A DNA stretch of 64,000 bases from Pirellula sp. (lineage in GTDB: Bacteria > Planctomycetota > Planctomycetia > Pirellulales > PNKZ01). The notes under the pieces were generated by a model. The model searched no databases. It worked only from the letters and a program-made list of their open reading frames with translations, and was not told where the DNA came from. This document shows, in pieces, positions 1 to 64,000 of the stretch. Position 1 is the stretch's first letter, and each line of letters opens with the position of its first letter. The DNA lies in assembly GCA_013822735.1 (NCBI GenBank), contig PNKZ01000009.1, forward strand, positions 1 to 64,000, written 5' to 3'. The translations under genes and the position numbers were made by a program.

Positions 1-231
1 GGCCCCGCGCCGCTGCTCGGCCAACGTCCCCAGCGCATCCCGATCCAATCGCTCGATCGCACCCGAAGCGTCCACACGAACGCCGCCGACGGCGCTACTG
101 GCGAGGCCTACGCAGCCGTGCGATCTGGAAACAGGTGCTATCGAGGTTTCAAAATACAGCGATGCGGTGACGACGGCCGTCGCTAAGCAAATGGGTAAAA
201 GCGAGCGAAGACGTAGTCGAAACTCGATCAT
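1..231 (-). CDS. N-terminus of a secreted protein, cut by the window edge (possibly DUF1598-like)
   Basis: An open minus-strand frame begins with ATG at 231-229 and runs off the left edge, giving 77 codons. GGCGGAG lies about 10 nt before the ATG, a good Shine-Dalgarno, and an in-frame TGA lies a little further upstream, so this is the only plausible ATG. The N-terminus has several arginines (MIEFRLRLRS) followed by a hydrophobic stretch (LLPICLATAVVTASLYF), read as a signal peptide or membrane anchor. Later comes a GGVRVDASGAIERLD segment. Planctomycete DUF1598 proteins have similar 'GV-VD-G' segments, but this assignment is from memory and weak. The gene itself is well supported; its function is not known. 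Confidence 0.6.
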   Translation of the reverse strand, partial: MIEFRLRLRSLLPICLATAVVTASLYFETSIAPVSRSHGCVGLASSAVGGVRVDASGAIERLDRDALGTLAEQRRGA

Positions 232-501
232 AAAAGGACTTCTCCGCCTAAAAACGCGCTTTCATCGCATGGTTCCCCACATGCGGAGGATGCGATATTA
301 CGAAAATGTCATCGTATTTATGCGAGTTGAGAGTGGCAACAAAATTGCCAGTTTTTCGCTGACGCTTCCTGTTGCTTGACGACGACGTGTGCGGAAACGA
401 CACAGAATCGATCGCCGGATCCCGAGTTACGTCGGTTGAAATAGCGAGATGCTCCCGCGCTTCAAGCAAGAGCTGGGCACTGATCACGAATCAACCGTGA
501 A

Positions 502-1797
502 TCAACTCACGGTAAACGTCACCGATTCGATCGTCGCATGACCTGACTTGCGGAATGGTCGGGGCATGGGCTGCGCGCGGCCTTGGGCGTCGATGGAGCG
601 GCAGCGGAAGACGTACTTGCCGGCGGGCAGGCCCGGCAGCACGGCGGCCCAGTGGGCGTTCGTAAGTCGCATCGGCCACGACTTCGGTCGGCCCGCGACG
701 TTGAAGCCGTGGGTGTGCGGCGGGAGCTTGCCGTCGGGCAGCGCGCTCCAATTTGTCGGCGCGGGCAAGAGTTCGGCCACGACCCACGGGGCTGTGAGGA
801 AGTACGGGTCACCCTCCGGCCGTGGCTTATCGGCGGGCTCGATCGAGACTTCGACCTTGGTGAGCCCCGAAATGCCGACTTGCGCGTAACCCGAAACGGC
901 GATCGGCTTGCCGGCCTGCACGTTGTCCGGCGGAGCGAGCGCCGCGGCGAACGTTTTGAGCGGACTATCGACGTCGTTGTTCTGCTCGGCGTACGTGTCG
1001 TTGGCGTGCGCAAGGTTCGTGAGCACGACGTGCGTCAGCCATTTGATCGACTTGAAGCCGTACGCCTCGGGAACGACGATCCGCACCGGTCCGCCGCGCT
1101 CGGGGTCGAGCCATTGGCCGTTGAGCTTGTAGCAAAGAATTACCGGCGGCAGATCGAAAGGGTCTTCCAGCACGCGCCCGATCGGGAGCGAGCTGCGAAA
1201 CATTTGTTTGGGATCGTCGTTGTGATAGCCGTAGTAAAACACGCGGCGCAGATTTTCGCGCGGTTTTGTGAGCCATACCACTTCGCGTAGGGGAACGCCT
1301 TCCCACAGGCCCATGCCGAGCGGACAGCCGACGTTCAAGCAGGTCATTACCTTTGCGAAGCGAACCGCGTGCTTCTCGCCGAGCTTCAGCAGGGCCGCGA
1401 AATCGAGCGCCGTGCCGTCGGCCTTCGTCAGTTCTTCGCCGAGCTTGGCGCGGTTGTCGGGATCAGAGAGCACTTCGAGGCGCCAAGTATCGCGCGTCAG
1501 TCCGACTTCGCGGCGCTTCTCTTCGGGCAACGAATGCGGTACCGGCTTGCCGCGCGAGACGTCACGAAAATCTTCCGTCGGCGTGAAGTACGGCTCGCCG
1601 CGCGCGCCGGCTTTCTCGGGCTTCGCGCGCTTCCCTGGCTTGGGCTCTTGCTTGGTATCGGGAGCCTGCGCGGCTGGTGGAGCGGTCGGCTTATCGTCGG
1701 CCCGCACCGTACCGAGCGCCGAAGCAGCGATGCCTGCTTTTAGGAAGTAGCGCCGCGTAAGTTGGAAGTGTTCCGCGAGAAAGTCGTTGCGACGCAT
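502..1797 (-). CDS. Sulfite-oxidase-like molybdopterin oxidoreductase, Tat-exported
   Basis: A 431-residue protein of the sulfite oxidase/YedY superfamily. The N-terminus has a twin-arginine signal (LTRRYFLKAG, residues 13-22), so the folded cofactor-loaded enzyme should be exported. A proline/lysine/alanine-rich linker (about 35-65) precedes the molybdopterin domain. Cys153 in MTCLNVGCPLG followed by LWEGVPLREVV fits the family's molybdenum-ligand region, and YGFKSIKWL (about 246-253) matches the conserved substrate/cofactor loop. The C-terminal 130 residues resemble the Ig-like dimerisation domain (VSGYAQVG..GLTKVEVSIE). The physiological substrate cannot be read from sequence; sulfite is the family archetype. 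No haem domain is present, so the electron acceptor is a separate protein. The neighbouring genes do not form an obvious operon with it. Confidence 0.88.
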   Translation of the reverse strand: MRRNDFLAEHFQLTRRYFLKAGIAASALGTVRADDKPTAPPAAQAPDTKQEPKPGKRAKPEKAGARGEPYFTPTEDFRDVSRGKPVPHSLPEEKRREVGLTRDTWRLEVLSDPDNRAKLGEELTKADGTALDFAALLKLGEKHAVRFAKVMTCLNVGCPLGMGLWEGVPLREVVWLTKPRENLRRVFYYGYHNDDPKQMFRSSLPIGRVLEDPFDLPPVILCYKLNGQWLDPERGGPVRIVVPEAYGFKSIKWLTHVVLTNLAHANDTYAEQNNDVDSPLKTFAAALAPPDNVQAGKPIAVSGYAQVGISGLTKVEVSIEPADKPRPEGDPYFLTAPWVVAELLPAPTNWSALPDGKLPPHTHGFNVAGRPKSWPMRLTNAHWAAVLPGLPAGKYVFRCRSIDAQGRAQPMPRPFRKSGHATIESVTFTVS

Positions 1798-1964
1798 GAC
1801 ACGACTCGTGAGAAAATGGTGACGCGCAATCTGACAAATCGACGCAATGTCGTCGAACTAAATATAGTTGAGCCGCGCGGGAGTTGCGCCGTACGATGTT
1901 CACTTCCCGCCTAGACATTCCCGCCTTTCTCTCCGTGGAGCCGTCGCTCACCCGCGACACACCA

Positions 1965-3419
1965 ATGCTGCGCCTATCTCGATATATTCCGCTCGCTCTC
2001 TCCCTCGCCGTGACCTTTGTCATCCTCCCGTTCCGCACACCCGAGTGTGCGGCCGCCGAACGCAAGCCGCTCCGCGCCGGGTGCGCCGCCGTCGATATCA
2101 CGCCCAAAGAATTCCCGCTCAACATGCCCGGCGGACGCAGCGTCAACATGGCCCACGGCGCTCATGATCCGTTGCACGCCCGGGCTCTGGTGCTCGAAGA
2201 CGGCGTCACGACTTTGGCGATGATGGTGATCGACAGCCTCGGTGCCGGGCCGGAGACGCTCGACGAAGCGAAGGCCGACGCGTCGAAGCGGTGCGGCATT
2301 CCGGTCGAGAATATGCTGATTTCGTCGACCCATACGCACAGCGGCCCTTCGTCAAACGGCCAAGAAGGACCGGCCGCCGCGTATCGCAAGATTTTCGTGA
2401 AGGGGATCGCAGACGCGATCGTGCAGGCGCACGCCGCGCTCGAGCCGGCGTCGATCGGCTCGGCCGCGCATCCGTTGCCGGAAGAAGTATTTAACCGACG
2501 TTGGTTTCTCAAGGCCGGAGCGATGCCGCTGAATCCGTACGGCAAGTTCGACGAAGTGAAGATGAACCCCGGCACCGATCCGGCCATTCTCGATCGGCCG
2601 GCCGGTCCGACCGATCCGGACGTCTCGATCATTTCGGTGCTGGATGCGAAGGGTCGTAAGCCGATCGCCGTCTTTGCGAACTACGCGTTGCACTATGTCG
2701 GTGGTGCGCCGGGCGGTTTGATGTCGGCCGACTACTTTGGCGAGTTTGCCCGCGTGATGCCTTCGCGGGTTCGCGGCCATGAGAAATTCGTAGCGATGAT
2801 GTCGAACGGCGCATCCGGCGACATCAACAACATTCCGTTCGGCGTCGGGCGTCCGCCGCGCGAGCCGTTTGAGCAAATTCGGATCGTCGCCCAAAAGGCG
2901 GCCGACGCCGCATGGACGGCCCGCAATAAGATCGCCAAGCACGAAACCGACGTGCAGCTCGGGATGCTCGAGCGCCCGATCACGTTGAAGCTTCGCAAGC
3001 CGACCGAAGAACAACTCGCCGCGGCTAAGGCGGTGCTGGCGATCAAGGACAAAGACAAGCTCGCGGCCCTGCCGAAACATGCCGAGCAGTATGCCCGCGG
3101 TGCCGTGGCGGCGGCCGAAGGAGAATCGACGCTGACGGTGAAGATCCAGGCCATTCGCATCGGCGATTTGGCCGTCTGCTGTATTCCTTTTGAAACCTTC
3201 TGCGAGATCGGGCTGGAGCTCAAAGACAAGAGCCCGCTCAAGCAGACGATCGTCGTGGGCCTGGCCAACGGTCGGCACGGCTACTTGCCGACGCCCCAGC
3301 AACATCGCTGGGGAGGTTACGAGACGTGGCTCGGCACCAATAAGGTGCAGGAGGATACGTCGGTGATTTTGGTGAAAAACTTGCTGGAGATGCTCGACGA
3401 GTTGAAGAGCGCCGAGTAA
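1965..3419 (+). CDS. Neutral/alkaline ceramidase-like N-terminal domain protein, secreted
   Basis: The reading frame is open from a TTG at 1884, but ATG 1965 begins a clear signal peptide (MLRLSRYIPLALSLAVTFVILPF, ending near ECAAAE), so that start is preferred (484 residues). No convincing Shine-Dalgarno decides it. After cleavage the protein begins with LRAGCAAVDITP and later has SSTHTHSGP and ALHYVGG, the signatures of the neutral/alkaline non-lysosomal ceramidase N-terminal family; the two histidines in THTHSG are family metal ligands. Planctomycetes carry many such paralogues, whose real substrates are mostly unknown, so 'ceramidase' is a family name rather than a proven activity. It ends in a hairpin that overlaps its stop codon and faces a convergent neighbour. 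Confidence 0.85.
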   Translation: MLRLSRYIPLALSLAVTFVILPFRTPECAAAERKPLRAGCAAVDITPKEFPLNMPGGRSVNMAHGAHDPLHARALVLEDGVTTLAMMVIDSLGAGPETLDEAKADASKRCGIPVENMLISSTHTHSGPSSNGQEGPAAAYRKIFVKGIADAIVQAHAALEPASIGSAAHPLPEEVFNRRWFLKAGAMPLNPYGKFDEVKMNPGTDPAILDRPAGPTDPDVSIISVLDAKGRKPIAVFANYALHYVGGAPGGLMSADYFGEFARVMPSRVRGHEKFVAMMSNGASGDINNIPFGVGRPPREPFEQIRIVAQKAADAAWTARNKIAKHETDVQLGMLERPITLKLRKPTEEQLAAAKAVLAIKDKDKLAALPKHAEQYARGAVAAAEGESTLTVKIQAIRIGDLAVCCIPFETFCEIGLELKDKSPLKQTIVVGLANGRHGYLPTPQQHRWGGYETWLGTNKVQEDTSVILVKNLLEMLDELKSAE

Positions 3420-3431
3420 CTCGGCGCTTTC
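3408..3431 (+). terminator. Hairpin terminator overlapping a stop codon
   Basis: AGCGCCGAG at 3408-3416 pairs perfectly with CTCGGCGCT at 3420-3428 across a three-base loop that is the TAA stop codon itself, followed by a short T run (TTTCCC). It lies in the 22-bp gap between convergent genes, so it may stop transcription from both sides, but the T run favours the plus strand. Confidence 0.6.
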
Positions 3432-3441
3432 CCGCTCACCG

Positions 3442-6400
3442 TTACTTCTTGAAGAGCTCGTGCTTCGGATCGCCGCCGGAGATTACGTAAGCGACGAGGT
3501 CCATGATCTCGTCGCGCTTCAAGAGATTGAGCAACGTCGTCGGCATGGCGGAGACCTTTGACTTCTCAATCGATTCGATTTCTTTGCGATCGATCCCCAC
3601 GCGTTGGTTCGGGTCGGTCAGGTCGGTGTTGAGCGTGAGCGAGTCGCCGCTGAGGTTGACGACGATACCCGTGTACTCCTTGCCGTAGTCGGTGACGACG
3701 ACGATCGTCGAGAACTGTTCGTTGATTTCCTTGCTCGGGTTGAGGATCTGATCGAGCAAATCGTGCGGCGAGTAACGCCGACCGGCCGCGCTCAGGTCGG
3801 GGCCCGTCATGCCTCCCTCGTTCGCAAAACGATGGCAGGCAAAGCAGCCGACGGCCGCGAACATTTTTCGGCCGTTTTCGAAATCGCGGTGCTTGAGTTC
3901 GGTCTGTGTGAGGGCCGAAAGTTCCTCAAGGGTCCAAGTCTTCGAGGGGCGGCCTTTGAATACTTCCGCCAAGTTTTCCAGCACCGGCTTCTTTACCGGC
4001 TTGCGGGCCAAGAGTTCGGCCATCCCCGTACGTTCGGCATCGGTGAGCGAGGCGACGGCGTCGTTGCGGATAAACTCCAAGAACTTTTCGAAGCTTGAGC
4101 CGCCGGTGAAACTGCCGGCCTTGAGGAACCATTCGAAGTACTGCTTGTGCAGTTCCGGGGTCCAGCCGGCCTTCACAAAGCGGATCGAGCGGGCATACTC
4201 GATCTGTTCTTCTTGGGTCGAGGCGGCGGCCATCAAGGCCAGAGCCTTTGCGGCGACCGTCGGCGATTGCAAGAAGCCGAGCGTTTCGCAGAGCTCCCAG
4301 TTGAGCTCAAACGACTTCGCGGGAAATTGCGGGTCAAGTTGGGCCAGTAACTTCGCGACGCCGGCGTCATCCGGCTTGCCGAAGCGGTTCAGCACGATCT
4401 CCGCCGTGCGGACGTGCGTGAGCTGCTGCTCGTGGTTGAGCTTCGCGAAGTCGATGGCCGTGAGCGCCGCGAGGATCTTGTCGCGCAGGGCCGTATCGAC
4501 CGGCGGATCGGTCGGCCGGCGATGCGTCGGGCAGATGCCGCCGACGCGCGCTAGCGCCATCAGCGCCTCGAGCTGAATCGCCGGGTCTTTCTCCGTCAGA
4601 GCGCGCTCGCTCCACGTGGCCATCGGCTGATGTTCGACGGCCGTGCGGGCCGCCCAACGAATGAAGCGGTCGGTATGCCCGAGGTATGGCCAGGCGGTGT
4701 CGACGGCCGTGGAATCTTGCTTGCCGTGGAAGGCTTCCAGCCGATGACGCAGCGTGCGCAGTTCGGAGTTGTTCGGCACGTACGGGGCAGGGGAGGTGTC
4801 TTCCGTGCCGGTGTAGGTGACGCGGTAAACGCCCGATTGCACGCGGCGTCCGCCGATGGTGAAGTACATCGCGCCGTCTTGCGGATGGACGATGGCGTCG
4901 GTGATCGGCAGCGGCGCGCCGGTGATGAACTCTTCCTTCGTCGCGGTGTAGCTCGCCCCTTGCGGCTGCAAATGCACGGCGTAGAGCTTGCCCCACGACC
5001 AATCGAGTACGTAGAGCGCGTTCTGGTATTTATGTGGAAACTTCGCACCGTAGCCCATGGTGACGCCGGTCGGCGAGCCGGGGCCGATGTTGAGCGTGGC
5101 CGGGAGATTGTCGGGATAAAACTCGGGGCGCTTGCCGGCGCCGTTGCGCCAGCCGAACTCCGCGCCGCTCACGACGTGGTTGACGCGCGTCGGCCGGTAC
5201 CACGACGTGTTGTAGTCGTATTCCATATCGGCATCGTAGGTGAAGAGTTCGCCGTCGCGGTCGAACGCCGCGTCGAAGATATTGCGGAAGCCCGAGGCGA
5301 CCGCCTCGAATTGTTTGCCGTCGAGCGAGATGCGATAGATGATGCCACCGGGCGCCCACACGCCGACATTGTGTCCGCGGCCGTCGGGCATGCGCGTGAG
5401 AATATGATCTTCGCCCCAGATCGCCGGCACGGGCGAAGTCGGCGCCCGTTCGGTCGGCTTCGTGTTGTTGCCGGTGATCAGATAGAACGACTTCTTATCC
5501 GGCGCGAGCAACACGGCATGCACGCCGTGGTCGCCGTGGGCGTCCATCTCGCGCAATAGCTCGACCTTGTCGAGCATGTCGTCGCCGTCGCTATCGGAGA
5601 TGCGATAGAAACCGCTGGGAATTTTGCGCTCGTAATCGTTCACGCCGACGTACAGCGCGTCGAAGGCCCACACCATGCCGTTGACCGCGCGGATGTCGGC
5701 CGGCACCTTTTGCACGGTTGATGGATCGAGCGGCTTGCCGGGCGCGGGGGGAGCGAAGCGATACAGTCCGCCGTATTGATCGCTAACGAGGATGCGTCCC
5801 TTGCCGTCTGTGCAGAGGTTGACCCAGGAACCTTGCTCGACGCCGGGTACGCTGTAAAGCAGCTCGACCTTAAAGCCTTTGGCGGCGGCGATCTTGTCGA
5901 TGGGCGTCGCCTTGTTGGCCTTCACCGCCGGGCCGACGGTCGTGGGACGCGGCTTTTTGGCGGGCTTTTTATCGGCAGGCCTCGCGGGATCCTTCACCCC
6001 TTTCGAGCCGCCGGCCTTCGGCTTCGCATCCGGATCTTTCACGCCTTGCGCTTTGCCGACCTCCGGCTTCGCCTCGGGCGCACCTTTCTTCGGTGCCGGC
6101 GCTTTCTTGCCCGCGCCGGCTTTTCCGGGTTGGGCTTTCTTCGGTGCCGGCTTCCCAATCTTCTTCGCATCCGCCGGAATCATGCTCGCGTCGAACGCAG
6201 CGACTGCCGTGTCCGGCAAGTCCTTTAACAAAACTTCTTTCACTTGCACGCGCATCGCCGGGCCGCGGTGTACTTGAATCGCCAACAGGCCTGCGAGGTC
6301 TTGCTCCTTCGCGTCGAAATCAAAAATCTCGGCGGTCACTTGGCCGTTGAGCTTGTGCGTCAAGTGGCTGCCTTGCGCAATCACCGTGTATTCGTTCCAC

Positions 6401-6897
6401 GCGGCCGTGTCGGCTTCGACCGGCTTGCGTTCCGCCGTGAGGTAGCGAACTCCTTGCGGATCGGCGACGACGGTCTGGCCATTTTGCGCCACGATGCCCC
6501 GGCCGCGCTCGTCGTAGAGCATGGCGTTGTTCGGCGCGGCCGGATGGATGTCGCACTGATACCCGCCGATCGACCAAGGGCCGACGTCCGTGAGTTCCTT
6601 GCTGCGGTATTGAAGGCCCGTATTGTTGCCCGTCACGCGGGCCGTCACGCGGAGCTCGAAGTTTTTAAGCGTGCCGCCGCGCCAGATGAGAAACTGGTTG
6701 TACGCCAGATGCTCCGGTCCGTTCGTCTTGCCGGTGATGGCGCCTTCTTCCACGGACCACAGTTCGGGATTGCCTTCCCAACCGGTGAGGTCTTTGCCGT
6801 TGAAGAGCGGGCGGAAGCCATCTTCGGCGTGCAGCGTTTGCGCGGCGACGATGAGCGAGAACAGAGCGAGAGCCAGGGAAAGTGCGAAGCGCTTCAT
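3442..6897 (-). CDS. DUF1080 + PVC-type dehydrogenase + cytochrome c fusion, secreted
   Basis: A very large (1151 residues) secreted multidomain protein. Residues 1-24 are a signal peptide. Residues about 25-230 form a DUF1080 domain (3-keto-disaccharide hydrolase/LamG-like fold; LFNGKDLTGW is the typical opening). A low-complexity Lys/Pro/Ala/Gly linker follows (about 240-330). Residues about 335-700 resemble the glucose/sorbosone-dehydrogenase-like beta-propeller of Pirellula/Verrucomicrobium membrane-bound dehydrogenases. A helical, HEAT-like section follows, then a C-terminal cytochrome c domain with CFACH (Cys1018-His1022) as the haem site and a likely axial methionine in SAMPTT near 1118. 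The architecture suggests oxidation of a carbohydrate-type substrate at the cell surface with electrons passed to the attached haem. Substrate unknown. Confidence 0.85.
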   Translation of the reverse strand: MKRFALSLALALFSLIVAAQTLHAEDGFRPLFNGKDLTGWEGNPELWSVEEGAITGKTNGPEHLAYNQFLIWRGGTLKNFELRVTARVTGNNTGLQYRSKELTDVGPWSIGGYQCDIHPAAPNNAMLYDERGRGIVAQNGQTVVADPQGVRYLTAERKPVEADTAAWNEYTVIAQGSHLTHKLNGQVTAEIFDFDAKEQDLAGLLAIQVHRGPAMRVQVKEVLLKDLPDTAVAAFDASMIPADAKKIGKPAPKKAQPGKAGAGKKAPAPKKGAPEAKPEVGKAQGVKDPDAKPKAGGSKGVKDPARPADKKPAKKPRPTTVGPAVKANKATPIDKIAAAKGFKVELLYSVPGVEQGSWVNLCTDGKGRILVSDQYGGLYRFAPPAPGKPLDPSTVQKVPADIRAVNGMVWAFDALYVGVNDYERKIPSGFYRISDSDGDDMLDKVELLREMDAHGDHGVHAVLLAPDKKSFYLITGNNTKPTERAPTSPVPAIWGEDHILTRMPDGRGHNVGVWAPGGIIYRISLDGKQFEAVASGFRNIFDAAFDRDGELFTYDADMEYDYNTSWYRPTRVNHVVSGAEFGWRNGAGKRPEFYPDNLPATLNIGPGSPTGVTMGYGAKFPHKYQNALYVLDWSWGKLYAVHLQPQGASYTATKEEFITGAPLPITDAIVHPQDGAMYFTIGGRRVQSGVYRVTYTGTEDTSPAPYVPNNSELRTLRHRLEAFHGKQDSTAVDTAWPYLGHTDRFIRWAARTAVEHQPMATWSERALTEKDPAIQLEALMALARVGGICPTHRRPTDPPVDTALRDKILAALTAIDFAKLNHEQQLTHVRTAEIVLNRFGKPDDAGVAKLLAQLDPQFPAKSFELNWELCETLGFLQSPTVAAKALALMAAASTQEEQIEYARSIRFVKAGWTPELHKQYFEWFLKAGSFTGGSSFEKFLEFIRNDAVASLTDAERTGMAELLARKPVKKPVLENLAEVFKGRPSKTWTLEELSALTQTELKHRDFENGRKMFAAVGCFACHRFANEGGMTGPDLSAAGRRYSPHDLLDQILNPSKEINEQFSTIVVVTDYGKEYTGIVVNLSGDSLTLNTDLTDPNQRVGIDRKEIESIEKSKVSAMPTTLLNLLKRDEIMDLVAYVISGGDPKHELFKK

Positions 6898-7119
6898 AAA
6901 GCTGATGCCAACGAGGGAGGGTTGCAGTAGGTAGGAACAAGCGGTAGGCGAACCGTTCAGAATAGCCTAGCGGGGCACGGTTTTCACTAGGTGGGGCTTT
7001 TGAGTTCCGGAGTTCGCCGCCGCGCCGCGCGAAATATCGACCTCCCTCAATGAAACGCCCCGGCTTGCGCATCTGTCTTGAGGCTCTCGCACGACGTGCA
7101 TTCAATAAAGCGGTCACTT

Positions 7120-8733
7120 ATGCGTTGTCTGACTATTGGTTTCGTCGCCCTCCTCACATTCGCCGCGCCGCTGCAAGCCGCCGAGCCGTGGAACTTACTC
7201 GTCATCACGATGGACGACCTGAGCTGCGATTCCGTCGGCGCGTTTGGCTGCAAGCTCGCCGATACGACGCCGAACATCGATCGCCTCGCCGCCGAAGGCT
7301 TGCGCTTCGCGCATGCTCACGTGCAAGTGGGCAATTGCATGCCGTCGCGCAATGTGATGTTCTCCGGCAAGTACCCTCACAACAATCAAGTGGAAGGTTT
7401 CTACATGGTGCGCGAGCCGGGCTATCCGGTGCTCATCGACTTCTTGAAGGAGGCCGGCTACTACACGGCGATTCGCGGCAAAGCGTCGCACACCACACCG
7501 TACACGCGCTATCCTGCCTGGAGCGCTTCGCTCGATTTTCTGCCCGACGCCACGGCCGCCGACCCGAAGAACGCGCCGTCGTATTACGCGTCGACCAAGC
7601 AGGGGATCGACGCCGCACGGAAGGCCGGTAAGCCGTTCTACTTGAACATGAACGTTTCCGATCCGCATAAACCGTTCTTCAACGAAGGGAAGCGGCCCGA
7701 CCGCAACCAGCCGACGCGCGTCTTCACGGCCGACGAAGTGCCGATCCCCGGGTTCCTCTTCGACGATCCGCAGGTACGTGTGGAACTGACGCAATACTAT
7801 TCTTCCGTGCGGCGCGGCGACGACGGCGTCGGCTTCGTGCTCAAGGCGTTGGAAGAGTCGGGCCTCGCCGAGCGCACCGTCGTGGTGTTTCTCTCCGATC
7901 ACGGGATGCCGCTTCCCTTTGCGAAGACGCAGCTCTACTACCACAGCACGCACACGCCGCTCATCGTGCGTTGGCCCGGCGTCACGAAGCCCGGCGCTGT
8001 CGACGACAAGCACCTCGTGTCGGCGGTCGACCTGACGCCGACGCTGTTAGACGTCGTCGGCATCAAGCCCGCGGAAGGTGCGAAGCAGCCGAGCTTCGAC
8101 GGCCGAAGCTTCGAGCCGCTCTTGCGCGGCGCGTCGCAAGACGGTCGCGACATGATCGTCGCGGAATACAACGAAAACGCCGGCGGCTTCCGCCACCCGA
8201 TGCGGGCCGTCGTCACGCGCGACTTCGGCTATATCTTCAATCCCTGGTCGAACGGCAAGCGCAAGATGGCGACTGCCACCAAGGGCACGATCACGTATCG
8301 ACGCATGCTCGCCTTGGGTCCGCAGAATCCCGAGATCGCGGCCCGACTCGACCTGTTTGAACATCGCGTGCCGGAGGAACTGTATCAATACTCCGCCGAT
8401 CCCGACGCGCGGAACAATCTCGTGAAGAGCGAGTCGCATCAGGCCGACTATGCACGACTCACCGCGGCGCTGGAAGCCTGGATGGTGCAGACGGGCGACC
8501 CGATGCTGGAAGTGTTCCGCGGCCGCGCCGACCCGACCGTGCGCGAAGCGTACATGGCAAAGGTGGAAGCGGAAGCCGCGGCCCGGAAGTCGGGGCGCAC
8601 GAAGGTTTCCGAAGAAGGAGAGGAAGCGACGCCGGCCAAACCAAAGAAACGCCAAGCGGCTAAGAAGCGGCCTCAACAAGCTTCGCCGCAAGAGACGCCG
8701 GAATCAACGCCGATGCCGCGCGCAAAGAAGTAG
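7120..8733 (+). CDS. Secreted sulfatase (type I, formylglycine)
   Basis: A 537-residue sulfatase. The frame is open from a TTG at 7078, but ATG 7120 begins the signal peptide MRCLTIGFVALLTFAAPLQA and is preferred. Metal-binding MDD lies at 31-33. The maturation motif C73-M-P-S-R77 matches C-x-P-S-R, so Cys73 should become formylglycine. The SDHGMP segment supplies the second conserved Asp-His. The tail after about residue 485 is Lys/Ala/Pro-rich and probably disordered. The arrangement of motifs resembles heparan-sulfamidase-like sulfatases, which is only an impression. The substrate is probably a sulfated polysaccharide but cannot be specified. It is divergent from the large DUF1080 gene upstream. 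Confidence 0.92.
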   Translation: MRCLTIGFVALLTFAAPLQAAEPWNLLVITMDDLSCDSVGAFGCKLADTTPNIDRLAAEGLRFAHAHVQVGNCMPSRNVMFSGKYPHNNQVEGFYMVREPGYPVLIDFLKEAGYYTAIRGKASHTTPYTRYPAWSASLDFLPDATAADPKNAPSYYASTKQGIDAARKAGKPFYLNMNVSDPHKPFFNEGKRPDRNQPTRVFTADEVPIPGFLFDDPQVRVELTQYYSSVRRGDDGVGFVLKALEESGLAERTVVVFLSDHGMPLPFAKTQLYYHSTHTPLIVRWPGVTKPGAVDDKHLVSAVDLTPTLLDVVGIKPAEGAKQPSFDGRSFEPLLRGASQDGRDMIVAEYNENAGGFRHPMRAVVTRDFGYIFNPWSNGKRKMATATKGTITYRRMLALGPQNPEIAARLDLFEHRVPEELYQYSADPDARNNLVKSESHQADYARLTAALEAWMVQTGDPMLEVFRGRADPTVREAYMAKVEAEAAARKSGRTKVSEEGEEATPAKPKKRQAAKKRPQQASPQETPESTPMPRAKK

Positions 8734-8825
8734 CGGGCAGCGGTGGCATGATCCGCGGATCGCGATCCCAAATTTGTTCGACCGAGACGAGCGTTGGTTG
8801 AAGATCGACGCTTGAGTCGCTTGCG

Positions 8826-9764
8826 TCACGTCCGCCCGTTTTGCCATGTTGTCGTCGCTCTTTCTTCCTCGACGGCAAAGCCCTGGTTTTGCATCCACGT
8901 CAAATAAGTTTGCGCATAGGAATCGAGATTTTGGAGTGAGCCGCCGCTGCGTAGCGTCGAGCAGGTCTCGTACGTGGCGATGCCGCGAAAGCCCCCTTCG
9001 ATCAGCCCGGCGAAGAATGCCGGGTAGTCGATGAACCCGGTACCAAACGGCACGGCTCGAACAAACGGCACCGGGCGGTGTTCATAGTTGACCAACTCAG
9101 ATCGGTAAGCGAATCGCTCGAAGCGGACGTAATCGGCGTTGGTGGTCAGTACCGTGTGCGGGGCCGCAGCGAGCGCCGCTTTGTAGAGATCCTCCCCGCG
9201 CAAGGCCGGCGACCAAGCGTCGAAGCCGAGTTTGCAATTGGGCCGAGCGACGTCGGTGAGCAATTCCAACAACGCATCCGTAGCGACGGCAAGGTCATGA
9301 TGGTTTTGCACGGCAACCATCATCCCCAAGGAACCGACGCGATCGCAGATCTCTCGGAGCATCGCGACCGTTTGCGTCCAGAGCGCGGCCGTCGAGCCGT
9401 CGAGCTTTTCATAGGCCGTGAACACGCGCACGATTTTCGAGCCGAGCAAGTTACCGAGCTTGGCAAGCCGCTCGACGTAGGCGATCTGCATTTCGAGGTA
9501 CGGCACTTCGCCGGCCGCTCCGCCGGCGGCGTCGATGTACGCGGCAACGACGGGCGCCGTCACCTGCGCTTCGCGCAGCGCACTGATTACTGGTTCGAGT
9601 CGGTCGTGATCGTAATCGAGAACCGACAGATGCGGCCGTTTGCCTGCGAGCATCACATGCCGATACCCGAGCCCGCCCGCATGGCGAATGAACTCGGGCA
9701 GGCCGAGGGTATGTTGTCCCCAAAATCCCGCATAGCTCACGGAAAATAGGCAGGGCGTCAGCAT
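8826..9764 (-). CDS. Sugar phosphate isomerase/epimerase-like TIM barrel protein
   Basis: A 312-residue cytosolic protein of the xylose-isomerase-like TIM barrel (AP endonuclease family 2) superfamily. Visible strand ends and metal-ligand-type residues include VVAAYIDAAG, GSKIVRVFTAYE, MMVAVQNHHD, CKLGFDAWS and GIATYETCS; the Glu in ATYETC, the His in QNHHD and the Asp in GFDAWS are in the places where the family binds its divalent metal. No signal peptide. The reaction cannot be identified. It sits downstream of an enolase-superfamily gene on the same strand, with a XylR-like regulator gene next, so an isomerase or epimerase step in sugar-acid breakdown is a reasonable inference. Confidence 0.82.
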   Translation of the reverse strand: MLTPCLFSVSYAGFWGQHTLGLPEFIRHAGGLGYRHVMLAGKRPHLSVLDYDHDRLEPVISALREAQVTAPVVAAYIDAAGGAAGEVPYLEMQIAYVERLAKLGNLLGSKIVRVFTAYEKLDGSTAALWTQTVAMLREICDRVGSLGMMVAVQNHHDLAVATDALLELLTDVARPNCKLGFDAWSPALRGEDLYKAALAAAPHTVLTTNADYVRFERFAYRSELVNYEHRPVPFVRAVPFGTGFIDYPAFFAGLIEGGFRGIATYETCSTLRSGGSLQNLDSYAQTYLTWMQNQGFAVEEERATTTWQNGRT

Positions 9765-9836
9765 AAGAGCTTCCTCGTAGTCTCAGTCGAAAGCGGAGAC
9801 CTGCTTCGTTGCAAACGACACGGACAATCGGTCGGC

Positions 9837-11264
9837 TTAGATCGTGCGCGCCTCGGATTTAGCGCCGGAGGTCGCTGAGACGGTCGGCCATGAGAAGCCC
9901 AGGCCCGGCTCGTCGAGCACCGATGTCCCGATGGTCCCGTCGGTAATCTTGAACATGGCCGGATAGCGATCGCGCCAGCCGTCGTTTCCGCTTGGGCAAT
10001 ACTGCCGACTGTTGCTCTCGACCCCCTCGACCGTCGGAATGCGCGCCGAGAGACTTGCCGAGTGCAGGAGCGAGGCGCCTGGACAGGAAAGATCCTGCAC
10101 GCAGAGAAACATGCCGTACTTTTGTGCGGCGGCGCCCATCAGCAGCGCTTCGCCGTGCCCTTTGCACGCCTTCAGCGCAACGCCCGAGTAACCGAGCTCG
10201 CGACATAACAACAAGCTTTCGAGATCGACGAGCGATTCGTCGATGACCACCGGTTTGATCTTCGCGGCCGCGTGCATCTTGTTTTCCGGATGAGCCCGCA
10301 AGTCGCGGTGCGTCGGCTGTTCGATGTAATGGACGCGATCGAAAGCGCTCGGGGACCTTTCCTGGAGATGCGCAAGAAAGTCGAGGACGTACTCTACGTT
10401 GGCGCACTTCTCGTTGAAGTCGAGCGAGTAGTGCCAATTGCGGCAGCCGCGCTCGGCCTGCGCCGGCGCCGAAATCGTTTCGACTCCGACGACACGATCG
10501 ACGTCCCAGCGAAGGTCGTCGCCGTTGAGCTTAATCTTGAGATGCGTCAGTCCGTTGTCGGCAATCCACTCCGGAAGCGTGTTCGGCAGGCCGTCGTCGA
10601 GTCGAGTCGTCACGTCGGCGTCGGAAAGGGGATCGAGCGCGCCGACCAAATGATAGAGCGGCATCCGCGACTTGGGCTTACGAAGCGTGTAGCGATCGAG
10701 GTACTCGCCGCGGAAGTCGTCATTCAAATAGTGGGCCAGATCGTGAGAGCAATACTCCGGCCCGAGCAGGTCGTACGAGTTTATGCCGAGCGCTCGACCG
10801 TGCGCGTCGTGAATCGCCGCTTCGATCGGACTCGCCGCGACCAATTGCGCCAGCCGCGGCATCGGCGCGGGAATGTCCAGATCGCGAACCACCTCGGCGG
10901 CCAAGTCTGCGTACCACGAGCCGATATCGTGCGTGATGTCGAGCGGATGAGCGGTCTCGCGATAATTGCGCACACGGTCCGCCAAGCGCTTTCCGAACTC
11001 CAGATGCGCCCGCTCGGCAAGAGCGACCTGCATGTTCGGCCACGACCAGACGTTGCACATCGGCATCGAACCGAGGCCTCGACCGCGCCGACCTCCGGCC
11101 GTTTCGACCTCGACCGCCGCGTTCAGGATCACGACTTCCGTAACGACGCGGCCGCCGAACTTCATGGGCGAGCGGTAGATGAGTTTCTCCGTCCAGGTTT
11201 CGACGGAGAGCAGACGTTGATCGGTTGATTTTGCCATGGAGTAGGTCGGAGAGGTCCTGAACAT
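9837..11264 (-). CDS. Enolase-superfamily (mandelate racemase/muconate lactonizing-type) enzyme
   Basis: A 475-residue enolase-superfamily protein. The KIKLNGDD segment provides the K-x-K general base. Asp in YSLDFNEK, Glu in HYIEQPT and Asp in VVIDESL are spaced like the three metal ligands at the ends of barrel strands 3-5. ALKACKGHG follows as the later barrel strand. The family abstracts a proton alpha to a carboxylate, here probably a dehydratase or racemase for a sugar acid; the substrate is not predictable. ATG 11237 is an alternative start nine codons in; neither start has a clear Shine-Dalgarno. The TIM-barrel isomerase gene follows on the same strand 72 bp later and a XylR-like regulator lies upstream. 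Confidence 0.85.
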   Translation of the reverse strand: MFRTSPTYSMAKSTDQRLLSVETWTEKLIYRSPMKFGGRVVTEVVILNAAVEVETAGGRRGRGLGSMPMCNVWSWPNMQVALAERAHLEFGKRLADRVRNYRETAHPLDITHDIGSWYADLAAEVVRDLDIPAPMPRLAQLVAASPIEAAIHDAHGRALGINSYDLLGPEYCSHDLAHYLNDDFRGEYLDRYTLRKPKSRMPLYHLVGALDPLSDADVTTRLDDGLPNTLPEWIADNGLTHLKIKLNGDDLRWDVDRVVGVETISAPAQAERGCRNWHYSLDFNEKCANVEYVLDFLAHLQERSPSAFDRVHYIEQPTHRDLRAHPENKMHAAAKIKPVVIDESLVDLESLLLCRELGYSGVALKACKGHGEALLMGAAAQKYGMFLCVQDLSCPGASLLHSASLSARIPTVEGVESNSRQYCPSGNDGWRDRYPAMFKITDGTIGTSVLDEPGLGFSWPTVSATSGAKSEARTI

Positions 11265-11403
11265 TGATGAAGGAGAGATACTAACAACTTATCATGATCC
11301 GCCGATGCCATTGAGAGCTACCCGCGATCGCGGCATTCCATCCCGAATTCGCGTCGTCGGAGCTCGGTCGTGTCGAAGCCGTTTCGCCTGCGAAATCTTG
11401 CCC

Positions 11404-12573
11404 TCAAGAAAGATTTCCCGGCTCGCGCGATTTGCGGCGGAATTCGCCTGGCGAAGAGCCGGTCTGCCGGCGGAACGCATCGCCGAAATATTTCACGCTG
11501 CTAAAGCCGCTCTGCCGGGCCACGGCGGCGAGCGCGATGTTCGTTTCCAAGAGGAGCGATCGCGCCCGTTCGATGCGCACCCGAAGAATTTCCTGGTTGG
11601 GACTTCGCTTGAGCAGCGCCTCGAACTGCCGCTCCAATTTACGACGCGACGTGAGTGCCGCGCGAACCACTTCATCCACGCCGATCGCGCTCGCGGCATG
11701 CTCGCGAATAAACCTCAGGGCTCGCGCCACCGATGGATCGTCCACGGCAAACGTGTCGGTGGAAAGCCGCGTGACGACATGACTCGGGGGAAAGAGTACT
11801 TCGCGACCCGGAAACGGCTTCTTCCCCGACATCATTCCGGCGAGCAATCCCGACGCCACGAAGCCGTTCCGCTCCGCATTGACGTCGACGCTCGACAAAG
11901 CGGGCGTCGAGAGGTTGCAAAGCTCTTCATCGTTGTCGACGCCGACGACGGCAACTTGGTCCGGCACCGCCGTTTCGATTTGCCGGCAAGCGTTCAGCAG
12001 TTGTTGGCCGCGATCGTCGTTGCAACTCATGATGCCGATCGGCTTGGGCAAGCTCCGCACCCACGACTGCAATTGCTTTTGATCCTGTCCGACGGTGGCG
12101 TTCTTTCGCGCGTCGAAGATGCGACACTCAAATCCGGCCGCGACGACTCTTTCGGCGAAAAACTCACGACGCTGATCGAGGTGCACATGCTCGCCGACGG
12201 GCACTCCGCAGAATCCGAAGTTTCGGAACCCGCGCTCGCGTAAGTGTTCGAACGCCAACTTCGCGACGGGTCGGTTGTCGAGTCCGACGACCGGAATCTT
12301 CAGCCCGGGCAACCTGCCGCGGAGGTCGATCAGCGGCAGTTTCTTAGCAAGAAACAGCTTGGCCATGCGCTGATCGTCGATCCGCGCCAAGATGCCGTCT
12401 CCCCGCCACTTACTCAACCAGTTCGAAAACGGTTCGCTGAGGCCGTGAGGAGTGAAATAGATCGACCAAGGTCCATGTTGCCTGGCGTAAGCGGCAACGC
12501 CGCGAATCAAGCCGCGTCCGTAACCCCGGCTCGTTTCAATCCATACGGCCACATGAGGCATGTCGGCGGGCAT
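11404..12573 (-). CDS. XylR-like AraC-family transcriptional regulator
   Basis: A 389-residue regulator. The frame is open to 12774, but ATG 12573, with AGGA about 10 nt upstream, begins the usual XylR N-terminus ([20 protein letters not shown]). Residues about 5-270 form a LacI/periplasmic-binding-like ligand domain ([34 protein letters not shown]). The last 100 residues are a double helix-turn-helix AraC domain ending [29 protein letters not shown]. coli XylR has the same architecture and nearly the same length. It should sense a sugar or sugar acid and control the enolase-superfamily and TIM-barrel genes downstream on the same strand, or the divergent DUF1549 gene. The ligand is unknown. 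Confidence 0.9.
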
Positions 12574-12726
12574 GTTGTCGCGGTTCCTACTGGAGAAGCC
12601 GAGAGGGGAACGACGCTCGTGCTCTTCACTGTATCCGCCGGCTCGACGATCGACGATCGCTCGTTGCGCAATTTCAGGAGCGAATGCCGCAATCGCGGGT
12701 TGTGAAACGAGCTGCACACGGCAAAT

Positions 12727-15700
12727 ATGATGATCGGGGCGCGTGCTCCACGCCTCCCGCCGATCCAAGACCACTTCCCACTGAGTGCTGCCGTGCGATT
12801 GCTCACTGCCTTATTCGCGCTGCTGGCGATCGGTGGAAGTTGCTCGTGCGCTATTTCGCAAGCTCGAGCGGACGAAGCCGCCATCGAGTTCGATCGCGAT
12901 ATCCGGCCGCTCTTGTCGGATCGTTGCTTTCGCTGCCACGGACCCGACGCCGCGAGCCGTGAGGCTGAGCTCCGGCTCGATCTCCGCGACGCCGCCGTTG
13001 CCGATCGGAACGGAACGAAGGCGATCACGCCGGGCAATCCGTCGGCGAGCGAGTTCTATCGCCGCATCACCGCCACAGGCGACGAACAGATGCCGCCGGC
13101 CGATTCGAACTTGAAGCTTTCGAAGGCCGAGATCGATCTGCTGCGACGCTGGATCGAGTCGGGGGCGGAGTACAAGACGCATTGGTCGTTCGCACCCCCG
13201 CAGGCCGGCGCGCCGCCGTCGGTCCGTAAAGAAGCTTGGGTCAAGAACGAGGTCGATCGGTTTGTGTTGGCCGCGCTGGAACGTCGCGAGATGGCGACCT
13301 CGCCGGAGGCGAGTAAAGCAACTTGGCTGCGACGCGTGTCGATCGATTTAACCGGCGTGCCGCCGACGCCGGCCGAACTCGATGCCTTTCTCGCCGACGA
13401 CAAACCGCAAGCCTACGAGCGTGTTGCGGATCGATTGCTCGCGTCGCCTCGGTTCGGCGAACGGATGGCCCTCGATTGGCTCGATGCCGCGCGATTCGCC
13501 GATACCAACGGTTACTACAACGACTCCGAGCGGCAAGCGTGGCCGTGGCGCGATTGGGTGATTCGGGCCTTCAACTCGAACATGCCTTTCGATCGCTTCA
13601 CCGTCGAGCAACTCGCCGGCGATCTGCTTCCGAATCCGACGCTCGATCAACGGATTGCGACCGGCTTCAATCGCAATCACATGGTCACCAATGAGACCGG
13701 CATCATCGACGAAGAGTATCGCATCGGGTACGTCGTCGATCGCGTCGACACGACGGCTTCCACATGGCTCGGACTCACGGTCGGCTGTGCCCGCTGTCAC
13801 GATCACAAGTACGACCCGATCTCGCAGCGCGAATACTACAGCCTGTTTGCGTTCTTCAACGGCATCGCCGAAACCGGTTTGGTGAAGGACGTGGAACCTC
13901 TTAGTCCCTCGCCGAACATCGAGTTGCCGTCGCCCGAGCAAGATCGCCGACTGGCCGAAATTCGCGCCGAGCGGACGGAATGCGAAATGAATCTTAAGAA
14001 GCTCCGGCCTGCGCTGACCGCCGCATTGAATAAGTGGGAGCCGACGGCGCTCCAAGGGTTGCCGGAGCTGCCGACGGCCGGCACCGAGTTCTATTTTCCG
14101 CTCAACGGCGACGGCATCGACGCCGGTCCGCAGAAACTCAAGACCAACATCAGCGGAACGCTCGCCTCGACGGCCGGCGTTCGTGGCGAGGCCGTGGCGT
14201 TCGACGGCACGCAGTATGTCGAGTGTGCCGATGGTCCGAAAATCGAACGCGATCGACCGTTCTCGCTCTCGCTCTGGATTCGGCCGGGCAACGCACCCAG
14301 CGGCTGCGTCATCTCCCGCATGGACGGCACGGCCGAAGCGCCCGGCTTTGAAATCATTTGGTACAAGTCGCAGCCGCGCATCAACTTTGTGCATCATTGG
14401 GGACGCGACACGATCGAAGTCGTCGCTCAGGAAAAGTTCTCCGGAAAACAATGGCGGCATCTCGCGGTAGCCTACGACGGCTCGGGCAAGGCGGCCGGAT
14501 TTCGCATTTTCGTCGACGGCAAGGCGACCCAAGTGGACGTTCGCCGCGATACCCTGACCGGTTCGACGGCGACGGCGGAACCGTGGCGCATTGCCTGGAA
14601 AGCGACCGGAGTCGGCTTCGACGGCAGCATCGACGAATTGCGATTCTTCAACCGGCCGCTCAGCGACGACGAAGCCACGGCCTTGTATTGGCGTGATCTG
14701 TTGGAAGGGGCGATCGAGACGCCGGTCGCCGATCGTTCACGGCAGCAAACCGAACAGTTGGAGGCCTACTACGTCGAACGTCACGGAAGTGATGATCTTC
14801 GCCAGTGGACGCGCCGCGTTGCCGAATTGCGGAAGGGGGAAGAAAGCGAGCGCGGAAAGCTTGTGGTCGCCTCCGTGATGCAGGAAATGGAGAAGCCGCG
14901 CGCGACGCACGTGTTAACGCGCGGACAATATGATCAACCCGGCGAGCAGGTCGAAGCGGGCGTTCCCGCGGTGCTGGGGCAACTCGACGCCGCGGCTCCG
15001 CGCAATCGCTTGACCTTGGCCCGCTGGTTGGTGTCGCCCGAGCATCCGTTGACGGCGCGCGTCGCCGTGAATCGCTACTGGCGCCAGTGCTTCGGCGAGG
15101 GACTGGTCCGAACCGACGGCGACTTTGGTTTGCAAGGCGAAGCGCCGACGCATCCTGAGCTGCTCGATTGGCTGGCGATCCGATTCGTCAAGTCAGGCTG
15201 GGACGTGAAGTCGCTCTTCAAATTGTTGGTGACGTCGGCCGCCTATCGGCAGTCGTCGCACTTCACCGCGCAATTGCGAGAGCATGATCCCGAGAACCGG
15301 TTGCTGGCTCGTGGTCCGCGGTATCGCCTGCCGGCCGAGTTGATTCGCGATCAGGCCCTGGCTCTCGGCGGGTTGCTTGTCGAGCACGAAGGGGGCGAGA
15401 GCGTGAAGCCGTATCAACCGCCGGGCCTGTGGGAAGCCGTGTCGTATAACGGCGGCCAAACCTACGTGACCGACGAAGGGGAAGATCGTTACCGACGCGG
15501 AATCTATACCTACTGGAAGCGCCAAGCTCCGCCGCCGAATATGCTGGCGTTTGACGCCCCGACACGCGAAGTCTGCACGATTCGCCGCGCCCGAACGAAT
15601 ACGCCGCTGCAGGCCTTGGTGCTGCTGAACGACCCGGTGTTTGTCGAGGCCGCGCGCGGACTGGCCGTGCGCACGCTCCGCGACGGCCCGAGCGATACGG

Positions 15701-15948
15701 CGTCGCGCGTCCGCTTCGCGTTTCGCATCGCCACGGCTCGGCTGCCGACGCCGGTCGAGGCCGACGCCTTGGAGCGACTCTACCTTCGGCAACGCAAGGC
15801 GTATCGCGAGCGCAAGCCGGACGCCGCGGCCGTGTCGTCGATCGGCGAATCGCCGAAAGTCGAAGGACTCGATGCTGAAGAAGTTGCGGCCTGGACCGCG
15901 GTCGCCGGAGTGCTGTTGAACTTGGACGAAGTTGTCACGCAGAACTAG
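12727..15948 (+). CDS. DUF1549/DUF1553 planctomycete cytochrome-type protein with LamG domain
   Basis: A protein of up to 1073 residues with the classic planctomycete layout. The N-terminal cytochrome-like domain has C67-F-R-C70-H71 inside [20 protein letters not shown]1549 follows ([35 protein letters not shown]), with a second CARCH near residue 355 in [13 protein letters not shown] LamG/concanavalin-like domain occupies about 455-660, and the C-terminal DUF1553 has [13 protein letters not shown] and [16 protein letters not shown] signal peptide ([15 protein letters not shown]) starts late in the frame, so GTG 12793 is an alternative start giving a shorter, more normal leader. Role unknown; such proteins are nearly always paired with DUF1501 genes, as here (29 bp downstream). 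Confidence 0.9.
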
Positions 15949-15977
15949 CTAGAATCGATCCGCCTGAGAACGAAGCC

Positions 15978-17438
<1,461 letters not shown>

Positions 17439-17458
17439 GAGACGGGAGTTCGCTCACT

Positions 17459-18154
17459 ATGAAAAGCAAGGTTGCAGCGCGAGTGACGAGTCTGCTGCTC
17501 GTCGGGCTTGTTTGCGCCGCGGAAGCGCGGGGAGAGGACGTTGCCAAGCAGGGCGAAGTACTGCTGAACGACGACTTCGCCGGCACGACGCTCAACCCCG
17601 CGTGGAAGGTCACACATCCGACGTTCACCGTCGTCGACGGCGTGCTCCAGGGAAGCCAAACCAAGCCGACGCATGGCGCCGTCGCGCAAGTGAACGTCGG
17701 CGCTAAAAATGTCGGGGTGGAATTCCAATTCAAACTCCACACCGCCTCAAGCATCAACGCCGTGCTCGACGACGACGACTACAAGGAAGGGCACGCCGGT
17801 CACATTTGTCGTGTTTCCCTCCGGCCGAAGCAGGTCTTCCTCGGCGACGACAAAGAACGGATGCGTCATACGATCGAGGTCATGCGCAAAGATCCGGCGC
17901 GGAAAGCGGAAGTCGACGCGCTCGTCGCCGGTCGCAGCCTGAACATTCCTGCAAGGTTGGTCCCCGAACAATGGTATCGCCTCCGCCTGCAAGTAATCGG
18001 CGACGAACTATCGGTGAGCCTCGACGACAAGCCGCTGGGAACCTTGAAATCGTCGGGCATCGGGCATCCGATAAAAACGACGTTTCACTTTACGGTCTCG
18101 GGCGGTGACGCTCTGTTCGACGACGTGCGGTTGTGGAAGATCGCTCCTCAGTAA
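17459..18154 (+). CDS. Secreted DUF1080/LamG-like protein
   Basis: The frame is open much further upstream inside the preceding gene; ATG 17459 is chosen because it follows the DUF1501 stop by 20 bp and begins a signal peptide (MKSKVAARVTSLLLVGLVCAAEARG). The mature part (about 208 residues) looks like a single concanavalin-like/DUF1080 jelly roll: LLNDDFAGTTLNPAWKV at the start, RLQVIGDELSVSLDDKPLG in the middle and FTVSGGDALFDDVRLWK at the end are typical of the fold. It is the third gene of a run with the DUF1549/DUF1553 and DUF1501 genes. Probably carbohydrate-binding or 3-keto-glycoside related; function not proven. Confidence 0.8.
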   Translation: MKSKVAARVTSLLLVGLVCAAEARGEDVAKQGEVLLNDDFAGTTLNPAWKVTHPTFTVVDGVLQGSQTKPTHGAVAQVNVGAKNVGVEFQFKLHTASSINAVLDDDDYKEGHAGHICRVSLRPKQVFLGDDKERMRHTIEVMRKDPARKAEVDALVAGRSLNIPARLVPEQWYRLRLQVIGDELSVSLDDKPLGTLKSSGIGHPIKTTFHFTVSGGDALFDDVRLWKIAPQ

Positions 18155-18217
18155 CGACGCTAATTGATAGCGACAACGGGCAATAGCGACCACAGGCACC
18201 AGCGATAACGGACAGCT

Positions 18218-19648
18218 ATGCGAATTTATTTTCAAGGCCTCGCGCTTCTCATCGTCTTTGCGGCGTCGCTACACGGGTCTCTTCACGGAGGCGTCGCGGC
18301 CGGCGCCGATCGCAAGCCGAACTTTCTCGTCATTCTGGCCGATAACATCGGGCAAGATTGGTTCGACTGTTACGGCTCGGAGGAGAACTGCACGCCGAAG
18401 GTAGATAAACTTGCCGCCTCGGGCGTGCGCTTCGAACATTGCTACGTCACGCCGCTCTGCAGCACGACGCGCGTCGAGATGTACACCGGCCGTTACGGCC
18501 TACACACCGGCTGGCACACGCACCACGATTCCGCGATCTACGGCGGCGGCGGGCTCGATCCGAAGCGCGAAATTACCTGGGCCCGCGCATTACGCGATGC
18601 CGGCTACAAAACGGCGATCACCGGCAAATGGCAGATCAACGATTTGGCCGTCGACGTCGACGCGCTCAAGCAACACGGTTTCGACGAGCACCTGGTATGG
18701 ACCGGGCATCTCGTGGGTGAGGGAAACGCCGAAGAACGCTGGCAGGCCTCGATCAAGCCGGGCGGATCGCGCGAGCTCGAAAGCCGCTATTGGGATCCGA
18801 TCGTGTATCGCAACGGCGAGCACCAGAAGGTGACCGAGACGTTCGGCCCGGACATCTACGTCGACTATCTCGTCGACTTCATGAGCCGTCATCGCGACGA
18901 TCCGTTCGTCGCCTACTACGCCATGCCGCTGGTGCATGTGCCGACCGTCACGACGCCGCTGAGCCCGAAGCAAGACGCCTCGGAACGGGAGCAGTTTGCC
19001 GGAATGGTGCGCTATCTCGATCACCAAGTCGGGCAACTCATCGCAGCGCTGGAGCGTCTGAAACTGCGCGACGACACGATCGTGCTGTTCATTACCGACA
19101 ACGGAACTTCGGACCGCCTGAAAGGTAAAGTGCGCGGCAACCGTGCTGCAGGGGGCCTGGGAACGCTTACCGAAGGAGGGCTCGATGTCCCGATGATTTT
19201 GAACTGTCCGGCCCGGATCGCGCAAGGGCGTGTGAGCAAAGCACTAGTCGATTGCAGCGACGTCTTCCCCACGCTGTTGGATTTGGCAGGCGTGCCGATT
19301 CCCGCAGGCCTGGTTCTCGACGGGCGCTCGTTCGCCTCGCAGCTAGCGATTTCGGAAACGCTTCCCCCTCCGCCGCGCCAGTGGATCTTCGCACAGTACG
19401 CCTCGACGCGCGTCGTCCGGGACGAGCGATTCAAGCTGTACTCGACCGGACAACTCTACGATGTTTCCGTCGATGCGAACGAGAAGACGAATCTCGCCGC
19501 GAGCGCCGAGCCCGACGTTGCGGCGGCTCACAAGCGTCTGCAAGCCGTGCTCGACGGACTTCCGGCCGATGCGAAACTCCCGTTCCCGTTTCGCAGCAGT
19601 TCGGCGTTCAAGCTCGAAGCCGATCAAAAGAAGAAGGCGGCGAATTGA
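18218..19648 (+). CDS. Secreted sulfatase with unusual CSTTR active-site motif
   Basis: A 476-residue sulfatase-fold protein with an N-terminal signal peptide (MRIYFQGLALLIVFAASLHG). ADN at 41-43 replaces the usual xDD metal segment. The maturation motif is C81-S-T-T-R85, not C-x-P-S-R: cysteine and arginine are kept but proline is threonine. ITGKWQINDL and FITDNGTSD match other conserved sulfatase blocks. Whether formylglycine is formed at Cys81 is therefore uncertain. The C-terminus ends in a Lys-rich stretch, and the stop codon overlaps the ATG of a broken hydrolase gene (TGATG), so the two were once co-translated. Confidence 0.88.
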   Translation: MRIYFQGLALLIVFAASLHGSLHGGVAAGADRKPNFLVILADNIGQDWFDCYGSEENCTPKVDKLAASGVRFEHCYVTPLCSTTRVEMYTGRYGLHTGWHTHHDSAIYGGGGLDPKREITWARALRDAGYKTAITGKWQINDLAVDVDALKQHGFDEHLVWTGHLVGEGNAEERWQASIKPGGSRELESRYWDPIVYRNGEHQKVTETFGPDIYVDYLVDFMSRHRDDPFVAYYAMPLVHVPTVTTPLSPKQDASEREQFAGMVRYLDHQVGQLIAALERLKLRDDTIVLFITDNGTSDRLKGKVRGNRAAGGLGTLTEGGLDVPMILNCPARIAQGRVSKALVDCSDVFPTLLDLAGVPIPAGLVLDGRSFASQLAISETLPPPPRQWIFAQYASTRVVRDERFKLYSTGQLYDVSVDANEKTNLAASAEPDVAAAHKRLQAVLDGLPADAKLPFPFRSSSAFKLEADQKKKAAN

Positions 19649-19902
19649 TGCGCGGTTTCTACCTCCTGCTTGCGGTCGTCGCGCTGGTCGAGTCGGCCGC
19701 GGCGCATGGAACGTACTTTGAAGTTTCCTATCCCGCTTCGCAGCAGCCTCGCGAGCTTTCACTACCGGTTACGTTCAAGCTCTGGATTCCGGACGACGTC
19801 GCGCGGCTGCGCGGCGTCATCGTGCATCAACACGGCTGCGGCTTCGAGGCGAATCGCGCCGGCGAGACGGCCGCCTACGACCTGGTGCTGCTCCGCATCT
19901 GA
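19648..19902 (+). pseudogene. 5' fragment of a secreted alpha/beta hydrolase gene
   Basis: ATG 19648 overlaps the preceding sulfatase stop. It codes for a signal peptide (MRGFYLLLAVVALVESAAA) and the beginning of what looks like a planctomycete secreted alpha/beta hydrolase (VTFKLWIPDDVARLRGVIVHQHGCG). After about residue 79 (AAYDL, ending near 19883) the similarity stops and the frame reads VLLRI and a stop that belong to the antisense of another gene fragment. No catalytic serine region is present, so the gene is broken. It marks the left boundary of the sulfur/arsenic island. Confidence 0.6.
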
Positions 19903-20433
19903 GACGCCGTGTCGAACCACGGCGTCGTTCGTGTAACCGGACATGAACAAGATCTTGAGATCCGGCCGGCGAACCAGTAGCTTCTCGGATAGTTCGCGCC
20001 CGCTCATTTCGGGCATGATCACGTCGGTTAAAACAAAATGGATCGGCCCCTCATGACGGTCGAAGACCAGCAGCGCTTCCTTGCCGTTGGAAGCTTCCAC
20101 TACGGTATCGCCCTGAGATCGCAAGGTGCATGCGGCGAGATGGCGAACCGTGGCCTCGTCTTCCACGACGAGCACGGTCTCCGTTCCACCGGCAGGAGCG
20201 GCGCGCGGAACATCGCTTGTCGGTAAGACCGAAGCCTCCCCCACTCTGGGAAAGTAGATTTTGAACGTCGTTCCATGAGTCGGTTCGCTATAAACGGCGA
20301 TGTATCCGCCGCTTTGCTTGACAATGCCGAACACCATCGGGAGCCCGAGTCCGGTCCCTGTGCCCCGTTCCTTAGTTGTGAAAAACGGCTCGAAGATACG
20401 CGCCTTTGTCCGTTGTGGCGTAACACCGTCCAC
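19892..20433 (-). pseudogene. Fragment of a hybrid histidine kinase (ATPase end + receiver)
   Basis: On the minus strand this stretch codes for the C-terminal part of a HATPase domain (KARIFEPFFTTK, GTGLGLPMVFGIVKQSGG) joined to a receiver domain with phospho-acceptor-type Asp in VLTDVIMPEMSG and the LFMSGYT strand. The beginning of the kinase (sensor, HisKA and N-box) is missing and the receiver stops at HGVSDAE before its conserved lysine. The formal frame extends to 19762, but past about 19892 it is antisense to the hydrolase fragment. Both ends are therefore recombination points. Not expected to be functional. Confidence 0.7.
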
Positions 20434-20434
20434 T

Positions 20435-20467
20435 ACCCGTACAGAGAAACAAGACCTTCGGTTTCAT
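20435..20467 (-). pseudogene. arsC: First 11 codons of an arsenate reductase gene (arsC, low-MW phosphatase type)
   Basis: ATG 20467 begins MKPKVLFLCTG, the start of thioredoxin-dependent arsenate reductases (family: LFLCTGNSCRSQMAEG). The sequence then switches within the active-site loop to SGRCYATT, which is the out-of-frame histidine kinase fragment. It begins 16 bp after arsA in the same direction, the place expected for arsC at the end of an ars operon. Very short, so the identification rests on the motif and the position. Confidence 0.5.
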
Positions 20468-20483
20468 GCATTCAATCCTTCGA

Positions 20484-22259
20484 TCAATTGAGATTGGGAA
20501 ACACCGGACCGGCCGCGAGGCTCCGAAGCGCATTGGCGCCCGTCGGCGGTTCGATTTGCCAGGGAACCAGCGCAACGCGAGGTACGAAGTGTTGCACGTG
20601 CTCAATATGTTTCGCTTCTTCCTTTGCCCGCAACGCCAAGAGAGGATTGTTTGTCCCCGTGGCCGCCAGTGACGAATTGACGACCCAAGCCCAGGGTTCA
20701 ATCCCGGCACGGCGCAGGTCGGCTTGCAGGGCTTCGGCCTCCAGCACGGGCGTCGTCTCCGGCAGGGTGACGATCACCATCTTCGTCAGCTTCGGATCCT
20801 GTAGCCGCATCATCGGCGTGACGACGTGCATTCCCTGCGGAAGGTTCCGGACGACATCGCGGTGGTAAGCGCCGGTCGCATCCAAGAGCAGCAAGGTATG
20901 GCCGGTCGGGGCCGTATCAACGACGACGAATTTCTTACGCGATTCCTGCTGCACCCGGGAGAAGGCTTGAAATACCGCGATCTCCTCGGTGCATGGTGAA
21001 CGCAAGTCTTCCTCCAAGAGCGTCTTGCCGGCGGCGTCGAGTTTATCGCCTTTCGTTTCGAGGACGTGCTGTCGGTAACGCTCGCTTTCGGCATGCGGGT
21101 CGATTCGATCCACTTCCAGGCCGGGTAGGTTCATCTCGACGGTCATCGCCAAGTGAGCGGCGGGGTCGGTCGTGGTGAGGTGTACGGCATGTCCCCGTGC
21201 GGCGAGCTCCACGGCAATCGCGGCCGCGATGGTCGTCTTCCCGACGCCTCCCTTACCCATCACCATGATTAGGCCGTGGCCGTCTGCTTCGATTTCGTCG
21301 ACCAAACCGGCGAGCGGCGGTAACGACGGACACGGAACAACAATTTCCCGCGTAGGCGCCAGTAGACTTTCCGGAACCGGCAAAAGTAGGGCTCGCAACG
21401 CCTCGACACCGACCAAGTTGCGCGGTTGTAAGGGAACCAGCTCCGTCGGCAATCTACTCAGCCCCTCCGGTACGTGCCCGAGGACGGCCTGCTCGCGGTT
21501 GCGTAAGGCTTTCGCCAACGGATCCTCGCCGATCGCTTCGGGCATAACGCCGTTCACGACCAAGCGCTGATTCGTGATGCCGAGCGACGCCAACTCGCCG
21601 CTTGTGCGCTCCGCTTCGACGAGCGCTCCCTGTTGAGCGCGTGTCACCAGCACCATCAATGTGTGCTCGGAATTGGCCAACTCGCCCACCGCTTGCGAGT
21701 AACGCTGACGTTGTTTCTCCAAGCCCGAGAGCGGCCCCAGGCAGGACGCGCCGCTTTCATTGTCCTCCAGGAAGTTTGACCAAGCCGTCGGGAGTTGTAG
21801 GAGCCGGAGCGTGTGGCCGGTGGGGGCCGTATCGAAGATGATATGATCGAAGCCGTCGGTGACCGCGTCGCCGGTCAGGAGTCCGGTAAATTCATCGAAG
21901 GCGGCGATCTCGGTCGTGCAAGCGCCGGAGAGTTGTTCCTCCATGCCCTTTACGACGTCCGGCGGTAGCGCATTGCGCACGGGGCCGACGATCCGATCGC
22001 GGTAAGCCTGGGCGGCCGCTTCCGGATTGATATTCAGCGCGAACAATCCGGCGACGTGGGGAATCGCCGTCGGCTCGTGTTCTCCTACCTCGACGCCGAA
22101 GACCTGCCCTAAGTTCGAAGCGGGATCGGTACTCACCAGCAGCACACGCTTGCCACGGTCGGCAAGCGTGACGGCAGCGGCGCAAGCCAGAGAGGTCTTG
22201 CCGACGCCCCCTTTGCCGGTAAAGAACAGATTGCGCGGCGAGGTATCCAAGAACTTCAT
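20484..22259 (-). CDS. arsA: ArsA, arsenite-stimulated ATPase
   Basis: A 591-residue tandem ATPase. The frame runs to 22415, but ATG 22259, with AGGATGAG just upstream, starts the family N-terminus. Two P-loops, GKGGVGKT at 15-22 and 335-342, mark the A1 and A2 halves; DTAPTGHT signatures occur at about 143-150 and again in A2. Cys114, Cys173 and Cys423 fall almost exactly where the three metalloid-binding cysteines of E. coli ArsA lie (113, 172, 422, by recall). It should energise an arsenite efflux pump in the cytosol and take arsenite from ArsD, encoded 71 bp upstream. No ArsB or Acr3 pump gene is in the window, and arsC after it is a stub. Confidence 0.95.
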   Translation of the reverse strand: MKFLDTSPRNLFFTGKGGVGKTSLACAAAVTLADRGKRVLLVSTDPASNLGQVFGVEVGEHEPTAIPHVAGLFALNINPEAAAQAYRDRIVGPVRNALPPDVVKGMEEQLSGACTTEIAAFDEFTGLLTGDAVTDGFDHIIFDTAPTGHTLRLLQLPTAWSNFLEDNESGASCLGPLSGLEKQRQRYSQAVGELANSEHTLMVLVTRAQQGALVEAERTSGELASLGITNQRLVVNGVMPEAIGEDPLAKALRNREQAVLGHVPEGLSRLPTELVPLQPRNLVGVEALRALLLPVPESLLAPTREIVVPCPSLPPLAGLVDEIEADGHGLIMVMGKGGVGKTTIAAAIAVELAARGHAVHLTTTDPAAHLAMTVEMNLPGLEVDRIDPHAESERYRQHVLETKGDKLDAAGKTLLEEDLRSPCTEEIAVFQAFSRVQQESRKKFVVVDTAPTGHTLLLLDATGAYHRDVVRNLPQGMHVVTPMMRLQDPKLTKMVIVTLPETTPVLEAEALQADLRRAGIEPWAWVVNSSLAATGTNNPLLALRAKEEAKHIEHVQHFVPRVALVPWQIEPPTGANALRSLAAGPVFPNLN

Positions 22260-22330
22260 GATGCTCATCCTGTTAGGAAAATCGAATCTGCCGGTGACGG
22301 CCTCGCCGCCGTCTTGCTTCCACATCCGCT

Positions 22331-22702
22331 TCAGCAACTCTTCGGTCCGCCGCAGCAACCGCCCGGTCGGTCGACGATCTGAGGTAAGTAGGAGGCGGTA
22401 TCGGGCGCCATCCACACCGACAACACCTCGCGCGTCGGGTATCCATTTTGGCTGACGAGACGACCATCGACGATGATCGCGGGCAGGAAGTCTGTCCCTT
22501 GCGTCGACAGGAGTTTATGGATTTCCGGATTCTCGACGAATGCTTGCGGTTCTTGGGCCAAGTTGAACCGCTCGACGCGGTGTCCTTGCGTCTTGAGCCA
22601 TTCCAAATCGGCGGCGAAACGGGGCAGCACGGGATCCACATCCGGCCCGCAGACACCGGTCGAGCAACACATCGGCTTGTCGAAAACTTGCATTGTCTTC
22701 AT
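22331..22702 (-). CDS. arsD: ArsD, arsenite metallochaperone
   Basis: A 123-residue protein starting at ATG 22702 behind a strong AAGGAG; the longer frame upstream is not coding. Cys12-Cys13 and Cys18 (MCCSTGVCG) reproduce the metalloid site of ArsD, and FLPAIIVDGR and the thioredoxin-like pattern fit the family. The C-terminus carries extra vicinal cysteines (GGCCGG, Cys116/117, and Cys123). It delivers arsenite to ArsA, whose gene follows by 71 bp on the same strand. Confidence 0.95.
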   Translation of the reverse strand: MKTMQVFDKPMCCSTGVCGPDVDPVLPRFAADLEWLKTQGHRVERFNLAQEPQAFVENPEIHKLLSTQGTDFLPAIIVDGRLVSQNGYPTREVLSVWMAPDTASYLPQIVDRPGGCCGGPKSC

Positions 22703-22793
22703 GAACTTGTCTCCTTGCGAAATGAGCAACACTTCTTGTGCGGGCGAATACAATTTCAATGGGCGGACACGGCTAAATGCCAGTTTTGGTTTA

Positions 22794-23408
22794 TTACCGG
22801 TTTTTGCGCAGCACGGCAAAAGCGAACTTTTGCAGCTTGCCTGCGGGCGTGTGGTGGATGTGCTCCATTTCTTGAACGAGCTGAAAGTCAGAGCCAAACT
22901 CGGCGCTCAATCCGGCAGCATCGTAGCGGCACACTTCCAGACCGCTGCACTTTTCGGGACCGTCGGGAGCAAACGTGCCGATGACCAGGTGGCCGCCGAC
23001 TGGAATCGTTCGCTTTGCCAGGGCAACGTACTTCCGTCGGTCTTCCGGATCGGTAAGAAAATGAAACACGGCTCGGTCGTGCCAAACATCGAAACGACCG
23101 ACATCGCCCACTTGCGTCACGTCGCCGACGATCCATTGGACTTGTCGCCCGACTTCTCCTAACCTCCGGCGCGCGTGCTCCAAGGCCGTTGCGGAAACAT
23201 CAAGAACGGCCACGGGCGAATAACCGTCGGCCAGGAGCCGATCGACCAGCTGCGACGCTCCCCCGCCGACGTCGATGACGCCGCTGCCCCCGGACGCAAC
23301 GCTCCGAATGAGCTTCCGTGATACTTCCGGTTCGGCCTCAAACCAACTGACGTCCGTGGTGCCTTTGGTGCGATAAACGGTTTCCCAGTGCTCACGTCGG
23401 TCGAACAT
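22794..23408 (-). CDS. Class I SAM-dependent methyltransferase
   Basis: A 204-residue enzyme starting MFDRREHWETVYRTKGTTDVSW, the standard opening of a common small methyltransferase family, so ATG 23408 is preferred to the longer frame. VIDVGGGASQLVD (about 43-56) is the SAM-binding glycine loop, VLDVSATALEHA the acidic strand 2, and DVWHDRAVFHFL the motif III region. It does not have the cysteine set expected of arsenite methyltransferase ArsM, so it should not be called arsM. It lies between a rhodanese and arsD on one strand. Thiol, sulfide or metalloid methylation would fit the setting but is a guess. Confidence 0.82.
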   Translation of the reverse strand: MFDRREHWETVYRTKGTTDVSWFEAEPEVSRKLIRSVASGGSGVIDVGGGASQLVDRLLADGYSPVAVLDVSATALEHARRRLGEVGRQVQWIVGDVTQVGDVGRFDVWHDRAVFHFLTDPEDRRKYVALAKRTIPVGGHLVIGTFAPDGPEKCSGLEVCRYDAAGLSAEFGSDFQLVQEMEHIHHTPAGKLQKFAFAVLRKNR

Positions 23409-23506
23409 ATCGTCACCAGAGGGGCCTGCGCCGCAGTCGACGCCGCACACGGATCCACGTTCCGCGCGCGGCGTCGACGTGCCGAGCGATCGTAGAGAAA
23501 TCGTGG

Positions 23507-23908
23507 TTATCGGCCCGCTTGGGGGAAGCCGGCTTCGAGCAACTCGTCGTAGCCTTGCGTCAGCGGGCGAAGGTCGCGGCCTGTCGCACGCAGCAATTGC
23601 GCGGCCGTCTGCGAACGAGCCCCCGCGGCGCAGTGAAGATAGATGATCTTCTCCGGCGGGGCGACCGTCGCCAAGGCCTGTGCGGAAACGCCGTTCTCGA
23701 TGCGCGAGAGCGGCAGAAGTCGCGCGTCGCGGAGGTGACCGTCGTTCCACTCGCCAACTTCGCGGACGTCAAGCAACACTGCCTTGCCGGCGGCAAGATC
23801 ACGCTTCACGGCACCGAGGTCCGCCGCCGCTGCCGGAACCGCCGCGAAGCCCGTCGTTAAGGCCAAGCCAATAACTACCAACGCCCATTGAAACTTGCCG
23901 AACTGCAT
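23507..23908 (-). CDS. Periplasmic rhodanese-like protein
   Basis: A 133-residue single-domain rhodanese with an N-terminal signal peptide (ALVVIGLALTTGFAAVPAAAA). VLLDVREVGEWNDGHLRDAR is the CH2A-type segment and LHCAAGARSQ places the catalytic Cys93 in a six-residue loop, typical of sulfurtransferases. It should carry sulfane sulfur as a persulfide outside the cytoplasm. In the island it lies immediately after the sulfide:quinone oxidoreductase gene, consistent with accepting the persulfide or polysulfide that enzyme makes. Confidence 0.88.
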   Translation of the reverse strand: MQFGKFQWALVVIGLALTTGFAAVPAAAADLGAVKRDLAAGKAVLLDVREVGEWNDGHLRDARLLPLSRIENGVSAQALATVAPPEKIIYLHCAAGARSQTAAQLLRATGRDLRPLTQGYDELLEAGFPQAGR

Positions 23909-23978
23909 AGAATCCCTTCCAAGAAATAGAATTAGGAAACAACTCAGACCTTCTCCGACGAAGCGTTCCAGAAACTCA

Positions 23979-25178
23979 CTAGCCGAAGCCCCTCAGCATG
24001 GCTCCCCAATAGAGCCGCGGTAGTGCGTAGGCTTTGAGGAGATACATACTGAGCCGCTCCTTCGATTGGTCGAAAGGAAACGTCTCGCTCGGTTCCCCCT
24101 CGTAGTCGAACTCGGCGAGCACCAGCCGACCGTAGCCGGTGACGACGGGACAGGATGTATAGCCGTCGTACTGGGCCGTGAGCGGCTTGCCTTCGATTGC
24201 AGATAAGAGGTTTTCGACGACGACTGGCGCTTGCTTGCGAATCGCCGCTCCGGTTTTGGAAGTCGGCAGTCCGCTGCAATCGCCCAGGCCGAAGACGTTG
24301 GCGAAGCGAGCGTGCCGGAGCGTAAACTTGTCGACCTCGACCCACCCGGTTGGGTTCGCCAGTGGGCTGTTCTTGATGACGTCCGGAGCGCTCATCGGCG
24401 GCGTAACGTGCAGCAAGTCGTACGGAATAACGACCTGCTCCTTGGTGTCGAGATGCTCGAACACGGCTTCTTTCACCGCGCCGCGCACCTCGACCAAGCT
24501 GAGCTTGAACCTCACGTCGATTTGTTTGCGAGCGGCCACCTCTTCCAAGGTCTTGCGGTATTTCTCGACGGCGAAGAGCGAGCCTTGAGCCGAAGCGAAC
24601 ACGACGTTCGATTTCTCCCGCACGCCCGACTTGCGGAAGTGGTCGTCGGCCAAGTACATGATCTTTTGCGGAGCGCCGCCGCACTTCACGGCCGTATTCG
24701 GCATCGTGAAGAGCGCCGTCCCGCCGCGGAAGTTCCGAATGCACTCCCACGTATAATCGACGTAGCGGTAGGCGTAGTTACTGCAGACGGCATCGTGCCC
24801 CAGGCTTTCCCGGAGACCGCGAATCTTGCTCCAATCAATCTGGATGCCTAGTGCGACGACGAGGTGATCGTAGCGGATCGTTCGACCGATGTTCGTGACG
24901 ACGCAGTTGCTTTCCGGGCAGAACTCCGTGATCGACTCCTGAATCCAATCCGTGTCAGGAGGAATGAAGGCAGACTCGGCCCGCTCGCTTTGCTCTTTGG
25001 GAAACACGCCGGCGCCGACCAGCGTCCACAGCGGCTGGTAGTAGTGCTTGGTCGACGGCTCGACGACGGCCATGGTCAATCGTTTGTTTCGTCGGCGTAG
25101 CCGCGCGGCGACGGTAATCCCGGCCGTTCCACCGCCGACGATGAGAACCTGGTAATGCTTATCGAGCGGCATGCTCAT
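23979..25178 (-). CDS. sqr: Type II sulfide:quinone oxidoreductase (mitochondrial SQOR-like)
   Basis: A 399-residue FAD protein. VLIVGGGTAGITVAARL (11-27) is the FAD dinucleotide motif; NVFGLGDCSGLPTSKTGAA is the second FAD signature. Cys166 in AVKCGGAPQKIMY and Cys343 in DGYTSCPVVTGYG are the redox pair of type II SQRs. LLHVTPPMSAPDV and ETFPFDQSKERLSMYLLKA read almost like human SQOR as I recall it. The enzyme oxidises sulfide, forming a persulfide on an acceptor and reducing quinone at the membrane; the C-terminal hydrophobic part (YALPRLYWGAMLRGF) should provide membrane contact. AAGGT precedes the ATG. It is followed by rhodanese and preceded by DsrE-like and exporter genes in the same direction. 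Confidence 0.92.
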   Translation of the reverse strand: MSMPLDKHYQVLIVGGGTAGITVAARLRRRNKRLTMAVVEPSTKHYYQPLWTLVGAGVFPKEQSERAESAFIPPDTDWIQESITEFCPESNCVVTNIGRTIRYDHLVVALGIQIDWSKIRGLRESLGHDAVCSNYAYRYVDYTWECIRNFRGGTALFTMPNTAVKCGGAPQKIMYLADDHFRKSGVREKSNVVFASAQGSLFAVEKYRKTLEEVAARKQIDVRFKLSLVEVRGAVKEAVFEHLDTKEQVVIPYDLLHVTPPMSAPDVIKNSPLANPTGWVEVDKFTLRHARFANVFGLGDCSGLPTSKTGAAIRKQAPVVVENLLSAIEGKPLTAQYDGYTSCPVVTGYGRLVLAEFDYEGEPSETFPFDQSKERLSMYLLKAYALPRLYWGAMLRGFG

Positions 25179-25227
25179 GCTCAGCGACCTTTAGGTAAAA
25201 AGGAACGGGGTTCGGCGACGGCGGCCG

Positions 25228-25761
25228 TTAGTGGACGGAGATGTAGGCGTAACCGTCTTGCTGTTTGTTGGCGTTGACGGTCATGGCTGACGCCGCGACG
25301 GTGAACTCCACGGCGACCTCGGACAACGCGAACTTGTTGCGGGCCAGCGACTGCCCGCAAACGAAGACTTCGACGCCGTGTTTCTTGAGCTCCCGTACCA
25401 GAGCGAGGTTCGGATTCTTTGCTGCACCGGTCTTGGAAGCGTAGGCGGAATCGTTGAGAGCTCCCTTCGTGGCGGTGCCATGCAACACCAACGCCAGACG
25501 GGCGTCTCCTGGCGCGTGACCGGCTTGAGCGTTGAGATTCAGATACCGAGCCACGCTTTCGAGGCCTTTGAGCACTTCGTCCGGCTTAGCCTCCGACGTA
25601 ATGTCGAAGACGATCTTCATTCCCTGGCGCGGTTGTTCGGCGGCGTCGGGTTGCGGCGCGATCGCCCCATACTCTGCCACGAGCGGGTTGACGAACTTCG
25701 GCTCTTCCACAGCCGCGGCGAAGGTTACGGCACAAATCACAAGACACAACCAATCACGCAT
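25228..25761 (-). CDS. DsrE-family protein, secreted
   Basis: ATG 25761 begins a signal peptide (MRDWLCLVICAVTFAAAVEE); the longer upstream frame is ignored. The 177-residue product resembles periplasmic DsrE-like proteins: MKIVFDITSEAKPDEVLKGLESVARYLN, RLALVLHGTATKG and VEVFVCGQSLARNKF are the usual strands, with one cysteine (VCGQS) in the position used for sulfur transfer. Likely a sulfane-sulfur carrier working with the neighbouring SQR and rhodanese. It starts 11 bp after the TauE/SafE gene. Confidence 0.85.
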   Translation of the reverse strand: MRDWLCLVICAVTFAAAVEEPKFVNPLVAEYGAIAPQPDAAEQPRQGMKIVFDITSEAKPDEVLKGLESVARYLNLNAQAGHAPGDARLALVLHGTATKGALNDSAYASKTGAAKNPNLALVRELKKHGVEVFVCGQSLARNKFALSEVAVEFTVAASAMTVNANKQQDGYAYISVH

Positions 25762-25772
25762 GGCAGACTCCT

Positions 25773-26588
25773 TTAGAACGCAAGATTTCGAGTAATGACA
25801 AACAAGGCGACGAAGAGAATCGCCGCGGCAAACACACGTTGGAGCGTCGGACCTCCCAGGCGAGCGGCTAACCTTGTTCCGACGAACAGTCCAAAAAGGC
25901 TTCCCCCGGCAAACCAAGCGACGATTGACCACGGCATCGTTCGTCCGGCAATCAGCAGCGACGCGATGCCTGACGTACTGATCAACGCGATCACCAGGAG
26001 TGATGTACCGACGGCCCGCTGAATTCCCATGCCGCTAAACAACACGAGTGCGGGCACGATGATGAACCCGCCGCCGACGCCGAACAGTCCCGTCAGCACC
26101 CCCGTCCCTAGACCGACGCCGACCAACAACAACGCGCAACGTGAGTTCCAGTGCAGCACCCCCTGCGGATCACGGCGGCAGACCGGCCCCGGTTCATCGG
26201 GATGGATGATCAGGACGTGCCGTTCCGCAACGTCGCCGGCTTTACTCCACATTCGCACGGCGACCACGAGCATCAGCACAGCGAACAACAATAAGAGCAG
26301 CGCTTCGGGGATCCGGGCGGCGAGCAAGGAGCCGATCGGAGCAGTCGTCATCCCGGCGGCGGCGAACAACAGGCCCGTACGCATTTCGACGAGCCCGAAG
26401 CGCCACCGTTGCAGAAATCCGACCAGAGCCGTCGCGCCGACCGTCACGAGCGACGCGCCAATTGCTTCCCGCGGGTCGACTCCCAAGCCGTACACCAACA
26501 GCGGCACGGCGAAGATCGCCCCTCCTCCCCCGGTGAGTCCGAGGGAGAGGCCGACCACGGCGCCGAGAAGGATGGCCAGAAGAGACAT
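25773..26588 (-). CDS. TauE/SafE (TSUP) family exporter
   Basis: A 271-residue integral membrane protein with about eight hydrophobic segments in two halves. Each half starts with a glycine-rich signature (LTGGGGAIFAVPLLVYGLG near the N-terminus and LFGVGGGFIIVPALVLFSGMG in the middle), the TSUP hallmark. A hydrophilic loop with Cys and His (VCRRDPQGVLHWNSRC) separates the halves. In this setting it probably exports sulfite, thiosulfate or another sulfur oxyanion generated by the persulfide dioxygenase upstream. Genes lie 26 bp before and 11 bp after in the same direction. Confidence 0.9.
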   Translation of the reverse strand: MSLLAILLGAVVGLSLGLTGGGGAIFAVPLLVYGLGVDPREAIGASLVTVGATALVGFLQRWRFGLVEMRTGLLFAAAGMTTAPIGSLLAARIPEALLLLLFAVLMLVVAVRMWSKAGDVAERHVLIIHPDEPGPVCRRDPQGVLHWNSRCALLLVGVGLGTGVLTGLFGVGGGFIIVPALVLFSGMGIQRAVGTSLLVIALISTSGIASLLIAGRTMPWSIVAWFAGGSLFGLFVGTRLAARLGGPTLQRVFAAAILFVALFVITRNLAF

Positions 26589-26614
26589 GCGGGAGACCTA
26601 CGAATAGGCTGGAT

Positions 26615-28033
26615 CTACTTGGCGCACGAGGAACCGGAACCGACGGTGCACGATGATGCCGTCGCCGACCACGCACCATAGCCGCCGACCAAGTCGATCA
26701 TGTTTGTGCGGCCGGCTTGCTCCAGCACGCCGCAGGCGATCGCGGAGCGGTAGCCGCCGGCGCAGTGCACCACCACGGGCCGATCGACGGGAACTTCCGC
26801 CAACCGACTGCGCAGGTGATTCACGAGGATGTGCAGGCTCCCTTCGATCACACCCGTCTCGCGTTCCTTGTCCGTGCGGACGTCGAGAACCGCCGGGGGC
26901 GCGTCCGAGGCGAGTTGCTCGGCAAGCGTAGCGGCCGTAATCCGTTCCGTGCGGGCAATGAGCTCGGGTCGCTTTTCCAGAGCCCCGAGTCCGCCCGACA
27001 AGTACCCGGCGATGAGATCGAGACCGATCCGACCGAGTCGCATTGCCGCCTCTTCTTCTTTGCCGTGCTCGGCGACGATCACGATCGGATGCGTACGATC
27101 GAGCATCGTCCCCGCCCAGGTCGCGTACTTACCGGCCAAGCCGATGTTCAGCGAGTTTCGTAGGTGAGCTCCTTCGTAGTCGGCGGCTTCGCGCACGTCG
27201 ACCACTTGCGCTCCCTCGCTTTGCAGCGCGACGACTTCGTCCACCGAAAGCGGCTTCAATTCTTTCGTCAGATTCTCTTCCAGTGTCCCCCGTTCCTTAC
27301 GGTTGAGCATCGCGTCGTAGCCGAAGTAGTCGGGCGCCTCCGGGAGATCGGTCGTCGCCAAGCGGATAAACTCCATCTTGGTCATCGGCGCCAAGGCGTA
27401 GTTGTATTTCCGCTGCGTGCCGATCGTGGAAACGGTGTCTTTGCTGAGATTCTTTCCGCACATCGAACCGGCGCCGTGCGCAGGATAGACCAAGGTCTCA
27501 TCCGGGAGCGTCAGCAGCTTGTTGTGGAGCGAATCATAAAGTTCGCCGGCCAATTCTTCGGCCGTAATGCCGATCGACGCCATGAGGTCGGGCCGACCGA
27601 CGTCGCCGATGAAGAGCGTATCGCCGGTCAACACGGCCTGCGGTTGCTGCGCGTCCTTGGCCAAGTCAAACACCAGAATCGAGATCCCTTCCGGCGTATG
27701 GCCGGGAGTTTCTAGAATCTGTAAGCGGACGTCGCCGAACTCGACGGTCGCACCGTCGCGAGCATGGACAAATTCGTACTCCGCTTCGGCCCGCGCACCG
27801 AGGTAAATCTGCGCACCCGTGCGGTCGCGAAGCTCGATATGTCCGGCGATGAAGTCGGCATGGAAGTGCGTGAGGAAGACGTACTTGATCTGATAGCCGC
27901 CGGCCTCGGCGTCTTTCAAGTATTGATCCACATCGCGTTGCGGGTCGACGATCGCGGCGACCTTCGTCTTATCGTCGGCAATGAGGTACGAGGCGTGCGC
28001 CAAGCAGGCGAGATAGTATTGCTGCAGTTTCAT
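26615..28033 (-). CDS. Persulfide-dioxygenase-like MBL hydrolase fused to two rhodanese domains
   Basis: A 472-residue fusion starting at ATG 28033. Residues 1-250 are a metallo-beta-lactamase domain with THFHADFIAGH (His56, His58, Asp60, His65), ETPGHTPEG, LTGDTLFIGDVGRPDL and YPAHGAGS, the pattern of ETHE1/BLH-type persulfide dioxygenases that oxidise glutathione persulfide to sulfite. Two rhodanese domains follow. The first (about 270-355) has VIVAEHGKEEEA where the catalytic cysteine loop should be and is probably inactive. The second has Cys424 in VVHCAGGYRS and should be active. The fusion couples sulfur oxidation to sulfur transfer. Linked to TauE/SafE 26 bp downstream. Confidence 0.92.
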   Translation of the reverse strand: MKLQQYYLACLAHASYLIADDKTKVAAIVDPQRDVDQYLKDAEAGGYQIKYVFLTHFHADFIAGHIELRDRTGAQIYLGARAEAEYEFVHARDGATVEFGDVRLQILETPGHTPEGISILVFDLAKDAQQPQAVLTGDTLFIGDVGRPDLMASIGITAEELAGELYDSLHNKLLTLPDETLVYPAHGAGSMCGKNLSKDTVSTIGTQRKYNYALAPMTKMEFIRLATTDLPEAPDYFGYDAMLNRKERGTLEENLTKELKPLSVDEVVALQSEGAQVVDVREAADYEGAHLRNSLNIGLAGKYATWAGTMLDRTHPIVIVAEHGKEEEAAMRLGRIGLDLIAGYLSGGLGALEKRPELIARTERITAATLAEQLASDAPPAVLDVRTDKERETGVIEGSLHILVNHLRSRLAEVPVDRPVVVHCAGGYRSAIACGVLEQAGRTNMIDLVGGYGAWSATASSCTVGSGSSCAK

Positions 28034-28081
28034 AGCGAGGGTCCTTAATAATGAGTTCGTCCGGCGGGAGTCGCCCAATCG

Positions 28082-28660
28082 TTAGCGGGCGCAGCAAGAC
28101 TTCGCGCAGGCCGCGGGAGCAGAGCAGGATTCCCGGACTTGATTCCAAGGCATGCGGGCCAAGCACATCGCCATGCCGCAGGTGTCGGTGACGCCGGCGA
28201 AGATCAATCCGGCGCCGACCAAGGCGGAAAGTCCGATCCAGAACGGATGTATCAGCAAACCAAGTACCGCTCCGACGAATACGAGCGTGCCGGCGGCGAT
28301 ACGTACCTGCCGTTCGAGCGAGATCGCCTTCTTGCCGCGTACCAACGGCAGCCCCGCCTGCTCACAAGCCAGCGTTCCCCCGTCGACGTTTATGACCTGG
28401 GAATATCCGGCCGCCGCGAGTTTTTCGCAGGCTTGCTTACCGCGGCTTCCGCTGCGGCAGATGACATAGAGCGGTTTTGCCCGCTCACCGCCCGTTTCCG
28501 CACGCAACGTCGAGGGGTCGAGCCGATCGAGCGGTATGTTGCGAGCAGCCGCTACATGTAGCTCGCGAAACTCCGCCGGAGTGCGAACGTCGATCAAGTC
28601 CAGCGGTTCGCCTCGGCGACAGAGAGCGTTGAGCTCCTGAGGGGTGATAACGGCGGTCAT
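28082..28660 (-). CDS. Rhodanese + DUF2892 membrane protein
   Basis: A 192-residue protein starting at ATG 28660 behind AAAGGAGA. Residues 1-110 are a rhodanese with Cys68 in VICRSGSRGK. Then two hydrophobic segments (IAAGTLVFVGAVLGLLIHPF and LSALVGAGLIFAGV) form a DUF2892 domain, ending with VTDTCGMAMCLARMPWN and a cysteine-rich tail (SCSAPAACAKSCC). Rhodanese-DUF2892 fusions occur in sulfide and sulfane-sulfur operons and are thought to act as membrane-bound sulfurtransferases. It is the first gene of the long minus-strand run and has one of the two proposed operators just upstream. Confidence 0.9.
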   Translation of the reverse strand: MTAVITPQELNALCRRGEPLDLIDVRTPAEFRELHVAAARNIPLDRLDPSTLRAETGGERAKPLYVICRSGSRGKQACEKLAAAGYSQVINVDGGTLACEQAGLPLVRGKKAISLERQVRIAAGTLVFVGAVLGLLIHPFWIGLSALVGAGLIFAGVTDTCGMAMCLARMPWNQVRESCSAPAACAKSCCAR

Positions 28661-28682
28661 GGGACGTCTCCTTTTGTAAGGT

Positions 28683-28705
28683 CGACATGTCGTGACATTA
28701 CGATA
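28683..28705. promoter_or_regulatory. Putative ArsR-family operator, copy 1
   Basis: Read on the minus strand this is TATCGTAAT, then G, TC, A, CGACATGTC, G. The same 23 bases, with only three differences, occur at 29076-29098 in the opposite orientation in front of the ArsR-family gene. Copy 1 contains ATGTC and GACAT arms and the palindrome GACATGTC. It lies 22 bp before the rhodanese-DUF2892 ATG, so a bound repressor would block that promoter. Inferred from repetition and position only. Confidence 0.6.
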
Positions 28706-28733
28706 CGTTGTACGAAAAAAAATGCTTAGGGTT

Positions 28734-29054
28734 CTAGCTCTTGCCTCCAAAGCGGCCTTCGACGCAGTGCATGATGTCGGCCAAATGCGGTTCGGCGATC
28801 GTGTAATACGCGAATCGCCCCTCCTTCTCACAGGCCAAGAAACCGCAGCGTTGCATCAAGCGCAGATGCTCCGAGGCCATGTTGCTGGGGATTTCGCAGG
28901 CTTCGGCCAATTCCCCGACGGTATACCGCGAAGACAGCAACATCTGCACCATCCGCAGGCGATGGGGATGCGCCAATGTCCGCAAGCACTCGGCCGCTTG
29001 GTCGAGGGCTTCCAGCGAAATTAGCTTCGTCTTAGTTCGGTTTGCGGCGCTCAT
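28734..29054 (-). CDS. ArsR/SmtB-family regulator, probable sulfane-sulfur or thiol sensor
   Basis: A 106-residue winged-helix repressor. ATG 29054 is preferred over TTG 29060 and ATG 29057 because AGGAG is then 6 nt away. LRTLAHPHRLRMVQMLL, VGELAEACEIPSNMASEHLRLMQRCGFL and EGRFAYYTI are the usual dimer, recognition-helix and wing segments. Cysteines are at 23, 53, 70, 75 and 97. Cys53 at the start of the helix-turn-helix and Cys97 in the last helix could form a pair across the subunit, as in the persulfide sensors SqrR and BigR, but no ELCVCDL arsenic site is present. With the SQR genes downstream, persulfide sensing is a better guess than arsenic. Confidence 0.88.
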   Translation of the reverse strand: MSAANRTKTKLISLEALDQAAECLRTLAHPHRLRMVQMLLSSRYTVGELAEACEIPSNMASEHLRLMQRCGFLACEKEGRFAYYTIAEPHLADIMHCVEGRFGGKS

Positions 29055-29071
29055 CATCAACTCCTACGGTC

Positions 29072-29099
29072 AATATATCGTAATATCGCGACATGTCAA
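29072..29099 (-). promoter_or_regulatory. Promoter with overlapping operator (copy 2) of the ArsR-family gene
   Basis: On the minus strand a perfect TTGACA (29099-29094) and TATATT (29077-29072) are spaced by 16 bp, upstream of AGGAG and the regulator start. The 23-bp element shared with 28683-28705 occupies 29076-29098, from inside the -35 box to the -10 box, so binding would exclude RNA polymerase. This fits negative autoregulation. Confidence 0.6.
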
Positions 29100-29300
29100 C
29101 AAGACATTTCTAGCGATTATCGAGCGGAATTGGCAACTGCCGACATAACATCCTGTTGTCCAAGGCATTACAAACGCCGGATAGACGCTTTGCCCGGGCT
29201 CCGGCCCATCTGCGGCAAGAATTTGACGCAATCCTGAACGTCGTCGATCTTGAAGTGAGGCATGGTTCGCAAACTCGCGATTGCTTTTGGAGATTCCGCG

Positions 29301-29678
29301 ATGAATTGGTCGCAGCTGTTACTCTGCTTGGCGATCGGCGGAGTTGCCGGTTCCCTCAGCGGCATGGTCGGTATCGGCGGCGGAATTGTCGTCGTTCCCG
29401 CTCTCGTGTTTTTCCTCGGTATGTCGCAGCATGCAGCCCAAGGTACGACGCTGGCGATGATGGTGCCGCCGATCGGAATCTTGGCGGCATGGACCTATTA
29501 TCGCCAAGGCTTCGTCAATTACCCGGTTGCACTGTGGGTCGCAGTGGGTTTTGTGTGCGGCGGCTTATTTGGAGCACGTTTGGCCGTCGTCTTGTCGGAA
29601 GTCGTGTTGGAACGTGTCTTTGCCGTTACGTTGATCCTCGTCGGCGTCAAGATTCTATTTCGCCATGCGCTGGCCTGA
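29301..29678 (+). CDS. Half-size TauE/SafE (TSUP) family transporter
   Basis: ATG 29301 follows GGAG by 8 nt and is preferred to the start at 29262. The 125-residue product has four hydrophobic segments and one TSUP signature (GMVGIGGGIVVVPALVFFLGMS). Full TSUP proteins have two such halves, so this would have to dimerise or is a naturally short form; it ends with a normal hydrophobic segment and not at an obvious break. It is transcribed away from the ArsR-family gene, so it may share the same regulatory region. Confidence 0.8.
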   Translation: MNWSQLLLCLAIGGVAGSLSGMVGIGGGIVVVPALVFFLGMSQHAAQGTTLAMMVPPIGILAAWTYYRQGFVNYPVALWVAVGFVCGGLFGARLAVVLSEVVLERVFAVTLILVGVKILFRHALA

Positions 29679-29852
29679 TCTTCGCTAGCCCCGGGCGCCG
29701 GATCTGACTCTCCGCCCAAGAGCAGAAGACCCGGGACGAGAAGGTTATTTGGTTCGGGCGAAAACATGGTTCTGTTAGACTCACGCCTGAGGAGCAAGAA
29801 GTAGCTAGCCCCCGATCGTTGTAGCCGCCAGAACTGTCCCGATTGCAAACGC

Positions 29853-30017
29853 CAGCGCGGCGCTACGGAACTTTTCGACTTAGCGACGGATCCCGCCGAG
29901 CGCAAGAACTTGGCCGCGGAGCAGGCCGACGTCGTCGCCGCGCTCAAAGAACGGCTCGCGGCTTGGACCACGACGCTGCCGAAGGCCTACGACCACGGCG
30001 ACGCGCGCGACGATTGA
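29853..30017 (+). pseudogene. 3' fragment of a sulfatase gene
   Basis: In frame with the TGA at 30015, the plus strand reads GATELFDLATDPAERKNLA and then an Ala/Leu-rich helix ending in KAYDHGDARDD, the standard C-terminal end of sulfatases ('LYDL..DP.E..NLA'). No upstream coding similarity remains, so at least 90% of the gene is missing. Together with the broken hydrolase at 19.65-19.88 kb it brackets the sulfur/arsenic island. A 27-codon frame (30016-30099) overlaps its stop but is not recognisable. The stretch 29679-29850 holds nothing I can identify. Confidence 0.65.
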
Positions 30018-30108
30018 TGCGGTATGCGCTGTACGAGAAGCTCCCGGTTCGAGGGCATTACTTCGTTCTGCGCGAGCCGCCCGCCGCTCGATCTCGATGA
30101 AACATGCG

Positions 30109-31389
30109 CTAGGCGACCGAGCTCACGGGGTTGTGCGGAGCCACATGGCGGTACGGGCGATAGGCGACGAGGCGTACCTTATTGTCGTCGTCCAGCAGTT
30201 CGTAATCGACGCCTCGCCACGAAACGCGTTTGCAAAAGCAAGCCGCCAATAGATCGGCGACGTAGACGAAGTGCGTCACCACCATCGCCGGGAAAAGCCT
30301 GAGCAGATGCCGCGGGCCGATCCAGCGGCGCGGCTGGCCGTTGAGCGCGGCAACATGCCGGACGCCGGCTTCCAAAAGCATCGCGAGCCCCAGACAGTTC
30401 GTCCAATACAGGGCCAGCGCCGCGGCCGAGAGCAGTCCGGCCTGCAGATTGCCCGACACGCAGGCCAGCAGCGTCAACAGCACGCCGCAAACCTGCAATC
30501 CGGCAAGCTCGATCGCATGGAGCAGGACGACGTACCAGCCGCTCTTCTTGCCGCTCTTCGCGCCGACGAGTTGGCGCCGCACCCAACCGTTGAAGGACGG
30601 CAGCGAGGTAACTTCGGAATTTACCAACACGACCGACGGGGCAAAGTGAGCCTTTAGACCGCTGGAGCGGAGCACGCGGTAAAGCGTCGAGTCGACGGAG
30701 AGAACCCGGCTCCAGTGGTGGAGCAGGTTGATGCGTTCGATCGTTTCGCGACGCATGGCCATGCTGCCGGCCCAAACCATGCCGTTGAACCACATTTGGC
30801 CGAAGGCGCCCGCGTTCCAAAAATAACGGACGAGCGAGCCCCACTCCGCCCCATCGGGCATGTACCAACGGTTGCCGGTGACGACGCCGACTTTCTCGTT
30901 CTTCAAGGGAGCGACCAGGTCGCGCAGCCAAAACCGGCTCGGCTTGGCGTCGCCGTCGATAAACGCGACGACCTCGTACTCCGGTTCCAGCTCTTCGATT
31001 CCCTGAATCAACGAACTGCACTTCAGGCTGCACCCTTCCGAGCGATTCTTCAGCACGGAGATCCGCACGCGTTGCGACTTGGTCCGTCGAATGACCGACC
31101 GCACGACGTCGGCTGCAGGGTCCATGGCGTCGTCTAATACGATGGAGATGACGAACCGCGGATAGTCTTGTTGAATGAGCGCGTCGAGCATGTCTTCCAA
31201 GAACGGATCGGGCCCGCGAATGGCGACGACGACCGCCGCGGTGGGAAGATCCGCGTCGGGACACGGCTCGCGACGATGACGCAGCAGGAGGCTTCCCAAC
31301 GTACAACCGGCGATCGTTTGGACCGTGACGAGCACCGTCGTCAGCCCGAGTAAAATCCAAGCGATCAGCGTGAGGTCGAGAAGTTCCAT
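30109..31389 (-). CDS. Family 2 glycosyltransferase, membrane-bound
   Basis: A 426-residue protein starting at ATG 31389 behind TAGGTG. An N-terminal hydrophobic segment (about 3-30) is followed by a GT-A domain: AAVVVAIRGPD, VISIVLDDAMDP, VVAFIDGDAKPS (the metal-binding DxD-like site) and VLSVDSTLYR, then SFNGWVRRQLVGAKSG where ceramide glucosyltransferase/HpnI-like enzymes have their Q-x-x-R-W-type motif. The C-terminal third has several membrane helices. This layout resembles ceramide-glucosyltransferase-like family 2 enzymes that glycosylate a membrane lipid. The acceptor is unknown. A methyltransferase gene precedes it on the same strand. Confidence 0.85.
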   Translation of the reverse strand: MELLDLTLIAWILLGLTTVLVTVQTIAGCTLGSLLLRHRREPCPDADLPTAAVVVAIRGPDPFLEDMLDALIQQDYPRFVISIVLDDAMDPAADVVRSVIRRTKSQRVRISVLKNRSEGCSLKCSSLIQGIEELEPEYEVVAFIDGDAKPSRFWLRDLVAPLKNEKVGVVTGNRWYMPDGAEWGSLVRYFWNAGAFGQMWFNGMVWAGSMAMRRETIERINLLHHWSRVLSVDSTLYRVLRSSGLKAHFAPSVVLVNSEVTSLPSFNGWVRRQLVGAKSGKKSGWYVVLLHAIELAGLQVCGVLLTLLACVSGNLQAGLLSAAALALYWTNCLGLAMLLEAGVRHVAALNGQPRRWIGPRHLLRLFPAMVVTHFVYVADLLAACFCKRVSWRGVDYELLDDDNKVRLVAYRPYRHVAPHNPVSSVA

Positions 31390-31438
31390 AAAGCACACCT
31401 ACGAATCAAATGGCGACAACGGTTTCTGCGAGCGCGAC

Positions 31439-32293
31439 CTACCGAATTCGGACCGGCTTCGAATCAAAGCGAACTTGCACGACCTTGAACATCTCGCGAG
31501 TGAGAAAACTCAACTTGGTTCCCAATCGCTTCATCAACGACAAGCGACGACGGCATTGGTCGTAATCGGGAGAGTCGCCGAAGCCCACGTACTGCTCGAC
31601 TCGAAATCGCGGATCCCAGGACTCCAATTCGGCCGCCGACTTCAGCGCGAACCGGAGGCGAGAACCCGACAACGGATGACGCAGATTGGAAATGCGGAGG
31701 TACAACGGAGACTGCGCATCAAAGATCAGCGAAGCGCCCGGGAACCGATCGGCCAGATTCGTCAGCAGCGACTTAAACTCCGCTTCCGAAAGGAAGTAGA
31801 AGACTCCTTCGGCGACAAACAGCGGGCCTGCGGACGAGGACGTTTGGACCTTGTCGAACCAAGAGAAGTCCAGGAGCGATTGTGCGAGCATCGTGCGGCG
31901 AGGATGCCCGGCGTAGAAGCTCTCGCGCAGCGCGATGACCTCGGGGAAATCGAGTTCCGTCCATCGGACGACGCCGTTGTCGAGGCGTTCCAAGCGGGAA
32001 TCGAGCCCGACGCCGAATTCAACGACGTCCGTGCTCGGGTGCGCGCGCAAATAGTCGCGCGCCAAGCGATCGAAGATCGAGGCCCGAATGCAATAGTCGA
32101 CTGCGGCGACCTGCTTGTGCTCGAACGTCGTGAAGTCGAACTTCAGCGATTGCACGATCGCCGCCGCCTTCTGATCGCGCAGCAGCGGATCGGCGCGCTG
32201 CGATTCTCGCGCGCGCGCCCAAAGCGGCATCAGCAACGTTGCCGGTACTCCGGCAAGGCCGTCGGCAATGTCCGGCATGGTGATGGTGGACAT
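31439..32293 (-). CDS. SAM methyltransferase of the leucine carboxyl methyltransferase-like family
   Basis: A 284-residue cytosolic enzyme. DVVEFGVGLDSRLERLD is the SAM loop in the form used by PPM1/LCMT and TcmP-type O-methyltransferases (E-x-G-x-G-x-D-x-R), followed by WTELDFPEVIALR as the acidic ribose-binding strand and LFVAEGVFYFLSEAEF as the E-G-V-x-x-Y/F-L motif of the same family. ISNLRHPLSGSRLRFALKS may form part of the active-site lid. These enzymes methylate carboxyl or hydroxyl groups of peptides, polyketides or lipids. It lies upstream of the glycosyltransferase and could modify the same product. Confidence 0.85.
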   Translation of the reverse strand: MSTITMPDIADGLAGVPATLLMPLWARARESQRADPLLRDQKAAAIVQSLKFDFTTFEHKQVAAVDYCIRASIFDRLARDYLRAHPSTDVVEFGVGLDSRLERLDNGVVRWTELDFPEVIALRESFYAGHPRRTMLAQSLLDFSWFDKVQTSSSAGPLFVAEGVFYFLSEAEFKSLLTNLADRFPGASLIFDAQSPLYLRISNLRHPLSGSRLRFALKSAAELESWDPRFRVEQYVGFGDSPDYDQCRRRLSLMKRLGTKLSFLTREMFKVVQVRFDSKPVRIR

Positions 32294-32434
32294 GGACCCT
32301 CTAATAGTTCGCCGTCGTCACGGCCTGCCTGTACCCGCTGATTTGCGGGGCACCCAACTCATCGACCGCTACTTTCCAAAAGTTAAGCCAATGTTCGGGT
32401 GGGTGTGACCGTGGGTTGCGCGCTGCTCAAATGC

Positions 32435-34981
32435 TTAAGTCATTCCGTGCGGAACGGGCAATGCCATGAGTGCTTGCATTGCATCTCCCATCCAGCCGCC
32501 GGCCCAAACGTGCGCACGCGGCGGAGTGATTGTAAACGTGCTTGCGATACCGGCCCGCGATAGCGCATCGGAGACGACGCGCGAGTCGTTCAGGTATTGC
32601 GAATTCGCGTTGCCGAGAATGGCCAGTCGCGGAGGTTGTCCGGCAAAGTAGGCCGCCCGGGTGTTGATCAGGTTGGTGATCTGATAGTTCGCCGAGAAGT
32701 TCTGGCGCGTCCCTAAGATATTCAGGAAAGCGTAGCCGCTGCCGGGATCGCTCATGGCGAGCGGGCCATCCCACGAGACGGCGCCTCCGAAGAACTCCGG
32801 ATTCCTCAGCAGCATGCTGACGGCGCCATAACCTGACTTGCTGAATCCGAGGAGCAGTCTCCCCTCGGGGCCCGCCACGGTGTGGAACTGGGTTTCGATA
32901 AAGGGGACTACGACGTTTCGGAAATAGCTTTCCTGAGCGATCGAGGGGTCGTGCGCGTTATCGGCATACCAAGGCATGTCGGAGAAACTTGGCGCCACCA
33001 TGATGACGTCGTAGCTGCGCTGCAAGCCAAGGCTCTTGGCCGTGACCAGGCCGTCGCCAAATTGGCGATCGAGTCCCGGGCCGACGGGAAGCACGTAGAC
33101 GACTTGATACGCCTTGTTCGGATCGTAGTTGTCGGGCAACAACACGCGGATCGTATTCGCCGTGCGTTGGCTTGGCGCGCTCACGGAATAGGTGAGGAAT
33201 CCGTCGGCATCGCGGCGCGCTTCGGAGAATACCGCATTCGGAATGCTCGCCTGCACCGGCCAGAAGACCGACGTCGGCACGGGGACGTTGGCGGAGCGAA
33301 CACGCAGCGCCTCGATGACGGCGTTGGCATCGGCCCCGCCCAAGTCCGCCAAGCGGAGCGTGAGTTGACCGTCGGCGACGTGCACTAAGAACGTGCGCCC
33401 GACGACTTGTCCCGCCCGGGTTGTGACGGTGTCGACGTGAGCTCCCTCCAGCAACACGGCGACGTTATCGTGCTGATATCCGCCGACGTCGCCGAGCAGC
33501 ACGTCGACGAGATAGTCTCCCGGAGCGACGTTGACGACGAACGTACCGTCTTTGGTGTAATTGAAATCGCGCAAGGTCGTCGAATCGCCGCCGCGATCCG
33601 CGGAGGCGATAGTGCCCGCGCTCCAACCGTAGCCGAGTGCTTGGCTATATACGGTCCGCTCGCTCACGCGCTGATATCCCGCGCCCAACGGCGACCCGGT
33701 GGTGCCGAAATCAAAGTGCGCGAGAAACGGCGGTTGGTCGTCGTCTTTCACCTCAATGGTCCCGTTGGCGGCGACATATCCCGCGGCGGTGGCGTTGAGA
33801 GCGACGAATCGCGAGCCGTCGAAGACATTATTATCGCGAGCCGCAATAGAAAAGTCGGCGGAAGTTTGTCCCGCGGCTATTTCTATAGTTGTCGGCAGGT
33901 CGATGCTCGAACCATCGCTGGAGCCGAGCGTTATTAGAATTGCGTCGACCGTCGCGCCCGTGCGCGTAATGGTTCCCGTGGCGGCGGTTCCGGCGGCATT
34001 TTCGAAGAAGGACGACACGGACAAGTTCATCTGCAGCGTCGGCGGAAAGTCGTCGTTGACGATCGTGCCGACGGCCTGCATCGTGGTGGCGCGCACATTC
34101 GTTACGGAGTTGGTTTTTAGCAACACCGTTTCGTCCGACTCTCCCGTCTCGTCGCCGAACACCGTCACGGCGACCGTGCCGGTCGTCTGTCCGGCGGCCA
34201 GAATGAACCGTCCGACGACGGACTGGTAATCCGTGCCCGACGACGCGGAACCGTCGCCGGTTTGATAATCGAAGATGATGTCTTGGTCGAAGGCATTCGA
34301 CAGGCGGAGGTCAAACAGCAATTCCCGCGTGCCGTCTTGCCCTTCTGTGACGCGCGCATCGCCGACTTGCAGCGACGGCAGGACGGAACCGACGCGTTGA
34401 ATACTCAACGACTCGATGACGGCGTTTCGGTCGGAACCTCCTAGGTCGCGCAGCCGAAGCGTGAGCGTCCCGTCGGCCACCTCGACTTGATACGTTCGCG
34501 TGACCACTTGGCCCGCATGGGTCGAAACATCGTCTCGGAGCGAATTTTCGAGGTAGACGCCGACGCGATCGTGTTGGTAACCGCCGAGGTCCCCCAGGAT
34601 CATTTGAACCTGATACACCCCGTTGGAAACGTTCGCGGAAAACGTCCCGTCGCTCGTGTAATTGAAGTCGCGGGTTAGCGCGTTGCCGGTGCCCCGATCG
34701 GCCGACAAGATGCTGCCCGCCGACCAACCGAAGCCGGTCGACGGAGAAAAAGTGGTGCGCTCCGTAACGCGCTGTGCTCCTGCCGCCACCGGTGATACGG
34801 ATGTCCCGAAGTCGAAGTGCCACGGGGCGTCGGCAGCTAGCACGATCCGCTCTTCGAGCGCCTCACACCCGAGTCCGCGACGAGGATTCGGGCGAGGTCG
34901 CGTTGAAGACGAGCACTGGCCTGAGAGCTTGCGCCTAAGTTGTCGAAGGGTGGCCGCAATGTCCGCAAACGTCAAAGTCAC
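32435..34981 (-). CDS. Surface esterase with Calx-beta and DFGT-type modules
   Basis: The frame is open to 35209; GTG 34981, after AAGGGTGA, is the most sensible start (848 residues), though TTG 34975 is possible. Near residue 40 is LGCEALEERIVLAA, an LEPR-like motif typical of planctomycete surface proteins. A first carbohydrate-binding-like module starts with HFDFGTSVSPVAAGAQRV; two Calx-beta repeats follow (ARVTEGQDGTRELLFDLRLS; SGTDYQSVVGRFILAAGQT); then a second, near-identical DFGT module. The last 270 residues are an esterase-D/feruloyl-esterase-like alpha/beta hydrolase with nucleophile Ser in LLGFSKSGYGA and a late His in RAHVWAGGW. Likely cuts acyl esters on polysaccharides at the cell surface. 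Confidence 0.85.
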   Translation of the reverse strand: MTLTFADIAATLRQLRRKLSGQCSSSTRPRPNPRRGLGCEALEERIVLAADAPWHFDFGTSVSPVAAGAQRVTERTTFSPSTGFGWSAGSILSADRGTGNALTRDFNYTSDGTFSANVSNGVYQVQMILGDLGGYQHDRVGVYLENSLRDDVSTHAGQVVTRTYQVEVADGTLTLRLRDLGGSDRNAVIESLSIQRVGSVLPSLQVGDARVTEGQDGTRELLFDLRLSNAFDQDIIFDYQTGDGSASSGTDYQSVVGRFILAAGQTTGTVAVTVFGDETGESDETVLLKTNSVTNVRATTMQAVGTIVNDDFPPTLQMNLSVSSFFENAAGTAATGTITRTGATVDAILITLGSSDGSSIDLPTTIEIAAGQTSADFSIAARDNNVFDGSRFVALNATAAGYVAANGTIEVKDDDQPPFLAHFDFGTTGSPLGAGYQRVSERTVYSQALGYGWSAGTIASADRGGDSTTLRDFNYTKDGTFVVNVAPGDYLVDVLLGDVGGYQHDNVAVLLEGAHVDTVTTRAGQVVGRTFLVHVADGQLTLRLADLGGADANAVIEALRVRSANVPVPTSVFWPVQASIPNAVFSEARRDADGFLTYSVSAPSQRTANTIRVLLPDNYDPNKAYQVVYVLPVGPGLDRQFGDGLVTAKSLGLQRSYDVIMVAPSFSDMPWYADNAHDPSIAQESYFRNVVVPFIETQFHTVAGPEGRLLLGFSKSGYGAVSMLLRNPEFFGGAVSWDGPLAMSDPGSGYAFLNILGTRQNFSANYQITNLINTRAAYFAGQPPRLAILGNANSQYLNDSRVVSDALSRAGIASTFTITPPRAHVWAGGWMGDAMQALMALPVPHGMT

Positions 34982-35433
34982 CGCATCACCCTTGTTTACC
35001 CAATTGCCCTCACTGTGCCAGAAATAGCCACACCTTAAGGGGAAGTCAACAAACGCGATGGAACGAACTTCGAGCAATTGTCCGAATAAAGGAGCTGTCC
35101 GGATCGTGGTTACCCCCTGGTATGGGTAATACGCTACGAATGCTTCGCTTTTACGGGATACGACACTCCGATTTTGGCATCCGCTGGTGCCGATTCGGAA
35201 GGCGACCATCTGTGTCGATCCGATGCACTGGCCCCTGGGACTCGGAGCCGCCCTGAAGAACGGAAAAGGTTCCTAGGTAGCGATTGAGTCGTACCGGCCG
35301 ATCAACGACGAGAGATCGTCGCGTCAATTTCTCAAGATCAACTGCCCTTGATGCGAGCGCTCAATTGAGCGATCCTCCGCGACCTTCCGGGGTGCCGGCA
35401 AGGACGCGACTCGGGCCATGGGACGACACCACG
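34982..35433. other. Divergent intergenic region
   Basis: This 450-bp gap separates the minus-strand Calx-beta esterase from the plus-strand methyltransferase. Both neighbouring frames stay open into it, but codon content and lack of any domain argue against coding. It must hold both promoters; I cannot pick convincing -35/-10 pairs. Confidence 0.4.
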
Positions 35434-36234
35434 ATGAAACCTCGGTATGCGTTTGAGTTCTGCGACGTTACGTCGTTGCCGGGCGGGTTGCGGGAATGCC
35501 TTTACGAGATCATGGAGTTTTGCAACTCCGGCCTGCGCTCGTTCAATGGGCGTGCGGCGGAAGACGCCCTTTCCGCAGCGCGAGAGCACGGACTCAACAC
35601 TATCGTCGAAGTCGGGGCGGGACGCGCGCCGTTGACGACGCAGCTTGTTCGAACCAAATGCATCGACGATTTGCGTCTCGTCCCGTGCGACTTGGTTCCC
35701 AATCAAGAGGTGTTTCGGACCCTGCAGCAGTTGCATCCGCAAACCGTGGATCCGATCTTTACGCCTGTCGATCTCACGCAACCGCAGCCGCTTCTTCGGA
35801 AGGCGGTGATTGCGTTCGTGGGAGTGATGCACCACATCCCTTTTCATCTGCGCGTTCCCATTATTTCGGCGTTGCATCGATCCGGCTCGGTGGTCATCGT
35901 GTTGGAACCGCTGGCTCGCTCCTGGCGCTCGATGTTTCTCGCTTCGCTCTCCCTATTCATGGGCCTGCTGCTGCCGCTGTTCTACCTTTCGCGCCCCGGC
36001 AACTTGCGCAGGTTTGTGTGGTGCTGGCTCATTCCGCTGGCGCCGTGGATGTTTGTTTGGGACGGCATCGTGAGCTGCCTGCGTCAATGGACGGCCCAAG
36101 AATGGCGCGACGGGTTGCGCGCGGCGGGCGTCGACCTGAGCACGGTCGAAATCTCGTCGTCGCTGCATTCGACGCGTGTTTGCTGGACCGCGACCGACAA
36201 TTCTCGTGACACGGCCATCGTAGGCGCCCGTTAA
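35434..36234 (+). CDS. Methyltransferase-like protein with a hydrophobic insertion
   Basis: ATG 35434 is chosen inside a longer frame because the conserved-looking sequence starts there (266 residues). TIVEVGAGRAPLTTQLVR is a SAM-binding loop, LRLVPCDLVPN the next acidic strand, and VIAFVGVMHHIPFHLR the motif III/IV region, so the first half is a class I methyltransferase fold. Residues about 160-215 are unusually hydrophobic (MFLASLSLFMGLLLPLFYLS and FVWCWLIPLAPWMFVWDGIV), suggesting membrane attachment or a lipid substrate. A short Rossmann remainder follows. Substrate unknown; lipid or lipid-linked glycan would fit. Confidence 0.72.
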   Translation: MKPRYAFEFCDVTSLPGGLRECLYEIMEFCNSGLRSFNGRAAEDALSAAREHGLNTIVEVGAGRAPLTTQLVRTKCIDDLRLVPCDLVPNQEVFRTLQQLHPQTVDPIFTPVDLTQPQPLLRKAVIAFVGVMHHIPFHLRVPIISALHRSGSVVIVLEPLARSWRSMFLASLSLFMGLLLPLFYLSRPGNLRRFVWCWLIPLAPWMFVWDGIVSCLRQWTAQEWRDGLRAAGVDLSTVEISSSLHSTRVCWTATDNSRDTAIVGAR

Positions 36235-36280
36235 CGCGGCGCGCAGCGCACCTCAAAAACAGGCCGAGCTGGTTCGGGTA

Positions 36281-37273
36281 TTACTCCGCCGCCACCAAGG
36301 AAGCCAGCACCTTGCGCGTTCCGGTGAACGTCCTTCGGCCGTGCATCACCACGTAGTTGTCGACCAGCGCAACGTCACCCTGTTGCCAAGGCACGTCAAA
36401 CGCCGACTCTTCGGCCAGCGCTACGGCGGTCATTACCGCCTCGCGATCAAGGGGCGAACCGTCGCCGAAGGTGATCGCCTTCGACGGGTCGTTGCGGCTA
36501 TCTTTCCAACCGCAAAACGCCGCGATGAGCTGATTGAAGAACGATTTACGTCCGTCGCCGAGATCGTAGACCGCCTTGAGGACGGGCGTGGTCGCGCGCA
36601 GGCAGCCGTCGTCTTGCCACGTCCACGAATAGCCGAGCCCGCGCAGACGCTCTTCCGCTTCGGCAGGCGTCGTGGCGCGGAGCGTGCTTTGCCAACTCCG
36701 CCCCATGCCCGAGGCCGGATCGTTCGCGGCCGGCATCACGTTCGAGTAGCGGAGCCCTTTCGTTTCGCAATCGCTCGCAAACTCCGGGCACTTCGCTTTC
36801 AGGCGTTCCCACAGAACGTCCGACCGGCAGAGCGGCGTCGCGCCTCCTTGGGCCGCCGGTTGTTCGCAGAAGAAGAACAGCCGGCTCGGGTAGATCGGCG
36901 TTTGCGCCATCTCATGATGGAAGAAGATCGTGACGTCGGGCGGGGCTTCGTTGGCCGTGAATACGCGCGGCGTCTTGTTGATGCGCACGGCGTTCGAGAG
37001 CGAATCTTCGTAGGCGAAGTTGGTGAGCCCGAAAGCGGCGACGAAGCGATCGAAGTCTTCCGCCGTCTTCAACGGGAACCCGCGGAACATCACCGTGCCG
37101 AACTTCGACGCGTCGGCAATCAGCCGTTCGCGATGCTCGGCGACCCACGCGCAGGCTTCGTCGAGCGTAATGCCCGGCGTGCGACATTCGAGAACCGGCG
37201 GAAAGACTTGGTCGCCGTAACGCTGCTGCCCGGCGACGGAAGTTTCGACGACTTCGACTTCACTCTTAAGCAT
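36281..37273 (-). CDS. TauD/TfdA-family 2-oxoglutarate/Fe(II) dioxygenase
   Basis: A 330-residue enzyme. FFHHEMAQ carries the H-x-E/D pair of the iron site (here H-x-E), VDNYVVMHGRRTFTG the distal His, and GTRKVLAS the Arg that binds the 2-oxoglutarate carboxylate. KFGTVMFRGFPL near the N-terminus is the usual TauD-family strand. It resembles the clavaminate-synthase/TauD-like members that hydroxylate small molecules; taurine itself is not implied. It follows an aldo/keto reductase gene by 25 bp on the same strand, so the two probably act in one pathway. Confidence 0.88.
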   Translation of the reverse strand: MLKSEVEVVETSVAGQQRYGDQVFPPVLECRTPGITLDEACAWVAEHRERLIADASKFGTVMFRGFPLKTAEDFDRFVAAFGLTNFAYEDSLSNAVRINKTPRVFTANEAPPDVTIFFHHEMAQTPIYPSRLFFFCEQPAAQGGATPLCRSDVLWERLKAKCPEFASDCETKGLRYSNVMPAANDPASGMGRSWQSTLRATTPAEAEERLRGLGYSWTWQDDGCLRATTPVLKAVYDLGDGRKSFFNQLIAAFCGWKDSRNDPSKAITFGDGSPLDREAVMTAVALAEESAFDVPWQQGDVALVDNYVVMHGRRTFTGTRKVLASLVAAE

Positions 37274-37298
37274 GACCGAGAATCCTCACGCGGGGCGG

Positions 37299-38285
37299 TT
37301 ATTCGTAGATCGGAAAGAACGTATGAAAGGCGGCCTCGCAGAAGGCGCCCGGGTCGTTGAACCGCCGGTGGCGGTCGAGCCCGGAGATCGCTTGCATTTC
37401 GCTCGGCGAAAGTGCGAAATCGAAGATCGCCAGATTCTCGGCAAGCCGTTCCGGCTTCGTGGTCTTCGGCACCACGGAAGTGCCGCGCTGCACGCCCCAA
37501 CGCAGCACTACTTGAGCGGGCGTCTTGCCGAGTCGCTTGGCCGCGGCGAGCACCACCGGTTGCTTGAGCACCGAGTCGTCTTCGGTCGCCATGCCGAGCT
37601 GCAAATACGATGACGCACCGAGCGGCGAGAAGCCGGTAACCGCGATCCGCTCTTCACGGCAAAAGCGCAAGAGCTTCTCCTGCGTGAGATACGGATGGAG
37701 CTCGACCTGCAACACGCTCGGCCGAATCTTCGCGTAGCTCGTCAGGTCGCGCAAGAGCGAGCAGCCGAAATTGCAGACGCCGATATTCCGCGCAAGCCCC
37801 GACGTTACAAGCTCCTCCATGGCACGCCAAGTTTCGGCAATCGGCACGGCCGCGGGCCGCATCTTCGGCTCGGCCGCGCCGGGGTCAAAAATCCATTCCG
37901 GCGGATACCGCACCTCCGGCGCCACGTATTCCAGCGCGATCGGAAAATGGATCAGGTACAAATCGAGATAGTCGAGCCCGAGGTCGCGCAGGCTGCGCTC
38001 GCAGGCCGGCCGCACATGCTCGGCGCGGTGGTACGTGTTCCACAGTTTCGACGTGATCCATAAGTCTTCACGCTTACAATCGCCCGCCGCGAGCGCGGCG
38101 CGAAAGCCGGCGCCGGCCTCCGCTTCGTTGCCGTAGTCGCAGGCCGCATCAAAGTGGCGATATCCGGTGCGCACCGCTGTTTGTACCAGCGCCGCCACGT
38201 CGGGCTTCGGGATCTTCCACAACCCCAGGCCTACCGCGGGAAGCGCAGCGCCCGAAGCGAGCGGGAAGGAATCGATCACAGTCAT
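37299..38285 (-). CDS. Aldo/keto reductase
   Basis: A 328-residue NAD(P)H-dependent reductase with the complete catalytic tetrad Asp46, Tyr51, Lys80 and His113 (GYRHFDAACDYGNE, ITSKLWN, LYLIHFPIA). GLGLWKIPKPDV is the usual beginning and VVPKTTKPERLAENLAIFDFALS the cofactor-phosphate loop. Full length for the family. It should reduce an aldehyde or ketone in the cytosol. Cotranscribed with the TauD-like dioxygenase 25 bp downstream. Confidence 0.92.
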   Translation of the reverse strand: MTVIDSFPLASGAALPAVGLGLWKIPKPDVAALVQTAVRTGYRHFDAACDYGNEAEAGAGFRAALAAGDCKREDLWITSKLWNTYHRAEHVRPACERSLRDLGLDYLDLYLIHFPIALEYVAPEVRYPPEWIFDPGAAEPKMRPAAVPIAETWRAMEELVTSGLARNIGVCNFGCSLLRDLTSYAKIRPSVLQVELHPYLTQEKLLRFCREERIAVTGFSPLGASSYLQLGMATEDDSVLKQPVVLAAAKRLGKTPAQVVLRWGVQRGTSVVPKTTKPERLAENLAIFDFALSPSEMQAISGLDRHRRFNDPGAFCEAAFHTFFPIYE

Positions 38286-38417
38286 CGTCTAAGTTTTCCT
38301 GGTTGAAAGGCCGGAGCCAAGCGCACCGACGCACCGGCGGCGAATGGGTTGACGGCGCTGATCGTCGCCGAAATTCCCGAAATCGCCTTTTGCGATAAAT
38401 AAGTATACAAACGATAG

Positions 38418-38549
38418 CGGCAAGATCACGCCGTCGCCCAACTTGGTCACGTTGCTCGTCTGGCCGCAAAGGGCCGCACCTTAGTCGGCGTCGCCGTCGA
38501 GTTGCACGACGAGTCGGGCGCACATACGCTGTCCGCCATGGTCGAGTGA
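38418..38549 (+). other. Orphan C-terminal reading-frame remnant
   Basis: An open plus-strand frame without a start codon, bounded upstream by TAG 38415, reads GHVARLAAKGRTLVGVAVEL and HDESGAHTLSAMVE before a TGA. The last 40 residues look protein-like (hotdog-thioesterase-like at best), so this may be the 3' end of a deleted gene. The rest of the gap 38286-38602 holds nothing recognisable. Confidence 0.25.
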
Positions 38550-38602
38550 TTCATTTCGCGTATTCCCAATGCCGCCGGCCGGCCATGATAAGGAATCGGA
38601 AC

Positions 38603-39388
38603 ATGTTGCGAGTGATGGGCCTGTTGATGGTGTCGCTCCTGGCGAGCACGGCTGCGGCGGCGGATGACGCGTTGCCGAAGACCGCCGAGAAGTTCGACGT
38701 CAACGGCCAAACGGCGATGCTCTATGCCGCGCCGAAGCCGGCCGCGGGGAAACCGTGGGTCTGGTACGCGCCGACGATCAAGGGGCTCTCGCTAGCGATG
38801 CGGCCCGTCTATTTCGAAGGCTTCTTGAACGCCGGCGTCAGCATCGCAGGCTTCGATCTCGGCGAAGTTCGTGGCGCTCCGGCCAGCACCGAGCAGTTCA
38901 CGCTCTTCTACCACGAGATGGTGAAGCGCGGCTGGTCGCCGAAGCCGATTCTGCTCGGCCAAAGTCGCGGCGGCTTAATGATGCTGGCCTGGGCAACGCG
39001 CCATCCTGACAAGACCCGGGCCTTCGTGGGAATTTATCCCGTCTGCAATCTCGCAAGTTGGCCGATGAAAAACGTGCCGGTAGTGCTGGAAGACTACAAG
39101 CTGACGGAAGCCGAACTCCGCGCCCGCCTCGCCGAGTTCAATCCGATCGACAATTTGAAAGGGCTACTCGAGCAGAAGGTGCCGATCTATGTCGTGCATG
39201 GCGATGCCGACGCCGTGGTGCCGTATAAAGACAACACGCAGTTGTTGAAGGAGCGCTACGAAACCGGCGGCGGCTCGATCCAGGTGAAAGTCGTCGCGGG
39301 TGAAGGGCACAAGGTGTCGCCATCGTTCTTTGAAGACCCGAATCTCGTCGACTTCGTGCTCCGGCAGGCCGGCGTGAAAGGAAAGTAG
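38603..39388 (+). CDS. Secreted alpha/beta hydrolase
   Basis: ATG 38603, with AAGGAA about 8 nt upstream, begins a signal peptide (MLRVMGLLMVSLLASTAAAA) and is preferred to 38585 (261 residues). The alpha/beta hydrolase nucleophile elbow is GQSRGG in PILLGQSRGGLMML. VYVVHGDADAVVPY supplies the acid residue and GEGHKVSP the histidine, so the catalytic triad is complete. It resembles the dienelactone-hydrolase/prolyl-oligopeptidase-like small hydrolases common in planctomycetes. Substrate unknown, probably an ester released from polysaccharide. Confidence 0.85.
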   Translation: MLRVMGLLMVSLLASTAAAADDALPKTAEKFDVNGQTAMLYAAPKPAAGKPWVWYAPTIKGLSLAMRPVYFEGFLNAGVSIAGFDLGEVRGAPASTEQFTLFYHEMVKRGWSPKPILLGQSRGGLMMLAWATRHPDKTRAFVGIYPVCNLASWPMKNVPVVLEDYKLTEAELRARLAEFNPIDNLKGLLEQKVPIYVVHGDADAVVPYKDNTQLLKERYETGGGSIQVKVVAGEGHKVSPSFFEDPNLVDFVLRQAGVKGK

Positions 39389-39449
39389 AGTAAGGACGAC
39401 CGCGACAAGAGTCGTGGCCGCAAGTCGCTTATTGGGGGAGGGCAGCGCG

Positions 39450-39860
39450 ATGCAGTCGCCGCGTGAGGTCGTGTTGGCATGGATTGCGGCGTTCAATCGC
39501 TGTGACGCGGTTGCTGCAGCCGCGCTCTATCACGACGATGCCGTCAACGTGCAAATCGCCGACGGCGAGCCAACTGTCGGGCGCCAAGCTATGCAGGACG
39601 GCTTCTCCTACTTCTTCCGAGCGTTTCCCGACAACTTCACAAGGCCGGTTAATTTGTTCGAGGATGGCGACTGGGCCATTTTGGAATGGGAAGGGGGTGC
39701 GACCTGGCAAGGGGAGTTCGCCGGACATTCGCCGAACGGCCGGTCGTTTCAGATTCAGGGCTGCGGCTTCTTTCATGTAGTAGGAGGCCGGATCAAGTTT
39801 CAACGCGGATATTGGGACAAAGTTTCGTGGTTCCGCCAACTCGGCATTCCGGCGGAGTAA
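39450..39860 (+). CDS. SnoaL-like/NTF2-fold protein
   Basis: ATG 39450 follows a strong GGGGGAGGG; an earlier in-frame start at 39414 is not needed. The 136-residue product has the NTF2-fold pattern of SnoaL-like proteins: VVLAWIAAFNRCDAVAAAALYHDDAVNV, then VGRQAMQDGFSYFFRAFPDNF, and IQGCGFFHVVGGRIKFQRGYWD. No signal peptide. Family members are cyclases, hydrolases or simply ligand-binding proteins, so a specific function cannot be given. Confidence 0.82.
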   Translation: MQSPREVVLAWIAAFNRCDAVAAAALYHDDAVNVQIADGEPTVGRQAMQDGFSYFFRAFPDNFTRPVNLFEDGDWAILEWEGGATWQGEFAGHSPNGRSFQIQGCGFFHVVGGRIKFQRGYWDKVSWFRQLGIPAE

Positions 39861-39956
39861 CGGCCTTCTGAACTGTTCCGTGCGATCCCATTTCCGCAAG
39901 AGGAAAAGAGGTAACTGTACAAACTGGCCTGTGATTTTTCGGAGAGCAATCGGGTG

Positions 39957-40451
39957 ATGGACCAAACTGCGATTACCCAATACGTCGTCGAAACGTTCGC
40001 GGGCGTGAACGTCGTAGTCGGTTCGCGCGAGGCCGGGTCGCCGGAGCTCGCTTGGGGCGATACGTTTTTCATTTACGATCCCGAGCGATCGCTGCCGCCG
40101 GCAGGGCAGTTTCCGTTCGCCACGATCGTGACGAAAGACTACGGCGACTTCGACCGCGCCTCGCAGCTCGATCGGCCCGACGTGTTTCGCCTGAACATCG
40201 GCCTCAGCAAGGAGACGTACCGCACGCTCTTCGGCCCGCAGCCGGCGCATCCTCCGCTGAACCACGTCGTAGCGACCGGGCACGACTTCGCGGTGCTGGA
40301 TCAATTGCTGCCGCATCCCGTGTATGCTTCGCAGTCGTGGGTTTGCGTGCTCAATCCCGGCGCGGCAACGTTTGAGAAAGTGCGACCGCTCTTGGCCGAC
40401 GCCTACGAACTGGCCGCGAGCCGGTACGCGAAGCGTGAGTCGCACGCATGA
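39957..40451 (+). CDS. DUF6194-like protein
   Basis: ATG 39957 (after a GTG at 39954) follows GGAG; the product has 164 residues. SREAGSPELAWGDTFFIYDPE, FPFATIVTKDYGDFDRAS and LDRPDVFRLNIGLSKETYRTLFG closely match what I remember of the DUF6194 family found in actinobacteria and planctomycetes. No catalytic residues are known to me; the fold may be MmcQ/YjbR-like. It is followed 28 bp later by another small cytosolic protein gene on the same strand. Confidence 0.75.
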   Translation: MDQTAITQYVVETFAGVNVVVGSREAGSPELAWGDTFFIYDPERSLPPAGQFPFATIVTKDYGDFDRASQLDRPDVFRLNIGLSKETYRTLFGPQPAHPPLNHVVATGHDFAVLDQLLPHPVYASQSWVCVLNPGAATFEKVRPLLADAYELAASRYAKRESHA

Positions 40452-40479
40452 GGCGCCATCGAGCAGTAGCGAGCGCGTG

Positions 40480-41004
40480 ATGAGCTTCCTCAAACGACTT
40501 TTCGGAAAGCGCGACGACCCGACGACGAGTTGGAACGCGCAACAACTTCCGCTCCCCGATTTCGACTGGGGCGCAATGCAACTGGCGAACCTGCGGTTCG
40601 GCGATCCGCTCGATGCGGCCGCGATTCTCGGGCGGCCCGACCGGTTCACGTGGGGCGACGGCGACTATTGCGAGCTCCTGTACGCGCGCGGAGGATTTCA
40701 GCTCGACTTCGACCAGGGAACGTGGGCCTACGCGGCGTTTTTCATCGGCCCCGACCATCACCTGCCCGATCATCCGGCCATGGCGTTTGCGCGGCCGCGC
40801 CTCAGCGGCGGCCCGGCGCAAAGCATCGTCCTGTCGCCGGAGGTCGACCGCGCACGGATCGAACAGTGGTTCGGCCCGGCCGAGTCGGCGGACGTCGATG
40901 CGGACGAGGCGATTCTGTGTTACGTGCGGCAGGGCCTTACAATGGAATTCGAACTCGACGGCGCGTCGGGACGATTGAAACGGTGGAATCTGTTTCCGGA
41001 ATGA
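40480..41004 (+). CDS. Hypothetical cytosolic protein
   Basis: ATG 40480 is the start of a sensible product (174 residues, MSFLKRLFGKRDD...). It has no signal peptide or membrane segment and is rich in Asp, Pro and aromatic residues (FDWGAMQLANLRFGDPLDAA, WGDGDYCELLYARGGFQLDF). It does not match a family I recognise. It follows the DUF6194-like gene by 28 bp and may be cotranscribed. Confidence 0.65.
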   Translation: MSFLKRLFGKRDDPTTSWNAQQLPLPDFDWGAMQLANLRFGDPLDAAAILGRPDRFTWGDGDYCELLYARGGFQLDFDQGTWAYAAFFIGPDHHLPDHPAMAFARPRLSGGPAQSIVLSPEVDRARIEQWFGPAESADVDADEAILCYVRQGLTMEFELDGASGRLKRWNLFPE

Positions 41005-41066
41005 TCTAGGCTGCTCGACGTCCGCGAAGTACGCCACGCATCCAAGCGAAAGTCAACGAGGCGAAT

Positions 41067-41324
41067 ATGGACTCAGACAACTCGCGCACGTTCGCCCGCG
41101 CCAACCTGAGCGGCGCCCAATTCCATGACGTCAGCCTGCGCGACGCGCAGTTCGACGACGTCAATCTGGCCGGCGCTCAGTTTCAAAACATCAATCTGTC
41201 GAACGCCAAGTTCGACGATGTGAACCTCTCCGGCGTCGCCATCACGAACGCCAACATTAAGGGAATGACCATCAACGGCGTGCTGCTCACGACGTTGCTC
41301 GGCGACTGCGAGCATCACGGGTAG
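41067..41324 (+). CDS. Small pentapeptide-repeat protein
   Basis: An 85-residue protein built from A(N/D)Lxx-type pentapeptide repeats: ANLSGAQFHDVSLRDAQFDD, then VNLAGAQFQNINLSNAKFDD and VNLSGVAITNANIKGMTING. Ten or so coils should form a short right-handed quadrilateral beta-helix. Pentapeptide proteins act as structural or DNA-mimicking modules; nothing shows which applies here. It stands alone between two small intergenic gaps. Confidence 0.8.
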   Translation: MDSDNSRTFARANLSGAQFHDVSLRDAQFDDVNLAGAQFQNINLSNAKFDDVNLSGVAITNANIKGMTINGVLLTTLLGDCEHHG

Positions 41325-41345
41325 CTTCCAGGGTAATCCGTCGAC

Positions 41346-41423
41346 GGGTGGCTGGGGCTGAGCCGCAGGCGAAGCCCCAGTACCAGTAACTGGGGCATCA
41401 CTGCGTTCTGCCCCAGCCACCCC
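41346..41423. repeat. Intergenic inverted repeat, GGGTGGCTGGGGC family, copy 1
   Basis: GGGTGGCTGGGGC at the left end pairs with GCCCCAGCCACCC at the right end, with a second pair (GAAGCCCCAG and CTGGGGCAT) inside, so the element can fold into a two-stem structure. Related copies lie at 42143-42229, 50961-50997 and 58516-58599, always outside genes. The rest of the gap 41325-41641 contains nothing recognisable. Confidence 0.7.
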
Positions 41424-41641
41424 TTGCGCCTTCCGCTGGTCAATTCGCGGCCAAGTGGAGTCGTGAGGCTCGCAGGCGCACCGCGCGCCGCACGTTACCT
41501 CTTGCGCCCCAATGCCGCGACATTCCTGCTTCCCGTGGTGGGCGATGGCGGCGTGTTCAAGATCGATCAGCGCTTCGGCACGAGGCGTGCGGTTGTCGGT
41601 GGTTCGCGTCGAAAGACATCGAACCACAATCGCACACTAGG

Positions 41642-42130
41642 ATGCAAATCATGAATTCCGAATTTAACAACCTGCCGGAAAGCTCCCTCGATTGGCTGCA
41701 AAACCTCATCGAGATCAATATCGATAGTAGCAAGGGCTTCGCCGAAGCCGCCGAAAAGCTTGGGGAAATGAAGCAGAAGGATCGTCCGGTCGAAGCGATG
41801 TTCCGCAGCCTTTCGGCCGATCGTTCGGCGCAGGCCCAGGAGTTGAAGGCCATCGTATCCGCGAACCAAGCCAAGCCGACGGATTCGGGCAGCGTCGCCG
41901 CCGCCGCACACCGCACCTGGATGGATTTGCGCGCCGCGCTCGGCGGCGGGGAACAAGCCCTGCTGAGCGAAGCGGAACGAGGCGAAGATCAAATCAAAGC
42001 CAAGTACGAAGAGGCGTTGAAAGATCTCGGCACCTGCCCCTGCACGCAAGTGCTCCGCCGGCACTATGTGGCCGTGAAGGCTTCGCACGACAAGGTGCGC
42101 GACCTGCGCGACGCGTACGCCAAGGTCTAA
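41642..42130 (+). CDS. PA2169-type four-helix-bundle protein (DUF2383-like)
   Basis: A 162-residue, nearly all-helical cytosolic protein. LDWLQNLIEINIDSSKGFAEAAEKL at the N-terminus and QVLRRHYVAVKASHDKVRDLRDAY at the C-terminus are the opening and closing helices of the PA2169/DUF2383 ferritin-like family. ATG 41651 is another possible start. The metal ligands of true ferritins are not evident. Possibly stress-related; function unknown. A repeat and a strong terminator follow the gene. Confidence 0.8.
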   Translation: MQIMNSEFNNLPESSLDWLQNLIEINIDSSKGFAEAAEKLGEMKQKDRPVEAMFRSLSADRSAQAQELKAIVSANQAKPTDSGSVAAAAHRTWMDLRAALGGGEQALLSEAERGEDQIKAKYEEALKDLGTCPCTQVLRRHYVAVKASHDKVRDLRDAYAKV

Positions 42131-42142
42131 GCCGATACAGAC

Positions 42143-42229
42143 GGGTGGCTGGGGCTGGAGCCGAAGGCGAAGCCCCAGGTTCCGGATCCCCAGATACTGG
42201 GGCACCACTTCGTTCTGCCCCAGCCACCC
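42143..42229. repeat. Intergenic inverted repeat, GGGTGGCTGGGGC family, copy 2
   Basis: Begins GGGTGGCTGGGGCTGGAGCC and ends CGTTCTGCCCCAGCCACCC, with internal CGAAGCCCCAGG and ACTGGGGCACCACTT. Nearly the same as copy 1 apart from a short length difference in the middle. It lies just after a stop codon and before a terminator. Confidence 0.7.
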
Positions 42230-42250
42230 GGCGCTACAGAATGCAACTCG

Positions 42251-42288
42251 ACGGACACGGCAACTCATTTGCCGTGTCCGTTTTCGTT
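42251..42288 (+). terminator. Strong Rho-independent terminator
   Basis: ACGGACACGGCAA (42251-42263) pairs perfectly over 13 bp with TTGCCGTGTCCGT (42269-42281) around a CTCAT loop, and TTTTCGTTT follows. It should end transcripts coming from the four-helix-bundle gene. The remainder of the gap up to 42493 holds no recognisable feature. Confidence 0.85.
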
Positions 42289-42493
42289 TGGCGTGGTCAT
42301 AGGAACGTGCAGCAGGTCGCCGGCGGCGCCGGCATTGCCGGTCGGCACTTTGGCGATTGTGTCGATTCCCGTGGATTTTCCGTTCGTACGGGACGAGTAG
42401 TTATCTAAGAGAGGCGCTCACTCGGAGTGCGCGCTTTCGACATCGATCCACGCCGCAATGGTCGCAGCAAGTTAGCTCGGAAGGCAACGGGGA

Positions 42494-43594
42494 ATGCAAC
42501 TCGGTAGGAAGATCCTCCGTAGATTGCCGGCGATTGTCGCCTGTTGGCTGGCGCTGCAGGTCGGCGCGGCATGCGCGCAGGATGTCGAATACCCGGACGC
42601 CGCGAATCCGTTCATTCAAGACGAGCCGCTCTTTCCGCCGACGCCGTATATCTCGCCGCTCGGCAACTTGTACTTCACCGGCGACTTCGTCGGCTTCACG
42701 CATCTCACCCCGACGGCGTCGTACGCCAAGCTCAATCGTACGACCACCGTGCTCTCGGGCAACGACTTCGATTTCGCGAACCAGCCCGGCATGCGGATGC
42801 TGCTCGGAGCGCGGCTCACCGACTACTACTCCGTCGAATTGAGCTATCTCGGGCTGTTCGATTGGAACGACTACCAATCGGTGCGCAACCTCGAAACGAA
42901 TACCCAAGGAACGCAAGGCAATTTGTACTCGCCGTTCACCGGCTTCGGTTTTCCGGCGCAGGCAGGCCTCGACTACAATAACTTCGTCTCCATCGCCTCG
43001 GAGACGCAGCTCAATACGGGCGAACTCAACTTCCGCCGTCGCGTCGATCTTCCTTCGTCGGGCTTTCAAGCCTCGGGCATCTGGGGAGTGCGCTACATGA
43101 GCCTGGCCGATCGCTTCGCATACCGGAGCCGATCGAATTCGCCGACGCCCCTCGGCGCGACCGTGGCCGACGACGTGATCGCTTCGAATCGGATGTTCGG
43201 GGCGCAAGTCGGCGGATCGTTGCAGATGCACGTCGAACGTCGGGCCTGGATCGACATCGAAGCCAAAGGGATCATGTTCACGAACGACTCGAGCCAGAAC
43301 ACGACGTTCACGACCGACACATTGGCCGGCGGCGCGGCGACGACCACGTTCGGCGCGCGCTCGCAACAGCGCGTCAGTTTCGGCGTCGACCTGCAAGCGG
43401 CCCTCTCATGGCGCTTCTCGCGCTTCATCATCGGGCGCGTCGGCTACCAAGCGATCTTCCTGGAAGGGGTCTCGCTCGCGGCGAACAACTTCACCACGAA
43501 CGCCCGCAACGCCAACGTCGACCCGTCGGAACTCTCGAACAACGGCCACATGACGTTCCACGGCCCGTTCACGGGCCTGACGGTTACGTGGTAA
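42494..43594 (+). CDS. BBP7-family outer-membrane beta-barrel protein
   Basis: A 366-residue protein with a signal peptide (MQLGRKILRRLPAIVACWLALQVGAACA) and a C-terminal TGLTVTW ending on an aromatic residue, as outer-membrane barrels do. Alternating hydrophobic strands (GMRMLLGARLTDYYSVELSYLG, SGIWGVRYMSLADRFAYRSR, RRAWIDIEAKGIMF, FIIGRVGYQAIFLEGVSLA) match the planctomycete BBP7 family. It probably sits in the outer membrane; whether it is a pore is not known. Confidence 0.85.
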   Translation: MQLGRKILRRLPAIVACWLALQVGAACAQDVEYPDAANPFIQDEPLFPPTPYISPLGNLYFTGDFVGFTHLTPTASYAKLNRTTTVLSGNDFDFANQPGMRMLLGARLTDYYSVELSYLGLFDWNDYQSVRNLETNTQGTQGNLYSPFTGFGFPAQAGLDYNNFVSIASETQLNTGELNFRRRVDLPSSGFQASGIWGVRYMSLADRFAYRSRSNSPTPLGATVADDVIASNRMFGAQVGGSLQMHVERRAWIDIEAKGIMFTNDSSQNTTFTTDTLAGGAATTTFGARSQQRVSFGVDLQAALSWRFSRFIIGRVGYQAIFLEGVSLAANNFTTNARNANVDPSELSNNGHMTFHGPFTGLTVTW

Positions 43595-43650
43595 CGGACA
43601 GCGACGTCGCCTTCCGCTTCTCCCGCGCTTTCAGCGGCCAACGACCACAC

Positions 43651-43680
43651 ACTAGCCCCGACGCGCAAGCGAGGGGACTG
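43651..43680. repeat. Single arm of the CTAGCCCCGACGCG repeat
   Basis: ACTAGCCCCGACGCGCAAGC followed by GAGGGGACTG. The same sequence forms both arms of the hairpin at 44804-44882. Here only one arm is present, 56 bp after the BBP7 gene. Confidence 0.6.
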
Positions 43681-43773
43681 GGACCTGCCGATTTCGCTTA
43701 ACCGGTTCTAGCCCAACGGCTAGAATCATGGCGGATGCACTAATCGCAACGTGAATATCTTGTGCGGCCGTAG

Positions 43774-44112
43774 ATGACGACTACCTCAGCACACCTAAAT
43801 GGTCAGCTCGCCAATTGGCCTTCCCAAGACACGATGGCGGCAATTCTTCGAGATGCCGGCCTTCGCGTTCATCGCGGCCGCTATTCGATCCGCGTTGAAG
43901 ACTGTTCGCACTTTGTTTTTCAGAACTACGGCGGCGATATTGGCGAGCCCGTTATCGACGCTGATGCAGATTCCGCCGACGAAATGCTCCGTGACGGGAA
44001 GCTTGTTTCCAAGGCACTCTCGCAGGCCGGCATGGTTCATCGATTCGAGATCTATGATTATCGCAATGAGCTCGTCGAATACTTGCATCATGGCTGGCTG
44101 CAAGACAACTAA
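43774..44112 (+). CDS. Hypothetical small protein coupled to a zinc-ribbon/ACP gene
   Basis: A 112-residue acidic cytosolic protein ([21 protein letters not shown]...). It has no signal peptide, membrane segment or motif I recognise. [20 protein letters not shown], then [20 protein letters not shown] and [18 protein letters not shown] suggest an alpha/beta fold. Its TAA stop overlaps the ATG of the next gene by one base, so the two are probably translated together. Confidence 0.6.
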
Positions 44113-44468
44113 TGCTGTGCGCAGTGACCATCTCATCGCGAACACCCGAGGGCATTCCGCATCGCTGCCCCGTCTGCGGCGCGGTGGCGAACATCGAGCC
44201 GTCGTATCCCGGCGGCGATTCCTGTTGCCCGAGTTGCGGCCAACTGCTGTGGTGGTTTCGCAACCGACTGAGCGATGACGCCGGCATCGCGCCGGAGAGC
44301 ATCACGCTCGCCTCTTCCTTCCGAGAACTTGGCGCCGATTCGCTCGACCTCGTCGAGCTGGTGATGGAACTCGAAGAAGAGTTCGAGATCACGATCCCGG
44401 ACGCCGACGCCGAGCAAATCAAGAACGTCGGCGATGCGGTTCGCTACATTGTGCAACGGCGTCGATGA
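44112..44468 (+). CDS. Zinc ribbon fused to an acyl carrier protein domain
   Basis: A 118-residue fusion. Residues 15-45 form a zinc ribbon with C19-x2-C22 and C39-x2-C42 (CPVCG and CPSCG). Residues 50-116 are an acyl carrier protein: [26 protein letters not shown], with Ser77 in the DSL motif as the phosphopantetheine site, and the acidic helix 2/3 pattern. GTG 44124 is another possible start. ACPs carry growing acyl chains; the zinc ribbon probably docks the carrier to a partner. No fatty-acid or polyketide synthase genes are next to it. Overlaps the preceding gene by one base. Confidence 0.85.
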
Positions 44469-44803
44469 GAACCAGGTTGAGCATGCGTTTGTCCAGTGCA
44501 GAGCGGGGCCCGAACCCTTCTCCCGCCGGGAGAAGGGGGCCGTGAGGTCGGATGAGGGTGACGTTGCGCGACGCTTGGTGTTGCGCACGGAACAATCGCC
44601 GCGCGACAAGTTGTCTCCGAGCCAAGTGCCATGTCGGGCGGCCCTCACCCGTCGAGCTCAGGCTCGCCGACCTCTCCCAGTGGGCGAGGTGGTTTGGAAC
44701 GGGGTCGATGGCGATAGCCGAAGCCGACGAGCCGCGGTGACCGACGGCACGCGGAGCGTGCCTACTACATTGCCGAAGTCTTCTCACACCACCGCCATCA
44801 AAC

Positions 44804-44882
44804 ACTAGCCCCGACGCGCAAGCGAGGGGACTCTTTGTCGAGCATTCCCATACGGTCCCCTCGCTTGCGCGTCGGGGCTAGT
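44804..44882. repeat. Hairpin element with two CTAGCCCCGACGCG arms
   Basis: ACTAGCCCCGACGCGCAAGC + GAGGGGAC at the left end is mirrored by GTCCCCTC + GCTTGCGCGTCGGGGCTAGT at the right end, around a 23-base loop. The 28-bp arms are perfect inverted copies, and a single arm also occurs at 43651-43680. Looks like a REP/MITE-type mobile or structural element with no coding capacity. Confidence 0.8.
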
Positions 44883-45097
44883 ATTTAGTGGCGAAGACCA
44901 TCTACGTTTCATCTCCCCCATCCCCTTCTCATCCCCCTGATCTCCTTTTCTTCTTCGCGTCTCTGCGTCTTGGCGCGCACTCTGAGACTGCACTCCGAGA
45001 AAATTGCCGCCGGCGAAAAATCGCCTGGCCAAATTTGCTCTGGAAAGTGGGCCGGCGGGTTCGGGATAATTCGGCGTGATTCGTGGCGTCGTCTTAG

Positions 45098-45118
45098 CCC
45101 CCGTCGAGTCGACGGGGG
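45098..45118. repeat. Perfect 21-bp palindrome
   Basis: CCCCCGTCGA, one central G, TCGACGGGGG. Contained in the repeat-rich region; could be a protein-binding site or the core of another dispersed repeat. Confidence 0.5.
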
Positions 45119-45697
45119 AATGGGCGCCGATTGTCGGACCAGCGAACCCCTCACCCCCGGCCCCTCTCCCGCAAGGGGCGAGGGGAGCATCATTTCCATG
45201 CGCTGTTTAAGACCGCATCACCGAAACATTGTCGGCCGATCTCAGGCGGCTCGCCGGGCCGCTTCGCGAAATCGACGTAAGTGGTGCGCACTAAATCGGC
45301 AAATCGCGCACAACAGTGCCCTTGGAGTGCGCGTCGGAGCGCTTACCAACAAGGGAGCGCACTACCCATTCTCCTTAGTGCGCACGGGGCAGGGGGTGGT
45401 TCCACGACTTACGTCGCTTGCGAGCACGACGGCCGGCAGCATTTGCCGCGAACGGCGCGCGGCGGTCGTCCGGTTTCGCGGCGACGTGCGCAGCGGTGCG
45501 CACAGAGGGGCACGCTCCCTGCAGGCGATGCGCAATACGGCGCAGCAAAATGCGGGCCCGGCGCACGAAAATGTGCGATATGCGCCTGTGGCGCGCAGTA
45601 TCTGCGGGCCATTCGATTCGCGCCCGCCGAGCGTCTAAACTACTCGGGCCGATCCGCTTCGTTCTCAACGCCATCGCCCTCTGAAGAAACCACTGCC

Positions 45698-46918
45698 ATG
45701 AAGAACCGCTCCCTACTCGTATTGCTCCTCGGTGTCGTATCGGCGTGGGCTTCCGCAGCGCCGCTTGGCGCCGCGGGGCCTGCCAAGCCGCTGAAGGTGT
45801 TTATCCTCGCGGGCCAGTCGAACATGGAAGGGCACGCGAAGATCGAAACGTTCGACTACCTCGGCGACGATCCGGCCACGGCGCCCCTCTTGAAACAGAT
45901 GCGCGACGAAAACGGCGCGCCGCGCGTTTGCGATCATGTGTGGATCTCCTACCTCACCGGCTGGGAAACCAACGGCGAAGGGTTCGGCAAGCTCACGGCC
46001 GGCTACGGCGCGCGGCAGAAACCTGCCGAGCCCAATGGGAAGATCGGGCCCGAGTTTACCTTCGGCCTCACGATGGATCGGGCGCTCGAAGAACCGGTGC
46101 TCATCATCAAAACGGCGTGGGGAGGGAAGTCGTTGTATTACGACTTCCGTCCGCCGAGCGCCGGCACGTATCCGCGAACGCCGGCCGATATCGAAAAGGA
46201 TCGGAACCACGAAGCGCAGTCGGGGCACTACTACCGACTGATGATCGAACATGTGCGGCACGTGCTGAAGGACGTACGTCGCGTCTGCCCGGCCTACGAC
46301 GAACGGCAGGGATACGAGCTTGCCGGTTTCGTGTGGTTGCAAGGCTGGAACGATATGGTCGATCGTGACGTCTACCCGATTCCGCCGAAAGATTCGCAGA
46401 CGCCGCGCTATGCCGAGTATAGCCGGCTGCTGGGCGACTTGATTCGCGACGTGCGGAAAGATCTGCAAGCGCCGCAGCTGCCGGTGGTCATCGGCGTGAT
46501 GGGGGTCGAAGGAGCGAATCCGAACGAACATATCGCGGCCTTTCGTCAGGCGATGGCCGCTCCGGCGGCGCTGCCCGAGTTTCAAGGGAGCGTCGTCGCC
46601 GTGCCGACCGCGCCGTTTTGGGACGAAGCGCTCGGGGCGATCGACGCCAAGCGCGCCCAAGTGCGGCAAATGGGCTACCTGTTGAAATCGAAAAACAAGA
46701 ACGAAGCGAATGCCGACGGCAAGATGACCGAGGCCGAGCAGCGCGAGTACTTGAAGCAGTATGAAGCGAAGCTGATTTCGTCCGAGGAGGCGGCGTTGTG
46801 GAGCCGCGGGGCGTCGAACGCCGGCTATCACTATTTAGGCTGCGCGAAGACGTTTGCGCGGATGGGTCAGGCCTTCGCGGAAGCTTTGCTACGAATAATG
46901 GCGGCGCGCGCTCACTAG
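45698..46918 (+). CDS. SASA-domain carbohydrate acetylesterase, secreted
   Basis: ATG 45698 begins a signal peptide (MKNRSLLVLLLGVVSAWASA); the frame upstream is non-coding repeat DNA (406 residues). FILAGQSNMEGHAKI is the catalytic-serine block of the DUF303/SASA family (sialate O-acetylesterase-like, CE6), LIIKTAWGGKSLYYDFRPPS the Gly block and FVWLQGWNDM the third block. It has an insert rich in Lys/Glu near the C-terminus (KNKNEANADGKMTEAEQREY) typical of planctomycete members. It should remove acetyl groups from polysaccharides in the periplasm or outside. Confidence 0.9.
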   Translation: MKNRSLLVLLLGVVSAWASAAPLGAAGPAKPLKVFILAGQSNMEGHAKIETFDYLGDDPATAPLLKQMRDENGAPRVCDHVWISYLTGWETNGEGFGKLTAGYGARQKPAEPNGKIGPEFTFGLTMDRALEEPVLIIKTAWGGKSLYYDFRPPSAGTYPRTPADIEKDRNHEAQSGHYYRLMIEHVRHVLKDVRRVCPAYDERQGYELAGFVWLQGWNDMVDRDVYPIPPKDSQTPRYAEYSRLLGDLIRDVRKDLQAPQLPVVIGVMGVEGANPNEHIAAFRQAMAAPAALPEFQGSVVAVPTAPFWDEALGAIDAKRAQVRQMGYLLKSKNKNEANADGKMTEAEQREYLKQYEAKLISSEEAALWSRGASNAGYHYLGCAKTFARMGQAFAEALLRIMAARAH

Positions 46919-46922
46919 AGAC

Positions 46923-47225
46923 CTAGTCGTCAAAGTTGAAGAAGTAACCCGGGGCGACGCCATAGTTGCGGTAGTACGTTGGGTAGTAACCGTACGGTTG
47001 ATATCCGTAGCCGTAAAAGTTGGTGGCCGGATAGCCGTTGAAGTAACGCGGTCCGTAATAGGTCGTGTAGGGAGCCGGATAACCGTATCCGGGATTTCCC
47101 TTGTACCAACCGTAGTGATTTCCGTTATTACCCTTGTTGCCATTTCCTTTTCCGCCTTTCGCCTCGACCGACAACGGCGACGCTAAGACGGCCAGCGCGA
47201 CAATGATGCTTAGAATGCGTTTCAT
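46923..47225 (-). CDS. Small secreted Gly/Tyr/Asn-rich protein
   Basis: A 100-residue protein with a signal peptide (MKRILSIIVALAVLASPLSVEA). The mature part is low-complexity: GKGNGNKGNNGN, then tyrosine-rich YYGPRYFNGYPATNFYGYGY and YPTYYRNYG. No cysteines. Such compositions occur in bacterial surface, matrix or self-assembling proteins; no family is recognised. It converges with the esterase gene, only 4 bp away. Confidence 0.65.
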   Translation of the reverse strand: MKRILSIIVALAVLASPLSVEAKGGKGNGNKGNNGNHYGWYKGNPGYGYPAPYTTYYGPRYFNGYPATNFYGYGYQPYGYYPTYYRNYGVAPGYFFNFDD

Positions 47226-47776
47226 GATTTTGGTGCTCCATCTTAAAAGTCTCTGAGGCGCACGCCTCTACCACGAAGAACCGCAGAATTCGCGCCGGGA
47301 AGGATGTCGTTCGGAAAAGAGTCTTCCTCCCTTGCTCGGTAAGTAATCTCGTCGATGATCCGTCGGACAAAGTGGCCGCGGGGTGAGCATCGTTTTGGGA
47401 AGTTTTTGCGAATGGAGGAGTGCTTTGATCGCGCGTCGCCTTTCGTAGCGCTTTGCTTTGCTGGGAGTATGTTGTCGAAGAAGCGTCGAACTGGGCAAAA
47501 TTCTTGCGTTGCTTCCACGGCGGGCGGAGAACTACTGTTTGCGTTGATAAAGGGGCTCCGTTCTGTCAGCGAAGAGATTGCTAGCATGCGGGCCGGTTGC
47601 CATTCGTACGAAGTCCATATTGACCCTGCCAGCAGATCGGTTTTAGGATTCTCGGTCGCACAGGAAGTGCCGGCGATGCGAGGTATCCGACGGCGACCGA
47701 AAGCGTGGTGTGTTTGCACCGTCGCCGGTCGCCGAAGGGGTGCATCGTGAAGGTGGAATCGTACAAGGGAGCAGGG
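47226..47776. other. Intergenic region between divergent genes
   Basis: About 550 bp separate the small secreted protein and the GSCFA gene. Long frames exist on both strands, but none has a sensible start, domain or signal peptide. I see no RNA gene or clear repeat. Both promoters must lie here. Confidence 0.4.
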
Positions 47777-48877
47777 ATGCCGACGGCACCAGACGCATGC
47801 GCGTGTCCTTACGAGAAGGCCGCCCCGGCGCAGAAATGGACGGACGCCGTGGCGGGCGTGCCCGACGATCGGCTCAATCCGCATCTGCCGGCCCGGTTTC
47901 AGCTCGACCCCGCGCTGAAGATCGCCTCTGCGGGAAGTTGCTTCGCCCAGCGCATTTCCGAATCGTTGACGGCCCAGGGCTTCAACTATTTCGTTACCGA
48001 GCCCTGCCCGGGCTGGCTGGCCGCCGACCGTGCGAAGGAGTACGGCTACGGCGTGTTTTCGGCGCGCTACGGCAACGTGTACACGCCGTTGCAACTCGTG
48101 CAGCTGGTGCAACGCGCCTTGGGAATCTTTCAGCCGGAAGAGCCGGCGTGGTCGGGCAAGAACGACCGCTGGTTCGATCCGTTTCGGCCGCGCATCCAGC
48201 CGAAGGGCTTCAGCTCGGCGGCGGAACTGAACGCCGATCGGGATTGCCATCTTCAGGCCGTGCGGCAGTTGTTGGAAGGCTTGGATGTGTTCGTGTTTAC
48301 GCTGGGGATGACCGAAGCTTGGCGATCGCGGAGCGACGGAGCGGTGTTTCCCGTCTGCCCCGGCTGTGTCGCCGGCGAGTACTCCGCCGAGGCCTATGAG
48401 TTTTGCAATTTCTCCGCGGCGGAGATCTCCGAGCATCTGAATCAATTCTTTGAGTTGTTGGCCGGAATCAATCCGAGCGCGCGGGTCATTCTCACCGTCT
48501 CGCCCGTGCCGCTGATGGCGACGATGACGGAGCGGCACGTGCTGCAAGCGACGACCTATTCCAAAGCGGTGCTGCGCGTAGCGGCAGAAGAGGCCGTGCG
48601 ACGGCATGCCCACGTCGACTACTTCGCCTCGTACGAAATCATCACGGCGACGCGGAATACGCATCGCTACTTTGCCGCGGATAAGCGCTCGGTGACGGCC
48701 GACGGCGTGTCGCATGTGATGGACGCATTTTTTCGCCAATACGTCGGCCAAGGAAGTTCTACGGAGCAGTCGCCGTCGACGACGCGATCGACCGAGGCGA
48801 CGCCGGCAGATGATTTGGTTTGTGACGAGTTGGCAATGTTCGAGGCGATCGGTAATCGCCGCAAGGAGGCAGCGTGA
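47777..48877 (+). CDS. GSCFA-domain protein
   Basis: ATG 47777 follows AAGGGAG by 5 nt; GTG 47747 is an alternative (366 residues from ATG). KIASAGSCFAQRISESL (50-66) carries the family's GSCFA block with the presumed nucleophile Ser54; DVFVFTLGMTEAWRS and VILTVSPVPLMAT are further blocks, and VDYFASYEII with a later His supplies the remaining SGNH-type residues. GSCFA proteins are thought to be SGNH-like esterases acting on surface glycans. The stop overlaps the next gene's ATG (TGATG), so they are translated together. Confidence 0.9.
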   Translation: MPTAPDACACPYEKAAPAQKWTDAVAGVPDDRLNPHLPARFQLDPALKIASAGSCFAQRISESLTAQGFNYFVTEPCPGWLAADRAKEYGYGVFSARYGNVYTPLQLVQLVQRALGIFQPEEPAWSGKNDRWFDPFRPRIQPKGFSSAAELNADRDCHLQAVRQLLEGLDVFVFTLGMTEAWRSRSDGAVFPVCPGCVAGEYSAEAYEFCNFSAAEISEHLNQFFELLAGINPSARVILTVSPVPLMATMTERHVLQATTYSKAVLRVAAEEAVRRHAHVDYFASYEIITATRNTHRYFAADKRSVTADGVSHVMDAFFRQYVGQGSSTEQSPSTTRSTEATPADDLVCDELAMFEAIGNRRKEAA

Positions 48878-50934
48878 TGGGGACCGATCCAAACATGGTA
48901 CGAGTCGAAGAACTTTCGAAGCCGACGCCGATCCATTTGATCGGCGATAGTCATATTCTGGGGTTCAAGAACCTGCTCTGCCGCGATTCGTACACCGGCC
49001 GCGAATACACCACGGCCATTCGCTACCTGACGGGCTTCTCCGCCGGCAACTTTTACGAGCGCGGCACGCTTGGGCCGGTGCTTGTGCAGGCGTTGGAATA
49101 CGAAGGGTTGCTGAGCAACGGGCGCGCGACGCATCTCGGCGTCGATGCGATGGACATTGCCGTGGCTTATGCGTCGGGCGCGCCGCAAGTGGCGCCGCTG
49201 ATCGTGGTTTCCGTCGGCGATATCGATATGCGCCGCGACGTGCTGCGCAAGTTCTTGACGGACTACGATCTCGTGCTGCCGTTCGCCAACGACTATCCCA
49301 CGACCGGCAAGCCGCCGCTGCCGTACGATGTGGCGTATGCGTTCGTACAAGAACTGCTGGAGCCGATCGTCGCCGGGGCCAAGCTTATGCACGACATCGG
49401 CCTCGTGCGAACCTATTTGCATACGGTGCCGCCGCCGACGCTTAATGTCCCGCTCTTCCGCAAAATCCATAGCTTCGATTGCCCGACGGCGACGCGTTAC
49501 AAAGTGGCGGCGATGTGCAACCACTTCCTCGCGCAGCGCTGCCAAGAGCTGGGCCTGCCGCTTATCGATCTTTGGCCGCAAGTGACGGAGCAGGGTTATG
49601 TGCAGAAGCAATTCGAACTCGACGGCGTGCATCTCTCGCGCGAGGCGAACCTCCTCTCGTTGCAAATCTTGATCGACCATGCGTTGAATAACACGCCCGC
49701 TATTTGCAATGTGGAGCGTTATCGCTTGTTGCATCAGATGGCTACCGGCAGGACAGATCACGTTTACGATATCAGCGCCATCGGTCGGCAATACGGAGCA
49801 TTGCCCGCTCCGATAACGCCGAGCGCGCCCGCGGCCCCGGCCGTTGCTCCCGCAGCTGCCGCTCCCGCTGTTGCCGCACTGCCGCCGCATATTCGTGTGC
49901 GCCGGTTGTTGGGTAGGGCGAAGCGGTATGCGTTTCGAGTAGCGAAGGGTGCGAAAGCGCGCGTCGTCGGATCGCCGACGGTCGCGCCTGCCGTGCCTCC
50001 CGCCCCGGCTCGACCTACCTTGGAGGAAGTGTTGCCGTACGCGTCGGCGTATGCCTCTTCGTACTCGTCGCCGACGGAACCGCCGGTAGAACCGGCCGCC
50101 GCCCCGAAGTTGTCGGTCGTCTCCGCGGCTGCGCCCATCGCGAGCGCCAAGCCGTCGCCGGCTCCAGCCCGTTCCGCATCAGGAGAGAACGTTTTCGCAG
50201 CTGCGGCACGACAGTTCCAACAAGAATGGATTTGCTCGCTTCCGCTGGGGCGCGAAGTCGTGGAGCGTTGGGTGTCCGAACTCGACTATCAATTGAGCGT
50301 CGCCAATCAACATGCGCGTCTCGATTGGGCGGGCAACAGGATGGAGCCGTATTCGCTGGAGATTCGTTCCGCCGAACCGACGCAGACGCTGCTCGACGAC
50401 CTGTGCGACTATTTTGATTCGGATCGCTTTCGCGGTTTCTTTCAGGACTGCTTCGGTTGCGACGTGACGTTTCTGAACTTCCGTTCCTTCATGTCGAAGC
50501 CGCACGCGTCGAAGGGGGCCGGCCCTCAATCGTGGCACCACGACGGCTGCCCGCCGGGCGTGTTTCGCGCGCTGGTCTACCTGACCGACGTTGACGCCGA
50601 TTCCGGCCCGTTTGAGTATGTCGATGGGAACAAAGAGCGACAAACCGTGACGGGACCCGCGGGAACGTTCGTGATGTTCGACGCCAACCGCTTGCTGCAT
50701 CGCGGCTCGCCGCCGAAGGGCAAAGAGCGCAAGGTGCTCGACATCGTGATTGCCCCGCGCGTCGAGGGACAGCCGTTCCGCGTGCTCTGGAGCGGCATGA
50801 ACAACTGGCCCGGCGATCCGTTCCAATACTCGGTGACGGGCATGAAAGCCGGCCCGATGCTGACGACGGACGAACTGTCGTTGAAGCCGGAAGTGCCGAC
50901 GATCCGTGCGACGGAAACGGCGAAGGCGGCGTAA
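48877..50934 (+). CDS. SGNH-hydrolase-like + phytanoyl-CoA-dioxygenase-like fusion
   Basis: ATG 48877 has a strong AAGGAGG 7 nt upstream and overlaps the GSCFA stop by one base (685 residues). Residues 15-270 are SGNH-like: IHLIGDSHILGF with Ser25, and QFELDGVHLSREAN with the Asp/His pair. Residues about 300-440 are an Ala/Pro-rich linker. Residues about 445-640 are a PhyH-like 2-oxoglutarate dioxygenase: SWHHDGCPPG (H-x-D), DANRLLHRGSPP (distal His) and RKVLDIVIAP (Arg). There is no signal peptide. Both catalytic halves look complete, so it may remove an acyl group and hydroxylate a related substrate, presumably a glycan or glycolipid precursor; this is inference. Confidence 0.85.
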   Translation: MGTDPNMVRVEELSKPTPIHLIGDSHILGFKNLLCRDSYTGREYTTAIRYLTGFSAGNFYERGTLGPVLVQALEYEGLLSNGRATHLGVDAMDIAVAYASGAPQVAPLIVVSVGDIDMRRDVLRKFLTDYDLVLPFANDYPTTGKPPLPYDVAYAFVQELLEPIVAGAKLMHDIGLVRTYLHTVPPPTLNVPLFRKIHSFDCPTATRYKVAAMCNHFLAQRCQELGLPLIDLWPQVTEQGYVQKQFELDGVHLSREANLLSLQILIDHALNNTPAICNVERYRLLHQMATGRTDHVYDISAIGRQYGALPAPITPSAPAAPAVAPAAAAPAVAALPPHIRVRRLLGRAKRYAFRVAKGAKARVVGSPTVAPAVPPAPARPTLEEVLPYASAYASSYSSPTEPPVEPAAAPKLSVVSAAAPIASAKPSPAPARSASGENVFAAAARQFQQEWICSLPLGREVVERWVSELDYQLSVANQHARLDWAGNRMEPYSLEIRSAEPTQTLLDDLCDYFDSDRFRGFFQDCFGCDVTFLNFRSFMSKPHASKGAGPQSWHHDGCPPGVFRALVYLTDVDADSGPFEYVDGNKERQTVTGPAGTFVMFDANRLLHRGSPPKGKERKVLDIVIAPRVEGQPFRVLWSGMNNWPGDPFQYSVTGMKAGPMLTTDELSLKPEVPTIRATETAKAA

Positions 50935-50960
50935 CGTTACGCGGACGAGGGACGCGCGGA

Positions 50961-50997
50961 TTGGCTGGGGCATCACTTCGTTCTGCCCCAGGCACCC
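50961..50997. repeat. Short copy of the GGGTGGCTGGGGC repeat (copy 3)
   Basis: TTGGCTGGGGCATCACTTCG followed by TTCTGCCCCAGGCACCC. It lacks the internal stem of copies 1 and 2 but keeps both outer arms. Lies in the 77-bp gap between convergent genes. Confidence 0.6.
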
Positions 50998-51011
50998 GAG
51001 ATTCTTGCCGC

Positions 51012-52547
51012 TTACTTGCGCGCGGCGGCCGTGTACTGGAGGTCGTCGAGATAGATGCGCACCATCTGTCCGCCGGCTTGTGAGGTGAACATGCCGAAGC
51101 GATCGAACACGGCTCCTTCCTTGCGATGCTCGGGCTTCAGCTTGAGCTCGACCGATTCGTCGCCGAGCGTTACGCGTAGAAGGCCGTGTCCGTCGCCGCC
51201 CGCCGGATCGTATGCGAGCGACCATTCGTAGCTTTTGCCCGGCACGAGGATGGGAGCGGAGTCGACTTTGCCGCGCAGCCCGCGCCCGGCCGTGAGCGAA
51301 GGGGCGAAGTAATGGCCGACGCGCGTGGGGCCGCCGACCGCGATGCCGAGGAAGCCGCCGGTCTCGATCGGCGAGGCGTCTTTCTTCGCGGAGCTGAACC
51401 AGCCGAACATCATATCGGCGTCGGGCCCGCCGACGACCATCGTCACACGGCCGCGGGCTTCGAGCTTGTCGTCGAGCGTGAGCGGGCCGACGCGGTCGGC
51501 GTAGTAGCCGTAGTTCCCGCTGCGCCAGAAGTCGCCGCCGATTTCCCCCTTCGTGCCGCCGGCGCGGGCGGAGTCGGCGCTGAAGCCGAAGTTGTGGGCG
51601 CCGACAAGTTCGCGATCTTCGTACGTATCGCTGTTGCCGGAGCCGATCCAACGCTTGGCATCGCCGGCGTCGAGCGCTTGGCCGTCGAGCTTCAAGTTGC
51701 CGAAGTACATCGTCGCCGTGCCGCCCGACTTCATCATGTTCATCAGACCGAAACGGTCGAACTTCGTGCCTTGCTGCTTAAAGCCGGGCGTGAGCGGGAC
51801 GGTGAAACGCGTAGTCGTGGGGAAGCGGGCCCGTTCTTCCTCTTGTGAAGCGGCGGGGAGCGACGGGTCGACGGTGATCTTCGGATGATCGTTGCTGCTC
51901 AAAGTGAAGGTGAAGCTGCCGTTGCCGTCGGCGCCGGCCGGATCGTAATCGAGCGTCCAGTCGTAACGCACGGCGTTGAACCGTAGCGGCGTGGTGCGAT
52001 ACTTGCCGGGCAGATAGGGCGTAATGAACGTGCCGCATCCTTGGTTGGTGCCGGTGAGCAAGCGCACGGCGAGCCGCCCCCCCGAGTGTTCGAAATCGAA
52101 ATGCAGCCCGAGCGAGCCGATCGGCCGGCCGCTGCCGCCGGGTTGGTTCGCGTTGAACCAACCGAAGAACACGCCCGCGCCGGGCTGGGCGGTGTTAATC
52201 GCGAAGCTGCCCGATGCGGAGAGTTTGTCGTCGAGCGTTTTCGGTTCGATCGGCGCGGCGTAGTAGGCGCAGCGCGTGGTGCGCGTGATTCGGCCGCCGA
52301 TCTCGCCGGGCGTGCGGCCGCCGGTATGCAGCGTGGCGCTGTAGCCGAAGTTTTGCGTGACCGTGGGGATCTTCTCCGGCACGACGTGATTCGAGTGCCC
52401 TTCCCACTGCGGATCGCGATCGAACGATTCGCTCCGTAATCCCTGAGCATTCGTCTCGGCCGCCCGCGACGAGTCGGGGGGACCGAACGTGGTTGCCCAA
52501 AGGGCGGCAAACAGCAAAAGGCGAGAGCAAGGTACGGGGCGTGGCAT
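51012..52547 (-). CDS. Secreted protein with two tandem LamG-like modules
   Basis: ATG 52547 begins a signal peptide (MPRPVPCSRLLLFAALWATTFG). The 511-residue product has two copies of one module: SESFDRDPQWEGHSNH, NFGYSATLHTGGRTPGEIGGRI, KTLDDKLSASGSF, GVFFGWFNANQP, YDWTLDYDPAGADGNGSFTF and KFDRFGLMNMMKSG return as NFGFSADSARAGGTKGEIGG, LTLDDKLEARGRV, MMFGWFSSAK, YEWSLAYDPAGGDGHGLLRV and VFDRFGMFTSQAGG. The pattern suggests concanavalin-like jelly rolls. No catalytic residues are recognised; probably carbohydrate-binding. It is divergent from the sulfatase operon and may serve the same polysaccharide. Confidence 0.82.
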   Translation of the reverse strand: MPRPVPCSRLLLFAALWATTFGPPDSSRAAETNAQGLRSESFDRDPQWEGHSNHVVPEKIPTVTQNFGYSATLHTGGRTPGEIGGRITRTTRCAYYAAPIEPKTLDDKLSASGSFAINTAQPGAGVFFGWFNANQPGGSGRPIGSLGLHFDFEHSGGRLAVRLLTGTNQGCGTFITPYLPGKYRTTPLRFNAVRYDWTLDYDPAGADGNGSFTFTLSSNDHPKITVDPSLPAASQEEERARFPTTTRFTVPLTPGFKQQGTKFDRFGLMNMMKSGGTATMYFGNLKLDGQALDAGDAKRWIGSGNSDTYEDRELVGAHNFGFSADSARAGGTKGEIGGDFWRSGNYGYYADRVGPLTLDDKLEARGRVTMVVGGPDADMMFGWFSSAKKDASPIETGGFLGIAVGGPTRVGHYFAPSLTAGRGLRGKVDSAPILVPGKSYEWSLAYDPAGGDGHGLLRVTLGDESVELKLKPEHRKEGAVFDRFGMFTSQAGGQMVRIYLDDLQYTAAARK

Positions 52548-52753
52548 GGAACGGGCCTCGCGAAAAAATGCCGGCTCAGAAGGGCGCACATGCGCGGCGG
52601 GAGGGGCGAACGCTTGCGATCTTAGCCGCGGCGGCAGGGGGCGGCAAATTAATCCCTGCGTCGCCGGCCAAATTTGCCGTAGTTCGCCGATATTTCGAAG
52701 GCGACAATCGTCGTAGGATTACTCCCTTCCCTATCGCACGCCGTGAGACGGAT

Positions 52754-54169
52754 ATGAAATCGCCGAGACGTATCGTTCACCGCAAGTCGCACGTTGCCGT
52801 CCTGCTCCTACTCATCGCGGCGAGCGACATGTTCGATCATCAACCAGCGTCGGCCGCCGAAGCTGCAGCGCCGGCGTCGAAGCCGAACATCATTCTTATC
52901 ATGGCCGACGACTTCGGTTTCGAGTGCGTGGCGGCCAACGGGGGCGAATCGTACAAGACCCCGAATCTCGATCGTTTGGCGGCCGAAGGGGTGCGATTTG
53001 AGCAGTGCTTCGTGCAGCCCCTCTGCACGCCCACGCGCGTGCAGTTGATGACCGGTCTTTACAACGTGCGCAACTATATAAACTTCGGCACGCTGCCGCG
53101 CACCGCACAAACGTTCGGCCATCTGCTGAAGCAGGCCGGCTACGCGACCGGCATCTGCGGCAAGTGGCAACTCGGACACGAACCGGACGCGCCCCAACAT
53201 TTCGGTTTCGACGAAGCGTACCTCTGGCAGCACACGCGCCGGCCGCCGCGCTACGCCAATGCCGGCCTAGAGCGCAACGGCAAGGCCGAAGATTTTCACG
53301 CCGGCGAGTACGGGCCCGACCTCATCAACGATTTCGCGCTCGACTTCGTGACGCGGCATCGCGACGAAAAGTTCTTCCTCTACTATCCGCTGATGCTGAC
53401 GCACGACCCGTTTCAGCCGACGCCCGACAGCCCCGATTGGGACCCGAAGACAACCGGGGAGAATGCGAAGCGCAACGTCCGGCACTTCGGCGAGATGACG
53501 ACCTACATGGATAAGCTGATCGGCAAACTCACGGCACGGCTCGACGAACTGAAGATTCGCGACAACACGTTGCTCCTTTTCGTCGGCGATAACGGCACGA
53601 GCCCCGCGGTGACGTCGCAATTTCGCGGGGCGGCGTATCGCGGCGGCAAGGGAACGGCCAACGCCGCGGGGATGCACGTGCCGCTCATTGCAAGTTGGCC
53701 GGGGCACGCTGCTAAGGGAAAAGTCTGCGGCGATCTGATCGGCAGCGTTGATTTTCTACCGACCATTTGCGAAGCGGCAGGCGTGAAACTGCCGGCTCCT
53801 ACCGACGGCGTGAGCTTCTACGGGCAGCTGCGCGGCGAAACCGGCACGCCGCGGACGTCGCTCTATTGTTGGTACGCGCGCGACGGCGCGGCGGTGCAGG
53901 CGGAGTTTGCGATGAGCACGCGTTATAAGCTGTATAAAGATGGCCGCTTTCTCGATCTGCAAGCCGATCCGCTCGAGCAACGTGCGCGGCAGGTGAAGGA
54001 ACTTGCCGGTGAGGAAGCGGCGGCGGCCAAAGTTCTGCAAGCGACGCTCGATGAATATGCGGACGCTCGTCCCACCGAGTTGAAGCAGCAAGCGAAGTCC
54101 GGCACGAAGCCCGCCCAGCAGAAGAAACGAAAAGCGAAAAAATCTCCCGCCCCTGCGAGTGCGCCATGA
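52754..54169 (+). CDS. Secreted sulfatase, first of three in an operon
   Basis: ATG 52754 begins the leader (MKSPRRIVHRKSHVAVLLLLIAA); the upstream frame is ignored (471 residues). MADDFGFE (50-57) gives the metal Asp pair, C91-T-P-T-R95 the maturation motif (Cys to formylglycine; Thr in place of Ser is tolerated in the family), GKWQLG the next block and FVGDNGTSP the late Asp-Asn. The last 30 residues are Lys/Ala/Pro-rich. Its stop overlaps the next gene's ATG (ATGA). Substrate unspecified. Confidence 0.93.
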   Translation: MKSPRRIVHRKSHVAVLLLLIAASDMFDHQPASAAEAAAPASKPNIILIMADDFGFECVAANGGESYKTPNLDRLAAEGVRFEQCFVQPLCTPTRVQLMTGLYNVRNYINFGTLPRTAQTFGHLLKQAGYATGICGKWQLGHEPDAPQHFGFDEAYLWQHTRRPPRYANAGLERNGKAEDFHAGEYGPDLINDFALDFVTRHRDEKFFLYYPLMLTHDPFQPTPDSPDWDPKTTGENAKRNVRHFGEMTTYMDKLIGKLTARLDELKIRDNTLLLFVGDNGTSPAVTSQFRGAAYRGGKGTANAAGMHVPLIASWPGHAAKGKVCGDLIGSVDFLPTICEAAGVKLPAPTDGVSFYGQLRGETGTPRTSLYCWYARDGAAVQAEFAMSTRYKLYKDGRFLDLQADPLEQRARQVKELAGEEAAAAKVLQATLDEYADARPTELKQQAKSGTKPAQQKKRKAKKSPAPASAP

Positions 54170-55989
54170 AGTCGACGATGCGAATCTTACTGATTGTCGT
54201 AGCGCTGTTGTCGGCCGCGGCCGCGCAGCTTGCTCCTGCCGCGGCTGCCGAGCCCCGTCGGCCGAATATCATTCTGATCATGTCGGACGATATGGGCTAT
54301 TCCGATCTTGGTTGCTACGGCGGCGAGATCGAAACGCCGAACCTCGACGCGCTGGCCCGCGGCGGCGTGCGGTTCACGCAGTTTTACAACACGGCCCGTT
54401 GCTGCCCGACGCGCGCGGCCCTGCTCACAGGCCTCTATTCGCATCAGGCAGGCATCGGCCACATGACGGAAGACAAGGGAGTCGACGGCTACCGCGGCGA
54501 CTTGAACAAGCGCTGCGTCACCATCGCCGAAGCGCTCCGTCCCGCAGGCTACAAGAATTACATGATCGGCAAGTGGCACGTGACCAAGAGCGCGAAGCCG
54601 ATGAGCGAGGCCGACAAGCATAACTGGCCGCTGCAGCGCGGCTTCGATCGTTTCTACGGCACCATTCACGGCGCCGGGAGTTTCTTCGATCCCAATACGC
54701 TCACGCGCGACAACACGGAGATCTCGGCCTACGCCGATAAAGAGTATCAGCCCGGGCAGTTCTACTACACCGACGCCCTAAGCGATCAGGCCTCCCGGTT
54801 CATCGCCGAACATAAACGCGAAGCAGAAAAGCGTGACGGGGCGAAGCAGCCGTTCTTTATGTATGTCGCCTACACGGCTGCGCATTGGCCGATGCACGCC
54901 AAACCGGCCGACATCGCCAAATACCGCGGCCGTTACGACGTCGGCTACGATGCCGTCCGCGCGGCCCGCGTCGAAAAGCTCAAGCGTCTCGGCTTGCTCG
55001 ATTCACGCTGGCAGGTGGCCGCGCAAGACGGCGGCAATTGGAACGATGTGAAGAATCGCGAGTACGAAACGCGCTGCATGGAAGTGTATGCGGCAATGGT
55101 CGACTGCATGGATCAGGGAATCGGCCGGATCGTCGCCGAACTGAAGAAACAAGGTGAGCTCGACAACACGCTCATCTTCTTCCTGCAAGACAACGGCGGC
55201 TGTGCCGAACCGATGGGACGCGACCCGAAGCAGAAAGTTTTGGCCGACGCGGCAACGATCAAGCCGTTAACGGCCGACTATTTACAGCCCGACATGATCC
55301 CGAAGCAAACGCGCGACGGCCGGCCCATGCGGCAAGGCTACGGCATTCTGCCGGGCGATGCCGACACCTACGCAGGCTACGGTCGCGCTTGGGCCAATGT
55401 GAGCAACACGCCGTTTCGCGAGTACAAACATTGGGAGCACGAAGGGGGCATCAGCACGCCGCTCATCATGCACTGGCCGGCCGGATTGACCGCCGTCGAA
55501 ACGAAGACGGAAGCGAAGGACGAAGCCGAAGGTCGACTCTTTCGCGAGCCGGCCCACCTCATCGACCTGATGGCGACCTGCGTCGACGTGGCCGGAGCCC
55601 AGTATCCGCAGACGCATGCCGGAAAGGCGATCACGCCGCTGGAAGGGGTCAGCCTGCGACCGGCTCTGTCCGACGCGAGTTTGAACCGTAAGCAACCCAT
55701 CTTCTTCGAGCATGAAGGAAATCGGGCCGTGCGCGACGGGCGCTGGAAGCTCGTCGCCAAAGGTCCGGCCGGCGCTTGGGAGCTGTACGACATGGAATCC
55801 GATCGCACGGAACAGCACGACCTCGCGACCGCCGAACCGGAGCGACTGGCGGCCATGGTCGGGCAATGGGAAGCGTGGGCCAATCGTGCCCAGGTACTTC
55901 CTTGGATTTGGAAGCCGGCCTACGGTGAGCCGGCCGTTGCGGTGGGCGGAGCCAAGAAGCCCGGCAAGAAGAAGCGAGCGGCAAACTAA
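54166..55989 (+). CDS. Secreted arylsulfatase-like sulfatase, second in the operon
   Basis: A 607-residue sulfatase with signal peptide MKSTMRILLIVVALLSAAAA. MSDDMGYSDLGCYGGEIETPNLD is the first block, C79-C-P-T-R83 the formylglycine motif, MIGKWHV the substrate-binding Lys/His block and FLQDNGGCAEPMG the late Asp-Asn. Long inserts and overall layout resemble arylsulfatase A/AslA-like enzymes. The ATG overlaps the preceding stop by 4 bases and its own stop overlaps the third sulfatase start, so translation is coupled. Confidence 0.93.
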   Translation: MKSTMRILLIVVALLSAAAAQLAPAAAAEPRRPNIILIMSDDMGYSDLGCYGGEIETPNLDALARGGVRFTQFYNTARCCPTRAALLTGLYSHQAGIGHMTEDKGVDGYRGDLNKRCVTIAEALRPAGYKNYMIGKWHVTKSAKPMSEADKHNWPLQRGFDRFYGTIHGAGSFFDPNTLTRDNTEISAYADKEYQPGQFYYTDALSDQASRFIAEHKREAEKRDGAKQPFFMYVAYTAAHWPMHAKPADIAKYRGRYDVGYDAVRAARVEKLKRLGLLDSRWQVAAQDGGNWNDVKNREYETRCMEVYAAMVDCMDQGIGRIVAELKKQGELDNTLIFFLQDNGGCAEPMGRDPKQKVLADAATIKPLTADYLQPDMIPKQTRDGRPMRQGYGILPGDADTYAGYGRAWANVSNTPFREYKHWEHEGGISTPLIMHWPAGLTAVETKTEAKDEAEGRLFREPAHLIDLMATCVDVAGAQYPQTHAGKAITPLEGVSLRPALSDASLNRKQPIFFEHEGNRAVRDGRWKLVAKGPAGAWELYDMESDRTEQHDLATAEPERLAAMVGQWEAWANRAQVLPWIWKPAYGEPAVAVGGAKKPGKKKRAAN

Positions 55990-57413
55990 TGCGTAGGGTC
56001 TGCCTAACCATCGTTACGCTGCTTGCGGCGTTGGCCACGAATCCCGTGGAAGCGGCGCCGCGCCCCAACATCGTTCTCATCCTCGTCGACGACATGGGCT
56101 GGGCCGATCTCTCGTGCTTCGGCAACACCGAAGCCGAGACGCCGCATCTCGATCGGCTGGCCGCGGAAGGGATTCGTTTCTCGCAGTTCTACGTCGCCGC
56201 ACCGATCTGTTCGCCGTCACGCTGCGCGCTCGTCACCGGCCAATATCCGCAACGTTGGAAGATCACCTCGTTCTTAAACAATCGCGAAGACAACCGCCGC
56301 CGCGGCGTCGCCGATTGGCTCGATCCGAAGGCGCCGTCGCTGGCACGGTTGCTGCAAAGCGCCGGTTATGCGACGGGTCACTTCGGTAAATGGCACCTCG
56401 GCGGACAGCGCGACGTCGGCGACGCACCCCTCATCACCGAATACGGCTTCGACGAATCGCTCACGAATTTCGAAGGGCTCGGTCCGCGCTTGCTCGGCCT
56501 CGGCGACGCCCACGATGGCAAGCCGCCGAAGCGTCACGCGCTCGGTTCCGATCTTTTGGGACGCGGGCCGGTCATCTGGTACGACCGCTCCCAACTCACG
56601 GCCGGCTACGTCGGCGCGGCGACGGCGTTTCTTGATGAATCCGCGGCGTCAGGCAAGCCATGCTACGTGAACATCTGGCCCGACGATGTGCACTCTCCCT
56701 ACTATCCGCCGGAAGCGCGGCGCGGCGAAGGGAAGCGGGCCCTCTATCACGGCGTGCTCGAAACCATGGACGAGCAACTCGGCGCACTGTTCGACCACGT
56801 GCGCAAGTCGCCGCAGCTGCGCGACAACACGCTCATTATCTTCTGCTCCGACAACGGCCATGAGCCCGGCGCAGGTTCCGCCGGCCCGCTGCGCGGCGCG
56901 AAGACCACGCTCTACGAAGGGGGAGTCCGTTCTCCGCTCATCGCTTGGGGGCCGGGCCTCATGGCGCGCGGCGTCGCAGGCCGGCACGATGCCAAATCGG
57001 TCTTCGCGGCGATGGATCTCGTGCCGTCGCTCTTGGCGATTGCCGGCGTGCCGTCGCCGCCGGACATGAAGTTCGACGGCGAAGACCTGAGTTCAACGCT
57101 TCTGGGTCGCCGCGCCGCCTCGCGCACGGCGCCGATCTTTTGGCGGCGTCCTCCCGATCGCAAGTCGTGGACCGCCCAAGGCCTGGGCCCGCAGCCCGAT
57201 CTGGCCGTGCGCGCCGGTCCTTGGAAGCTGCTCTGCAACTACGACGGCGGCAGTCCCGAACTGTATCACGTCGTGAGCGATCCCGGCGAACAGTCGAACG
57301 TCGCCGCGCGCGAGCCGGCCGAAGTCGAACGGTTGACGAAGCTGCTGCTGGCCTGGCATCACGAGATGCCGGCAGATGCCGGTCCGGCTCTCGGTGCGGA
57401 GCCTGGCAAGTAG
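55989..57413 (+). CDS. Secreted sulfatase, third in the operon
   Basis: A 474-residue sulfatase with signal peptide MRRVCLTIVTLLAALATNPVEA. LVDDMGWADLSCFG is the first block, C74-S-P-S-R78 the canonical motif, GKWHLGGQ the second block and FCSDNGHEPG the late Asp-Asn. The start overlaps the previous stop by one base. The three enzymes differ in motif and length, which suggests successive sulfate removals from one heterogeneous polysaccharide rather than gene amplification. Confidence 0.93.
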   Translation: MRRVCLTIVTLLAALATNPVEAAPRPNIVLILVDDMGWADLSCFGNTEAETPHLDRLAAEGIRFSQFYVAAPICSPSRCALVTGQYPQRWKITSFLNNREDNRRRGVADWLDPKAPSLARLLQSAGYATGHFGKWHLGGQRDVGDAPLITEYGFDESLTNFEGLGPRLLGLGDAHDGKPPKRHALGSDLLGRGPVIWYDRSQLTAGYVGAATAFLDESAASGKPCYVNIWPDDVHSPYYPPEARRGEGKRALYHGVLETMDEQLGALFDHVRKSPQLRDNTLIIFCSDNGHEPGAGSAGPLRGAKTTLYEGGVRSPLIAWGPGLMARGVAGRHDAKSVFAAMDLVPSLLAIAGVPSPPDMKFDGEDLSSTLLGRRAASRTAPIFWRRPPDRKSWTAQGLGPQPDLAVRAGPWKLLCNYDGGSPELYHVVSDPGEQSNVAAREPAEVERLTKLLLAWHHEMPADAGPALGAEPGK

Positions 57414-57504
57414 CCGAGTCTCGCAAGGAATCGGCCGCCGCAGGCCCATCGCTGGACTTCCGTCGCCCCGGCGCAAGAATTCTCCATCACCAAGGAGAAC
57501 TCGG

Positions 57505-58488
57505 ATGTCACTCAATTTCTTGAACGGCCCGGAAGCGAACCCGCCGGGCGCCTCGCGGCCCGCTCCGCATGCGGGCGACGTCGATTTGCTCGATGCGTAT
57601 TCCCGCGCCGTCGTCGGCGTGGTCGATTCCGTTTCCCCGGCGGTCGTCAGCGTCGGCGGAGTTGCCGAAGAGCGGTCGCAAGGTTCCGGCTCGGCGTTCA
57701 TCGTCTCGGCCGACGGCTTCGCGCTCACCAATAGCCACGTCGTCGCGGGCCGACGCAAGTTGCTCGCGGAAACGGCCGACGGCGACCGGATCGACGTGCA
57801 AGTCGTCGGCGACGATCCGGCGACCGACCTCGCGCTGTTGCGGCTGGCCGCGCGGGAGCTCCCGTTTTGCAATTTGGGAGATAGCGCAGCCCTGCGCGTC
57901 GGGCAATTGGTCATCGCCATGGGAAGCCCGCTCGGCCTGCATGCGACGGTTTCGACCGGCGTCGTGAGTGCGCTGGGCCGCAACATGCGCGCCGGCGACG
58001 GCCGACTCATCGAGAGCATCGTTCAGCACTCGGCCCCGATCAATCCGGGCAATTCCGGCGGACCGCTCGTCAACTCGCGCGGCGAAGTGATCGGCGTCAA
58101 CACGGCGATTATCGCCAATGCCCAAGGGCTCGGCTTCGCGGTGCCGGCGGGTACGGCACGCTGGGTCGCAGGAGAACTGCGCGAGCATGGCCGCGTGCGC
58201 CGGCGCGTGCTCGGCATCGCCGCCGGAGTGCGTAAGTTGCCGCGGAGCATCGTCCGCGAATACGACCTGCTTTCCGACGAGGCGGTGGAAGTACACGACG
58301 TGGCCCGCGGCAGCGCCGCGGAGCGAGGCGGCTTGCGGTCGGGCGACTTGATCACGGCGATCAACGATCGCGTGGTCGCCGGCATCGACGACGTCCATCG
58401 CCTCCTCTCGCGTGCCGACGGCCGGCAAGAAACGGAAGTCACGGTGCTACGAGCCGAGCGAATGTTGTCGCTCGTCATTTCCTGGTAG
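57505..58488 (+). CDS. Trypsin-like serine protease with PDZ domain (HtrA/Deg-like)
   Basis: ATG 57505 follows AAGGAG by 8 nt and is preferred to the longer frame (327 residues). Catalytic triad His78 (TNSHVVAG), Asp108 (DPATDLALLRL) and Ser184 (PGNSGGPLVN) is complete. A single PDZ domain follows (about 235-325; SAAERGGLRSGDLITAINDRVVAG). There is no signal peptide or membrane anchor, unusual for the family: the enzyme seems to be cytosolic. 91 bp after the sulfatase operon on the same strand. Confidence 0.92.
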   Translation: MSLNFLNGPEANPPGASRPAPHAGDVDLLDAYSRAVVGVVDSVSPAVVSVGGVAEERSQGSGSAFIVSADGFALTNSHVVAGRRKLLAETADGDRIDVQVVGDDPATDLALLRLAARELPFCNLGDSAALRVGQLVIAMGSPLGLHATVSTGVVSALGRNMRAGDGRLIESIVQHSAPINPGNSGGPLVNSRGEVIGVNTAIIANAQGLGFAVPAGTARWVAGELREHGRVRRRVLGIAAGVRKLPRSIVREYDLLSDEAVEVHDVARGSAAERGGLRSGDLITAINDRVVAGIDDVHRLLSRADGRQETEVTVLRAERMLSLVISW

Positions 58489-58515
58489 CGTCTCATACCC
58501 TAGCTAGGTGAGTAT

Positions 58516-58599
58516 GGGTGGCCGGAGCAAAATGAAGTGATGCCCCAGTTCTCCACGTCGTATGAACTGGGGCACCGCGATGCTCTGCACCAGCCGCCC
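58516..58599. repeat. Diverged GGGTGGCTGGGGC repeat (copy 4)
   Basis: GGGTGGCCGGAGCAAAATGA at the left, GATGCCCCAGTT and GAACTGGGGCACCGCGATG inside, CTCTGCACCAGCCGCCC at the right. Same design as copies 1 and 2 but more mutated. Lies in the gap 58489-58747, which otherwise shows nothing. Confidence 0.5.
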
Positions 58600-58747
58600 T
58601 TCGCACTGATTCAGCATGCATCCGGCGACCTCATTGCCGGCACGTAAACCGCGCTTCTAGCGCCGCCGGCAACCTGCTACGATCCCGCCCCCTTAAGGCG
58701 CGGGTTCGCTCGCGCTTCCCGTTGACTGCAACGTCGGAGACGCCGTC

Positions 58748-59773
58748 ATGTTGCCGAAAGTTCGAGAGTTTGCGCCGCTCGCGTATGTGGTCATCGTCGC
58801 GGCTTCGCTCGGGTCGCCGGCCGCCCGCGCCGCCGAACCACGCGTGCTCTTCGACATTCCCGACAAGATCGAGTGTCGCGACGTGACGCCCCCGGCTTGC
58901 GCCGCCGCACATCCGACGCGCAAGGTCATCGAAGCGAAGTTTCGCATCTCGGCCGGGTTCCTCGAAGGGAATGAGGAATCGATCGTCGACTTCACGTACA
59001 TGATCAGCAGCCCGAAGATGCGGTTGAAAATTCTCGACTACCTGCCGAACACGACGCTCGAAAGCCGGTTTGCCGACGATCGGATCGAAGTGGCCGACTT
59101 CACGGAAACGACCGACACCTCGAGCGCCGAAGCGCGCGTGGCGTACACAATCTTTTCGCTCGACGCGGTGAAGAATCATCTGCATCGGAAGACCGAGCAG
59201 AATCAGTATCAAAAGATCGCCCCGAAGGCGTTGGTGCTCGCCAGCGGCACGATGAATCGCGGTCACGGCGTGTTTTACAAGCTGCGTCCTTCGAACGATG
59301 CGTCGCTCGAGGGAGCGAAAGAGTTCACCTTCCTGGCGATCGTGCCCTTGGAATGGCGGGCCGATTGGTGCACGTTCGTCTGTTCCGCTCGGGCTACGAA
59401 GAAAGGCCTGCTCAGTTCGTCGGTCGTCAGCGTCGGCGTGACGAAGGTCGACGTCGGCCTGTATCTCTGCGGCGACCAGGAAGCGGGCGACATCGCCGGC
59501 CGGCTCTGTTTGCTCCAGCAAGAGAACGACGGTATCTTGGCGGATGCCTCGGCAAAGGAAGCCGAGGCGGCGCTGGAGTCGTGGAACACGCATATCGACG
59601 CGGTGCCGGGCATCGGGCGCGTCGATCAGTTCTTCCACGATTTGGCCCGCAAGACGGCGTCGCAAAAGGCCAAAGACCCGCGACTGGACGCGGCGCGCGA
59701 AGCGGTCCGTGAAGTGGAAGAACACCTTGGTCGACTGTCGGGCGTCGTGGAATTTACGGCAGCCCGCCCTTAA
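58748..59773 (+). CDS. Hypothetical secreted protein
   Basis: A 341-residue protein with a signal peptide (MLPKVREFAPLAYVVIVAASLGSPAARA). The mature part starts VLFDIPDKIECRDVTPPACAA and has cysteine pairs (CRDVTPPAC; CTFVC; CGDQ...CLLQ) that may form disulfides outside the cytoplasm, then a C-terminal helical, charged tail (EAEAALESWNTHIDAV; DAAREAVREVEEHL) with coiled-coil character. No family recognised. It is followed 43 bp later by a TVP38 membrane-protein gene. Confidence 0.72.
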   Translation: MLPKVREFAPLAYVVIVAASLGSPAARAAEPRVLFDIPDKIECRDVTPPACAAAHPTRKVIEAKFRISAGFLEGNEESIVDFTYMISSPKMRLKILDYLPNTTLESRFADDRIEVADFTETTDTSSAEARVAYTIFSLDAVKNHLHRKTEQNQYQKIAPKALVLASGTMNRGHGVFYKLRPSNDASLEGAKEFTFLAIVPLEWRADWCTFVCSARATKKGLLSSSVVSVGVTKVDVGLYLCGDQEAGDIAGRLCLLQQENDGILADASAKEAEAALESWNTHIDAVPGIGRVDQFFHDLARKTASQKAKDPRLDAAREAVREVEEHLGRLSGVVEFTAARP

Positions 59774-59816
59774 TACAACTTTCGCAGATCGTGTTCTCAA
59801 GATCGCAGCGCCGCCC

Positions 59817-60623
59817 GTGAACCAACCCGCAATCACGTCGACGGCCGAAACTCTCGTCGCTCCGCCGGCGCTCGCCGACGATCGCGGTTTCTTGGTTCGC
59901 ACGCTGTGCGCGGCTTGGCCCTGGCTGATTGTCGTCGGCGCGCTCGGTGCGGCCGGGTGGTCTTGGGCCTCGGGGGGCATTTTCTATGAATTGCTCCGCA
60001 CCGATCTCGAAGCGGCCGTGAAGATCGAGCGCTTGCAAGAGTTCTTTCGGGCCTGCGGCGCGTGGGCTCCGCTCGTCTACTTGGGATTCGTCACGATCGA
60101 GGTCGTCGTGGCGCCGATTCCCGGCCTGATGCTTTACGCGCCGGGGGGCATGGTGTTCGGACCGATCGCCGGCGGGGCCCTGGCGCTCGCGGGCAACACG
60201 CTCGGCGCGGGCCTGGCCTGCACGCTTGCCAAGCGTTTGGGAGCCGCGCGGCTGGAGCGGCTGCTCGCCGTCGAAACGCGCGACCAGCTGCACGAGACGA
60301 TCCGACTGCGCGGAGCTCGCTGGATCTTTTGGCTCCGGCTGAATCCGCTGACGTCGTCCGACATGGTGTCCTATGCCGCGGGTTTCGCCGGCATGTCGGC
60401 CGGCAAAGTAATGGCGGCCACGGCGCTGGGCATGGCTCCGCTTTGTTTCGCCCAGTCGGCTCTCTCCGACGGCATCTTCCGCCGCTTCCCGGAGTTGCTC
60501 TATCCGCTGCTGGTACTCTGCGGCATCTATGTAGTGGTGACGGTGTTCCTGATCCGGCGACAGCTGGTCGGCCGCCGACCCGTCGCGGCGAGAAGCGACG
60601 ATGTGAATTCGGCCTCGCGATAG
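59817..60623 (+). CDS. TVP38/TMEM64-family membrane protein
   Basis: The likely start is GTG 59817 (268 residues); the longer frame overlaps the preceding gene. At least five hydrophobic segments. EVVVAPIPGLMLYAPGGMVFGPIAGGALALAGNTLGA is the reentrant SNARE-associated/DedA signature, and FFRACGAWAPLVYLGFV and WIFWLRLNPLTSSDMVSYAAGFAGMS are the flanking conserved blocks. These proteins are lipid scramblase-like transporters; substrate not known. Confidence 0.88.
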   Translation: MNQPAITSTAETLVAPPALADDRGFLVRTLCAAWPWLIVVGALGAAGWSWASGGIFYELLRTDLEAAVKIERLQEFFRACGAWAPLVYLGFVTIEVVVAPIPGLMLYAPGGMVFGPIAGGALALAGNTLGAGLACTLAKRLGAARLERLLAVETRDQLHETIRLRGARWIFWLRLNPLTSSDMVSYAAGFAGMSAGKVMAATALGMAPLCFAQSALSDGIFRRFPELLYPLLVLCGIYVVVTVFLIRRQLVGRRPVAARSDDVNSASR

Positions 60624-60718
60624 TTGCCGGGCGCTTGCAATTGGTCGCGCGGCGAGCCTTAATAGTCGCTCCCCGCCGACTCGCCGCTCCCACCGTATTT
60701 TCTTACGAGACCCCCGCC

Positions 60719-62290
60719 ATGCTCTTTCGCTTCGCCGCGCGCTACGCGCTGTTCGCCTTGTTCGCAACTTCCCTTTCCGTCGCGCAGGCCGAAGTGGCAG
60801 TGCCGCCGTTTTTCAGCGACCACATGGTGCTGCAGCGTGAAACGAAAGCGCCGATCTGGGGCACCGCCGCTCCGGGGGAAGAAGTGACGGTGCAATTCCG
60901 CGATCAAACGCTGAAAGCCAAGGCCGACGCCGCCGGCAAGTGGCGCGTCGAACTCGTCGGGCTCAAGGCCGGCGGGCCGGATGAGCTCACGATCACCGGC
61001 ACGAATACGCTGAAGCTCACCGACGTGCTCGTCGGCGAAGTGTGGGTCGGCTCGGGGCAATCGAACATGGCGGGGCTCGTGCGCACATACACCGCCAACG
61101 ATCCGGTGCTCACGCAACTCGCGGCCACCGCCTACCCGTCCATTCGCGGTTGCACGGCCAAGACCGGCTGGACCGTTTCGACGCCGGAGACCAACGCTAC
61201 ACACTTCTCCGCGATCTTGTTCGCCTTCGCGGTGCGGTTGCAGGAAGGGATCGACGTGCCGGTCGGCATGATGCTCGGCGCGGTCGGCGGTACGCCGTCG
61301 GGCGCATGGGTGAGCAACGAGCGCTTCAAGGAAGACGCGGCCTGCCAAGCTCAGGTCGCCGAATACGCAAAGACGTTCGACAAACAGCTCGCCGACTTCA
61401 ACGACCGCTTCTTCCCGGCGTGGAAGAAGGCCGCCGCGGCTGCGAAGGCCGCCGGGAAACAGGTCGGTCGCACGCCGCTGCCGCCGGCCCCGCCGGGCAC
61501 CATCAACGGCAAAGATCCCGGCTTTCTGTATGAGGCTCATATCCGCCCGCTGGTCGGCTACGGCATCCGCGGCGTGTTGTGGGACCAAGGCGAAAGCCGC
61601 ACGGCCGTCGGCGGCGTCGATCAATACACCATGATGGGCGCGCTCATTCGCGGCTGGCGGGCCGATTGGCAGGCCGGCGAGTTCCCGTTTCTCTATGTGC
61701 AAAAGCCGAGCGGCGGCGGCTGTGCTTGGGACTTGAACAACCCGGTGACCAACAAGGGAGAGAAGTTTCAACAACTTACCGAGGCACAACTTGCCAAGCT
61801 CGTCGAAGGGGCGACGAACGACGGCCTCAATGTCGAAACTCACGTGCGCATCATGACCTACCCGAACACCGGCATGGTGGTCAGCAGCGACCTCGGCGGC
61901 ATGACGCACCCGGTGAACAAGTCGGGCTACGGCGCTCGCGCGGCTGCACTGGCGCACGGCATGGTCTACGGCCAGTCGGTCGAATACTACGGACCGATCT
62001 ACAAGTCGCACGCCGTCGAAGGGGATAAGGTGCGCATTCAGTTCACGCACACCGGCAAGGGGCTCGCGGTCGGCCATAGCGACAAGCTGCAAGGCTTCAT
62101 CATCGCCGGCGACGACAAGAAGTTCTATTGGGCCGACGCCGTCATCGAAGGCGACTCGGTGGTCGTGAGCAGCCCCAAGGTTGCGAAGCCGGCGTCCGTA
62201 CGCTACGGCTGGTCCGGCCGGCGCCCCTGGGCCAACCTCTTCAACCAAGCGGGCCTGCCGGCCATCACGTTCCGGACGGATGCTTGGTAG
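60719..62290 (+). CDS. Sialate O-acetylesterase-like enzyme, secreted
   Basis: ATG 60719 begins a signal peptide (MLFRFAARYALFALFATSLSVAQA) (523 residues); the frame further up lies inside the TVP38 gene. An N-terminal beta domain (PPFFSDHMVLQRETKAPIWGTA) leads into the SGNH domain: VGEVWVGSGQSNMAG with the catalytic Ser, MMLGAVGGTPSGAW and GVLWDQGESR, all typical of 9-O-acetylesterases. The late Asp-His pair is in DLGGMTHPVNK. It likely deacetylates sugars on an extracellular polysaccharide. Inverted-repeat DNA follows the stop. Confidence 0.92.
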   Translation: MLFRFAARYALFALFATSLSVAQAEVAVPPFFSDHMVLQRETKAPIWGTAAPGEEVTVQFRDQTLKAKADAAGKWRVELVGLKAGGPDELTITGTNTLKLTDVLVGEVWVGSGQSNMAGLVRTYTANDPVLTQLAATAYPSIRGCTAKTGWTVSTPETNATHFSAILFAFAVRLQEGIDVPVGMMLGAVGGTPSGAWVSNERFKEDAACQAQVAEYAKTFDKQLADFNDRFFPAWKKAAAAAKAAGKQVGRTPLPPAPPGTINGKDPGFLYEAHIRPLVGYGIRGVLWDQGESRTAVGGVDQYTMMGALIRGWRADWQAGEFPFLYVQKPSGGGCAWDLNNPVTNKGEKFQQLTEAQLAKLVEGATNDGLNVETHVRIMTYPNTGMVVSSDLGGMTHPVNKSGYGARAAALAHGMVYGQSVEYYGPIYKSHAVEGDKVRIQFTHTGKGLAVGHSDKLQGFIIAGDDKKFYWADAVIEGDSVVVSSPKVAKPASVRYGWSGRRPWANLFNQAGLPAITFRTDAW

Positions 62291-62318
62291 CGAGACGTCG
62301 CTAAATCGCTTCGGCTAA

Positions 62319-62397
62319 GCGAGCAGCGGGGTTCATCCCCGCCGTCTGTGATGCGCTATCTATTTGCCGGACGGCGGGAGTAAATCCCGCCGCTCGC
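62319..62397. repeat. Inverted repeat between convergent genes, probable bidirectional terminator
   Basis: GCGAGCAGCGGGG-TTCAT-CCCCGCCGTC at the left is mirrored by GACGGCGGGA-GTAAAT-CCCGCCGCTCGC at the right. Each half is also a small hairpin (CGGGG/CCCCG; GGCGGGA/TCCCGCC). The gap between the two convergent genes is 115 bp, so it could stop transcription from both sides, or be another dispersed repeat. Confidence 0.6.
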
Positions 62398-62405
62398 TGA
62401 CACCT

Positions 62406-63407
62406 TTACAGCGTCCAAACCAGCAGCTTGTTATGCCCGGCCGCGTAGAGTTTGTCGCCGGTTTCGTTCATCGCCAGGGCGTGCACGTGCATCGGGGCGG
62501 CGTCTTGGAAGAGGACTTTGCCGGCCTTGATGTCGAAGAAGGCGATGACCCCCGCCGTGCCGCCGCCGGCGCCGACGACCCACTTGCCGTCGGGCGAGAA
62601 GATCAGTTGCTCGAGCAGGCCTTTATGTTTGCCGTCGGTCGAAAGCACGAGCTTCGATTTGCCGGCCTGCCAGTCGAAAGCTTCGAGCCGTGCCGGGGCG
62701 TCGAGGTGATCGATGTTGCCGATCTGCCCGGTGCCGCCGACGCAGAGAGTCGCGCCGTCGGGGGAGAAGGCGAGCGAGCGGATACCGCCGATTGAGTGAC
62801 GCCGCTGCTTCGGGTCCCACGTGTACATGCCGGGGGCTTCGAGTTGCGCGAGGCGCTTGCCGTCGGCGACGTTCCAAACGCAAACCCGGCCGGTCTTGTC
62901 GCCGGTGGCCAGCAGCTTGCCGTCATTGGAGAAGCAGACGGCGTAGAGCATCGACGTGAAGTGCGACGGCGTCAGGGCTTCGTGACCTTCCAGCGTGCGA
63001 ACGAGCTTGCCGGACGCGGCGTCCCAAAGTTTGCAGGCCATGTCGTCGGCGACGCTGGCGACCAGCTTGCCGTCGGGAGATGCGACGACCATGCGGATGC
63101 GCTTGGTGTGGGCTTCGACGCTGCGGACCGGTTTCGCGGTCGCGGCGTTCCACCAATTGAGTCGGCAATCGTAGCCGCCGGAGACGAGCAGGTCGTCCCC
63201 CGCCAGCGCCGCGCTCGTAACGTAGCTCAGGTGTTCGCCGACGGCCTTCGGCTCCGGCTTCGCGGCGGCCAGGTCGACGTCGTAAAGCTTGAAATCGCTC
63301 CCGCCGACGAATACATGCTCCGAGCCCTTGCGCCGGGCTAGCGCAAAGAGAATGTCTGGTCGGCCGAGGTCTTTGGCGACTTTGAGTTTCGTGGGGTCGG
63401 CAGCCAT
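62406..63407 (-). CDS. WD40-repeat protein
   Basis: A 333-residue beta-propeller. Repeats can be read as VGGSDFKLYDVDL, VSGGYDCRLNWWNAATAKPVRSVEAH, ASVADDMACKLWDAASGKLVRTLEGH, ATGDKTGRVCVWNVADGKRLAQLEA, then SIGGIRSLAFSPDGATLCVGG, KHKGLLEQLIFSPDGKWVVGAGG and HALAMNETGDKLYAAGHNKLLVWTL, about seven blades. No signal peptide. Follows the DUF1501 gene by 82 bp on the same strand; WD40 proteins of this kind are often encoded next to planctomycete DUF1501 genes. Protein-interaction role only. Confidence 0.88.
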   Translation of the reverse strand: MAADPTKLKVAKDLGRPDILFALARRKGSEHVFVGGSDFKLYDVDLAAAKPEPKAVGEHLSYVTSAALAGDDLLVSGGYDCRLNWWNAATAKPVRSVEAHTKRIRMVVASPDGKLVASVADDMACKLWDAASGKLVRTLEGHEALTPSHFTSMLYAVCFSNDGKLLATGDKTGRVCVWNVADGKRLAQLEAPGMYTWDPKQRRHSIGGIRSLAFSPDGATLCVGGTGQIGNIDHLDAPARLEAFDWQAGKSKLVLSTDGKHKGLLEQLIFSPDGKWVVGAGGGTAGVIAFFDIKAGKVLFQDAAPMHVHALAMNETGDKLYAAGHNKLLVWTL

Positions 63408-63489
63408 GGTTATCTCATGTTCTCAGGCAAACTGTTCTCGGACACGGACTCCGGTCGCTGACGCTCCCGGCTCGCTCATTCGAAGGCAA

Positions 63490-64000
63490 CTACGCCAACA
63501 CTTCAGTTACCGGGCCGGCGAAGTTGTCGACGATCGGAATCGGGCGCGGGCCGACGTGGTACTCTTTCGTCACGTCGATGCCGAGGGCTTCGTAGATCGT
63601 CGCGAAGAGCGCCGCGGCGTTGATCTCGCCGTCGACGACCTTTTGGCCGTCTTCGTCCGTCTTGCCGTATACGGCGCCGCCGCGGATGCCGCAGCCGGTA
63701 AGGCTCGTGCTCCAGGCGCTCGCGAAATGGTCGCGGCCGAGCGAAGCGTTGATCCGCGGCGTCCGGCCGAATTCGCTGAGCGTGACGACCAACGTATTCT
63801 CCAGCATGCCGCGCTCGGCGAGGTCGTCGAGCAACGTCGACATCACATGGTCGAGCTCCGGCACGAGTTCCAAGTGCGTTTCAAAGTTTTCGCCGTGGCT
63901 GTCCCACCAGCCCCGGCCGACCTTTACAAACGGCACGCCGGCTTCCACCAGGCGACGAGCCACGAGCGCCTGCTGGCCGAATTGCGTCGGGCCGTAACGA
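63490..64000 (-). CDS. DUF1501 protein, C-terminal part, cut by the window edge
   Basis: The frame continues through the right edge (YGPTQFGQQALVARRLVEAG). GWWDSHGENFETHLELVPELD, LVVTLSEFGRTPRINASLGRDHF, then GGAVYGKTDEDGQKVVDGEI and LFATIYEALGIDVTKEYHV are the last blocks of DUF1501 proteins. About 170 codons are visible; the N-terminal two thirds, with the expected Tat signal, lie outside. The WD40 gene follows it. Confidence 0.9.
   Translation of the reverse strand, partial: RYGPTQFGQQALVARRLVEAGVPFVKVGRGWWDSHGENFETHLELVPELDHVMSTLLDDLAERGMLENTLVVTLSEFGRTPRINASLGRDHFASAWSTSLTGCGIRGGAVYGKTDEDGQKVVDGEINAAALFATIYEALGIDVTKEYHVGPRPIPIVDNFAGPVTEVLA

Follow-up and report, generated by a model that had tools for sequence, protein, structure and literature searches.

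A conserved dyad as the very probable operator of an autoregulated ArsR-superfamily repressor at planctomycete sulfur genes

The 20-bp dyad ATRTCG-N8-CGAYAT stands on both sides of an ArsR-family regulator gene in the window, the whole 64,000-nucleotide stretch of Pirellula sp. DNA that was analysed, and is very probably the operator of that regulator, which would act as an autoregulated sulfur repressor. We read it in this way because the dyad is kept with the regulator gene, holds a fixed register within the promoter, and recurs at sulfur genes. An earlier note on this DNA, made from its letters, had proposed a specific operator for the encoded regulator, and cross-genome conservation, promoter position and other sulfur operons lend that claim strong support. 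Sequence comparison supports the dyad, its promoter register and its association with both the regulator and sulfur genes, and the regulon would very probably be one of sulfide and persulfide detoxification in planctomycetes.

The starting point was a pair of 23-mers at 28684-28706 (+) and 29075-29097 (−), in which 20 of 23 bases are identical, as the earlier note had said; the shared sequence is GACATGTCG[T/C]GA[C/T]ATTACGATA[C/T]. They are separate sites with a gap of 368 bp, where 370 bp had been given, and their opposite orientation holds for the strands as aligned but means little because the site is near-palindromic; the genes downstream of both lie on the minus strand. Similarity alone is modest evidence, since 3 of 300 dinucleotide-shuffled versions of the 551-bp region alone reached an identity of 20/23 somewhere, in a test that counts self-palindromes too, and it is therefore the genome-wide count and conservation that decide whether the 23-mers are functional. 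With up to three mismatches, the pattern GACATGTCGYGAYATTACGATAY was found at the two 23-mer places only in the 6,882,029 bases (6.88 Mb) of the organism's own genome, and at no place (0) for the reversed control. A weight matrix built on 30 upstream sites from other genomes (the 35 non-redundant ones minus L011 and L041 from the own genome, and minus L029, L059 and L060) gave the two sites, termed O1 and O2, the two highest scores in the 64-kb window, 35.8 and 31.1 bits, the next score being 4.1 once shifted overlaps of the two were set aside. With one mismatch allowed, ATRTCG-N8-CGAYAT is too loose to be informative across a whole genome (86 matches in that of the organism itself vs 7 in the control), and CG-rich coding words are the presumed source of the excess. 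A functionless chance similarity or a recent duplication would agree with the shuffles and with a genome holding just two copies, but conservation at fixed positions across genera and beyond the phylum already contradicts it, and we give it practically no chance of being correct; a chance repeat was rejected on the genome-wide count, the conservation at regulator genes and the matrix ranking.

Cross-genome comparison places the conserved element at window positions 29075-29094 and 28687-28706. The regulator search covered 392 genomes of the phylum, with one additional scan of genome contigs, and gave 58 regulator genes (the window's own, a paralogue on contig C25 and 56 others, many of them close kin) with at least 46% identity to the window regulator within the matched part. 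The set comprises 50 of the 52 best phylum places, down to E 5.9e-32, and 8 from the other search; G321 C1:407403, G283 C1:1349451 and all places weaker than E 5.9e-32 were omitted. Within 120 bp upstream of the regulator, the dyad occurred with no mismatch at 34 of the 58 genes, with one at 7, with two at 4 and with at least three at 13. At most one mismatch was thus seen at 41/58, a count that includes many close kin, compared with 0.12 per set in shuffles; no upstream dyad within two mismatches was found at 12/58 (13/58 in a slightly narrower 120-bp scan). Between 30 bp before and 150 bp after the stop codon, it was intact in 16 cases, had one mismatch in 11 and more in 31, and the 27/58 with at most one mismatch compare with 0.04 in shuffles.

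The upstream logo, TTGACATRTCGNNANNTTNCGATATATT, came from 35 non-redundant loci, thinned from the 46/58 pre-selected at two mismatches or fewer to the dyad, and the downstream logo, a T-tract followed by ATRTCGTMANNTYNCGAYAT, from 29 loci thinned from the 42/57 with at most three. Strong logo positions are dyad-symmetric, including the A and T at inner positions 8 and 11. The smaller elements that had been singled out within the 23-mers fared less well: the palindrome GACATGTC is not conserved in relatives and falls across the left half-site, and the ATRTC-2-GACAT inverted repeat is not kept as such, its half-sites being wrong in detail. Both were rejected as half-sites for want of conservation in the upstream logo. 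Conservation extends to two of four Desulfobacterota relatives (L007 and L009), where the upstream site persists with one mismatch although the next long gene is DUF3373; in these genomes it is the regulator, and not sulfur genes, that the site accompanies. In the other two (L006 and L008), the 120-bp upstream scan found no kept site, and a near match in L008 lies about 50 bp ahead of a second copy of the regulator.

O1 (ATGTCGCGATATTACGATAT; 29075..29094, minus strand), located by comparison and by the matrix scan, fills the spacer of the regulator promoter P1 (TTGACA-16-TATATT; 29072..29099, minus strand). That the first site overlaps this promoter had been proposed before, and a separate promoter scan arrived at it independently, with 11 of 12 consensus bases; relatives keep the same register.

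The genes that follow on the minus strand give the regulator its sulfur company. Directly after O2 comes a gene for a rhodanese with a YgaP-like transmembrane protein (28082..28660; PF00581, PF11127), followed by a protein of metallo-beta-lactamase (MBL) fold with two rhodanese stretches (26615..28033), for which domain matches suggest a persulfide dioxygenase-like function. Further domain matches identify a member of the TauE/SafE sulfite exporter family (25773..26588), a DsrE-domain protein of uncertain start (25228..25932), a sulfide:quinone oxidoreductase (SQR)-like protein (23979..25178), whose best NCBIfam match is the selenoprotein subtype of type III SQR at 242 bits, below the cut-off of 525, and a rhodanese (23507..23908). 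A same-strand downstream homologue of rhodanese-YgaP, MBL-rhodanese, TauE, SQR or DsrE was present, within the stretch of DNA compared for each, at 42 of 57 distinct loci besides the window. No downstream sulfur gene was found at L005-L009, L037, L042 (which meets a contig end), L044, L050, L051, L057, L081, L087, L088 and L090; in L088 the next gene is a Sulf_transp gene, and L057 has rhodanese-type matches upstream of it on the same strand.

The link to sulfur genes also appears away from the regulator. Exact copies of the refined pattern ATRTCGNNANNTNNCGAYAT number 75 and are spread over 44 of the 392 phylum genomes (reversed control, 6). The pattern occurs in 33/42 genomes whose regulator match reaches E<=1e-30 vs 11/350 others, a comparison that is uncorrected for kinship and uses a pattern partly derived from these genomes; the exact pattern is missing in 9 of the 42. 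Regulator matches account for 46 of the 75 places (one, in G036, about 2.3 kb off), and 21 lie elsewhere, in 20 loci that were fetched for carrying the pattern away from regulator matches and played no part in deriving it. The remaining 8, all in genomes with no regulator match at E<=1e-30, fall outside the locus comparison. A search for the motif in front of sulfur genes of related genomes had been suggested as a check, and here it found the dyad at sulfur genes in 15 of the 20 fetched loci (14/19 with L145 left out). All 15 show the same promoter register, with hexamers that share 4-6 of 6 bases with TTGACA and 5-6 of 6 with TATAAT, read on the strand facing the sulfur genes, although one base of the first hexamer and, for the most part, three of the second are already dictated by the pattern.

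These sites stand at SQR with DUF1641 (L126 and L128), rhodanese-YgaP (L127, L129 and L130), strings with MBL-rhodanese, SQR and DsrE (L131, L133, L135, L136, L138, L139 and L140), MBL with DsrE (L142) and a DsrE protein (L141). Pfam identifies the first gene of the strings as TauE in L133 and tblastn does so in L131 and L140; in L135, L136, L138 and L139 the assignment comes from look-alike N-termini. In L145, the dyad stands before a distant regulator (37% identity), followed by a fusion of pyridine-nucleotide-disulfide oxidoreductase, rhodanese, TusA and DsrE domains. In five of the 20 loci the site is not beside a recognised sulfur gene: L132 has two sites in or beside other open frames, L134 has one inside a transporter-like frame, that of L143 is near a cytochrome c-type gene, that of L144 is unrelated, and the fifth is L137. 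There, in one planctomycete, the dyad precedes an HlyD/AcrB-type (RND) efflux operon (L137:6055-10684) with an in-register TATAAT and a TTTAGA; this operon is possibly a non-sulfur member of the regulon.

The regulator gene (28734..29060, minus strand) encodes 108 residues from its TTG and 106 from the ATG at 29054, the third start codon of TTG-ATG-ATG, from which we number. The protein belongs to the ArsR/SmtB superfamily by family profiles and by its winged-helix model: it matches Pfam PF12840 and PF01022 above their cut-offs and NF033788 at 74.4 bits vs a cut-off of 55, and the predicted model (pLDDT 93.4, from 55 sequences) has helices at 14-27, 30-39, 46-53 and 57-69, two strands and a helix at 91-102, which is the superfamily order alpha1-alpha2-alpha3-alpha4-beta1-beta2-alpha5. 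Its five cysteines, correctly counted in the earlier note and including Cys53 and Cys97 in this numbering, are residues 23, 53, 70, 75 and 97 (25, 55, 72, 77 and 99 from TTG). Among the aligned regulators, Cys23 and Cys97 are each present in 58/58, Cys53 in 57/58, Cys70 in 49/58 and Cys75 in 4/58. The predicted model puts Cys23 in alpha-1, Cys53 at the end of alpha-3, where it is the single cysteine of residues 46-53 and forms no C-x-C of the kind that marks arsenite-sensing ArsR proteins, and Cys97 in alpha-5. This arrangement matches none of those named in a survey of the superfamily as that survey describes them, namely a CXC in alpha-3, alpha-4 ligands, ligands all in alpha-5, an alpha-2/alpha-5 pair, and two proximal alpha-3 cysteines (PMC10509353). 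For the window protein, the curated models of BigR (NF040642, 41.7 bits vs 155), CmtR (NF047906, 42.3 bits vs 150) and TsoR (NF045707, 39.7 bits vs 115) all stayed below cut-off; the BigR model was matched weakly by 55/55 scanned regulators (best E 8.7e-15), its cut-off being compared for the window protein alone. A literature search found no paper that treats both TsoR and ArsR.

What the regulator senses can be weighed against two known kinds of sensor. The earlier note had called it persulfide-type, and the linkage to sulfur genes speaks for that description; an ordinary sensor of the BigR/SqrR/YgaV type, with its alpha-2/alpha-5 dithiol, would account for the gene company, as an ArsR-family regulator stands directly before a rhodanese-YgaP-type gene just as ygaV directly precedes ygaP in Escherichia coli. 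Rhodaneses and sulfur transporters adjoin persulfide sensors generally (PMC10509353), and the 42/57 loci given above show the same linkage. The operator geometry is similar as well, since PMC9774250 reports an inverted repeat with N8 spacing for RcSqrR (ATTC-N8-GAAT) and finds one in the YgaV footprint, and the predicted fold resembles listed HlyU, SqrR and BigR chains (Foldseek TM by query length 0.68-0.76). However, the half-sites are ATRTCG/CGAYAT here and ATTC/GAAT in those operators, and, unlike in YgaV-YgaP, a second operator follows the regulator gene. The dithiol itself is lacking: Cys31 and Cys98 of YgaV, which form a tetrasulfide in E. coli (PMC9774250), align with Gln37 and Gly103, and cysteine occurs at either column in 0/58 regulators. 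Sensor cysteines of the SqrR/BigR/HlyU group (SSN cluster 4) lie in alpha-2 and alpha-5 (PMC10509353), in contrast to alpha-1, the end of alpha-3 and alpha-5 here. The BigR-type dithiol was rejected on the two replaced residues and their absence from all 58 regulators, and with the low NF040642 score an ordinary sensor of this type is highly improbable.

Sensing of arsenite or a soft metal through Cys23, Cys53 and Cys97, with the sulfur genes serving metal(loid) detoxification, is less remote but still unlikely. The superfamily itself and three conserved cysteines that could give a trigonal thiolate are in its favour, as is the presence of ArsD and ArsA downstream in the same gene string and on the same strand. 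Among known systems, the SmtB/ArsR metalloregulators share with the window protein the general model NF033788, whose cut-off it passes, and they provide its best match among solved structures in sequence as well as in fold, 8qkf (SmtB of Mycobacterium smegmatis). Metalloregulators of the SmtB/ArsR kind have an alpha-5 D-x-H ... H-x-x-E/H spacing, and none was seen by eye in the window regulator, which also differs from them in an alpha-3 with a single cysteine in place of CXC and in keeping company with sulfur genes, not metal transport. Moreover, ArsD/ArsA were near 1 of 57 distinct other loci (L079; 9 of the 57 with about 3 kb of sequence each), and most other places with the pattern adjoin sulfur genes. 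In the window, ArsD and ArsA (20484-22897, minus strand) come after the sulfur genes, ArsD being a metallochaperone gene of uncertain start (22331..22897).

A reactive-sulfur signal is the most likely inducer because the targets are sulfur genes, and this gene company gives us moderate confidence in it. Sensing may then proceed through a different cysteine set, Cys23/53/97. From the comparisons above we infer binding, repression, inducer, cysteine chemistry and the action of O2, as follows. A repressor dimer would bind ATRTCG-N8-CGAYAT; at O1 it would exclude RNA polymerase from P1, because the dyad fills the promoter spacer, and so shut off its own gene. Entry to the rhodanese/dioxygenase/TauE/SQR gene string would be controlled at O2, where the repressor would either cover a second, non-consensus promoter or stop read-through polymerase from P1 as it leaves the conserved T-tract. 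Accumulating reactive sulfur species would modify Cys23 and Cys97, perhaps with Cys53, and the modified repressor would leave both operators, allowing the regulator and the detoxification genes to be made.

How O2 might act is best considered from its surroundings. O2 (GTATCGTAATGTCACGACAT; 28687..28706, minus strand; one mismatch to the dyad) lies between the regulator stop and the rhodanese gene; the 23-mer does precede this gene, as had been noted, by 23 bp and not 22 bp, with the gene start at 28660. Where present, O2 is mostly 10 to 29 bp past the regulator stop, and in many loci just before a Shine-Dalgarno-like sequence of the following gene. With at most two mismatches it was found in 29/35 distinct loci in which a sulfur gene follows the regulator by at least 40 bp and in 0/5 in which the gap is shorter (with L031 and L096 placed, like L033, among the gaps of about 52 bp, and each duplicate pair, L029/L094 and L030/L095, taken as one locus). 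A run of eight T on the coding strand (28715..28722, minus strand) ends 8 bp before O2. Relatives keep it: among 21 non-redundant loci with O2 at two mismatches or fewer, a tract of at least five T ends 5-13 bp before O2 in 17 (2.9 in shuffles) and exactly 8 bp upstream in 15, and it is absent in L003, L004, L005 and L028.

This arrangement fits either a roadblock coupled to the T-tract or a weak second promoter with its −10 element in the centre of O2. A roadblock would stop read-through polymerase from P1, which would stall where the T-tract makes the RNA-DNA hybrid weaker; this mode is plausible, although we put it somewhat below an even chance. The absence of O2 where genes nearly abut agrees with it, and the promoter scan of the window found no sigma-70 promoter at O2. 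The T-tract is not in general an intrinsic terminator, because no conserved hairpin precedes it in the 21 loci and none does so in the window, and that meaning was rejected; L012 alone has a clearly stable hairpin before the tract (z −2.8). Against the roadblock, O2 positions 6-11 are often −10-like (T at 6 in 16/21, A at 7 in 8/21, and T at 11, which is also part of the dyad, in 19/21), which together with the T-tract in the place of a −35 element could make a weak promoter.

Taken with the operator reading, these features could mark a new line of ArsR-superfamily sensors for reactive sulfur. Present in planctomycetes and some Desulfobacterota, its members would use Cys23/53/97 (alpha-1/alpha-3/alpha-5) in place of the alpha-2/alpha-5 dithiol and would control their sulfur operon through two operators, one in the promoter spacer and one a T-tract-coupled roadblock. 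We put this forward tentatively, as a possibility. The literature search, mostly without subscription journals, found no paper on such a planctomycete regulator, and nothing relevant was among the matches listed for ATATCG with ArsR. The dyad offers a testable operator sequence and regulon for planctomycete sulfide handling. If persulfide is sensed without the known dithiol, more than one set of cysteines would have brought ArsR proteins to persulfide sensing, and a whole group would escape annotation that relies on the alpha-2/alpha-5 pair.

Several smaller observations concern the regulator's neighbours. In Desulfobacterota relatives, the regulator is followed, as next long gene, by a DUF3373 gene (L007:4434-6446, L008:4929-6965 and L009:4401-5975), and L008 carries its second regulator copy about 600 bp on; nothing relevant was among the literature matches listed for DUF3373. 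Small DSP-PTPase-like genes directly follow the regulator in two genomes (L087:7754-8323 and L090:6534-7109). Upstream of the window regulator, on the other strand, is a 138-aa TauE-family frame (29262-29678, +) that matches positions 122-236 of the 237 in the profile, its C-terminal half, and is possibly a truncated or half-size transporter. The own genome also holds a second regulator copy on C25 (L041; C25:55354-55641), about 80% identical to that of the window, with an operator (C25:55699-55718) in a TTGAAA-16-TATAAT-like promoter and a rhodanese-YgaP gene 27 bp after the regulator without O2, so that one genome has two similar putative repressors with the same operator half-sites.
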